Below, one piece after another: positions 1 through 64,000 of a DNA stretch of 64,000 bases. Position numbers and translations under genes: made by a program. Position 1 is the first letter of the stretch, and every line of letters starts with the position of its first letter. The notes beneath the pieces were generated by a model. It was not told the origin of the DNA. It did not search any database and worked only from the letters and a program-made list of their open reading frames with translations. Origin of the DNA: Absidia repens (Eukaryota; Mucoromycota; Mucoromycetes; Mucorales; Cunninghamellaceae); contig MCGE01000001.1 in the NCBI GenBank assembly GCA_002105175.1, positions 3,100,001-3,164,000 on the forward strand. The letters are read 5' to 3'.

Positions 1-1527
1 TCCACACATTGTGATGAGTTTCGTCCTTTCACCGGTCGATCTTTCGTCAGTAATGATGGTCGTTGTATATTAATACTGTTATACAGCACTTCTTCTTTTT
101 GTTGTTTGGAAGCCCTAGGAGGTGATATTCTAGAGACTGATTTGATGGTACTTGATGATGGTGAGGCGGTTTGTTCTGATGTCGATATTGTTGTTTCGTC
201 TTCCTCCCCACTATTGGTTGACTTTTTGTTGATCGGTAATGGAATACGTGTAGTGGATGGATTGGTAGAGGATGTGGTGCTACTATGCCTCGGTGATGGT
301 TTTGGACCCCACGCGACGAATTGACAAGGAATTGTTGTTGTTTCGTCTTTGTCCATGCACTAAATTGAAAAGAAAAAAAAAAAAGAAAAAAGAAATAAAT
401 GACTATGATCAATGTTACATATATATATATTGTATTAGTATTACCTTCAATGCATCCCTTTTTTCCAAAGGATCCTGTGATAGAAAAGGATCAAATTCCA
501 CCAATTGTCGATTTGCTTTTCCGTTCAAGAGGTCCGAGTCCCATGCCCCTGTGGATGACTTTGCAATAAAAGATGAGATCATGGAGGCTGGTCGTTGAAC
601 ATCTTGTTTTCTTGGCGCAATGGGTATCGCTGTTGATTCATGTGAGTCGAGATCCAACCAATTTGTAGCAGTTGCTTGTCGTTGAAGTGGTCGTCGCCTT
701 TGAGAACTTGTTCCATCGTTTGAAGATAAATGCCGGATCCTCCGAGGTTTGGTGGAATGTATTGGGAGTGATGAAGCAGCGTCAGGTTCAGATCGTGGCA
801 CGTGAGAGGATAAGTGGATAGAAGATGATTTTGGGGTAGGTAATCTTGTAGGAGTGTTTGGTAGTTTTTGAGAAAGGCACACCCCACCTGCATTCATTGA
901 TATATCAGTAGATCCCAAACTAGTGTGACGTCGCCTGGTTTGTTGTTGCTGTTGCTGCTGCTGTACCGCCAACTCCTTTACCACATCCTTGTCACTGTTG
1001 CTTTTCAAGGTCTTGTGGTCCTTTTTATTGAGTGGATCAAATTCCTGCAAATTCTGGTGTACTATTTCGCTGTCCAGTCCAAATTCATTGCCCAAAAAAT
1101 CAGATATTTGGTGTTTCTTATCTTCAAGTTGTATATACGTGTCGGTTTTGTCGTTGAATCCATTCAATTCTTCATCCCTATTATTACTGTCTCCGGATTG
1201 CATATCATTTGTGGTGGTCGTCTTCATAGTTGCCGTAGTTGCCGCAGTTGACTGACTATTCCATTGTTGTTTTGTCTCGCGTTGCAATTTCTTTTGGGAT
1301 GCTGTCAAAATCCATTGAGTATATTCATCATGAGCATTGGTGACTAGGCCATCTGAGTGTAGGGAAGTTGGTAATGGTAGTGATATAGGTGGTGAAAGTG
1401 AAGTTTGCTGTTGCTGTTGTTGTTCTTCCAATTCAGCTGTTGTCCAAAGACTATCAGTAGAAGGATGCAATAAAGAAGGGTTTTTGTCTTGTGTTTTCGT
1501 ACTGTCAAATACAGATTCATCCATCAT
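1..1527 (-). CDS. Low-complexity protein of unknown function, 3' end beyond the window
   Basis: I do not recognise this gene. Two exons are visible on the minus strand: 1527-445 and 359-1. They join in phase across an 85-nt GT-AG intron (donor at 444, acceptor AG at 361-360), and the frame stays open to the left edge, so the C-terminus is missing. The protein is rich in Gln, Ser, Thr and Asn, with three poly-Gln runs, and looks largely disordered. Two related acidic motifs stand out, EFDPLN in the middle and EFDPFLSQDP near the first exon end. They resemble the DPF/DPL-type peptides that bind endocytic adaptors, but that link is only suggestive. I chose the ATG at 1527; the frame is open a few codons upstream from a GTG at 1536. 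An ATGG|GTAAGT donor-like sequence near 1617 and a CAG just upstream of 1538 suggest a 5'-UTR intron. The transcript is divergent from the gene starting at 1925. Confidence 0.6.
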
Positions 1528-1924
1528 TACATCCACACTGTTAGTGAAAATATAAACGCAACCGTTGATCAGTAAGTAATCTTGCTTTCACCACTAAAAT
1601 TTCAAGAAACTTACCCATATAAATAATATCAAAACAAAACTACACGGTTCGAAAGGAATAGAGAGTCAGTCAATACCAAAGTGGGAAGGCAAGACTTTGA
1701 GATAAAACCACAAGCAGATAATAACAGAGAGAAAAGGATAAAGGAAAAGAGAAAAAAGAAGAAAAAAAAAAAGGCAGTCGGAGTTTATGTTCCCCTCCCG
1801 AAAAATTCGAATTGGCGGTGCCCCAGTGTTTCTCCCCCCATCGAACATTTGCTTTTTCTGGGGGATGAGGAAATTAAAAAAAAATTCCCCTTCTTCTTTC
1901 TCGTTTTTCTAACCAACTTGCAAA
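1528..1924. other. Divergent promoter region between two genes
   Basis: This 397-bp stretch separates the minus-strand low-complexity gene from the plus-strand membrane-protein gene, so it must hold both promoters. It has a purine-rich strand (about 1720-1770) and a T-rich tract just before the downstream ATG. No specific factor site is recognised. Confidence 0.4.
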
Positions 1925-2394
1925 ATGGTCACTGACAAATCCAAGCATTTATATGAAGATACTAACCTTTTGGGAAACCTTGGACAATACATGGAAACTA
2001 TCACAGAACTATCGAAAAACTATTGGGTGTTATTCAAAGATACAGTCACTCAGTTATGGCAATAGTAAGTACACGCTTCATTACCAAAATGTATTAACTC
2101 ATTCTTCCTCTTTATAATACTAGTACTGAATTCCGTCTGATGACTTATATATTCCTTGGTTTATCATTCTTTCCGATCTCGATATTTGTTTTATTTTGTA
2201 CCTGTTTGTCGTCTTTAATCCTTTTTATAGCCACTGGTATTTGGCTATTTTTTAGTGCCATTGCGTTTTTTGTGCTCTTACCGTTCTTAATTGGCTCTTT
2301 TGGTATGGCTATTGCGTTGGTCTTGGTGTATCAAGGTTATATATATTTCACCACTCCAAATACTCCATATCAGCAACACAAGGATGAAGATTGA
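1925..2394 (+). CDS. Small multi-membrane-segment protein, promethin/LDAF1-like
   Basis: Two exons, 1925-2064 and 2124-2394, are joined through a 59-nt GTAAGT...CTAG intron and give a 136-residue protein. The N-terminal 45 residues are soluble and helix-prone. They are followed by about 75 residues of nearly continuous hydrophobic sequence with Pro and Gly breaks (around FFPISIF, LLPFLIGSFG), then a short polar tail ending KDED. This shape, a small protein with hydrophobic hairpins and short charged ends, is that of the promethin/LDAF1/Ldo16 family, which works with seipin at ER-lipid droplet contact sites. The assignment rests on architecture and general resemblance, not on a diagnostic motif. 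An alternative is an unrelated ER or vacuolar membrane protein. The coding length is an exact multiple of three, and the splice sites are canonical. Confidence 0.5.
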
Positions 2395-3598
2395 ATATAT
2401 ATATATAGCTCACCTCCCATACACCCCCCTTACCCGAGCGATTAGGAACCAACCCAGTTCCTCACTCCTCAATATATACTTACCTTTTTATATCTTATTT
2501 ATATATTTATCCAAATTCTTCTTAAATCTATTGTATATTATATTTGTGTTACTTTCCCCTTCTTCCCTTTACTCCCTTTACTAGTATTCTCTCACTTTTA
2601 TCTTGATTTAAACTTCAAATAAATAAAACTCTCTATTCTTTATTAAAATAAAAAAAAATAGTCAATAGGATGATCACTGCTGAAATCAAAATTGCAGGAT
2701 GATGACGGTGATACCTTAATTGTCTCAGTCTTCTATTCCAGGACAATAAATAAAGTTCTTTGTTGTCTTTTGTTTAAATATTTGCTGCTTGTGTAAGGAA
2801 AAGAAATTGTGGAATGGAAGGTCGGTGATACTACTGATGAATAAGCTATATTGGGTATTGTTGTTTTTGTTTTTGTTTTTTTTGTTTTCTTTTTTACTTC
2901 CGACTCTCATCATGCTGAAGAACAATAGAAAGAGTTGGTTAGAGCGGAAGGATCTAGTTGACAATTGAAACAAAACCGATCCGCTTAAATTGCCACTATC
3001 AATTTTTTTTTTCCACTTTATTGAAACTCAGGGGTAAATTTTGCTTTAACCTTTTTATTCAAAAACGTGGTTTTGACCTGAGCCGATGCCCCACGTCCTT
3101 ATTTTAGACCAATGTTAAAAAAGAAGTAAAATGCATTTCATCTATCATTTTAAATCAATAAAGCGAAAAAGGAATTGATTTGACGAAGATCGTTAATTCA
3201 ACCATTGTAAGTACAATAAGTGGCGGCAAGTTTTTGGTAGATCCACCAACCCCTGTCTCTCTTTACATCCGAGAGTTTCGAGCCGTTTTAGCCTCTATGA
3301 TATATACTTTCATTAGGAAAATCCTTGTTTGATCGAAACCACGTTTTGACCGAGTTCTTTACCACATGACGATGATTTTACGCCTTTAAATTTCATTTAT
3401 AAAGAAAACTTTTTTTCCTGCAATTTTTTTTTCTTCTTTTCCCTCCCCTTTCTTTTTTTCTTTTTCTTTTTTTGTCCTCTCTTTGTTTTTTGTTACTTTT
3501 CCTTTTACTTTTTTTACTTCCTTTTACACAACATCCATATAAAAGATCGTCTTTTTCTTTAGTACCTTTTACGTATTTCACTCATTTTCCTTTCACCT
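2395..3598. other. Intergenic region, AT-rich
   Basis: It holds the 3' UTR of the upstream gene (AATAAA-type signals near 2620-2640), then 900 bp without a convincing gene. A minus-strand open frame at 2725-2973 is Lys/Asn-rich low complexity and is not supported. Two copies of a short inverted motif occur (AAACCACGTTTT-like, near 3062 and 3337). The last 200 bp before the next ATG are strongly pyrimidine-rich, as is usual for promoters in this window. Confidence 0.4.
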
Positions 3599-4283
3599 AT
3601 GACCTTGACGGACCAACTATCATCACCAGTAACCATCAATCATCTATCACTCTTTCGATCAAAAAGTACAGGCACTATGCAGCACGTGCCTCGTCGTCTA
3701 AGCTCGGGATCAGCATGCGAAACCTGCCGACGCCGAAAAACAAAATGTGATGGCGGTCAACCTTGCGCTTTTTGTGCATCCAATCGTATTGAATGCATAC
3801 ATCGTCCTAGTCGAAGAAAAAGATCATCACCTAAGTACTCGTCTAAACCCATTTTGGATACTCGATATCACCATTATCATCATCATCATCATCATCATCA
3901 TCCATCCTCATCCTCATCAGCTTCATCTTCATCTTGGTCATCATTACCTAATTCACCCCCTTCTTCTGCTTCTTCCGCCTCTCCTCCACCACCACCCCTT
4001 TTGCCTCCATTTGTGACAAAACATCACCATTCTCCAGCTTTGATTAAACAAATAAGTTGTCCATCTCTTTTTAGAAATTCCGACAAAATAAAAGAAATGC
4101 CTAGCATGATGGGTAAGTGATATTTTTACCATAATACTTTAAACATCATTACTAATTGACAATCGTTTATTAGATCAATTATCTTGTCGAACATTCTCTT
4201 CTGTAGCATTGGCTGCTTCTGAAAACAAAAAGGTCTTTCCTGTATATCACTTACACTCTGATTTTGAACACTCTCCATATTGA
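3599..4283 (+). CDS. Zn(II)2Cys6 fungal-type transcription factor
   Basis: Exon 1 (3599-4112) encodes a complete Zn2C6 binuclear cluster at about residues 40-66. The pattern is C-x2-C-x6-C-x5-C-x2-C-x6-C, starting ACETCRRRKTKCD, with the usual basic loop after the second Cys. Such domains bind CGG-type half sites in DNA. After it come a basic patch (RRKRS), eight consecutive His residues, and long Ser/Pro-rich runs. A second exon begins at 4174 after a 61-nt intron and runs in frame to a TGA at 4281-4283, giving about 207 residues. An alternative start is the ATG at 3677. Alternatively exon 2 is spliced from a GTATAT donor near 4242 to 4757, making one protein of about 618 residues with the next entry. 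The join is in phase, but the intron would be about 515 nt, far longer than its neighbours. The zinc cluster itself is certain; the gene's 3' end is not. Confidence 0.75.
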
Positions 4284-4756
4284 ACTCGATCCTCTTTCTT
4301 TTTTTTTTTTTTTATGCCCTCATTATACTATATATCATGTATGTCCTACGCTCATTTTTATCTTTATGGTTTTATTATGCTCTATATTATATATATATAT
4401 ATATATTTATATATATAATGACTATTCTTCTTTACTGATGATCCCTATCCACTCCAGTCGTCCTTTCATTTATTCGTATCACTCATATTCTTCTTTATCA
4501 CGTTTTCATGGAAATAAAATAGCTTTTTTTTATCCTTCGATTATTTGATTTGTGTACTCACATAATTGTTCTATAGAGGGAAGTATTTTAATCTTTTGTT
4601 TTTATGTTTGTATATGAAAATTATGATTTAAACGTGTATCACTTTTGTTAGAAATATTTTGTGCAAAACAGGTACTCCGACAGTGGATTTTTTACAGTCG
4701 GAGAAGATTTTCTTTTATTTTGCTCAATTCCTTTTTTTTTGTTCCCTTCACCTCAG

Positions 4757-6425
4757 ATGGATGCTAATACGGTACTTAATGGAACGGTGCGACTTAGAAA
4801 AGGTAATCAACCACGAATAAAGAACAAATTGATTCTTATTGATTTAACTTATATACTAATATTTTGATTGTAACATTTGGCTTTGACATAGGCTCAACAT
4901 GGCGTGGTCAACACGATCTTGAAGGTGCGTAGTAAAATCAATGTTCAACTTGAACAACTCAACTCAACTATCTCTCTTCCTTCTCTCTTGTGTATATTAT
5001 ACTAGATCTATCGCTTGTCAAACATACTACGAATTCAAAAGACTGTGGGTTACATAAAGTCTCTTTTACTGTGGAATCCGTCATCCCACTTCATACTGTT
5101 AAGCTTTATTCACTAACAAGTCAACGATATTATGCGTAAGTAGCACTAATGATATATATATATATGTATATAGGACTGGTGCCGTCATACTGAAAGTCCT
5201 GAATTTTATTTTATTTACAGATTCACAAAGTCATCCATCCTCTCAGATTTTTTATCACAAGTATACAACCCCATGTCTATCTACCAACAACCAAAATATG
5301 CTTTGCTAATATGCATACGGAACAATGGACTCATCCCAGCAAATCCCTTTGATGGTATGTAAAGAAAATAACGCCAGATTCTATCTCACATTTCTTCTCC
5401 TTCTTGTAGATAACGAAATTGTATACCCTCTGGCAAAGGAATCATACATGCTATTGATCGGTCGAAAATTTGACGAACATTCGCAAGGATCCATATCACT
5501 ACAGGTTTTTGGCCAAGTACTTCGTGATCGATTTGACTACCCGAACTTTTACAACCTCTCTAATGATCACAATATCAAACCGGTACCATCGTTTACGTTC
5601 GGAGACAACAGCAGTGAATCCAACATCAACCACGGTGACGTTTCAAGTCCTGACATGACTGAATCTATTCTACAATCTTATCGACCTGATCTTTTCTCAA
5701 AGTCAAAGCAACTTCAGCAGCATCATGAACAACAAAATCAGCATACTGGATCAAGTTATATATATCATCATCAACGACAACAATCATGGAAATCTTTATT
5801 GAAAAAGGATATGGATCGGTTAGGGAAACTGGATCAACTTCGTGATGAATCTAGGCGGAACAGGCCAGAACGAAAATTGAATGTCATAAAACGGAAACTT
5901 ATACCGCATCGAAAAAATGGCAACATGGGACTCCAACCACCACCACCACCTCTTCCGTCAACATTGGAAAAATCGGCTTCAGCGTCATCCTTACTTCCTT
6001 CTGCAGATTTAAAACGACAACCGTCTTTACCAACTAATCCAATATCGGCGTCGAAAAGCAATATACCAGCATCATTACAGCAATCCAGTTCCGAATCATC
6101 TTGCCATGACACCAACAAGAAACAGCTAAAATCTGCGATTTGGTCCAAACTTCTACAGGATGGTCATGACAAGAAGTCCGAAGACACAAAACAACTATAT
6201 CATTGTATATATCAAAGTATGCAATATGCTCTCGTAAGTTTGCGAAAAAAAAAAAAAAAAAAAAAACGGAATGGAATTGCCGATTTAATTAATACCACTC
6301 TTTATTATTATTATTAGAGAAAATCATTCAAGACCAATCTTTTGGACTATCAATTGATGGATTCGCTGATAGATAGTCATATTCATTTTTACAGTAGTTT
6401 AGAATTACCAAATACTTTTTCATAA
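4757..6425 (+). CDS. Six-exon protein of unknown function, possibly the C-terminal part of the Zn2Cys6 factor
   Basis: Exons 4757-4802, 4892-4924, 5006-5135, 5221-5354, 5410-6233 and 6318-6425 all have canonical borders and sum to 1275 nt (424 residues). The first 170 residues look globular (for example YNPMSIYQQPKYALL and YMLLIGRKFDEHSQGS). The remainder is Gln/Ser/Pro-rich with a polyproline run and basic patches, ending in a short helical exon. I recognise no family. The ATG at 4757 directly follows a pyrimidine tract plus CAG, so it could be either a true start or an internal exon spliced onto the upstream zinc-cluster exons; the phase fits. If separate, its promoter would lie in 4284-4756, which also has an AATAAA-like site near 4512. 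A poly(A) run of 22 lies inside the last intron. Confidence 0.6.
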
Positions 6426-7070
6426 TAAAAATTCCATATCATTGCCTTATTTAGCCTTCTGTATTTTTTTTTTTTTGTGCTATGTTGTGTTGTATGGTGC
6501 TATGGTTGTAGCGGGGTTGGGGATACTCCAAATTCCAAAACGAAGGACCTATCCAATCTATACATGAAATAAAAACATCGTACTCGCTGTTTTAGCTTTT
6601 TACTCTTTACTTGTATTATGTCACTGTACAGATCACTACTTTCATCACCTTATCGATTCATATTGTTCCAGTTTGCTACTGAATGTATGTAGTATGTCGT
6701 AAAATCATTATTTATTCACAGCTTTGAACAAGTGCACGTCTGTTTTTTTCAATTACAGCATACATAAAATATGTGAGAAAATACAAACTCTTTTGTTTGA
6801 GATTTACCAACGCATTAGATTCAGACTTTTTATGCGTCCTTTACTGTTATGTTTTTTAAAAAAAAATCACACAAAGAATTCCTCTTGACCCTATTTTTAA
6901 TGGATGATTGAGCATTTAGTCGATTATCGTCGACTTAGTCTCAAACCTCTGTTTTTGGCACAAACAAACCTATCTTCTTTTTTTATTACATGCATATATA
7001 TAGTGTAGATTACCCATTCGACTATCAAATAATCATAAGAGAGATTGATACAGTAGTAATAGGACAAGAA
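6426..7070. other. Intergenic region without a gene
   Basis: It contains the 3' UTR of the preceding gene (AATAAA near 6425 and 6566) followed by AT-rich DNA. I see no open frame with protein character, no RNA gene and no repeat of note. Confidence 0.4.
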
Positions 7071-8000
7071 ATATTTTATTTATATACAGATATAACATAC
7101 GACAACCAATACAAAGCTAATCTAATAACAAAATCATAACAACTATCTGAAGATGAGACTATTAAGAAGAGGTGTGGTGAGTGGAGAATAATTTATCCGG
7201 GGTTGAATTGGCGTAGAATAAATATAAGGTAGGTTAGACTAGTCCCAAGTAAAGAGGGTAAGCTATTCTACGATAAATAACAAACTATTCCACAGTGAAG
7301 GGAGTAATCTAAATTAGGCCGACTGGATCCATGTTTAGTCCAAATACACCACGTTGCTGATGTTGAGTGGTGGTAATTACCGTAAACTCGTCCCCAAGTT
7401 ACAACTTTGCCGATTCTGGAAACTGTAAACGGATGGTAAAGTTGTTATGATGATAATGTTGCATGGTGACGGTGCTCTTTTTGAGAAGAGAGTCATCACT
7501 CTGTGTCGCTTTGAAAAAAAGGAGGGAACCGTCACGTCGCCGCTGTTAAATGGTGACAGTTGTTTTTGAAAAAAACAAAAAAAAAAAACAAACTCTATCA
7601 TGCTAATGATGTTGCATGGTGGTGATATATTATAAAATACAAAAGAAGTAAAAAGAACAAGAAAGAAGTTTCCGTTTCGTATCCTCCAAAAAAAATAGTT
7701 TCAAATCCCGCCCACGTGAATATTTATTTACTCCCGTTTTATATTTTTTCGTCTCTCTTTCCTTTCAATTTCTTTATTTTTCCTTCCCTTTTTTCCTTAT
7801 CATTCAACTTTTTTGAGATTATGGCGATCTTAGATTAGTGTCAGGACTAGTTTAGAAGCGTTTTCAGATCAGGGATTACAACTTGCATGAGGAACCCCTT
7901 TCATTTTGGATCTTGGATCTGAGGGCGCCATGAGTTGGCTTTTTGGTTCCTCCATTAGCGTAGTTTAGTGTTAGATCGTATCCACTTTTGAATAAAATAT
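7071..8000 (+). repeat. Dispersed inverted-repeat element, copy B (core)
   Basis: The element starts ATATTTTATT and ends AATAAAATAT, so the ends are inverted repeats. Inside are the family hallmarks in order: a GGTAAGCTATTC block near 7259, the CCCGCCCACGTGAA block near 7707, and the highly conserved region at about 7825-7935 (GATTACAACTTGCATGAGG, CCCTTTCATTTTGGATC). It has no coding capacity. Homology with other copies continues to about 8336 (see the extension). The structure fits a non-autonomous DNA transposon (MITE-like), but no transposase is seen and no target duplication was established. Confidence 0.65.
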
Positions 8001-8336
8001 GTATTTTTTTATTTAATTCAATGAAACTTATGTCCCATTTGTATCTCTCATGTCTTGTGCTATATATTCTTGTTTTTTACTACATTACCACCTTTGATTG
8101 ATTTTGACCGTTGTTACAGTATGCTTCAATAAAAAATATACTTCAGTCATTCTCCCTCCTTGTACAGTACAGTACAAGGTATTATACCCATTTCCACAAT
8201 TACCCTTTTAGATTAGCGCTGGTCACTCTTCACCAGTTCTCCCGTTAGTCTCCTTCACGCTACATCCAAAAACTCCCTTGTTATAATGAGCCTCTCGCGC
8301 TTAGTTTAGCATTGACCATATTGCTTTAATAAAATA
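8001..8336 (+). repeat. Extension of dispersed element copy B
   Basis: This segment is shared with the copies at 49 kb, 33 kb and 63 kb. It includes CTCTCATGTCTTGTGC near 8047, a TGTACAGTACAGTACA stretch near 8161, and a second terminal AATAAAATAT near 8327. The outer end may be the true end of a longer form of the element. Confidence 0.5.
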
Positions 8337-9074
8337 TGTCCAATTTTATAGCCATCCTTTGATTCATTGAATTGCTGTGCCACCAATATGCTAGGATATA
8401 ATATAAAGCCGAAAATAAACCACGATTCTTCTACCAGCCACCAATACTACAGAAATGTTATGTGTGTATAATGATAGCTGATCAGTTTGAGTCCAAAATA
8501 GTCAAAAAAACAACAACTAAGAATGGGGTTGCAGAAAAAGATGATAATTTATTTTTTTAAAATTCAAGTTCACAAATAATAATAAAATAAAAGAGAGTTC
8601 TTTGTGTGTGGATATTATAAATAAAAATAGAATCGCTAAGAGTGGTATAAAAACTATGTACAACTATCCAGGGGTGCAAGTGACGGATTGATCTGTGAGC
8701 TTGCACTTATCTGGTAAGTGTGTTTGTCTGGGGGAAATGGATAGAAATAGATGAAAGGGAAATAATAACGCTAATAATGATGATGGTTGGGATAGTAAAA
8801 GATGGTTAGGGAAGATGTAAGATGGTAGCGGGGAAATGTGATTGGGAATAGCTAAAGATGTAATGACAGTAAGCTAGTAAATGAAAAGCGCTGATTGACT
8901 GAGAAATGGGCATTGGGCTAGCAATGCCACATAAATGAGAGGCTAGGGTGTAATAAATGGACTATGGCCAATTGTCTGATTATCTTTACACTCGCAATAT
9001 CAAAATACGAATCTGAAAAAATAATAAAAATGGGCAAATAAGCAAAGGGGAAGTCCAAAAATAAACTGAGAGAG

Positions 9075-9111
<37 letters not shown>

Positions 9112-9621
9112 ATGATATTGTTTTTTAAAGGAATTGTTCCAACCATTCATCGTAATCGCACTTCCACACATAAACACACGCCCCATATATACCGGCCACC
9201 CCACACACAAACATGATCCAGCTACGCTATTCTAAAGAGACTAAACTAATGGCGATCTGACTAATTACTACAATATGGCAAGGAGATAGACTAAGGGCGA
9301 TCTGACTAACTCTACAATAAAATAGGGGAATGAATGTAAGCGAGGAGATGGTGAATGTCGTTATCGTTGGCAAGAGTGTACGTAATTGTTGTGGAGATAG
9401 TGAAATGAAGAGACAAAAGTAATGGACAGATAAATAAGAGGAAAACAAAACAAGAAGAAAGGGACGATTAAAAAGGAGGGGAATGGGAACAATAAAAGAG
9501 AAAAGAAAAATAAGGTGTGAAGGGAAGGGGAGCGGAAAAAAGGAGCCAATAGTAGCGCAAGCGGCGATTGAATATTTCAGCTGGAAATATATACTACTTT
9601 TTAACCTTAAAGAAAATGTAA
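8337..9621. other. Gene-free region with homopolymer and small tandem repeat
   Basis: No gene is supported. It holds a long A run (about 9080-9106) and a short imperfect tandem duplication of GGCGATCTGACTAA at about 9250 and 9298. Several purine-rich stretches give spurious hydrophobic open frames on the minus strand. Confidence 0.4.
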
Positions 9622-9703
9622 GCAGACTTGGCAGAGTGGTCTAATGCGCTAGAATCAGGATCTAGTCACTTCGGTGGCGGGAGTTCGAATCTCCCAGTCT
9701 GCA
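9622..9703 (+). tRNA. tRNA-Leu (anticodon CAG)
   Basis: The 82-nt gene has a 7-bp acceptor stem (GCAGACT at 9622-9628 with AGTCTGC at 9696-9702), discriminator A at 9703, an A-box-like D arm (GGCAGAGTGGTCTAA), and a B box GAGTTCGAATCTC forming the T arm. The anticodon stem CTAGA/TCTAG closes the loop ATCAGGA, giving anticodon CAG, which reads CUG as leucine. The extended variable arm (TCACTTCGGTGGCG) is the class II shape expected for leucine. No intron is needed. The gene lies directly upstream of the LTR nest, a common setting for Ty3-type insertions. Confidence 0.93.
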
Positions 9704-9829
9704 TAGTTTTTGGTGAACATATTGTGTTGTTGTTTTTAGTTTTTTTTTTAACGTAAGTGAGCACCAGGCCTTTTAGGCTCAAGTTCAACCTTTTGAAATG
9801 TAATAGTGAAAAATAAAATAGAACGGTAG
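9704..9829 (-). repeat. Degenerate LTR remnant
   Basis: This stretch between the tRNA and the first recognisable LTR end carries GTGAGCACCAGG followed by a degenerate AGTTCAACC. That is the same order as GTGAGCACCAGAAC...AGTCCAAC inside the intact LTRs, so it looks like a decayed LTR of the same family. Its boundaries are unclear. Confidence 0.4.
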
Positions 9830-9898
9830 TGTTGCGGCTAAATTTGTGATTTTAGTCCAACTGGATTGTGTTTTTGTAGGTTTTTTATGTTTTTCTGG
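9830..9898 (-). repeat. Oldest LTR, left fragment
   Basis: The segment begins TGTTGCGGCTAAATTTGTG, the 3' end of the LTR family seen on the plus strand, and stops abruptly at TTTTTCTGG, where another LTR end begins. It appears to be an LTR split by a later insertion. The matching remainder is probably at about 16900-17450. Confidence 0.65.
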
Positions 9899-9918
9899 TG
9901 TTGCGGCTAAATTTGTGG
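9899..9918 (-). repeat. Middle LTR, left fragment
   Basis: This 20-bp LTR end finishes GTGG and is immediately followed by the start of the intact element. The same LTR resumes with GTGG at 16191, so the intact element inserted here and duplicated GTGG. Confidence 0.75.
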
Positions 9919-10605
9919 TGTTGCGGCTAAATTTGTGGTTTTAGTCCAACTGGATTGTGTTTTTGTAGGTTTTTTATGTTTTTCTGGGTTAAATAGGATG
10001 TCTTGAGTGATCCTTTGGTGTAGCTTTGATCGTTTGGAGCTTTGAAAAATAATTTTCTTCCTTCGGCGGAATTTGAAATATTTTGTTCCTGAATCGGACA
10101 AAAATAGATTTGATAGTAGTGAGCACCAGAACTTTTGTAGATAAAGTCCAACTGTAGAGAAAGTTTATAAAAAATAAACTTGAAAAAGTAAAATAAAATA
10201 AAAAGAAAAGTATTGACCTTTGTTGGTTCAATAAAAATAAGTGTATAACACACAGTAAAAATAAAATAAAAAGAGGACTTGTAGTCACAAAAAAATAAGA
10301 GAAAGTTTCTATATAGACGATAGAAACAAAATAAAAATAAGACAGTGATTTGGTGGTTAAAAAACCTTTGTACTGAATTTTATAAAAAAGGTTGAGATAA
10401 ATATGTAAAAATAAATAACTAAAGAAAAAAATAAAATTGTTGCGGGGGAAGTGGAGGTATTTATACTAATCAAAAAAAGAGGCTAACTATATATGAGGGG
10501 GTGGTGCAGGACGACACTTGTCGACACTTGTCAACATCGGTCAGCATGAAAACCAGTCACTGCATAGCCAGAGGTCAGGGGATGGTCAGAGGCCGATCCT
10601 CGACA
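9919..10605 (-). repeat. 3' LTR of the intact retroelement
   Basis: A 687-bp direct repeat of 15506-16190. It carries TG/CA ends, an internal GTGAGCACCAGAAC motif at about 10117, AT-rich promoter-like DNA in the middle, and a GC-richer end near 10500-10605. It differs from the partner by an extra G at two places (near 10445 and 10498). Confidence 0.9.
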
Positions 10606-11228
10606 TCCTGGGGGCCAGGAGAAGACTGTCCTCCAGTCGTAACGCATCTTGAGAAATTGATTTATGATTTTTCGTTTCGTTTGTTGTTTGTTGTTCGGTG
10701 TTGAGGTAAGATAATATTTCAATTTCGAAATAATGTAGAGTCAGGTAAAAAGTGAGCACCAAAATAAAAGTGAGTACTGAAATATGTATATATCGTTTGT
10801 TATAATAATGTAGAGTCAGGTATCGTTTTTCGCGATCTGTAGCGTCTTCTGAGTATTGCAATTTCTTTAGATAACGTTTGATTTGATTGATCGTTCGTTC
10901 GTCCATGTTGATAATTTCTTTTGTTGTGGTAGTTGAGCTTTTTACGACGTCGCACTTGTTGGTCGCATCTTCGGGGAATTTCAATCGTTCAAGATAATAT
11001 TTGAGTTGATTAATTTTTCGTTCTTCCATCGTTGTTATTTGTCGAGTCACCAGATATGTGATTGTAGAATTCGTTAAGTGCCAAATGCGTGAGAATAGAA
11101 TGAGCACCAAATATAAATATAGAGTTTGACAGAGTATCAGTTGTGTTGTGTGTATCAGATAAAAGTAAGATAATGTGAGTTAATTTAGAGGATAGCTTTT
11201 TACGACGTCGTCCCTTTTTTGGTCGCAT

Positions 11229-11230
<2 letters not shown>
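10606..11230 (-). other. Retroelement tail: degenerate tandem repeat and short ORF in place of integrase
   Basis: Where Ty3-type elements carry integrase, this copy has 620 bp of other sequence. A block reading AGCTTTTTACGACGTCG on plus occurs at 10936 and 11192, and both copies are followed by TTGGTCGCAT-like sequence, so part of the region is an imperfect tandem repeat. On minus, an open frame from the ATG at 11029 encodes two related segments (MEERKINQLKYYLERLK and MDERTINQIKRYLKKLQ, each followed by xxSEDATD/FPEDATN). These look like a duplicated helical unit. Copies of GTGAGCACCA occur near 10752 and 11100. No family is recognised. Confidence 0.5.

Positions 11231-11280
<50 letters not shown>
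11231..11280 (-). repeat. Internal 50-nt poly(A) of the retroelement
   Basis: An uninterrupted run of 50 T on plus (poly(A) in element orientation) begins about 20 nt after the RNase H stop codon. It marks the junction with the non-coding tail. It could be the footprint of a polyadenylated RNA used in template switching, or an expanded homopolymer. Confidence 0.85.
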
Positions 11281-11282
<2 letters not shown>

Positions 11283-11302
11283 GTGGTTAAATTGAGGATC
11301 GA

Positions 11303-14262
11303 TCAGTATCCCAGACGTGATAGGAAATCAGCGGCTTCCTGTTTTCGTCCATTTCGATACTTAATTTCAAAGTCATATTCAGCCAAGTATTGGATCCATC
11401 TTGCTACAATGCCAGATACTTTGGGTGATTGTACCAACCATCGTAAAGGTGAGTGGTCTGATATGACAGTGAATTTTTTGCCAAGTAAATAAGGTCTGAA
11501 TAGTTGCAGGCTCCATACTAGGGCGAGACATTCCAATTTAGTAGCACCGTAGTTTTGTTCACTGTTTTTTAATCCGCGACTTGCATAAATCACAGGGTGT
11601 TCTTTGCCATCGTCGTCTAGCTGCGATAAGATGGTACCAATTCCTTTTTGGGAGGCGTCGCACACAATAATAAAGGGTTTCGAAAAATCAGCACGTCGTA
11701 GTATAGGTGCTTGTGTTAATTTTTGTTTTAAAAGGTTGAAGGCATCTGTGGCTTTTTCGTTCCAGGTAATATTTTTTGTCGTCTTGGTTTGTTCATGTAA
11801 CGGTCTTGCAATGGAAGCAAAGTTTTTTATGAATCTTCGATAGTAAGAGGCCAATCCAATAAAGCCCCTGATTTGTTTAAGGGTTTTAGGCGGTGGGAAT
11901 TCCTGAATTTTTTTATTTTTTCTTCATCCGTCTTTATTCCATTTTTTGTTATCACGTAGCCCAAAAATTTCAATTCGTCTTTGAAGAATACGCACTTGTC
12001 AATGTTGAATAATAATCCTCCTTGTCGTGCACACATGAATACTTGTCGTAGATCCTGTATGTGTTGTATATAGGTTTTGGAATGGATGTTTAGGTCGTCA
12101 ATGTAAGCAACAAGGCACTTGTTTAGTAATGGACCAAAGCATAGGTCTATTAGGCGTTGAAAGGTAGCAGGACTATTTACTAACCCCATAGGCAGCATTT
12201 CGTATTGATAGGTTCCAAACTTTGTCACGAATCCAGTCAATTCTTTGGTTTCTTGTTTCAATGGTACTTGGTGGAAACCGGAACGTAGGTCTAGCGCTGT
12301 GAATATTCTTGAACTGCCTAGTTCATCAATCAAGTCGTCAATTTTTGGCAAAGGGTAAGCGTCAACTTTGGTCAAAGCGTTTAGTTTGCGATAGTCAACA
12401 ACCATTCGGTAGTCACCATTCTTCTTCTTGACTAATATTATAGGAGCGGTATATGGTGTACTTGCTGGTTTGATGATTCCCAGGTCACATAATCGGTCCA
12501 ACTCTTGCTTCAAGTATTCTTGTTCCACGGGTGCCATTCGGTATGGTCTATGTCGGATAGGTGGTGCATTTTCCTTCAGGATAATTTCATGTTCCAGTAG
12601 TGTGGTCTTGCCCATTCTGTCATTGTGCCAGTCAAATACATCTTGGAATTCTGTAAGTAGATGTATAAAGGACTTGCGTATATCAGGCGGTACATCTCCT
12701 AACTGTAGTTTTTCTTCCTTTGTAGGGTCCAATTCTTGTGATGGTTGTATAGTGTCGTCGTCTTTTATCTCCATCTGTGCTAATTCGTATCCTGTGGATT
12801 GTTCGTCGTCTTCTTCTATTTCAAACTTTGTCATTCGATGCGCAATGATAGTGTTCGGTGGGTAACTTTTGTCGTTGTCCGTTATGTTGATATCTATGAA
12901 CTGATTGTCTTTCAAATATTTTTCATAGGTGACATCTGGTTGCATGTGGATGATAGTTGGTAGAGCGTTATCATTGGGTGTATTTAAATCAACGGTGCAC
13001 ATGGTGTATGGTGGAAGGGTGAATCCATTTTCTTTGGTACTGATGGTTACTTCGGTGTCCGATACATGGTTTATTCGGAAAGCGTAGTCTTGGTCTTCAG
13101 CAGGTGTGATTTGACACAATTCTTGATCTTCATCGTCTTTGTCGTCGTGTTCCCATTCTTCTTCTTCTGTTTCTTCATCGGTGATTTCATCTTCATCACT
13201 TGTATCTTGATCGTCCATTATTGGTGTTGGTTTGACAGGGATTGGTTGACTTGGTGGTGGATTCTCTTCTTCATAGATAACGTGGGATGCTTTCAAGGTA
13301 ACCGGCTTTGATGATGCTTTGATGTATGTGATAGGAATAATCATCTTCTTGTGTTTATAGGTTACAGTTAGTGTTCCCATTTTGATGTTGATAATGGCTT
13401 GTGCATGATTCAACCAATCGATTCCTAGGATTAGGTGAGATGGGCATTGTGGCAGTACTTCCATGTTAGTGGGTATACTAATGCCTTCGGTTATTTTGAT
13501 AGGGACATCAAGGACTATTCCAAGGGTAGGTTGTCTGGTTCCATTACCAAGGGTGAATACATTGGTAGATGGGGTATCGATTTCCATTCCCAGCATCTTC
13601 AACATGGTTCTTGACATACATGATTTGGCGGCACCACAATCTATCAAGGCTTTGATTTTTCTGTCCCCAATATATACTTCAGCATATGCGGCAGTTGTCA
13701 CAACTTCTCCTTCTTCCATGGCGTTCAATGTTATAGGCGGCTTTCTTCTTTTGGGTCGACAGACATCACGTAGCTGTTTCTTTAGGTATGGTGATGCTTC
13801 GAGTAGATCTCCAACTTCAATATCGGCTTTACGGGTAAGGACATCGTCAGCGATACTATATTTAATAGCGGGATGTGTAGGTACTGATCTTTGTTTCTTT
13901 TCAACCGTTTCTTGTGTAGGAATATTTTGTTGTGGTGGTTGTGTTGATGAGGATGGTGTGTCTTCCAATCCATTGGTTCTTCTTTTCTTTGCTGATTTTG
14001 GATCATGTAGGACATCAGGTAATCTGTCTTTTCTGGTAGCAACGTAGAAATCTATATCTTCTTCATCATCATCTTCTTCTTCTAATAAAAGGTTAGTATG
14101 TTTATTTTTATCTTTATACTTGTTTCGAATATCCATGGTGGTTAGGTTATGGGTTTGTTGTTGAGTATTGTTTTTGTTATCTTTATGTGGTTGGTTATGT
14201 GTGGATTTGTTAGGCGGGTTTTCCAACTGACCATCAACTGCAGTTGCCCGTGCTAGTTTTTT
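11303..14262 (-). CDS. Pol polyprotein: aspartic protease, reverse transcriptase, RNase H (frameshifted)
   Basis: Reading starts by -1 slippage at 14256-14262, not at an ATG. Domains in order: an acidic, disordered leader; a retropepsin-like protease with ALIDCGAAKS (coded near 13640), in which the usual D-S/T-G triad is D-C-G; a long acidic linker; a reverse transcriptase with a DYRKLNALT-type finger motif, DLRSGFHQ and the catalytic box YIDD; then RNase H with VCDAS, the LECLAL segment and SDHSPLRWL. The frame breaks once, between T runs at 11909-11923 (plus strand), separating RT's thumb end from RNase H. This is a one-base homopolymer change that could be a real mutation or a sequencing error. 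The frame stops right after RNase H (DFLSRLGY). Integrase is absent. Synthesis of element cDNA would be its role; integration would need help in trans. Confidence 0.85.
14233..14262 (-). promoter_or_regulatory. Probable -1 ribosomal frameshift site between gag and pol
   Basis: On minus the sequence is TCA AAA AAC TAG in the gag frame. It contains the slippery heptamer A AAA AAC (plus 14256-14262), with the gag stop codon as the next triplet. Slipping by -1 opens the pol frame (AAA CTA GCA...) with no stop. About 6 nt downstream, CGGGCAACTG can pair with CAGTTG...CCCG (6 bp plus 4 bp with a GAAAA bulge), a plausible stimulatory hairpin. A AAA AAC is an established -1 slippery sequence in retroviruses; function here is inferred. 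Confidence 0.75.
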
Positions 14263-15319
14263 GACTGATGATTTTGTTGAGTGGGTTGTTGTGTTTGATG
14301 TTGTTGGTATTGTGGATTGTGTTGATACTGTTGATTGTTGTATGAGCGTCGGTTATTGTAATTGGGACGGCGGTTTTGATTCATGGGGGGTGATGGATGA
14401 TAACCATCGTAGTCACCGTAGTTAGGATCAAAGACGGGGTCTTGATTTTGGTTATTGTAATTGCGTTGGCCATTATTGTGATGATACGAGTTTTGATTAT
14501 AATGTGGGGCATTGTATTGTCGGGTTTGATGACGTGGGTTATTGTATCGAGGGTTGTGTGGTTGGTTGTATGTCCCATTTTGATTTTTTGAGAAGTTATT
14601 GAATTCTTCTTTGATGATACTTCTGATGGATTTTGTATATCTTTCATGTCCAGTGGGTTTGTTGAAGTGATAGCGTTCAAACTGGGTGAGTTTGTAGCGG
14701 TTTGATAGGGAGACATTTGAATGGTATCTGCGGGATGAGCAATACGTCGTGGGTGGAAGGGATTGTCAGCCATTGTAACCTGTTGAGGGTTATGTGCAGT
14801 CCAATAACCTTCGGCGGCTTTGAGCCATGCGTCAATGTCTTTACAGCCAAGTGATATGCAGTGTTGTTGTATGATAGGATGTACTCCTGCACGGAATCGG
14901 CTTTGGATCATTGATTCGGAATCAATTTCGGCAAGTTCAGCAGCTTCAAACAGTCTTGCGTAAAATGTTCTTGGATGTTCGTCAATACCTTGTACCATGT
15001 TGTTGAAGGCATACTCATATGTTTGTATGAGTTCAGGGGTGATATATTGGTCCATTAATTTTTTCATGACTTCGGAGTATGAAAGTGGGTCTTTTGTTTT
15101 TTTTAGCAATTTGTTTACAAAAGTCCTAGCAGCGTGGTACAATTGTGTCTTGAGTATAATCAGCTTGCGATCTTCATCATTGATGTTTGAGAGTGCAAAG
15201 TAGTTATCCAGTGTTTGTTTAAAATTTCTGAAGTCTTCTCCTTCGAATCCAGAAAAGGGCATTAGCTTCATTTTCGGTTGGTAGATAGGTCCGTTGGCCA
15301 ACACAGTTTGTTCGTTCAT
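14253..15319 (-). CDS. Gag protein of the retroelement (one-base frameshift)
   Basis: The start chosen is the ATG at 15319 (MNEQTVLANGPIYQ); upstream frame continues through the PBS into the LTR and is unlikely to be translated. The body carries a retrotransposon Gag-type capsid region with FEGEDFRNFKQTLDNYF, then AFNNMVQGIDEHPRTFYARL and WLKAAEGYW. The C-terminal part is Asn/Gln/Tyr-rich and basic and lacks a CCHC zinc knuckle. The long open frame leaves the natural one at a short A run (plus 14631-14634). The alternate frame downstream gives the typical Gag-tail composition and ends at the TAG at 14255-14253 beside the slippery site. The 1067-nt length is one base short of a multiple of three, which agrees with a single-base deletion. 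Confidence 0.8.
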
Positions 15320-15479
15320 CTTGTTTTGGTTTCCAATTTGTATTTTTGAAAGTTTTGATAAATATTTCGGAGGTAGGGTTTGTAAGTGTGGACGTTGCGT
15401 CTTGAAATCTTGGCAGAGTTTACTTGAGTTTGAGGTTATTAAAAGTTTTGAGTGATGTTTCTTTGGAAATTTTGAGTAG

Positions 15480-15503
15480 ATCACCCCTGTAGTGAGCACC
15501 AAA
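15480..15503 (-). other. Primer-binding-site-like sequence
   Basis: Just inside the 5' LTR, after ...CGCAACATATT on minus, lies TGGTGCTCACTACAGGGG. It begins with TGG as expected for pairing with a tRNA 3'-CCA, and predicts a tRNA ending AGTGAGCACCA. I could not assign that tRNA. The same TGGTGCTCACT core recurs inside the LTRs and in the element tail. Confidence 0.55.
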
Positions 15504-15505
15504 TA

Positions 15506-16190
15506 TGTTGCGGCTAAATTTGTGGTTTTAGTCCAACTGGATTGTGTTTTTGTAGGTTTTTTATGTTTTTCTGGGTTAAATAGGATGTCTTGAGTGATCC
15601 TTTGGTGTAGCTTTGATCGTTTGGAGCTTTGAAAAATAATTTTCTTCCTTCGGCGGAATTTGAAATATTTTGTTCCTGAATCGGACAAAAATAGATTTGA
15701 TAGTAGTGAGCACCAGAACTTTTGTAGATAAAGTCCAACTGTAGAGAAAGTTTATAAAAAATAAACTTGAAAAAGTAAAATAAAATAAAAAGAAAAGTAT
15801 TGACCTTTGTTGGTTCAATAAAAATAAGTGTATAACACACAGTAAAAATAAAATAAAAAGAGGACTTGTAGTCACAAAAAAATAAGAGAAAGTTTCTATA
15901 TAGACGATAGAAACAAAATAAAAATAAGACAGTGATTTGGTGGTTAAAAAACCTTTGTACTGAATTTTATAAAAAAGGTTGAGATAAATATGTAAAAATA
16001 AATAACTAAAGAAAAAAATAAAATTGTTGCGGGGAAGTGGAGGTATTTATACTAATCAAAAAAAGAGGCTAACTATATATGAGGGGTGGTGCAGGACGAC
16101 ACTTGTCGACACTTGTCAACATCGGTCAGCATGAAAACCAGTCACTGCATAGCCAGAGGTCAGGGGATGGTCAGAGGCCGATCCTCGACA
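15506..16190 (-). repeat. 5' LTR of the intact retroelement
   Basis: A 685-bp repeat bounded by TGTTGCGG and CCTCGACA on plus, nearly identical to 9919-10605. Its inner edge adjoins the PBS-like site; its outer edge is followed by GTGG, the duplicated target. Confidence 0.9.
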
Positions 16191-16899
16191 GTGGTTTTAG
16201 TCCAACTGGATTGTGTTTTTGTAGGTTTTTTATGTTTTTCTGGGTTGAATAGGATGTCTTGAGTTATCCTTTAGTATAGCTTTTGCTTGTTTAGAGCTTG
16301 AAAATAAATTTGTTCCTTGGGCGGAATTTGAAATATCTTGTTCCTGAATCGGACAAAAATAGAATTGATAGTAGTGAGCACCAGAACTTTTGTAGATAAA
16401 GTCCAACTGTAGTGAAAGTTTATAAAAAATAAACTTGAGAAAATAAAAAAAATAAAAAAAAGGAAAGTATTGACCTTTGTTGGTTCAATAAAAATAAGTG
16501 TATAACACACAGTAAAAATAAAAAAGAGGACTTGTAGTCACAAAAAAATAAAAGAAAGTTTCTATATAGACGATAGAAACAAAATAAAAATAAGACAGTG
16601 ATTTGGTGGTTAAAAAACCTTTGTACTGAATTTTATAAAAAAGGTTGAGTAAATATAACGAAGATAAGAACTAAGGAAAAAAAGAGAATTGAAAAAAAGT
16701 GGGATATATATATATAGAAATAAAATTTTAAAATGGGCTAAAAAAGACGCCGGTGTAAAAAATACGACGGTTGAAAAAAGACATCGGGGTAATGTGTAAC
16801 AATAAACAAAAAAACTTAAGGAGCTTATTGATGTTGATGTTGTTGATGTTGATGTTGTAGATGTTGTTGTTGGGAGCGGACTCAGGCCGATCCTCGACA
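16191..16899 (-). repeat. Middle LTR, right fragment (diverged)
   Basis: It resumes the LTR family at GTGGTTTTAGTCC, exactly where the fragment at 9899-9918 stopped, and ends CCTCGACA at 16899. It shows many substitutions and indels against the intact LTRs, plus a (TGT/TGA)-rich stretch (GATGTTGATGTTG near 16830-16870), so it is clearly older. Confidence 0.8.
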
Positions 16900-17450
16900 G
16901 TAGCTTTCAAAGTCCGTTACGGCTATTTTTAAGTTTGATATAGGCAATAACGGTGTTGATTCAACCTTTTTGTTAAAGCTTCAGTTATATTTTACACCAG
17001 ATGTATAGTGTATAAGAGTATATAAAAGTACTCTTGTTCTTATTTGAACGGATTTGTAGTGAGGGTCAAAAAATATCTTTCCCCTGAATCGGAATTTGAA
17101 ATTGTCCTTTTTTGTTTACTTGACTGCAGTCTTGAAAATATATAGAGAGCACCAAATTTATATTTGATCATCAGTAGTGAGCACCAGAACTTTTGTAGTT
17201 AAAGTCCAACTTGAGATAAAAGAAGTTTTTGAAAAATAAAACTTGATAAAATAAAGTAGAAGTATTGACCTTGGTTGGTTCAATAAAATAAAAGGGTATA
17301 ATTGACTCTGTAAATAAAATATAAATAGATTTCTATAACAAAATAGAAATAAAAAATAACTTGATGGTTATAAAAAAACCTTTGTACTAAACTTTTTATT
17401 CAAACTGAAGAAAAAACTAATTTCTTCTAAAAAGTCTGGCTATTTATACT
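16900..17450 (-). repeat. Oldest LTR, right fragment (strongly diverged)
   Basis: It begins GTAGCTTT, then shares scattered LTR blocks in the right order: CCTGAATCGGAATTTGAAA near 17083, GTGAGCACCAGAACTTTTGTAG near 17177, TATTGACCTTGGTTGGTTC near 17263, and AACCTTTGTACT near 17378. It is the probable partner of 9830-9898. A clean target duplication is not visible. Confidence 0.6.
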
Positions 17451-18305
17451 AAAATGAAAGTAGCGGAGTATAATGGCAGTTGATGAGGGCGGAGAAGTTG
17501 AAGTCGACGATGATGGCGGGACTGCGGCATATTTACGCATTTGTGGCCCAAACCATCAATTCACCCATACCAAACAAATTAGTCAAGTCCAGATCGGCGT
17601 TGACAGAGCAATTATTTCTAAAAGAGAAATAATCAAAATAAAAAAGTAAATTGGTGACCGGTTGTCAAATATTACTCAAGTGAGACTAAAACTAAGATGA
17701 AGGCTACATAATGAATTAGAACTTTTGAATTGAAAATCTGCCCCCTAGTTATACTAAAGTATAAATACTGAGGTCAGGATATTAGAGGATTGGGTAACAG
17801 TAGAGTACTACGGCTAAAGCTGGGTGTATTTCGCCAGTAACTGGGTTGTGCTTGCTATATATTAAAAAGAAAATGGGCCGTAAGAAAACTCAGCTATAGT
17901 AACTTTAATTTCGTTTTTTGTCCCTCCGACTCTTTTTTTCAAACCGAGCCCTGGACAACGACCGTTGGATCCCAAGGCGCTGCCCACCATAGGAGCCGTC
18001 CGTCCTTTTTTTTCTCAATCGTTGCCCACCCAAACACAGAGTCTTCCATCAAAACCCACTCTTCAGAAACCCCCTGCCACCCAGTGGCTACATAATTAAT
18101 ATTATTCTCAACTTTGTTCTTCAATATACCCCACCACAATAAAATACACTGTAATAGCTGTTTTTTAACACAAACACCTCCCTTATTTATATACATATAT
18201 ATATAGACGCACTTTTTTTTTCTTTTTTCTATGCATATGTAATACACATTCAATGAAGCTCATAATGTAAACGTACAACAGAGATACTAAATATAATAAA
18301 AAGAA
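17451..18305. other. Gene-free region with one degenerate unit of the 18.8-kb tandem array
   Basis: At about 17940-17990 the sequence (ACGACCGTTGGATCCCAAGG, CGCTGCCCACCATAGG) is a degenerate relative of the array unit at 18794-19125. The rest is AT-rich and no gene is supported; the minus-strand open frame at 17939-18253 runs through this unit and through AT-rich simple sequence. Confidence 0.45.
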
Positions 18306-18580
18306 CATATTTATTCAGTCGTAGATATAAACGATGACAAACTATTACTAAACTAATGAGTGCTAATCTACTGCCGTCCCAAATCCTTCATCCAAAGTGA
18401 AAGCGTTTCCCCATGGTGTTTGTTTTGCGTTTTTTAAACGCCCCTAATTCAAGTTCTAACCACTAATCCTAAATCACCAGTTCCCCAATGAGCCTTGCCA
18501 TCATATCATTCAGACTATCATGAAGGAAAAAATAAAAAAAGAAAGAAAAAGAGAGGGAAAAAAAGGGGGACCAAAAAAAA
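18306..18580 (-). repeat. Dispersed inverted-repeat element, copy F (partial)
   Basis: In reverse orientation it starts ATATTTATTCAGTCGTAGAT and keeps the order of the family end: TTCATCCAAAGTGAAAGCG, TTTCCCCATGGTG and ACTAATCCTAAATCACCAG. It lacks the CACGTG block and other end, so it is truncated. Confidence 0.5.
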
Positions 18581-18793
18581 AAAAATAGAAAGCAAAATGC
18601 GGAGCCTGAATCATCCAGCTTTTTTTTTTTTATGTCAAAAAATCAGGGAACTGCAAATAAAAATTAAATAAACGGGCAATCGCCATTATTACCATATAGC
18701 ATAATTCGTTTTATCTTCCAGTGGAAAGGCAGTTGCAGCCACTACATAATCAAACTCTAATCTCTCCGACGCATTTCAAGTAAGCTATTATTT

Positions 18794-19125
18794 CAGCACA
18801 CAAAAAACCCATTGACGACGCGCTGAGCACGACGGTTGGGCCCCAAGGGGCTGCCCACCAAAGTGCGAAATGGCGGAGGCTCTAATCCCTTCCGAATTTT
18901 TTTTTTCAGCACTCATAAAAAACCCATTGACGACGCGCTGAGCACGGCGGTTGGGCCCCAAGGGGCCGCCCACCAAAGTGCGAAATTGGCGGAGGCTTTA
19001 ATCCCCTCCCAATTTTTTTTTTCAGCACTCATAAAAAACCCACTGACGACGCGCTGAGCACGACGGTTGGAGCCCAAGGGGCCGCCCACCAAAGTGCGAA
19101 ATGGCGGAGGCTTTAGTCCTAACCC
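18794..19125. repeat. Tandem array of three 113/116-bp units
   Basis: Units start with CAGCAC at 18794, 18907 and 19023. Each has CATTGACGACGCGCTGAGCAC or a close variant, a near-palindrome TTGGGCCCCAAGG, GCCCACCAAAGTGCGAAA, GGCGGAGGCT, and a T(9-11)CAG tract that would serve as a 3' splice site. Units are over 90% alike by eye. The 113/116-bp period is not a multiple of three throughout, so minus-strand open frames crossing the units are not protein repeats. Confidence 0.85.
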
Positions 19126-19704
19126 ATCGAAACCCACACTTTAGTAAAAAACTGTGAAAACCCAGTAAATCGAAAGATTTCCAAAAGCTCCAGCGGAGCG
19201 CCAGAGCGTTTATATTTTTTAAAAAGAGAATCAGAACATTTCAGATACAGGTTCAATCATTTGGAAAGCTAAAGGAGGTTCAATGTCCTTTTAGGGTAAA
19301 TTTCTATAGTGAAGTAAAAGTAATAAAAATAAAAATGAGAAAGGTGATTTACTGGTTATGCAGGTAAACTAAATACCTTCCAACACACCGCAAGAGTTAT
19401 ATTTTTATGCAATCACCGGTACGTTTGTTGAAGCATCCTTCACTTTTTTTTTTCCATGCGTCGACCCCGGACATTTTCCAAAACCATTCAAGAACTCCCT
19501 CTCACAAACCAGTACAACGGAGTACTTCACAGTATACGAAGCGGTGGGCACGATGGTTGATTAATATTGCTTCATACCAAATTGTTGTTTTCGTACATCA
19601 CCTTTTTCTACATACACAAACACTGTACTGGATTGTACAATATGAGCCATTGTATTTGACAATACTAATTAAAATAAATGAGGGACGTAAAAGCAAATAG
19701 TCAT
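19126..19704. other. Gene-free region
   Basis: It has no supported gene. A short plus-strand frame at 19407-19700 has no recognisable features. AT-rich sequence leads into the next dispersed repeat. Confidence 0.35.
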
Positions 19705-20408
19705 TATCTATTTTATTTAGAAATGAATATAAATTATGACAGTCCAATGATAATACTATGTCGCGCATCTAAATCGAAGACGATTAGGGGAGTGTGAGCG
19801 CGAGTGTGAAATGTGAAGAATAAAGGTATCTTGTTGTAAATAAAATTAACATCAGATAAGCCAGTCCAATAAAAAATGGTAAGCCATCCTACAGCGAGCG
19901 ACAAACTACTCTATACTGAAAGTATTCACTAAACTAGACCGATTTGTTCCACATGTGCATAAAAAAGAAGAACAGCCATGCTTCTAACGTTAAATGGTGG
20001 TGGTTACTATTATGAGACGAGAACCACCATGTTGATGCTGCTATATGGTGTTGATTGTGGTGATTATTTTTTTTGTTAAAAAAAAAAAAGGAAAAACGAG
20101 AGATCAAATATATTTCATTTTCCGCCCACGTGGATTCTCTTGTCTTTTTTTTTTCCTCTTTCTTTTTTCCCCCTTGATCATTGCAACCGCTTTGAGGTAA
20201 TGATGATCTTCTATTAGTATTAGGAATAGTTTAGAAGGTTTCCAGATCAGGGATTATAAGGTGCATGGGGGAACCCTTTCATTTTGGATTTAGGAATTAG
20301 GCCATCATAAGATTAGTCTTCAATTGAGACTACCATCATGAGACCGTAATTAGTTTAGTTTGGTATTGGCTATCATATGTTATATATACATATATATATA
20401 AATAAAAC
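19705..20408 (+). repeat. Dispersed inverted-repeat element, copy C
   Basis: Ends are ATCTATTTTATTTAGAAATG and AATAAAACC. The inner order matches the family: GGTAAGCCATCC near 19878, TTCCGCCCACGTGGATT near 20120, and a conserved block at 20235-20300 (AGATCAGGGATTATAAGG, GCATGGGGGAACCCTTTCA). About 700 bp. The 3' extension found on copies A and B is missing. Confidence 0.6.
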
Positions 20409-21300
20409 CAGTACATTAGTCAGTCATATGTTTAACTGTCTTGCCGATGGTGTAGACCAAGAAAAAAAAACAGGCCTACGTGATGTGTGTGTGTGTGTGT
20501 CTAAAAAAAGAGCATGAAACAATGTCATTCATTTGTAACACTCAATAATCCACTTCTTGTTAATGAATATTTTTCATTGTGTGGGGATGTGTGGGTGTGT
20601 ACTCAGCAAATGAAAGGGAAAAAAACCTGACAGGGTGTCTTTTGCCATCTGCATCATTTCGCGCTTTGGTAGGTGATTCCTCAATTTCGATTGGGTATAT
20701 TTGAGTGTGTTAAAACCAATAGGATAGAGAATAGGCGACTCTAACCATTTCAAACTTTGGTGCGCGTCCTTCAGAATCCAACCGTCATGGTCAGCGTTCC
20801 ATAGATTGATTATTTTTGAGTATGTTGAGAAAGCAAAAAAAAAAAAATAGAATGAGGGAGTAAACGTTTCCCGCAATTTCAAACACCCACACATTGTCAA
20901 CTATTGTATTTTTTGGGATAAATCATCTTTATGACAAATTATATCCCAGCATAAATGATATGTATCATTTGTAACTTTTGATTTCGATTGACTGTGGATG
21001 TGCCCACAATTCTGAATTCAGTGTCTGGTTTCGATTACGTGCAATTTCGTTCCATCTCAGATCACCTCCACTTCAAGTTGATGTTTCCGTTTTGTCAGTA
21101 TTGTTCATAAACTTTAAAAGCGACTTTTAAGAATTTTAATGGTAAAGACAGTCAAAGCGAATAAATATGATATAAGACATGCCATTTAAGGAAGAATATA
21201 AAGCTGGATTTAAAATCGCGATATGATTGGTCGTCAGATTCCTATAAATTTTTTTGTTCGGTGGTCAAAACCCAGTCTTTCCCATTTTACACCGTTTCTT

Positions 21301-21333
<33 letters not shown>

Positions 21334-21360
21334 TTATAATTTTATTATTTCTTATTCGCC
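20409..21360. other. Intergenic region and promoter of the aminotransferase gene
   Basis: The region has a GT microsatellite (about 20485-20500). A minus-strand open frame (20574-20900) has somewhat protein-like composition in its middle but no start context, no family match and a poly-A run; I do not call it. A 26-nt T run (21303-21328) ends about 30 nt before the aminotransferase ATG, like other promoters here. Confidence 0.4.
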
Positions 21361-23236
<1,876 letters not shown>

Positions 23237-23494
23237 ATTCAATCTTCACTCCCTCATCCATTATAGTATTAGTGTATTTTATTATTTATATATTATCTTT
23301 TGTTATTTTACAGCAAGAAATAAACCACCATCTCATTCTATTCACCTTACGTTTTGAAAACTTGAAACACGCGCTCTTTAAAAAATGTGCCGCTCGCGTT
23401 TTTTTTCTTTTTCTTTATTTTTTTTGGAAGGGGACGCGCCCTTTTCTTTCTTCCTTTTTTTTTTTTTTTTTTTTTTTTCATTTATCTATCAATC

Positions 23495-26400
23495 ATGACT
23501 GGACGAAAAGCAACCAAAAAGGTATGATTCATCAAGGCAATACTAATGCTATTATTTACATATGATATGGAACATTAATATACTTACAATATGCTTCTCT
23601 TCTTCGTTATTGTTTACTTTAACTGTAGGATCGAGCTACTCGTCTCAAGACTATGCCTGAATTCTTTCAAAGGAAACGCCAGCTACCAGGTAAGCATACG
23701 CTCAAAAAACAGAGGTTTTACTACATAAATTTGATCTGATATTCCATATTCTATTATATAATATTTTCTAGGTTCAAGAAAACGCGCCACTGATGATATT
23801 GACAGCAGCAGCGACAGTTCTAATGACGAAGATGACGATCAAGAACAAGACGAACTGGATTCTGGCATGGAAAGTAGTGATGCTGAACTTGTGGATGATG
23901 ACGATGGCTCAGACAATGAATTCAATCCTACATCTCGGAAAACTGGTGCTGGCGACTCTGTATTGGCGGGAAGCTCTTTGTCCAAAGCAAAAATGAAAAC
24001 AAAGGCATCATCGAAAGGAAAACGCACATCCAACAAAAAACGACGAACAGAACTAGAAGTTACATTGCTCTCAAGCAGCCAGCTATTATCACAAGTGTCG
24101 GAACAAGATGAAGGCATTAGTCTCTATGATCAAACGCTCAGGGGTGGTGCTGATGTTGAAGATATGGTGACAACTTGGGTGCAACAATACGAGAGTACCA
24201 AAATTCCGGCGTTGCAAGCTCTTATCAATTTTGTCATTCGGGTAAGCTAAAAAGTCGAACGATGAAACGACGATAGTGCAGACTTCTTTAGAATACTAAC
24301 TCTTTTTTTATTCTACCCAGAGTTCAGGCTGTAAAATGGCGGTTACTACTGAAGCCTTTGCAGACGAAAATGGTACAGTGAATGCTCTACAAGAACTACA
24401 AAAACATCTGGAAGAGGTAAGCAATTAGCAAAAGAAATAAAGATTTAGTGGATCAGAATAATTTGATAGATTAAATTTGATATATATATTCCTTTTAGCT
24501 TCCGTATCATGAATATCCTATCATTTCCAAAACCAAGGAGTATAGAAACCTCAAGCGGAACTTGCTGGAATTCTTCCAAATTCTTATCGACAAATGCCAA
24601 ACTACACTTATCTATGATGGTACGCTGATTGAAACATTGCAAAGCTGGCTCACTACTATGTCAAGGTAACCAACTTTCGCTTCCCATTAAACAGGAAATG
24701 GACACAACTATGTATGAAATGTTTCTAATTTTATTTATTTGATAAATATAGTTCCGTCTATCGACCCTTCCGTCATACAGCGACTTTGATTGCCCTCAAG
24801 GTGACCGGTGAACTTTGTGTACTTGCTTCGAAGTTGTACAAGGAGCTGAACACATTAAAAAGACAATTGACAGCCAATCGAAAAAAGGGGGATAGAAACA
24901 ATGTCATCAAGAAGCGCGTCGACCAATTGAAACCAAAGCAAAAGGACCTGGATGATATCATACATGACTTTTTTGCAAGGTAGACTCGGGATTAAAACAA
25001 TGCGATTTATTGATTTACTAATTGATCTCAACTCGTTAATAGTGTCTTCAATCATCGATCTCGCGACGTGGAATCTGTGGTACGGTCCGAGTGTATCAAA
25101 GAATTTTATGTCTGGATTCACTTGTATCCTGCTCATTTCGGCGATAATATGTATTTCCGATACTTTGGATGGGCTCTCAATGATCCAGTAAGTACGCACG
25201 CGAAATGACTCAAAAAGTATATTACGCTTATATCCTTTATTTTGATTTTAGGTCTCAAGTGTACGGTCGGAATCACTCAAGTCTATCACCAAGCTATGCA
25301 AGTCTGAAGAACTGATGAATAAAATGGAAGTCTTTATCCAGCGATTTGTGTCTCGCATTGAAGAAATGGCCCTTTATGATGTTGATCCTTCTGTTCGTGT
25401 ACATGCTATTGGTCTTTGCAATACTCTTTATATTAATGACAAGAATATTATCTCTGACTCTGGTCGAAAGGCTTTAACGAACCTGGTATCATCTAGCAAC
25501 TCACGTATCCGAAAATCTGTCGCACCCTTTGTCAAATCTATTATCGATACTGATATATTCCGACCTACCCTGGATCGCGTGGAACAATCATTATCCGCCC
25601 TTACCGTTACAACTACTGCCGCCGAAAGCGAGTCATCTATATCCAGAAATCATCGTACTACTGCCACCTACTCTTCCAACGCTCTCAAACCTTCAGCAAA
25701 CAAATCTTGGGTGGTTTTCAAAAGTATTGCTGAATTTTTGTCTCCTCGGATCAAGCTGACTGCAAATATCAACACTGATGAAAACAGCCTGCGATTGGAT
25801 GACGTTTCTGTCTTTGATCACCATACTATTCAAATTATCGACAATACAGTGGAATCTATTTGGAGTCTTATTCAAGAACTTCAGGATTATCAGGCGATGG
25901 CCATTTATCTTAGTCATGATCATTCTACTATTGGGTCAAGCCAGCATATGGATTACGAACTTGGTGATCCTGTTGATGATACTGTGGAATTGGAACCCTG
26001 CTATCAATTGACTGATGTGGAAGAATCTGTACTACTCTACGTGTTTGTCATTTGCTTGAATAAGCTGGCCAAGAATGAAAATAGCAATGAAAAGAAAAAG
26101 GTAACATGAAGTAGCATCATTGTGACAATGGAAGAAATATTCAACAGTTTCCCCGCCCCCTTGTTTTCATAGGACAATGCACAATCACATCTTGACGAAA
26201 CTCCGAACAAAATCACACAAACCCTTATCCAGTTTCTGCCTAAGCTCATTCGCAAATATGGTGATGATATGAACATATTATCTCAACTGACTCAACTACC
26301 ACAGCTGATGAACATGAACGTTTATTTGGAATTGCGAAAGGAAGATGTAAGTAAAGTAAAAAAAAAAAAGGGAGGGGATAAAAAACGGACAAGTATCATT

Positions 26401-28285
26401 AACCAGTGGGGGAGGGGTGTTTTTTTTAATATTAGGCATACAAGGACCTTTTACAACAACTCTGTAAACTGTATTCCACGATCACATTACCTGAAATATT
26501 ACAAACTTGTAGCTCATCTATACACCACATGATGAAAGCTACCTTCCTGTCGGAAAGCAATGGTCCTTTGATGGTTGATTTACGTAAACGGATAGTTAGC
26601 CAGGTGCGTGATGCCTGCCGTGGAAAAGAATTGTATACCGCCCGATTTACTACCGACGACCTCCACACAATTGCCACAACAGTAACCCGCCTCGATTACT
26701 TGATTGGAATTGTAGATACGACAGATGACATGGACGATACTTCTGATATGAAAGCTGATGTTATGGACCTCATGGGTGAACTTGTGGATAGATCTGTACT
26801 CGGATATGATGGCGAGAGCCAGGTAAAAGTCCAAAATATGGAACCAGTAACTTGGCATTCTAACTTTTTTTTTCTTAGATTGGCCAATCTGCTTTGTCAA
26901 TTTTATTCCGTTATCTTGTTTGGCGATGTTCCTACCTTGTCGAAGATGGTATGGTTGCATTTGATACAGCAATGTTGAATAAGATTGAAAGAAGGCGCAA
27001 TTGGACTATTGAAAAGTGCACGGAACTCCTTTTTACTACTGACGACACGGCACCATTGCCTGAAGTGCAAAGACTGGTAAGTAGAACAAAATGGAAATGA
27101 TTATTAGCACATCCATAAAATTATTGACTGGCGCAATTTCCCATTATTTGATTATAGGCGTTTAGTGTTTTGATAGATACTTACACTATATTCTCCAGCG
27201 ATATGTTTTTGAAATCTGATTTGAACCTTTTACACCACAAATGCAACAACGCTACTCAATTACAGCTGATAACCTTCCTGTCTTCTGAAATCGAATCGTG
27301 GCAAGCTTCTAAACACAAAGATGCATCTAGTGACAAGAATAATGAAGGTAAGCACAATAGCATAGTGCGATCACGAAAAACAACACATAATTAATATATA
27401 TATATATATTGTCCTCAAAATAGAAGTTGATCGAAAAGCATGGTGTCTGGAATTGATGACAAGCTATAGTCGTGGTCTGACGATGGGTGTGCTTGACTTA
27501 CAGCATGGATCAATAATCTTGAAACAATATGGTGAACATGGCGATGAAATTATAGATATGCATGTCAAAGCCTTTGTGGAAGACTTGGAAGAAGATTTGA
27601 TGGGATACACAAAATTGACTGAACAAATCTGCAGACTATATTTGAATGCTTTGGAACAGGTAGACAAAAATAATGAATATGATGTGAACTACAATGGTTT
27701 TTTTCAAATACGCATATGATACTTATCCTGTTTTCATTTTTATTTGCGCAGTCATTCAAACTTCACGTTGATATGAATTATCGATCGGTGGACAAAATGC
27801 TCAAGCTTGGACGACTACTTTGCCAAAGTTTCAAGCAAGCAAACGAAAACAATGAAAACAGCCAAATGCTTGAAAATATTGTATGTGATCGTATTCATCT
27901 GGATGGAATCGACTTTGCGTTGGGGAATGCACGGGAGGCCAAACCAACGGATGATGATGCACTGGCTATAGCTCTCAAATTCTTTAAAGTGCTAACTCTT
28001 TTCGCCAAGCAACTGAACCGTGCCCGGGATATTGGAAAAATGTAAGTAGGAATATCATCTTGCTTCCGTTACATGATATAACATGATATACTGACAGTAG
28101 TTTATTTTTATCGTTATCGTTTAATTGTAAATAGTCACAAACATTTGGAAAGCCGTTTACAAGAATACCAACTCAAACCCGTGGTCGGAGAAAAGGAATG
28201 GGAACCTTACTTTGCGTATACCAAAACTATGGACGATCTCTTAAAGAAAAAGGGATTGCGGTTCGATTACGGCGCAACCAATTGA
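23495..28285 (+). CDS. SCC3: Cohesin subunit Scc3/STAG (stromalin)
   Basis: Fifteen exons with canonical borders, starting with a 27-nt exon (23495-23521) and ending at 28135-28285, add up to 3669 nt (1222 residues). The N-terminus is basic, then Ser/Asp-rich, followed by a nuclear-signal-like KGKRTSNKKRR. The STAG domain follows (DMVTTWVQQYES... through RPFRHTATLIALKV). The stromalin conservative domain is at about residues 340-430 (FNHRSRDVESVVRSEC, YFRYFGWALNDP, then VRVHAIGLC). The rest is an alpha-helical repeat rod. The protein binds the kleisin Rad21/Scc1 and is needed for loading and holding of cohesin on chromosomes. The family is usually 1000-1300 residues. A T run of 22 nt lies shortly upstream of the ATG. 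AATAAA occurs near 28403. Confidence 0.93.
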
Positions 28286-29005
28286 TGTAATATTTAGTTT
28301 AGTGCATGCTTATATCAACCAATTGATGGAATATGTAGTTTAGTTTCTTGGTTAGTATCTGCTTGATATTTGATCCTCTCCATATTTGTATCCTTTGATT
28401 ATAAATAAAAGATTTTTATGCATAAAGCTCTGCGGTCTTATCACATGTAAAAGACATGGTTTATATGATAGAATACTTCCTAAAATTAGTGAAAACGTTA
28501 CTTCACGGAAATATGCCACCCTTTTCCCTCATTATCATACTATCGTCCCCAGCCTGTTTTGTACAATGAACCTTACTGTATGTACTGTACAGTACTGTAT
28601 CGTACTCTTTTTTTTTTTTTTTTTTTTTTTCGCAAGAATGAACGAAGGTTTGAGATTGCAACGCATTGACGTTTTCACAGTTATCTAAAATAAAATATAT
28701 TTTCCATGTTCCCGTATTCATTTCGGTAGTCCCACGTACCCAATACCTTTATTATCCTTCTCTTAGATAATCAGCACTTACTTTTCCCATTTCATCAAAA
28801 AAAAAAATCATGTTAAATAAATTGTAATGTTTATTTTATTGAAAGCAAAGCATTTCTAGTCATATATAATAATAAATATACCACACTAAGGAATACCAAA
28901 ATAATAACATCCCATCTTCATTACGATAAGTCAACCAATAAAATAAATACATATATAATCTACACTGTAATAAACATCATCAGGTCCCGTCAAAATGATT
29001 GTATT
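28286..29005. other. Convergent intergenic region
   Basis: It holds the 3' ends of the STAG (plus) and monooxygenase (minus) transcripts, with AATAAA-type signals on both strands (near 28403 and, reversed, near 28850). CAACCAATTGATG from the STAG stop region is repeated near 28317. A short GTACTGTACAGTACTGTA palindrome-like stretch precedes a T run at 28608. No gene is supported. Confidence 0.45.
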
Positions 29006-29481
29006 CTATTCTTGTCCTTCTGACTTCATAGCTTCTTGTTGTTTCTTGATAAAAAGAAGCCATGCGGCTGCGCTATCGCTCCAGATAGGTTCCAAAGAGT
29101 CTGCAGGACCGTCCAATGTAGGCAAATTCAAATCAGGCACCAGTTTGTGGGCATGAAGGTTGAGCCAAGGTAGCAATATTTGACATCGCAAACGTTCAGA
29201 TTCATGGTCCATTTGATAGACAGGGCATACTTGAGTTCGTTGCAATGAGAACGTTTTCATTTTTTCTTGGGATGGGAGTTGTGCTTGCTGTAACCAGACA
29301 CGGGCAATGGTTTGGGCTTGGTATTCAAAAAAGGGTGTGATGGTGACATGTCGAGGAGCACCAGCAAATGCCAAAGTAGGATCCGAGATTAAAAAGATAT
29401 CCCTATTTCATCACAATAAAAAGTAAAAAAAAAAGTAAAAAAAAAAAAATGAATAACTGCGTCGTATCAAATTATAATGCT

Positions 29482-29528
<47 letters not shown>

Positions 29529-31104
29529 TTCATCACTTACTTGTAAGTATTGTGTACCTTGGATTTATCCATCACAACGAGAGGCTCATCTGTATCATTC
29601 TTACAGGTAAACAGGGATGATCCATTTTCAGTATCGGTAGTCAAAGTACGAGCAGAGCCAAAATACGAATGCTTCATTTGGTACCCAGTTGCAAAAACGA
29701 TAGCATCAATGTCATTCACGGTTGTTCCATCTTTGAAGGTAATAGTTCCGTCCACCAATGTGTTACCCGATTTGGGATCCTTGCACCAAAATCCTTCTAC
29801 TCCAGGTTTGTGAATAACATTATCGGGAATCACCGATCGGATCAAATCCAGAATGCCGATTTTGGTTTCGAAAGGTCCTCGATAGGAAATATACACTTGC
29901 TTTGCCTTGGTTGAAACAATTCGGGCGACGTCGACTGCCGAAACACGACCACCAATAACCAGGACATTCTAAAACATATTGAATTTCAGTGATGCAGATA
30001 GAGGGGGGGTTTTTTTTTGTTGTTTTTATTTTTTAGTTACCTTGTTTTTAAAATCATCAGCTTGTCTGAATTGTTTTGAATGAGTGATTTTCCCAGGGAA
30101 GAGTGTATTGAATTCTTTAAGACCTTCCAGAGGAGGTATAGAGGGATCTTGGAATTGACCTGTAGCAATGACAACGGCATCAAATGTTGATTTGTATTGT
30201 TTGATAGACACATATTCACCACTGGCGTCCTTTTTTGCTTCTGTCAAAGTGAGTTCCCATTTGGTGCCTTTCTTTTCCACATTATCCAATGAGGTATTCA
30301 AATGAGTAAACTTGTCCAAACCAAAATGAGTAGCATAGTTTTGTAGGTAATTCTGCACATCTGTATGAGAGACGAAATAAGGGGAGTCCTTTGGCCAGGG
30401 GAAGTCAAATGAGCCAAGAATCGGAGTCGCTGTATTCGTAGTAAGGTTTTGATAGCAAGCAGTAGAGGGATGATGATGATTGTTAAGCCAGTATTCAACT
30501 TCTTTGGTGCATTTCACAGGAGACAGTGAATGAAGAAAAGATGGTAACTGATTGCCAGATCCAGAACCAACTTCGGTCTTGTTTTTTTCGAGCCATGCAT
30601 CATGCTGATCAGTCATTGATGGTATGTACAATTTGCTTTGAGCTGGTTGAGAGAATACCCTAAAATCCATTCCATCATAATTAATATATCATCGATATCA
30701 TAAGTGTTTGCAGAATTATTTCCTTTTGTATATTACCAGTTTCCACCGACTTTTGTGTTCCGTTCAAAAAGCTGAATATCGAAGCCTTGTTCTAGAAGTG
30801 ACTTTGCAGCAGCCAACTGTTATATGAAAGCAAAAATAAAGCAAGATAGTCAGTACCGTGATTTTATGACATATACACGTGCTTTAATTTTTGATATACT
30901 TACTCCTGAAGGACCTGCACCAATCACGGCAACATTGGAGATGGGAGTGTCAAATAGGTAAGGATCATGAAGAGCTTCCATAGCTTCGGCAACCGTTTCT
31001 TCAATGACTTGATTGATAGATTTGACATTCCTGTCAGCGCCACCATTGCATATGTTTTCGTCGGATATATTTTTAGAAATAGAAGTGTTTATCGACTTTG
31101 TCAT
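29006..31104 (-). CDS. Flavin-containing monooxygenase (FMO-like)
   Basis: Five minus-strand exons (31104-30904, 30816-30737, 30659-30041, 29968-29541, 29402-29006) sum to 1725 nt, 574 residues. FMO-type enzymes use FAD and NADPH to oxygenate N- or S-containing soft nucleophiles. Motifs: VAVIGAGPSG (FAD-binding GxGxxG) near residue 60, with LFERNTKVGGNW after it; the FMO signature FPGKITHSKQF (FxGxxxHxxxF); NVLVIGGRVSAVD for NADPH; and VFATGYQ near the C-terminal third. The N-terminal 55 residues before the FAD motif are an extension of unknown role. The intron between exons 4 and 5 contains a 44-nt T run (29484-29527). The natural substrate cannot be told from sequence. No secondary-metabolism cluster is nearby. 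Confidence 0.9.
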
Positions 31105-32140
31105 TCTTAGATGATAATAACACAATTTTTTTTTGTCAAGAAAAGAAAACGGAAAGAAGAAGCGCGAATCCAAAAAAAGGTGTTCCTGTTTTTTTTTTTT
31201 TTTTCGGAAAAGCACCCGCATTTTTATTCCTTTCTCCGCCGTATGACCTTCCATGTTACAAACCCATTAGCATACACACGCGCAGTTACAATCATTTTAA
31301 GAGCTATAAAAATTAGAAAACATACCAATTTTATTGCATTAGTCTTCAGCATAGACATTAAGAACTGAACCTATTATTACCAACAGTGATTGTTGAAAGA
31401 CGATCTTGTATTATTTCAATGCTTCTGTTGTATCCAATGTAAAATTAACGAGAGGCCGCTTTAAATCCCGCTTTCTGTGCGCCATGTTGAACAGTGTATT
31501 GTTGCGAGACGCATACTTCTTCAGATCAACTTTCTCATAAAAATGATTCCTTTGCACCGACAAAATAGGCTAAATAGTTTCAGGCACATATTTGACATTG
31601 AGTACACATTGATTTTTAAATTTTCTTTCAGCCAGTTTATTTTTAAGCATTGGACATAGTCAGTGTTGCACAAAAAATTTGATGGAGGGGAGATCGCATG
31701 AGGAACTTAAATTGTATTCATTTTGATTAGGAAAAGAAAAGAGGTGACCATACTAAATCAAATAAACAGAGAGCGACTTCACGCTACACGATCTCTTGAA
31801 AATCGAGCATGATAAAATATCAGCAAAAATTAAGATATTTGAAAATACTTCATTAATATAATAAAATCTTTTATGAAAAAAAATAACAGTAATAAACTCA
31901 GCGTAACCCCAAAAACGCATCTATAGGTATTCTCCCTGAATTCACAATATGAGGTCAACGATGTAAAATGCAGTATTGGCAGTAATGTTACTATAATCAC
32001 CGGAATTATTTTGCCATGCATGTAATACTATTCTTACTTCTCACCACACATACATATATGACAGCTTTTTTTTTTTTTTTTTTGTTTACACTTATACCTA
32101 ATGAACAATACAAACAATGGATGCCTATGATAAAGAAACA
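31105..32140. other. Gene-free region upstream of the monooxygenase
   Basis: The first 150 bp should hold the monooxygenase promoter (poly-T at about 31189-31204 on plus). The rest is AT-rich; open frames are short and hydrophobic from T-rich DNA. Nothing else is seen. Confidence 0.35.
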
Positions 32141-32370
32141 AGAGTTTTATTTAGAAGTAAATGTAACGGCAACTAACACTAATCCAAACTAATGGCGGTT
32201 CCTGGACCTTATTCTAAGCTAAGACTAATATAATGGCATTCCGAAGCCACAAATCCAAAATGAAAGTATTTCCACATGATGTTTGTATTGCGCTTGCTTA
32301 AAATGCCTCTGGTTCAAGTTCTAGCACTAGTCCAAGGTCACCATCCCGTTAACGGGATTGACAATGAAGT
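32141..32370 (-). repeat. Dispersed inverted-repeat element, copy G (partial)
   Basis: It reads in reverse: TTTTATTTAGAAGTAAATG at the end, then CACAAATCCAAAATGAAAG, ATTTCCACATGATGTTTG, and GTTCTAGCACTAGTCCAAGG. The conserved block is recognisable but the CACGTG part and far end are lost. Confidence 0.5.
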
Positions 32371-32870
32371 TGATAAAAAGAAGTCAGTATGCGTGTGGTG
32401 TTGAAATATTGTGCAAGAGGGATGAAAGTTACCTTTTTCAGAAGAATATAAAAGAGATTGCCACATAAAAAAAGAAAAAAAGAAAGGCAGCATGTGTGAT
32501 GAGTAAAGTTTGGAAATAGAGACTCTATTCTTTATTCATGGTTACCTTGTATTATGTGCCATTATCACACAATAACGAGCAAAAAAAAAAAAAAAAAAAA
32601 AAAATCACAACCATCCAACAGTACAGAATCCAGTAACGTCCAGTTTGACGTATACGCTACGTTGAAATATTGGCGCCTTGCCCAAGGGCTGAATAGCCAC
32701 AGTCGAACACCGGATAGGTAATGGGAAGATTCCCTTTGTTCAATAAAATAACACCGGGGGGAGGGAGCCAGGTAGCACAAAGTCAGACACAGTAGCACGG
32801 CCGTCAATCTAGAAAAAGAAACAAGGATACACAATTAGTATGTTCCGCTTTTAACACAGTCGTCGTTTTC
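32371..32870. other. Gene-free region
   Basis: AT-rich with a long A run near 32581-32604. No supported gene. Confidence 0.3.
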
Positions 32871-33559
32871 TATGTATACTATACTGTACAATAGACCAGA
32901 GGACAGATGCTAAAAGAGGAGGGAGTTATGGCTGAATATGGTAGAAACTAAACATCAGGCGTGTGGTCCATTGTTATAAGGGATCTAAAGGAGATAGCAT
33001 GAAGGAGAGTAAAGGAAAATATGGAGATAGTCAAAAGGGACCTAATACACCATACAACCGATGGGAAAGACTAAAGAGTGCTCTTTTTATCGGAACCCAA
33101 CAAATGATCAACACCAACCAAACAAGATTGATGTCAATGCTAGTAAAAACATAGGAATGTATTGCACAACACATGAGAGAGGCTATTGGAACATTTTTCA
33201 TTAAAGCAGTAAAAAGTGACATATTTTATTCAGATGCAGATACAAACTATGGACAAATTAAGACAAAAATATACTAATGCAGGTTCCGAAAAGCCAACTG
33301 ATGGTGATTCTAAATCTTGCATCCAAATTAAAGGGTTTCTCCCTTGCATGTTGTAATTCCTTAGCTGAAAACGCTTCTAAACTAGCCCTGACACTAATCT
33401 AAGTCCACCATATTGCCATAAGAGTTACAATTGTGAAGAATTAAGGAAGAAAGAAGAAGGAAACAGAAAAGAAAGAGCGAGGGAAAAAAAGTGGGGGATG
33501 ATAAAAGATCATGTGGGCGGGATTTAATTGTTTTCAACAGCGTGACCCGGAGAACCCTG

Positions 33560-33560
<1 letters not shown>
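32871..33560 (-). repeat. Dispersed inverted-repeat element, copy D
   Basis: In reverse orientation it shows the extension (GCACAACACATGAGAG near 33165), the inner end ATATTTTATTCAGATGCAGA at 33221, the conserved block (CCAAATTAAAGGGTTTCTCC, GCATGTTGTAATTCC, TAGCTGAAAACGCTTC), and ATGTGGGCGGGATTTAA near 33511, where the CACGTG is mutated to CATGTG. The element breaks off in a T run at 33563-33591. Confidence 0.55.
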
Positions 33561-33591
<31 letters not shown>

Positions 33592-33593
<2 letters not shown>

Positions 33594-34954
33594 ATGAAAC
33601 TGACGAAAGAAGAAAAAAAAGCAGAAAGATCTAAGATTCCAACGATTCCAGAGTATCGCTTGTCAATGGATTTTTATTCGATGGTTCATACTGCTCACTC
33701 CATCCCCAGATGTTTCTCATCGGGCGATAAAATCTGATCGGCATCGAGACCTCATTTATTGTTGGTTCTTTTTTTTTTTTTTTCCATGCTGAAAATTCGC
33801 ACATATTTCTCAGAGATATCAGATATTGAACAATTCTACTTTCAAAATAATATAATGATATGATAATAATAATTGGAAGAATCAGTTACATTTCAATACC
33901 TGATACACAGTAATCACTGATTTAAGCAAGGAGGCCACCATGACATCGGAGTGTAAACGGTTACCGATCCCTTATTTTATCTCGCGAGGGAGTTTCTTCC
34001 TTCCTTTTTTTTTTTTTGTTGCGCTTTTTCATCTAGCAATCTGCTTTGGATCAAGAACATACTTGATTTACCGTAGGAAGTTTCTTTTCCGTATTGGTTA
34101 GTCAGTCTGTTGTCTTATGAACTGTCATACTTTATCCTACTCACGTGTGCTGCAGCGAGGGCGAATATTGCTTCTCCAAATATAGTATATGGAAAACGCA
34201 AAAGACACCTTTGGGCTAGTACATATCTCACAGACAACTCTTTTATAACAAGTAACGTCTATACGGCATCAATCATGTTGAGGTAATGAAAAGAAAACTA
34301 GTAACAAAGAGGACTTGAACGGACAAAGTTGAATCTTATTTACTTGAAGACGGGTCGTATTTTTATGTATTTTTAGAAGGCTTTTTTGTATAATGAACAG
34401 ACGGGTGACCTGTGGTACTGGAGTACTGTGGTACCTTCTGCCTATTATCAATGGTAACATGATCACCAAAAGAAAAAAAAGAATTTTTTTCTGTTGCTAA
34501 TTTCTGCCTTTACCCTTTCTTTTTTAGATTGAAACACAAAGGGGCGGGGGTGGGGAGCTACTGGCATTTGTGAATGAACAAAAAATGACGGATTGTTGGT
34601 TGGGAAATGGACCCCAACTTGACTTCGCCGCTGATCCGATGATCCGGTTTGCTATGGAAGCTGACTGGTCTTGGCATACGGCATGTCATTTAGTTTAGTA
34701 GAACACATTTTTTAGATTGTATACATAGTGTACAGTTATTATTATTATTATATTATTATTATTATATCACTATTATTATTATTATTGAATTTTAGTCGAA
34801 TAGAAATATCTGGATTTTTTATTATTTTATTATTAATGCCAATTGAAAATAAAACTATACTAGTTGACGGTGGTTGATGATAATGTACTGTACATATTAT
34901 ATATATATGGTATATATGTGTTTGTTGTGTGAAAAGGGGAAGTTATATGTGATT
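33592..34954. other. Gene-free region with TTA microsatellite
   Basis: No gene is supported. Notable parts are a TTA/ATT microsatellite at about 34735-34790 and a G-rich patch near 34540-34555. Confidence 0.35.
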
Positions 34955-35218
34955 TTAATGTTGATATAATTGTTGATGATTTGCGAGATTGCCTATGGAA
35001 TGAAATCGACGTCGGCAAAACGTACATCGAAATCCAGATGATGACCGACGATATCCAGTTTTATATGGGAAAATTGATATTGTTGAATCACGATGTTGAA
35101 ATAATGCAGTATCTGATGTATGTGTTGTTGTTGCGGCTAACGAATCTTCTTCAATTTTGTTCAATGGCCAATATATTTTAGATGATGAATAATAAGAATT
35201 ATTTGTTTGAGGAGGCAT
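34955..35218 (-). CDS. Small single C2H2 zinc-finger protein
   Basis: An intronless 87-residue open frame with a complete C2H2 finger at the very C-terminus: FRCTFCRRRFHSIGNLANHQ..., spacing C-x2-C-x12-H-x5-H, with only the final His after the finger. The N-terminal 60 residues are Ser/Thr/Tyr-rich and give no other domain. Single-finger proteins can bind DNA, RNA or protein, so the role is open. It is divergent from RAD23, with 569 bp between the ATGs. The finger is unlikely to arise by chance, but the frame could be the last exon of a longer gene or a gene relic; no splice partner was found. Confidence 0.55.
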   Translation of the reverse strand: MPPQTNNSYYSSSKIYWPLNKIEEDSLAATTTHTSDTALFQHRDSTISIFPYKTGYRRSSSGFRCTFCRRRFHSIGNLANHQQLYQH

Positions 35219-35787
35219 CTTTTATGTAAAATGAAAGAAAGAAGTGTGAAGAGAAGAAAATAAGAAATGAAAAAGGGATGTGTGAATTTATGAATGATCG
35301 CAAAACGTGTCCTAATGTTCGGCGCCCCAAAAAAGTATCCAAGTGGCGGAGGTAGCAGGGAGAAACCGAACGTTTTGGATTTGGGTTTATGGGAAGAATC
35401 AGACCGCATATGGTAGCAACTGAAATATTCTTTTCTTTTCGATTCTCCACGGTTCTTTTTTTTATGCTAGTCACACATTTCCAACATCAAATTCTTATTA
35501 TTGTTTTATTTCACATGATTTTACCTGAGATCTCTCTTTATAAATAAAAGAGATGAACATACAACTTCATCAAAATATACAAAGTAAACTAACACTTCAC
35601 ATTCGATTCATGCATCCTTGTGACAACAGGAAACTGGTTTATTCCCGCTTGAGTTACCGGATATTTTATTGGCCGAGAGGTTTTTCGGACAATAAAAACA
35701 TTCTTTGTCCCCTTTCAAAGCTGACGTGGATTACTTGGTGCTTTGACCTTCTTCTTTTCAATACATATTCGCTCAAGACGCAAAACA
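35219..35787. other. Divergent promoter region between the zinc-finger ORF and RAD23
   Basis: It is AT-rich with T runs. A plus-strand open frame across 35553-35864 overlaps RAD23's first intron and is rejected as coding. No factor site is named. Confidence 0.35.
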
Positions 35788-36945
35788 ATGGTAAGTATTC
35801 ACCCCATAAATATATTTTCTTCTTCTATTGTTTATTAATATTTATATTTTTGTATAGAAATTGACTTTGAAGACCTTACAACAAGAACAATTTAACCTGG
35901 ATGTGGAAGCTTCTGATACGGTATATTGCTACACCCCTTTTTGTGATCACTTCTTTTTTTTTTTTTTTTTTTTACTCACGCTGGTTATCCAAATTTTTTT
36001 TCTTTAGATTCTTTCTGTCAAGGAAAAGATTGAAAGCGCAAAGAATCACCCTGTGGCCAGTCAAAAATTGATATTTTCAGGTAATACTTTTCCCCCAATG
36101 AACATAACGAACATGACGTGAATGCTGACAGACAGACAATTCGTCTACCTTTTTCTCTTAGGGAAGATTCTTGATAATGCAAAAACCGTCCAGGACTACA
36201 GTATTAGTGAAAAGGATTTTTTAGTGGTGATGGTGTCTAAGGTATGTCAATGGTTTATTGACGGCAACCTAGTGCCCTGAACATGCGCGTTGAATAACGT
36301 TTGCTATTGTCTTTTTTTTTTTTTTTTAGCCAAAGGTGACCAAGCCAGCTGCGGCGACACAATCCCCAGAGAAAGCCCCAGCACCTGCTCCATCCAACCC
36401 AGATACCACTACGACACCTTCTGTCTCTGCCACCACTACTGAGACTCCCGTAGCAACCACCACTACCACCACAGACTCACCATCCGCTACCAGTGCAACG
36501 GCTACATCAAATCAAGTGACGGGTGACAGCCAACTAGGTAAGGAATAGTTTTTATTTTATTTCAAATAAGAAATGGAACTTATAACGTAACATCCTGTAT
36601 GGTTACTTTTAGTTACGGGCTCTGAATTGGAGAAGGTAGTGCAAAACATGATGGAAATGGGATTCGAACGTGAACAAATCATGCGTGCTCTTCGTGCAAG
36701 TTACAACAACCCCGAGCGTGCTGTGGAATATCTTTTTAATGTAAATAGGACAACAACAAAAGAGTTGATAAAGAGCAACTAACTGACATTGATAATGTCG
36801 CCATAGGGTATTCCTGAAAGTGTCGAACGTGAATTTCAAGCAGCTAGTCAGCAGCATCAACAAGGCGACGACTCGATACAAGCTTCAACGCAAGATGCTC
36901 CTGCCCCTACCTCTCCATCTAGAACAGCGACATCAAGTATGACCT

Positions 36946-36980
<35 letters not shown>

Positions 36981-37729
36981 ATCGATGAATGGTTTTTTTG
37001 ACTTTTTTTTTTTCCTTTCTCTTGATTAGATCAACATCAAAATTTATTCACAGCAGCACAGCAGCAACAACAGCAACAACAACAGCAACAACAGCAACAA
37101 TCGCCCGGCAGTGTTGATTTTTCCCAGCTTCGCAGCACTCCCCAATTCCAACAACTGCGTCAACTTATCCAAACGAATCCTAATATGATCAGTCCTCTTC
37201 TTCAACAACTTGGCCAGTCCAACCCGGAATTACTTCGTGTCATCAATGCAGATCCTCAAGGGTTCATGCAAGCCCTTACGGAAGAAGGTGACGACGTGGG
37301 CGCTCCCCAAGGATCACAAGTTATTCAGGTACCTGTTTTATATTACTTTTATTATTATTATTATTCGCTTTGATGTTGTCGGACTCAAACCCTTATCTTT
37401 TATATTAGGTCACTCAAGAAGAAAAGGAAGCCATTGATCGTGTAAATAATGATAGATAGATGATGGAAAGGAAAGAAAATGGTCATCTAATCCCACCAAT
37501 TTTTTTTTCTACCAAGCTGGAAGGATTGGGATTCGACCGAGCCATTGCCATTGAGGCCTATTTTGCTTGTGACAAGAATGAAGGTAAATATTTGGGTTAA
37601 AAAAAAAAGGTGATTGGTAGCAAAGGGGGTAACTAAGGGGATGAAATGACTAATCCTTTATATTTTCTGATTCTGATAGAATTGGCAGCCAACTACCTAC
37701 TTGAACGTGGTCTTGATGATTTTGAATAA
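35788..37729 (+). CDS. RAD23: UV excision repair / proteasome shuttle protein Rad23
   Basis: Eleven exons sum to 1134 nt (377 residues). Exon 1 supplies only the ATG (35788-35790); exon 2 starts at 35858 with AAATTGACT. Domains: an N-terminal ubiquitin-like domain (residues 1-75, [28 protein letters not shown]), a Thr/Pro/Ala linker, UBA1 (about 140-185, [16 protein letters not shown]), a poly-Gln run of about 17, the STI1-like Rad4/XPC-binding domain ([16 protein letters not shown]), and UBA2 at the end ([18 protein letters not shown], ending LDDFE). Rad23 stabilises the Rad4/XPC damage sensor and carries ubiquitinated proteins to the proteasome. Length matches the family (about 360-400). 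Confidence 0.96.
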
Positions 37730-38498
37730 TCATTAGGAAAAAAAAAGATTTTTGATATAAATAAAAATGGTGTTGGGGTATGAAACCAGCTTAGTTTATC
37801 GTCTTTTTTATATGTGTATCAATTTCCACCATCCCCTTGCCTTTCTCCTATTCATTCATTTTATCATATCTTTTTCCCCCAACATTCCCTTTGCTATTGG
37901 GTTGTACCATTATCCCTCGTTTTTATATATTTATTATGTTTTGAAGTCTGATTTGTCCCTATTTACTATCATCAACCACCCCTTGACATAATAAAAAATG
38001 TGTTTGTCTTTCCTTTAATCAATTGGATTATTGTTTTTTTTTTATACGTGGCGTCTGGATGTGTTATTACGGGCTTGGGTTGATTATTCGATGAATGGGG
38101 AAGCGGGGAAACACAACCCAACAAACGTCGAATCACTAACGGAGTTTTAAATAGCCAATTCTACTGTCAATGGCCCCAAAAAAAGTCATTGCAAACTTTT
38201 TTTTTTGTTTTCAACACTCTTTCTCCTTTTTTTTTTTCTTAACTGGAATAGCAATCAGGTATGAACATGGAGTTTGATTGACTCGTTGGACTATATATAT
38301 ATATAAATATGTATATATTACTTTTGGTTTCTTTTTATCTCTTCCCTCACTAACTAGTTCCTTCTTTCTTGTCGTCTCTTGTAGCTTTCTTCTACCCTTA
38401 GATAGCAAGAACACGAGATCTCTGCAGCAACTCCCCAAAACCAGCACACCACCTGTCAATTTTCACTTATCGTCCTACTTTAATATCAATTAGAAACA
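37730..38498. other. Intergenic region between RAD23 and NAP1
   Basis: It contains RAD23 polyadenylation signals (AATAAAAATGG near 37760, AATAAAAAATG near 37990) and the NAP1 promoter with T runs. No gene is supported. Confidence 0.4.
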
Positions 38499-39915
38499 AT
38501 GGAAACTCAAGGTAAATTATCTCCCTTAAGGAAGATCCTTCTCCATCTAAGTCAGATCTGGCTCAATTGGAATTTATCTTAACTTTTTTTTTTTGTTACT
38601 AGGTACTCTTCTCGGTCGCGCAGCCGAACATGTCCAATCTCTTCCTACCAGTGTCCAACGTCGTCTTCATGGCCTCAAGTACTTCCAAAGCAAACATACA
38701 GAACTCGAAGGCAAATTCCAAGAAGAAGTCCTGGCTTTGGAAAAGAAATACCTAGCCTTGTATCAACCTCTTTACAGCAAGCGATCCGAAGTGATTACTG
38801 GCAAGTATGAACCTACCGAAGAAGAAGTGGCTCTGGGTGAAAAAGTGGGTGCTGAACAAGACGAACAACAGCATGGTGACGACAAAAAGAACAGTGAAGT
38901 GGAAGGATCAGCAGCGAGCAGCAGCAACAACAAGAAGGATAATGAAGTGGATGATGATGTGGTGGTTACTGGCATTCCCGAATTCTGGTTGACGGCTCTC
39001 AAGAACCATCCTCAAATTGGTGAAACGGTATCTGATCAAGATGAAGCTGCATTGAAGCACTTGGTTGATATTCGCATGCAATACATGGAAAAGCCTGGGT
39101 TCCAAATCGAATTCGAATTCACTGAAAACGACTTTTTCGAAAACAAGGTGTTGACCAAGGCCTATTATTACCAAGAACATGCTTATGGTGGTGACTTTGT
39201 TTATGATCATGCCCAAGGCTGTGAAATTCAATGGAAGGAAGGAAAGAATTTGACTGTCACCGTCGAAGCTAAAAAACAACGTCATAAAGGTAAAAAGCTT
39301 TTATTTTTTTTTTTTTTTTTTTTTTTTTTTATATTATACAATACCTATATTTACTTATTCTTATCATTTTTCTCTGTATAGGTACCAACAAAACCCGAGT
39401 TGTCAAACGTACTGTGCCTGCCGATAGTTTCTTCCACTTCTTTAGCCCTCCTGTCTTCCCTGATGAATCCGAAGAACTTGACGAAGAAGAAGCTGAAGGT
39501 TTGGATGCCAAGTTGGAAGCTGATTATGAAATTGGAGAAGAATTCAAGGACAAGGTCATTCCTCATGCCATTGACTACTTCACAGGAAAGGCTTTGGAAT
39601 ACGAAGATTTTGATGGTGATGATGATTTCGATGTAAGTCCAATGCGGGATGCAGGGTATTCTCTTATGATGTAAATAATGCTGACAGGACTAACCATTTG
39701 TAATTTTTTTAGGATGATTTCTATGATGACGTATCTGAAGAAGAAGACGATGATGACGAAGAAGAAGATGACGATGATGATGACGATACTGTAAGTTGAT
39801 ACTATAGTGACTTGATGCTCTTCTAATGATGCACTAATGCCTTTTATTTATTTATTTATTTAATTAGCAACCTGCCAAGGGTGGTGAAAATGCTCCTGAA
39901 TGCAAGCAATCTTAG
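38499..39915 (+). CDS. NAP1: Nucleosome assembly protein NAP1
   Basis: Five exons (38499-38511, 38603-39289, 39382-39632, 39713-39790, 39868-39915) sum to 1077 nt, 358 residues. NAP1 is a histone H2A-H2B chaperone that also shuttles histones and binds B-type cyclins. The protein has the long dimerisation helix (LHGLKYFQSKHTELEGKFQ...), an acidic insertion, the core (GIPEFWLTALKNHP, LTKAYYYQ, GCEIQWKEGKNLT), FFHFFSPPVFP, and a C-terminal run of Asp/Glu. The tail ends ECKQS, not the CaaX box some family members have. The first coding exon is only 13 nt. The family usually spans 350-420 residues. Confidence 0.96.
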
Positions 39916-41238
39916 ATAGTGATAGTTAGTTTTTAGATGACTTCCCCTCTCTTTTATACATTATATATATAATATGTCTGTGCATGTTTATGTGCTTATC
40001 GTTGTCCCGTAGTTTTATATTTTTTTTTATTTTTTATATTCTTCTCAATAAAACATACCGAAATGGTTTTTTTTTTCATTTTTGTATTGAATACAATGGA
40101 AAATGTACTGCATAGAGCAGGTGGGAATTGAATATGACATGGAATCATGCAGATATTTGAATAAATTAAGGGAAATGCGTTCCTGATCATAACTGGTCTT
40201 GTACAACATGTCTGTGAAAAGTGCGACTGGGTAATATGTCTCCTCGAGAGATTTTTTTTAACGCACGAGCAACAATAAAAAAAGACCCTCGATATCTGTC
40301 TTCACACAAAAATGTCAAAAACCAGAAACTCCCTCGGATATCTTTCAGTACTTCGCGTACCCAGACACTTTTTTTTTTTTTTTTTTTTGATCCAGATGAT
40401 GGAGGGGACTAGAGCAAGTTGGAAGTCGAGTGTTGACTGGGATGAGAAGAAGCAACAGATTGTGAATATGATGAGTGAATTGAGTTTCTCGCTCGGTCAA
40501 TACCTCTGAGTACAAAATATGAAAACGAGCGACCAATGATTGGTATAAAATGATCCTCGGATTTGCCTAATCAGAAAAGGAATACCAATTGCATGGCCAG
40601 TTTTCACTTAATTCTTTTGAGGGGATAATTTCTCTTCTTGGCGGGTTGCGAATTGATTGATTTTTTGTCTGTCAGTAATCTATTTTTGTCCATCCAATAA
40701 ACTAAATTATGGTGGTGCATAATGATTTCAAAGAAGGAATCAAAAAGGATGGTGAAATACGCCATTGGACCTGTTTCGACCAAGACAACATCATTGCAAG
40801 TGCGGGAAATTGAGATATATCTATATATATATAACATAATAATAGCCTCAAAGTCGGTTAATAGGTTGATATATCGCTACCCCTTTTTTTTAGTATGTAT
40901 CATCATAGTGCAGGTGAGGCAATTAGGAAAACTGATGATGATCCACATCATCTGGTGACATTCTTTAAAAACCGGATGATTATATTTATTAAACCTATGG
41001 GACAAAATGGTAAAGTAAGACAGTACTACACAAGAAGACATATTATATATGATGCTGATAACAGGTTTTATTTAATTTCAAAGAGACAATGATAATTGAT
41101 AATAAAAAAATAAGTGGATAATAACCAATAAATATAAACTAAAATGGCAAAAAAAAGGGGGTAGGGTAAACTGGTGTAAATAAATAAATGAATATGCAAA
41201 AGTGTGAAGATGAAGGGTAAAAACATGACCAAGGTAAA
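39916..41238. other. Gene-free region
   Basis: It begins with the NAP1 3' UTR (AATAAAACAT near 40048). Several short open frames occur, none with protein-like composition. The poly-T at about 40371-40388 yields false frames on both strands. Confidence 0.35.
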
Positions 41239-41598
41239 TCAAAGATGGAATGAGACGAGTCGGTTGAGGTTATCGTTTGGTTTTGAGAGTTGACAGGAAG
41301 GACTTCGTATTAACTGAGAAGTGTCATTGGTCCTTGAGTGTGTTGTTGACTTGTCGCTGAACCATTGTTTCAGTGCCCATTTTATTGAAAAATTATTGCT
41401 GTGGTCCACCTGTTGAATGTCGTCGGAAGTAGTGCTAGTGTTGGAGTTCATACAAGATAGCATATTGGAATGACTCGGGTTTTTCATGTAGCTTTCCCTA
41501 AGATATATAAGTTCGAGGTCGTTTTGTAAAGACATATTTTCCAAGTTAATCAAAAAAAAAAAGTGAAGAAGAATGAAAATTTTCGGCTTGGCAGCCAT
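41239..41598 (-). CDS. Small hypothetical protein
   Basis: I do not recognise this 119-residue open frame. It starts MAAKPKIFILLHFFFLINL, which could be a signal anchor, followed by a Ser/Asn/Thr-rich body with SIKWALKQWFSDKS as the only ordered-looking part. A TATA-like AGTATATAAAC sits just before its ATG, and an AATAAA lies about 170 nt downstream on minus. It is divergent from EAF (151 bp between the ATGs). It may be a real small gene or a chance frame. Confidence 0.3.
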   Translation of the reverse strand: MAAKPKIFILLHFFFLINLENMSLQNDLELIYLRESYMKNPSHSNMLSCMNSNTSTTSDDIQQVDHSNNFSIKWALKQWFSDKSTTHSRTNDTSQLIRSPSCQLSKPNDNLNRLVSFHL

Positions 41599-41749
41599 GT
41601 TTATATACTAAAAATTCATACCGGAGTTGGAAATTGAAACCATCATTTTTTGATCGAGAGACAAATAAATCCCTCTCACTTTCTTTCTCCAACTTTTCAA
41701 TTGCTCAAACCATATATCAACACGCCACCTATTTATTTTTCTTTGACTA

Positions 41750-42003
41750 ATGACTTTCGAATTAAAGTCTGGAAACTACGCCGTCCAGACTGGAAAATCC
41801 TTTTCAGATCCTTCCGACTCTACTCACGATTATTATACCTTACGATGTGAGTCGAAAGCGAAGATACAACTGCAACGTCTATGATGATATTTATCTTTCT
41901 TACCTCTTTATCTAGTCACCTCGAAGCTTGATCCAACCATGCCTTCAAGAACTGCAACTCTACGACAGGAAAACGACACCTACTTTGCAGATTGGGCTTT
42001 GGT

Positions 42004-42045
<42 letters not shown>

Positions 42046-43314
42046 AATGATTGCACTGTATATTAACTAGATTATATGTTCTTTCTTTTCACCTATTCTA
42101 TAAAGTCTGACAATGTATTATCATATGAAGGTGTAAAGGGGAACGTTCAAGAAATGGATTGCTTATTGATTTTTGATGAAGAAACTCAAGTAAGTGGTTG
42201 ATCTAGATCAAGTAAAAAAAAACTTTTATGACTAATTCTTTGTGAAAAGACCTTTACTATAGAGCGACCTTCACTGAAAACGACGTTGAAAAAGTCAAAG
42301 AAGTCTACTCATGCTCCAACCAATAAAAAGAGTGCGACTACTCGAAAAGGCAAATCAAAACCGGCACCACCATCATCATCAACTACAGAAACCAACAACT
42401 ATGAAAAGGAGGCCCAAAAACAAACATCACCTATATCATTAGCTTTACCTCAACAAAAACCAAAAGATACCCAGGGAACAGCAACTTCGCCTACTAATGA
42501 TAACGATGATTCTTTTGATGATGATATTCTACGCGATATGGATGAAATTCTCAACAGCAACGATGATGACGACGATGACGATGATGACAATACTGAATTT
42601 GAAACGATCACAACCCCTCACATGTCCAATGATTCAATGCAGATAGACAGTGTACCACTTCCCATTTCACCTCGCCCAGCCGCAACTTCATCGCCTGGAA
42701 ATCAACAACAACCATCAACACCTGGTAACCGACGACGACAGGTATTGAAAATGGCGTCAGCTCCTATTCGACGACTGGATTCATCTCCACCAACACCAGC
42801 TCCAACTCCCTCTTCTTCATCGGCGGTGACTATACCACCACCACAACCTCCACAGTCACCTTCATTATCAAATAAGCGACCAAGAACAAGTGGAAAGACC
42901 ATATCAGCAGAGACGTTGGCGGCAAGACGAAAGGCAGCATCAGCCATCCGATCGGATTCCTCCTCGGGAAGCTCTTCTTCTGGGTCTGACAGCTCTAGTG
43001 ACGACGACGGTAGTGGATCCAGTGGATCCAGTGGAAGTGGGAGTGACAGTGACGATGACGACATGGACCTCTTGGCAGCAAATATATCTCAGGGGTTATC
43101 TGAAAATGAAACAAGGCGACCTTCTCTCCCTCATGCAGATAGCGCCTCAAATCACCTTCGACACACTCCTAATGTATATGACGCGGCACTCACACCTACC
43201 TCGAATCGTGGATCAAACAATGTTACTCCTGGTCCAACCTCTCTCCGGGATTTACTTGGAAAAGGCGACCAACATGATGACGACGATGTATCAAGTAGTG
43301 ATGATGATGGATGA
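41750..43314 (+). CDS. EAF: RNA polymerase II elongation factor EAF (ELL-associated factor)
   Basis: Four exons (41750-41846, 41916-42001, 42106-42189, 42250-43314) sum to 1332 nt, 443 residues. The N-terminal 110 residues are an EAF domain: FELKSGNYAVQTGKSF, YYTLRF, then KGNVQEMDCLLIFDEETQTF and IERPSLKTTLKK, matching the family's pattern of a closing strand LIF(D/N)xxTxxxTxE. The rest is disordered: Lys-rich, then Asp/Ser-rich runs (DDDDDDDDN; SSSGSDSSSDDDGSG). EAF proteins bind ELL and stimulate transcription elongation by Pol II. The last exon carries all of the disordered tail. The second intron has a T run of about 35 nt. Its neighbour RPAP2 also acts on Pol II. Confidence 0.88.
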
Positions 43315-43862
43315 AGATTTAGCTTTAGATATTTAGATCAGTTTTATGCGAACAATTTTGAAATTAGTTAGTTAATTATTAGTTGATTTTTTTTTTTTTT
43401 TTAGTTTTTTAATATTTATATTACGTCACAAATAAACATGTCCATAGATAGTATTGCCTTTTAAACATTTATTGCATTTTAAAGAGGGAAAGGGACAATA
43501 GATGATGGAACAATGATGTGAGTCTTGTGATATGAAGAAGACTGATGAAAGTAGAAAGTGACTCAATAGGAAGAGATGGAATTAGTGATGCTATACAGTA
43601 AAGACCGCATAGTTTTTATAGAAGATGAGGGACTTGATTACTGGCAATGACCAAAAACCATTTTTCCTTTGACTTTATCTTTTTTCAAGCAATGAAAATG
43701 TCAAGCAATGGCCAACTGGGAACCTATTTTCAGGGCATATTCCTTTTGACCACACACATCATATTTTTAAATACCGCCTTTTTTTTGCGAGGAAAAAAAA
43801 ACAGACAGTGCATCTCCTATCTTTTTTTTTTTTTTTTGTTATATAAAAGAAAAACTCGAACC
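43315..43862. other. Intergenic region between EAF and RPAP2
   Basis: It has the EAF polyadenylation signal (AATAAACATG near 43430) and the RPAP2 promoter, with a T run at 43821-43836, about 26 nt before the ATG. An upstream ATG frame at 43647 in phase with RPAP2 is rejected as too T-rich. Confidence 0.45.
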
Positions 43863-45810
43863 ATGGCCACCAACGCAAAAACTGTCAAATCATCAAAACG
43901 CAACAAAAAATTGACTGTGAAACAGAAGATTATTCAGCATGGTGCACAACAACGACAAAAGGTGCAAGAAGGTGTATTTGCGTGGCAAGAACGGTTGTTT
44001 ACGCAAGAAAAGGTGTCTGCGGCAACTCTGCGTCAAGCGGCTCTTTGGTTACAACCTCAAACATACGATGAAATAGTCGAGGAACGGTGCGTCCAATCTA
44101 TCTGTGGTTATCCTCTTTGTCCTCGGCCAACTCAAGAACAATCCTCAAGGTATCGCATCTCACTGTCCCAGCGAAAAGTGTTTGATCAATCTGAATTAGC
44201 ATCGTACTGCTCAGTGGCCTGTCTTCAAAAATCCAAATACTATGCCATGCAACTCTCGGAAGATCCTGTATGGGTGCGTGATCTGACATCAGCTATCTCT
44301 TCAACTCTTCATGTTATACCTCTGGAGGAAAACTTCAAGTAAGTCCACAAAGAAATAAACGATAGACGACAGTGGTATTGGGTAACTCACTTTTTTTTTT
44401 TATTACTATATTGACTCTTTACAGGTTTTCAGTGGCACAGCAGCAACGGCGGCAACAAAGAGGACGATCCAGCTACGATCTGAAGCAAGACTATGTACAG
44501 CAGCTACTATCAAGTGTGCCTCTTGGAGCCCACAACGCTCAGGAATCTATTACTGACGCTATGAGCAACAACTTGGAAATGACTATTGTGGAAAAGACTT
44601 CAGCAGCAACACCTATACTGGATATTCCCATTAGCGGCGTACATGATTCTATCGAAGGGTATCGTATCGAAAACAGTAAAAATTTACCTGGCAAACCAAC
44701 AACGGTCTTACTGAAAGCCTCGAAAACGACCAAGGATTCACCACTGACAAATGACACTATAAACTCTGATCTGAATGCATTCGATACCAACAACTCGACC
44801 ACAATGGACGCCATGAACAGCAGTAATTTTGATATGGACCCCGATTCTCTTTTGGATGACGCTATGGAAACGATGATGATGCTCAAGAAAATGAACCTGG
44901 ACCGGGATCCACCAAAGAACGAAGACAACAAGAGTGCTTCCAGTATATCACAACCTCCCAAAACAACATCCACCGGCTCAACAATTGCAATCAACAAGGC
45001 GGAAAACCCCGCAGCAACAACAGACTCATCACTTACAACACCAACCAAAATGGAGCCGATCGTAGCGGCAACTGGGTCATCTTCAGAGGACAAGAAATCT
45101 GCACCCCTCGATGACAAATCAATAAAAGCAACAAAAGCAGCCGTGGAAGCCATTGAAGCAACAGCAGCAGCAGCCGCGGCGGCGAAAGCAAGTCAAACGA
45201 AAAAGACCAAGAAGAAGAAAAAGGAACCGGAAATGTCGCTTTTTGGGAAAATATGGACCATGCTGGATCGAATGACGACCAAGTCGACTCGCCTTTATTT
45301 GACATCCTTGGCAAAGGAAGAGGAAGATGGCAATACCGGAAAGCATGTACAATTATTAGAAGAAGACGGGTTGACGGATGATAGTCTGTTACGAGGTCAT
45401 ATCTTTAGTGAAAAAATATTAGAATCGTAAGTGAATCACACACTCTGCCCTCCCCTAAAAAAAAAAAAAGTAACATGGTGGTAATATTGATATTAATCGT
45501 TTTTTTTTTTTTTTTTTTTTTTTTTTTCAGGTATGGATTGATACGATCACAGCTGGGAATTAAAGGTGATTTGGAATCAGATATGGTCAATCTCATACGA
45601 ACTTTTCGTTTTGCCGATGCTACGATGGTGGTCCTCGATGCTAGCCAAACTTACATGATGACTTTGGTGCTATTCAAGACTCTGGTGTCGGATGTGCTGA
45701 GAAATGAAACAGGATGGGAAGATGGGTTTGAATTATGCTGCGGGCACATTGGTCAAACATCAGATATGGTAGATGCTTGTGTTAGGGTGTTGAAAGTAGC
45801 TAGTACATGA
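43863..45810 (+). CDS. RPAP2: RPAP2/Rtr1-type RNA polymerase II CTD Ser5 phosphatase
   Basis: Three exons (43863-44338, 44425-45426, 45531-45810) sum to 1758 nt, 585 residues. The Rtr1-type zinc finger is at about residues 80-125: CGYPLC (C81, C86) and YCSVACLQKSKYY (C116, C120). RPAP2/Rtr1 proteins associate with Pol II, act on Ser5-phosphorylated CTD and help import of the polymerase. The middle is long, Ser/Thr/Lys-rich and disordered (about residues 180-440). A helical C-terminal region (MSLFGKIWTMLDRMTTKST, YGLIRSQLGIKGDLESDM, LVLFKTLVSDVL) follows, as in longer RPAP2 proteins. The yeast protein is far shorter (about 226), so this is the long, metazoan-like form. Confidence 0.9.
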
Positions 45811-46397
45811 TTTTTGATGATCTTTATTTTAATAAATAAATAATAAAAAGCAAATAAACATGATTTGCTCTTTTTTTTTTTTGTGTGTGTGTGTGTGTGC
45901 GTGTGTGTGTGTACCTTTTTACGTGTTTGATTGATTATCTTCCGGAAAATAAGGATGATTGATGATAATAAGTGTTTGACTTATGATGATTACAATAAAA
46001 AAATATAAAATGGTTGAATTATTGACCTTCAAGCATGTTTGATTGGTTGGCTTGGAAAGAGTAGACGAAAAGGATATATGTACACTATATGAGTCTGTGT
46101 GTGCTTTATATATTTTTGATGATATCATAGCTAACCAAAAAAAAAAGGTACTGGTTTGGCAACAGCTAAACAATATGTATCATTGAAGGCATATAAGTGT
46201 GATTTGGGTATTTTTATTTGGTTTTTATTAAATAATGCAGACAAATATGGTAGACTGTACAAGAAAAAAAAGGAATATGGATGTGCTAGTAAAGTGTAGG
46301 GGAATTGGTATGTAAAAGATGACAATAACTAACAGCTAAATAAGAGATTGACTATGTAACAAACAAGATATACTAAAGTAATTGATGATAAATTTGA
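45811..46397. other. Convergent intergenic region with GT microsatellite
   Basis: Both neighbouring genes end here. RPAP2's AATAAATAAATAAT lies just past its stop. A (GT)n-type run sits at about 45883-45910. Reversed poly(A) signals for the CK2 gene occur near 46230. No gene is seen. Confidence 0.45.
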
Positions 46398-47923
46398 TCA
46401 CAACCAACGCCGTAAAAATCTGTTGATGCCAGTATTTTGTAGATGCCAGCCTTCCATAAGTCCAGTTAGTTGGCCAACGTTGTCTGTGGCGTTTTCAAAC
46501 GTTTGTGGTGGATTCGACTATAATCATTCAAATGTCATGTGAGTATCTTTCATACCATTTGCTTGGGGTGTTCTTTTTTAGTCATTATCACATTACCTAC
46601 CTGATCCTTGGCCTCTTCGATATCGTCTTCATAAATTTGATTCATATCCTCCAAATCGTCCTCCAATTCGTCGTCATCCAAATCATCATCTGCGTCGCCG
46701 GTATCACTGTTTTCCGTGTATTCGGGAGGTCGCATTCGAAGCCATTGCATTCTAGGACCTGTGCGTGATCTTTCGTTGATTCTGAACCCAAAAATTTTCG
46801 GTTGATAGATATGTCGTTGTGCCAAGGGTGTCAATTCCGAATAAGTCTGGAACATCAAATGACTATATGTGGTTCCAAAATGAGCGCCTAGCAATGTCGT
46901 AGATTTGTGAACCACAAAAACAATACGCAAAGAATGAAAAAAAAAAGCAAGGTGAGCTATGACAATGTTCCCTTTTTATGAAATTCCATGTTGGTCTTAC
47001 CATCGACATTTTGATATATAAAAGGAGGATTGTATAGATCCATACAGCATGGGCAATATAACTTGACGTTTTCCCTTCCAGGTTCATCATATCGACCGGT
47101 AGGAATCACAGGGCATTTTCCGCAGTAGGTACGAGGACAGAATCCAAATTCACCAGAGGCATATCTTTCTGCCATTAGCCGTAGACCATTCCTTGTCAAA
47201 AGAAATCGTTGATGGATTAATCCGTAAAGCATGACAGCGTAGGGTTCAACCACACTGGGATCCACATGAGCGCGTCGTTTAGTAAGAGGCTGTTCCTTCC
47301 AAAATCCATCATCTTGCTCTTGCTGATTATCCCGTGATCCGCTGTCCCCAAGACCAATCCCTTTGTTGTTGTTGTTGTTGCTGCTATTGTCGATATGGTC
47401 GCCGAAAATGCTACTAGTTTCCCCTTCCCCTTCCTCTTCATCGTCGTAGTCGTTTATATCGTCGTCTTCGTATTCAATATCAAGAATCATATCCAAGGCT
47501 TCGTTGTAGTAAGGCACCAGAGCAGATAAGCCTGTCAGATTAAAGTCATCGTCCATAAAGTCATCAGAAACCTCCGCATAGTATTCATGACCAGAAAGCG
47601 AGCAGAACCAGGATACCCAACTTTGCAAGGAGCTACCCGTACTTACTTGTGAATCGCGATCAAAACCTACAAGATAGATATAGTGATAACCTTAGTAAAG
47701 TAATTTTTTTCTTTTCCTTCCAAATACCTAAAAGTACCCATACAACTTCAACAAAGCTTTCGCCACTATATACAGCCAGAATTTTCACACCAACTATATA
47801 ACTCCTCCATCATCTTTCATTCCATCATAGTAGTTTCAAAAGTTTCCACGTCACATGAATGGTCACTTTCTATCTGATTTCCTTACCATAATCTATATTG
47901 CCTTGCGATGAATTCACAAACAT
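46398..47923 (-). CDS. CKB1: Casein kinase 2 regulatory (beta) subunit
   Basis: Four minus exons (47923-47887, 47666-47001, 46887-46601, 46517-46398) sum to 1110 nt, 369 residues. CK2 beta dimerises through a zinc-binding fold and holds two catalytic alpha subunits. Visible: WVSWFCSLSGHEYYAEV at the N-terminus, the acidic loop (YEDDDINDYDDEEEGEG), then HQRFLLTRNGL and ERYASGEFGFCPRTYCGKC...LYCPCCMDLY with the four Cys, then GAHFGTTYSHLMF and PKIFGFRI. The protein is longer than usual (about 215-280) because of a roughly 55-residue acidic and Asn-rich insertion after the acidic loop, and an acidic C-terminal tail ending in a basic INRFLRRWL. The start exon is only 37 nt, ending with a donor inside Gly. 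Confidence 0.94.
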
Positions 47924-48560
47924 TGCCTTGCTATCAAATAAATAAATGGGAAAAAGAAAAAAGATTTCCACAGTCGGCATTTAAAAGTTTAATTTTTTAC
48001 GTAGACGCTACTTCCTTTTCGAGCTGTGTGGTAAAAACCAGGAAAATCACATATATAAAAAAAATTCGAAGGTCGTGTGGTGCAAGTTCAGCAAGAAGAA
48101 TATCAAGTGGGGTCTCATGGAAAAATACTAAAAAGGGGGTGGAGTTTCTACATGACAATAAAACGTTTAGTTACGTAAAAATGAAAGGAACAATGTGGTT
48201 AGCTATTGACCGTTTTTTTTTTTTCACCCCTTCTTCCCAAAAAAGAAAACGTTAAGGATTTGGGGCCAGATGATTTTGGACTGAGGGGCCGAGGAATTGT
48301 AATAATAAGACATTTACCGAAAATAGGGAATGATATGCGGCCAAAACTAAATCACCTTCCAGCCCACTTTAATTATCATAGCTTTAGGCGCTCGTCACTG
48401 CTTCTTTTTTATGCGTCACTAAGGTCATTTTTTAACGTCATGTAAAAGAAGATCCTCTCTTACTTCTATTTTTTAAAGCCCACACACAGTGTGGGGATGC
48501 CCATTCGACAAGGTAAATCAAACATATGAGAGACGGTGTACATAAAAATAAAACGACACA
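47924..48560. other. Gene-free region upstream of CK2 beta
   Basis: It should hold the CK2 beta promoter. An unremarkable plus-strand frame (47908-48255) is rejected. AT-rich with a T run near 48214. Confidence 0.35.
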
Positions 48561-49260
48561 ATATATTTTATCTAGATGTAGACAATAGACTATGAGAACT
48601 AAACTAGACCGGTCTGATGATAGTACTCCGATATCTTAAGATGAGGCGTTTAGCAGTGTGTAAGATTGGGGGGGATCTTATTGGAGATAATCACACTGTA
48701 GGATAAGGCTATTCCAATAAATGAAGGTAAGCTATTCCATCGTAAGTGGCAAACTATTCTACATTGAAGCGGACGAGATAAGCTAAAGCAGGCCAAGTTG
48801 CTCCATATTGACTGCAAAGACATCAATAGAAGAGAACAGCCGCTCTGTCAATATTAAACGATGGTGCTTAATGTAATAAGAAGACAAACATGGCAATGAT
48901 GTTGTACGGTTTTGAAACCAAATCAAAAAAATATGTTTCAAATTCCGCCCACGTGAAATATTTATTTTTTAATCCAAGATCACAGCACATTGAAGCTTTT
49001 CCCTCCTATTCTTGATTATTTTTTCTCTCTCTTCATTTTGTCTTCAACATTTAACTTCTATGGAGTTATGTTGGACTTGAAATAGTATCAGTACTAGTTT
49101 AGAAGGGGTTTCAGCTAAGGGATTACAAGATGCCTGGGGAAACCCTTTCATTTTGGATTCAGGATTTAAGAACCACCATTGGTTGATTTTTTGAAGCCCT
49201 CAATAGCTTAGTTTAATGTTAGTTTGCCCATAGCTTGAATCTACATTTAAATAAAATATA
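48561..49260 (+). repeat. Dispersed inverted-repeat element, copy A (core)
   Basis: The left end ATATATTTTATCTAGATGTA matches the reverse complement of the right end (ATATATTTTATTTAAATGTA) over about 30 bp with few mismatches, the clearest TIR of the family. Inside: GGTAAGCTATTCCATCG near 48726, TTCCGCCCACGTGAAATA near 48944, and the conserved block at about 49090-49170 (AGGGATTACAAGATGCCTGG, AAACCCTTTCATTTTGG). It encodes no protein. Confidence 0.7.
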
Positions 49261-49598
49261 TCTCTTTTAACATGCTTCAATGAAAAATGCCCCATTAGTG
49301 TCTCTCATGTCTCGTGCAGTAGATTTTTTTTTTTTACTATCTAACACCCTTTGTGATTGGTGTTGACCTTTGTTGTACTTCCGTAATAACAAAAGTCTCT
49401 TTTGTCTTCCCCATGACTTGTACAGTACATTAGATTCCTTTTTCAGTCTTCCTTTTCCATTAGTGTTTGACCAATCTCCAAATCCCGCATTCGTCACCTT
49501 CATCTCCAATAGATCCTTTCCTTAAACCCCTTGTTGTATTGATACCTCCCCTTTATTTTTAGTATATACCAATATGCTTCAATAAAATATACCATTAT
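49261..49598 (+). repeat. Extension of dispersed element copy A
   Basis: Homologous to 8001-8336: CTCTCATGTCTCGTGC near 49303, CTTGTACAGTACATTAG near 49417, and GCTTCAATAAAATATACC at 49576. The repeated end suggests two nested terminal forms. Confidence 0.55.
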
Positions 49599-50699
49599 AT
49601 TAATTTAACATGCTACTGACTCATCAGAAAGTGAACAATGTTGCTAATGTATTCGTTTCGTGAGTGTACTATCAAACATTTACTTTCGAGTTTACCCACT
49701 ACGACTATTTTTCCCTCTAAATAACTGGTTTGGAGTCTTGGATCACTTACACTTTGAAAGATGACTATATTTCTGTTCGACCGATCATATAAATGAATCT
49801 AGGTCGTGCTGTGCGTGTAAACATAGAGAATTTTGGAATACTTTTCAGCTTATCTACATGCACTTGCTCTGTCCTTAGAGGCCTAGTGATTGGTTGACAG
49901 TTCTAGGTCACTTAATATGAAAGTTGGTCCTATCCCCTTCTCTACCTTTCCTATTAATCAACTTAGACTCTGTCACCAGCATAATCTCTGCTAGGGTGGA
50001 CATTTTGTATATATCTAGATCGTTATTTTTATTTTTTGTATTTTGGTACTATAATAAAAAATAAATCCCAAACTGCGGTCTCAATGTATGCAATGATAGT
50101 GCTTTCACTACATTATACATCTAATCAACGGATCATAATCTATATTTGGGTAATGTTTGTGGTTGCAGGGGCTTCAGCACTGAAATGTGTCAGGCGGACT
50201 TTGACGGATACAAAAAGAGCCTAAAGACTCCGATTTGAAGAACCACGTAGTTCCTTCTAGTAATTGTGCGCAAAATGTGGAAGCTGCATGAATTTGTCCA
50301 AAAAAGTACCTTATTGAATTCAAATAATTCTTTGACTTGGATTAAGCATGGCTCTTTCAGTATAATAAACGATAACAATGTAAGTATCAACTGTGTATAG
50401 AGTGCCTATGAGATGATGACATTTATTTTTCTTCTTTTCAGTCAAATAAACCGTCAAACAACAAAAGTACTAAAACTATGCTAATAGATTCTAGCACCTT
50501 CCAGCGAAAAATTAGCACATTAAGCCTAGACTGGATTGCATTATACGCCCTAAAAAAGATGAATTATTTTCTCCGACCACCGCGCCGATTTTATTTAAAA
50601 AGGGACGTGCTCCTGAGCCTTTTTTTTTTCTTTCACTTCAACTTTTTTTTCTCTTTACTTTTTTCTAACTTCTTTCTCTCACAAATATATTCTACTATA
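49599..50699. other. Intergenic region and Hsp70 promoter
   Basis: The first 900 bp are AT-rich without a supported gene. Just before Hsp70, a TATA-like TATTTAAAAAGG lies at about 50591, roughly 100 nt from the ATG, followed by T/C-rich leader. TTC and GAA triplets occur near 50503-50512 but do not make a standard nTTCnnGAAn heat-shock element. Confidence 0.45.
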
Positions 50700-52890
<2,191 letters not shown>

Positions 52891-53460
52891 ACTGGACAAC
52901 AACAACCCAACTCTTCCCTACTTCCCCTTTTATCCCTCACCTTATACATATTTTTAGCTCATTAGGATAATATTTTCATTACCTTAGTATATATATATAT
53001 CTCGCATGTTATTTTTTATATTTTTATTTTTATTTTTATTTTTTGCAACTCGTACTCTGAAATAAAAAAAATATGCTTAGTTTGTCTATATATATATATG
53101 GGTGTTTTGTTGATGGTGAAATGAAATTACATTTATTGATACATAGTATAGCAAAACTTGTATTTTACCAACTTGTCCTTTTCTGCGCGGACTGATAACT
53201 TTGTGCTAGTGAAGCTTATGAACTTGAAATTCTTTTACAGAATCTCACTCACCTGCTCAATTCAAAATAATTCAACAGTATACATGCCCAGTAACCAGGT
53301 TTTGGGCCTTTTTTTTTGGGTTGGAAAGCCATTAGCCATTTGCCTGTCGCAGTGATTTTCCAATGCTCAAATGTTTAAACGCCGTTTTTTTTTTATTTTT
53401 TCGCTGTCTTTTTTTTTTTTTTTTTTTTTTTTAATTCACTAATCCCGGCATTTATCAAAT
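52891..53460. other. Intergenic region between Hsp70 and the ankyrin/BTB gene
   Basis: Holds the Hsp70 3' UTR (AATAAAAAAAATATG near 53061) and the next promoter, with a T run at 53410-53432, about 28 nt before the ATG. No gene. Confidence 0.4.
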
Positions 53461-55629
53461 ATGGGAAAGAAGCCACTTGTTACCAAAACCCAAGTGATGG
53501 CCTTAGCTTTAGATGAAGCCTCCACGACCGAGACGCATGACGAAGACTGGGAACTGGACGAACCTACCATTGATCCTAATTCTAGCAATTTATTTGACGA
53601 ACTCTGCACGGCGTCAAAGCAAGGTGATCTGGAAAAAGTGGAAAGCTTGGTCAAGAATTTTGGTGCCAATATCAACAAGGTGGATGAATGGCAATGTAGT
53701 GCACTATATTGGGCATGTAAGTTTTTTTTTTTTTATTTTCAGGCATCATGTTGGACGGGATTGATAAGCGATTTGTGACATGCTAACTGTTTATTTTACT
53801 GTCTTTTATAGGCCTATGCGGTCACTACGCTATTGTCAAATTTTTGCTCGAAAATGGTGCTCAATGTGACAGAAACACCTTTCAAGGGTAAGCCAAAGAA
53901 AGTGAGCTCGATACGGCGCAGTTGGACTCATACTCTTTTGATATTTCGTTGCCATGGTATGGTGTGTTGTGACTGACTGTAGGGAACGATGCTTATATGG
54001 AGCGTTGACAAGCGAAATTCGAACTCTCTTACTGTCTTACAAAATTACAAAAGCGGTCAATACAAATCAACCTTATTTTGCCTTCTTATCGGATCTGCTA
54101 TACGAACACCCATTCAATGATCTCTCATTCACCATCCGACTTCAACCACAATTGAGCGTTGACCATGGAGGCGATGGCAACATACCGCAGCATACTTTCT
54201 CAGCACATCGGTTTTTACTGGCGGCTCGATCGCAGTTCTTCCAGCAACAACTACTGGAACGGTGGCGCGACCAAGAAACAATCAAGCTCAGCAAGTCTCT
54301 GGTAGATCCAACAGCCTTTGCCGCCGTGCTACGCTATCTTTATACTGGACAACTGGGTGATATTGATCAAGTCGTATTGAAAAACATGATATTTGTCTGC
54401 CGACATTTGGATATGCCGGATCTATCGACACGGTGTCAAGACGAATTGGATGCAAATTACAGCGATGACAACAGCAATGGTGAAACTGACCCAGCTCAAT
54501 TGTCGACAAAACGAATGGATGCGTCTCGAGCTTATGATATCAAGGAAATGGCCAAAATACGGATAGATTTGGAAAGATTTTTGCAACGAGTCCTCAACGT
54601 CGCTGCCTATATTGATGTGGAACAGCAGCAGCAGGAATCTTCAACCTCATCACCAACGTGCGTATTGAAGGAACGGTTTTTATCACCATCTCACGAATTA
54701 GATACACCAAATTCATCCTACTCCCTGGACTTGGATCCTATTGCTATCTTTGCCGACGTGGCTGTACGGTTAGATGACGACAACACTTTGTTCCCTGCTC
54801 ACAAGTCTTTCCTTTGTCGGTCAACCTACTTCCGGAACATGTTGGAAGGTACTTTCTCTGAATCCAATGCAAGTCCCTCTCGCATTGCTTACAAGGATGA
54901 TGGCACAGAGTTGACACTACCTGTGGTTGGACTTACAAATGTAGCTTCAGATGTCTTTCAATATGTTAGTATTGCAGAAATGGCAACCATAACAATAACA
55001 TAGCGGAATACTCATTTTTATATATATTACTTTTTTTTTTTATATGATTTTAGGTCCTGGAATTCCTTTACACTGATCGTTGCACTATTCCAATTGATTT
55101 GGCGTATGAAGTGCTGCTGGCAGCGGACTTGCTAATTTTACCGCGACTCAAAGCATTGGCGGCAATCACACTTACAGTACCGGATGAACCTTGTATGGAT
55201 ATTTATGATCTCATGCAAACAGCGATTGATTTGAATGTGGAACGAATTGAACAATGGTGTACTCAGTATTTTGCAAGCCATTTGGATACATTCGCTAAGG
55301 ACCCTAAGTTCCATAATTTGATCCGGCAAAGCGCACACTCAATTGTTGGAAGACAGGAAACAGGTAAACAGCGAATATACCTGTGGGGGTGGGTCGGGGT
55401 GATGTCTTGTTTACTCGTATTTTTTTTTTTTTTTGTAGATTCTATTCCATTGATTGACGAATTACGATACTACCTTGGCAAAATTTATTGTATTGAAGAT
55501 AGCGATCTAAATGCTGTAGGAAAAGTGGATGAAGAATACAAAGATGATTGGACTGACTTGGAAAAGGAATACAATATGAAGCTGGATACCTTGGACGATA
55601 TTTTGGACTCCTTAGGTTTAGAAGCATAG
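53461..55629 (+). CDS. Ankyrin repeat and double BTB/POZ domain protein (ABTB1-like)
   Basis: Five exons (53461-53716, 53812-53887, 53983-54964, 55054-55363, 55439-55629) sum to 1815 nt, 604 residues. The N-terminal part has about two ankyrin repeats (LFDELCTASKQGDLEKVESL; then ALYWACLCGHYAIVKFLLENGA). The first BTB domain is at about 140-240 (FNDLSFTI, FSAHRFLLAARSQFF, LRYLYTGQLGDI). The second BTB domain is at about 360-470 (FADVAVRL, FPAHKSFLCRSTYFRNM, VLEFLYTDRCTI). This order is that of animal ABTB1 and of fission yeast Btb3, which are Cullin-3 substrate adaptors. A role in substrate selection for a Cul3 ubiquitin ligase is thus likely but inferred. The C-terminus is acidic and helical (LEKEYNMKLDTLDDI). 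TBCD follows 235 bp downstream in the same direction. Confidence 0.9.
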
Positions 55630-55863
55630 ATAGTTTAGAAGAAATGTATCACTAGTTTTATTTATTTATTATCATTATATTATTATATATATATAAACTG
55701 TTAGCGAAAAGCTATTTTTTATATCTGATATAAAATGGGTATGGGTATTCATCGCTGCCTGATCGGTAAGGAGCGGTCTTTGAAAATGTCGAAATGAATG
55801 TCGAGGCGAGCGTAAAATGAGAACCTCCGTCTTTTCTTTCTCGATTGTAGAATTACAACCACT

Positions 55864-60929
<5,066 letters not shown>

Positions 60930-61094
60930 TTTTATGGTGTTAGTTTTTGCATGATTCCGATCCGGTGGCTTTTTTTTTTGTCCCACATCCCAATAAAAAA
61001 AACCTTTTTTCATTTTTTTTTTTTTTTGGAATACCGTCCTTTTTGTCTCTTTCCCTTTTAGTCCCTCTTTATTGATCCCCTCCCCGATCTATTC

Positions 61095-62240
61095 ATGCCT
61101 CCAAAAAAGACACTCAAGGCTGCCTTGGAAAGGGTGTTGAACCGAGCCGAAAACAGACGTATCCAGAGGGAAAAGAACAAAACCTTCGATGAAAACCGTG
61201 CCAGACAAAAGCAAAATGCAATTCTCAAATCACAAGGTCTCGACAAGAAATCGCTTCAAAAAAAACGACAAATGCAACAAAAGCAAAAGGACAATGGTAC
61301 CATTATCACCACCAACACAACAAATGCAACAGCGGCAGCAGCGACAGCGGCAGCAACAACTCACATCCCACGTCCCTTGGTCAAATTCTACGATTACGAT
61401 CGGGTGCTGTTGATTGGCGAAGGCAACTTTTCTTTTGCAGCTGCATTGGTCAATCAATATTACTTAAGCGGTGCGGAACGTCTCACGGCCACTTGCTTTG
61501 ACAGCGAAGAAGTATTGTATGAAAAGTACGGCGACGAAGTCAAGGAAAATGTCGATTTGGTACGAACGATGGGTGGTACGGTACTTTTCGATGTGGATGG
61601 CACCAAGCTCGACAAATTCAAATCAATCACCAAGTATCATTATAGCAAAATCATCTTCAACTTTCCTCATGCTGGTAAAGGGATCAAGGATGAACAGCGC
61701 AACATTGAAAGCAATCAGGCCCTTTTGACGGACTTCTTTAAAGCAGCTACACCACTTTTATCTCACGCTGCTACCAACTCCAAGCCCAACAAAAAACAAA
61801 AGACAGGTAGTGCGACTGACTCTACCAAGACACACAACTATGACCATGATGAACGGGACGACAAAAAGGTGGATGGTGAAATCTATGTTACTCTGAAAAC
61901 AGGCAAACCTTATGATGAATGGAAAGTCAAGTTTGTGGCTAAATGGACCGGACTGTTGGCACTCAAGACAAGCATACCCTTCCGCCCTAGTGATTACCCT
62001 GGATACTGCCATCGACGTACTCTTGGATTCAAGAAGGGGGTCAGCAAGGACGACAATGAAGAAATCATGAAATCAGACCCTAAAACCTTCGTCTTTGTGC
62101 GCAAGCAAGTCATGAATGTGGAAATCGAAAAGGCAAAGGAAGGCAAGAAATTGGCAAGCAAACAAAAGGCATCGAACAAGAAGACGAAGAAACGTGGTCG
62201 ACAGGAAGAAGGTGATGGTGATGATGATGACGACAATTAG
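61095..62240 (+). CDS. BMT5: 25S rRNA uridine-N3 methyltransferase, BMT5 family
   Basis: An intronless 381-residue gene, 165 bp after TBCD. It has a Rossmann-type methyltransferase domain of the BMT5-like (DUF2431) family: VLLIGEGNFSFAAALV binds SAM, followed by TATCFDSEEVLYEKY, then FNFPHAGKG and DEQRNIESNQALL, and VTLKTGKPYDEWKV, YPGYCHRRTLGF near the C-terminal end of the domain. Yeast Bmt5 makes m3U on 25S rRNA in the nucleolus. The ends are disordered and basic (KKTLKAALERVLNRAE; KKTKKRGRQEEG), as in nucleolar proteins; an Ala/Thr repeat lies between. The last residues are acidic (DDDDDN). A T run at 61014-61027 lies before the ATG. Confidence 0.93.
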   Translation: MPPKKTLKAALERVLNRAENRRIQREKNKTFDENRARQKQNAILKSQGLDKKSLQKKRQMQQKQKDNGTIITTNTTNATAAAATAAATTHIPRPLVKFYDYDRVLLIGEGNFSFAAALVNQYYLSGAERLTATCFDSEEVLYEKYGDEVKENVDLVRTMGGTVLFDVDGTKLDKFKSITKYHYSKIIFNFPHAGKGIKDEQRNIESNQALLTDFFKAATPLLSHAATNSKPNKKQKTGSATDSTKTHNYDHDERDDKKVDGEIYVTLKTGKPYDEWKVKFVAKWTGLLALKTSIPFRPSDYPGYCHRRTLGFKKGVSKDDNEEIMKSDPKTFVFVRKQVMNVEIEKAKEGKKLASKQKASNKKTKKRGRQEEGDGDDDDDN

Positions 62241-62459
62241 ATATATCATTCGTATTAGTATTAGTATAGAATATAGATTATTAGTATTAGTAGTAGATGT
62301 TGTAGGCATACTTTTTTATATTATCATTTTTATTGGGATGTGTTTGTGCATCTGTGTTTGTAAATAAAAAATAAAATAAAAAATCATTCTTGTATCAAAT
62401 ACATTATTATTTGAAAAGGACTTTATTATACACTGTAGTATGATATCCCACTTCCACTA

Positions 62460-62493
<34 letters not shown>

Positions 62494-62760
62494 TCTGAAT
62501 AAACCCAGTTTATTTTTATCACCCACTTGCTTGGCGATTGTTTGTTTTAGTGAACATTGTTGTCTTTAATTTTTGCACTATATTTCATCGCAGTCGAGAA
62601 AGACCCAAAGTCATTAGCGTTCTCCTCATAAAAGTTGACTCTAATCGTCGACTTATATAAATCCGATATCATAGAAAAGTAAAACCAGCTTTATGGTGCA
62701 CTTCGAAATAATGCCATATAGGGAAATTTTCCAGAAACGACAGTTAAAACAGTGGCGATG
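62241..62760. other. Gene-free region downstream of BMT5
   Basis: It contains the BMT5 3' UTR (AATAAAAAATAAAATAAA near 62362) and a T run at 62463-62490. No gene. Confidence 0.35.
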
Positions 62761-63480
62761 GAATACTAACCCTGTTCTGTACAGTCCCAGTAGAAGGATC
62801 TGAGAGTCATTGCATGTCTTGTACCACATTTAATGATTAAAAAAAGAGGATATATTTTTAACGAATGAGCATAACGGAGCTAAGACGAGGGATACCATGT
62901 AAGGCTTAAATAACGGAAATACAGATCCAAAGATACAATTGTAAAAAAGGATCAAATTATACTCTACATGATAAGAGAATGACTGTAACCGAATCTCTTT
63001 TATTGAAGAATAACAACTTCAACACTGATCTACGTCAGTATCGTAAGAAGAGATCTATTGCACAAGACTTGAGAGAGAAACTGATGGGACTTTTTTTATG
63101 AAGTGTATAAAAAGAGATATATTTTATTCAGTTGTATATACGAATTATGGAAAACTAACACTAAACTAAGCTAATGAAGGTTCGGAAACCACTTAATGTT
63201 GGTTCAAAATCCTAGATCCAAAATGAAAGGGTTTCCCCCATGAATGTTGTAATCCCTGTTCTGAAAACCCTTCTAAGCTAATTCTAACACTAATCCAGGT
63301 TCATCATAATCTCATAGAGATTAAAATGATGGAAAGAAAAAGAAGGACGAAAAGAAAGAGAGAGGAGAAAAAAGTAAAATGGGGAGGGGTAAATAAAAAA
63401 AATTTCACGTGGTCGGGATTTAAAACATCTTATTGTGGTTTGAAAGTGGAGGGCCTAATCTGCTGTATTTTTTTTTTTTT
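62761..63480 (-). repeat. Dispersed inverted-repeat element, copy E
   Basis: In reverse: extension parts (GCACAAGACTTGAGAG near 63060; GTACAGTCCC near 62780), the inner end ATATATTTTATTCAG at 63118, the conserved block (GATCCAAAATGAAAGGGTTT, CATGAATGTTGTAATCCC, GAAAACCCTTCTAAGC), and TTTCACGTGGTCGGGATTT near 63404. The far end beyond the T run at about 63468 is unclear. The left boundary is approximate. Confidence 0.55.
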
Positions 63481-64000
63481 TTGCCTGTCTTCTGTTTTAC
63501 ATTCAGCACTTCTGTGATCCAGGAACCTACATGCCACACAAGTGTATGTTCAATAAGCTCCATTTAAATAAAAAAAAATTGTCAAAATATTCATCACACT
63601 GTGTACCAAAGTAAATTCACAAAGATCTTCAGGGCAAATGACTCAAGAGCATGATTTAGCATAGGATGATAGTTAGCGAGTGAAACCATTTTGCTACTCT
63701 AAATATGAATAGCTATAACGGAAAATACTTTTTTTTTTTTTTAGAAAAATAAAAGGTCTGAAGACCAGCATATCATTCTGACCGTTGACAATATTTAAAC
63801 ACAAAAAACAAGTCAATAAAGATGATAGTAGAAGTAAAAATGAGTTTTATTAGGTAACAAAACATTTAATTCTAATGCGTTCTAATATATGTATATTGAA
63901 TGGAGAAAATGGGGAATAAACTAATGTCGTAGTAAAAGACAATAAAATACAGATGCGATATGCAATGGGAAATATATGAAAAAAAAGGGGCGGGGGAAGA
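63481..64000. other. Right-edge region without a gene
   Basis: AT-rich with a T run near 63729. Reversed AATAAA-like sites (63843-63848) might belong to a minus-strand gene ending beyond the edge, but nothing coding is visible. Confidence 0.3.

Follow-up and report, generated by a model that had tools for sequence, protein, structure and literature searches.

A probable -1 frameshift signal at the gag-pol junction of a Ty3-type retrotransposon family in Absidia repens, with integrase in a separate reading frame

The window, a 64,000-nt stretch of contig MCGE01000001.1 of Absidia repens, carries a Ty3-type (Ty3/Gypsy, Metaviridae) LTR retrotransposon on its minus strand, to which all feature coordinates below refer. 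The element is bounded by a 5' LTR (15506..16190) paired with a 3' LTR (9919..10605), and the two differ by 0 mismatches and 2 gaps over 687 aligned positions, a near-identity from which we conclude that the insertion is young. A putative primer binding site, TGGTGCTCACTACAGGG (15485..15501), was read by eye. The 5' part of gag (14381..15319) starts at an ATG near 15319, within the frame 15751-14381, and has a weak Pfam match to Retrotrans_gag that falls below the curated cut-off; this frame is lost before the slip site. The C-terminal part of gag, which is Q/N-rich and ends at the signal as ..HQSKN and a stop, lies in a different frame (14253..14765), and gag of the window copy is therefore broken upstream of the signal. 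Pol continues in the -1 frame relative to the gag end with an aspartic protease and a reverse transcriptase (RT; 11827..14352, Pfam), followed in another frame by RNase H (11303..11923, Pfam), which ends as ..SRLGY and a stop; a second pol frame break lies near 11.83-11.92 kb. Of a separate integrase ORF there is only a remnant (10586..11179), in which by-eye comparison with related integrases recognizes the N-terminal residues only. The arrangement follows the Metaviridae layout of LTR-gag-PR-RT-RH-INT-LTR, with the position of integrase taken from related copies, as the window copy retains a mere remnant. With its broken gag, broken pol and integrase remnant the window copy is defective, and the signal was therefore judged on the family and not on this copy. 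Further LTR-like copies adjoin the 5' LTR (window 16174-16650 and about 17173-17415), which suggests nested or neighbouring insertions.

At the junction, the gag frame ends TCA AAA AAC TAG (14264-14253), so that a slippery heptamer A AAA AAC (14256..14262) of the form X XXY YYZ lies in the zero frame at the very end of the upstream ORF, flush with the stop TAG (14253..14255). The first-pass annotation had described the same letters, with the heptamer touching the stop and the -1 frame open into protease, and both points hold, the -1 frame leading into protease-RT. The flush stop proved to be a feature of families A and B only, as in the more distant families F3-F5 the gag stop is TAA or TGA and lies five sense codons past the heptamer. 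We scanned six gag ORFs, among which one family is represented twice; each contains a single in-frame A AAA AAC, invariably at its end, and over the 2,050 codons there are 13 in-frame heptamers of other X XXY YYZ types (Z not G). Readthrough of the gag stop as a route to pol was considered and set aside, the window-copy gag frame soon meeting another stop (by eye).

The junction is shared by many copies in this genome. A DNA search returned 36 close places, all of which were fetched, and TCAAAAAACTAG is present in 34 of them; L035 has one A fewer at the heptamer, and L036 (the same copy as L062) has suffered a deletion that removed the site and the protease, fusing gag and RT into one 1089-codon frame. 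This last copy is the only one with gag and pol in a single frame, an arrangement that the first-pass annotation had named as evidence against a frameshift, and it arose through loss of the site itself. Gag is uninterrupted for at least 307 codons from the first ATG to the site in 21 of the 36 close copies, and in 19 an uninterrupted gag (307-352 codons) is accompanied by about 385 or more open pol codons in the -1 frame. A search with Gag reached more distant families at 29-45% identity in which the heptamer is kept; 17 such loci (L045-L061) were fetched and grouped by eye into F3, F4 and F5, and 16 carry the heptamer, L053 being one A short. Genome-wide, a pattern for the downstream stem that allowed two mismatches found 53 places, all exact, and 0 in the control. 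Of these we read 52, leaving out one on C47 near 180394, and TCAAAAAACT is carried by 50. Conservation of the heptamer across copies, which had been put forward as the check on the proposed signal, is thus borne out, the two misses (L035 and L053) having each lost one A. Two observations concern the wider set of elements. Four family B junctions (L037, L042-L044) follow one another at a spacing of about 5.0 kb on G000 C78, at about 286.5-301.7 kb, like a tandem array. Three loci (L080, L081 and L082) belong to still more distant Ty3 families with a zinc-knuckle gag (by eye) and pol in the -1 frame; in these, TCG GGA AAA G, with the heptamer G GGA AAA, precedes the gag stop by four or five codons.

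In an alignment of five families, the 40-nt window that begins at the site is better conserved than any other up to 400 nt away in both directions, with an identity of 0.75 between A/B and the F groups against 0.36 for the median window. From the slip site to the first pol ATG the -1 frame is without stops in six representatives (A, A2, B, F3, F4 and F5), and over the same stretch the other two frames hold 2-9 stop-bearing codon pairs in each of six pairs tested. On an alignment built on the -1-frame proteins, and hence favouring that frame, 13 of 15 pairs have a -1-frame dN/dS of 0.35-0.72; the exceptions are A2-B (1.03, shifted frame 1.02) and A-A2 (undefined), and shifted-frame values span 0.53-2.05, the lowest control (0.53) being that of A-F3. 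The downstream ORF is thus open in the -1 frame and protein-like from the slip site on, at dN/dS of 0.72 or below in those 13 pairs. All 50 copies with the site open this frame with KKL and have DGQL within the first 14 residues. A stop falls within the first 37 codons in two of the 50 (L044 and L052), and in L014 and L042 a -1-frame stop follows soon after this early stretch.

We regard it as highly probable that the junction is a programmed -1 ribosomal frameshift signal of this Ty3-type element family, the reading that the first-pass annotation had offered and that conservation of the heptamer, the frames across families and coding in the -1 frame all support. Ribosomes translating gag would arrive at A AAA AAC a few nucleotides short of a hairpin. 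The majority would go on to terminate, in families A and B at the codon that follows and in F3-F5 after a further five codons, and a minority would slip back by one base, decode AAA AAA CTN and enter protease-RT-RNase H, yielding a Gag-Pol fusion whose transframe part starts Lys-Lys-Leu. Within this scheme we infer slippage itself, its rate and its stimulation by the hairpin from the sequence.

Pol might instead be a separate product, with ribosomes reinitiating or entering internally at the first pol-frame ATG (ACCACCATGG, 14134..14136) and the heptamer being incidental. In family A this ATG stands in an excellent start context 126 nt past the heptamer start, and one other ATG precedes it, but in the three F5 copies measured 342-603 nt pass before the first pol-frame ATG, with 7-10 ATGs intervening. 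Moreover, the -1 frame from slip site to ATG contains no stops and for most pairs resembles protein-coding sequence, and the heptamer persists while its surroundings diverge, and we consider independent initiation of pol improbable. Equally improbable to us is that RNA polymerase or reverse transcriptase slips on the A-run and so brings gag and pol into register in some transcripts. The site does consist of six A, copies with five exist (L035 and L053), and a predicted Rhizopus protein (P0036) crosses the junction as ..NRKKLNGS.., a reading that the gene model could also cause; yet a seventh A is absent from all 52 stem-bearing copies read (by the pattern used, 50 have six; two have five), and the phase of the heptamer, its spacing and the downstream stem are conserved although polymerase slippage needs none of them. 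That there is no programmed signal and the frame offset is mere decay, reflecting indels accumulated by a dead element, is hardly credible, for although the window copy has additional frame breaks in gag and pol, the identical -1 offset recurs at the heptamer in 19 of the 36 close copies, all 19 with gag uninterrupted, and in families whose gag is 29-45% identical, a cross-family comparison against which decay is hard to hold.

Downstream of the heptamer, an inner hairpin (14224..14246) can be formed by CAACTG (14246-14241), an 11-nt loop and CAGTTG (14229-14224), and in families A and B it can be extended (14215..14250) by pairing of CGGG (14250-14247) with CCCG (14218-14215) across a 5-nt bulge. 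Both stem arms are as previously annotated, but the spacer is 5 nt to CGGG and 9 nt to the inner stem and not 6-7 nt. The six-pair inner stem can form in all 10 aligned sequences, drawn from 12 distinct ones, the remaining two of which vary only past the stem. Five of the stem pairs are invariant, and at one a C-G has become U-A in each of the four F rows, probably through a single evolutionary event. Shuffling gave a covariation score as high in 2 of 500 cases; for the number of pairs changed at both positions and the number of further pair types, two of the five measures, shuffles were as high in 458/500 and 500/500. The covariation in the stem that had been put forward as a check is therefore present at one compensated pair of the six and no further, apparently as one event, and it weakly supports the predicted hairpin. 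Against dinucleotide shuffles the family A hairpin has no extra stability (z -0.3 to -0.6), and z is about -2 in family B and -1.8 to -3.5 in F3-F5. In L023 the predicted minimum is a different fold. By eye, loop TGATG and a downstream CATCA are candidate pseudoknot partners in F3-F5, as are ATGGT and ACCAT in B; for family A at most 4 bp are available, and no pseudoknot is claimed.

Beyond this genome we found 29 related Gag proteins, 11 of them with organism names: Absidia, Chlamydoabsidia, Halteromyces, Rhizopus, Choanephora, Blakeslea, Mucor and Thamnidium. A taxonomy look-up places Absidia, Halteromyces, Choanephora and Thamnidium in the Mucorales, to which Chlamydoabsidia, Rhizopus, Blakeslea and Mucor also belong. 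Lys-Asn stands at the C terminus of 19 of the 29 (P0023 has Lys-Lys), and over the final 100 residues of these 19 proteins it otherwise occupies 8 of 1881 positions; the remaining nine are partial, fused or otherwise altered models (by eye). As only three of the 11 organism-named Gags end in Lys-Asn (P0011, P0012 and P0015), the other eight resembling partial, fused or altered gene models, most of the Lys-Asn support comes from Gags outside those 11. From these protein ends we infer that the genes of the related Gags would carry the heptamer, and KKL stands at the junction in three predicted proteins that seemingly cross it (P0019, P0036 and P0041). A pattern search of viral_contigs for related junction DNA outside this genome gave 0 matches.

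The second feature of the family is the place of its integrase. In the usual Ty3/Gypsy layout, as given in an excerpt of PMC3248453, integrase is the last domain of pol. Here the RNase H end ..SRLGY is followed by a stop in 17/17 copies read past RT (L063-L079, of families A, B, F3, F4 and F5; L069 is broken earlier), and integrase comes after that stop as a separate ORF. We measured the intervening gap in 14 of the copies L062-L079, leaving out L067, L069, L074 and L075, which have no long integrase ORF. The integrase ATG lies 147-264 nt past the RNase H stop, and the gap contains A-runs of 8 to 88, varying from copy to copy in lengths that possibly include assembly error. From its own ATG integrase spans 439-443 codons in 11 of the 14 (L062-L066, L070-L073, L076 and L078) and is shorter in L068, L077 and L079. 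Its frame relative to pol is not fixed across the 14 copies, and gap lengths differ modulo 3 even among copies with full integrase (148 in L065 and 147 in L066; 227 in L071 and 225 in L072). Because of this variation, and because 10 of the 14 have integrase-frame stops within the gap, expression of integrase by a fixed frameshift from RNase H is unlikely. In L072, L077 and L078 the RNase H stop alone parts RNase H from an in-frame integrase, and readthrough is therefore possible there. P0042 and P0043 matched only the zinc-binding (H2C2) and core (rve) models of integrase at E 0.1 or better, with no C-terminal chromodomain that would place the element among the chromoviruses. Near the A-runs in the gaps of L070, L072, L073 and L076 there are repeated TTTGGTGCT-like motifs (by eye), similar to the first part of the putative primer binding site. 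Downstream of integrase, L063-L066, L070-L073 and L076-L079 have one more ORF, 164-197 codons long from stop to stop, in F4 and F5 again preceded by a poly-A run; the one scanned, that of L063, is without convincing Pfam match.

Of 12 foreign pol proteins found, nine were read and six have the SRLGY end (P0030, P0032, P0034, P0035, P0038 and P0039). The six foreign integrases read, from a length-limited search with long fusions outside its range, comprise four of 439-448 aa and two of 714-722 aa with extra C-terminal sequence, and all six start at a matching Met (by eye). Apparently pol likewise ends after RNase H, with integrase separate, in Rhizopus. We tentatively propose, as a possibility a little short of even, a Mucorales-wide Ty3-type lineage in which PR-RT-RH would be made by -1 Gag-Pol fusion and integrase freely from its own conserved AUG downstream of long intercistronic poly-A tracts, perhaps by poly-A-driven initiation; internal initiation of integrase at the A-rich gap is our guess.

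Retroviral -1 frameshift sites with A AAA AAC include that of MMTV gag-pro, and the junction described here resembles such sites in having X XXY YYZ in the gag frame and, by prediction, a structure a few nucleotides downstream and a Gag-Pro(-Pol) product. It differs from them in that the stop follows directly (in two families), the predicted structure is, so far as tested, a simple hairpin, and integrase is not part of the fusion. The Ty3 element of Saccharomyces cerevisiae shares the domain order PR-RT-RH-INT with the element here, and its frameshift is +1. Ty3 frameshifting is described as mechanistically quite distinct in the excerpted text of PMC5009743, which also counts A_AAA_AAC as one of the -1 heptamers at which mammalian ribosomes shift most readily, reports pol in the -1 frame in 28 of 51 animal LTR elements (2003 survey), finds classical heptamers with -1 pol common in animal LTR elements, and states that fungal LTR elements use both +1 and -1, with less skew. 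As far as the excerpts of each source go, a Paracoccidioides Gypsy element (PMC4427930) has pol at -1 and shares the offset, but its polyprotein includes integrase, whereas here pol ends after RNase H, and the AgCR elements (PMC2582038) share the -1 pol offset. In all of these, the animal elements included, the offset presumably serves a common purpose. The signal is thus of a known type, and we document a new member in one fungal lineage.

The separate integrase ORF is the more unusual of the two features, and our search of the open-licence literature found no description of such an ORF in a Ty3-type element. The many recent copies make it likely that the recoding mode of a fungal lineage is fixed by this work as -1 at A AAA AAC, and the families provide a natural comparison, as the zero-frame stop adjoins the slip site in A and B and lies five codons later in F3-F5. 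If truly expressed alone, the separate integrase ORF would be a departure from the usual Ty3-type pol layout, and if the proposed lineage-wide arrangement is true, integrase would not reach particles within Gag-Pol.
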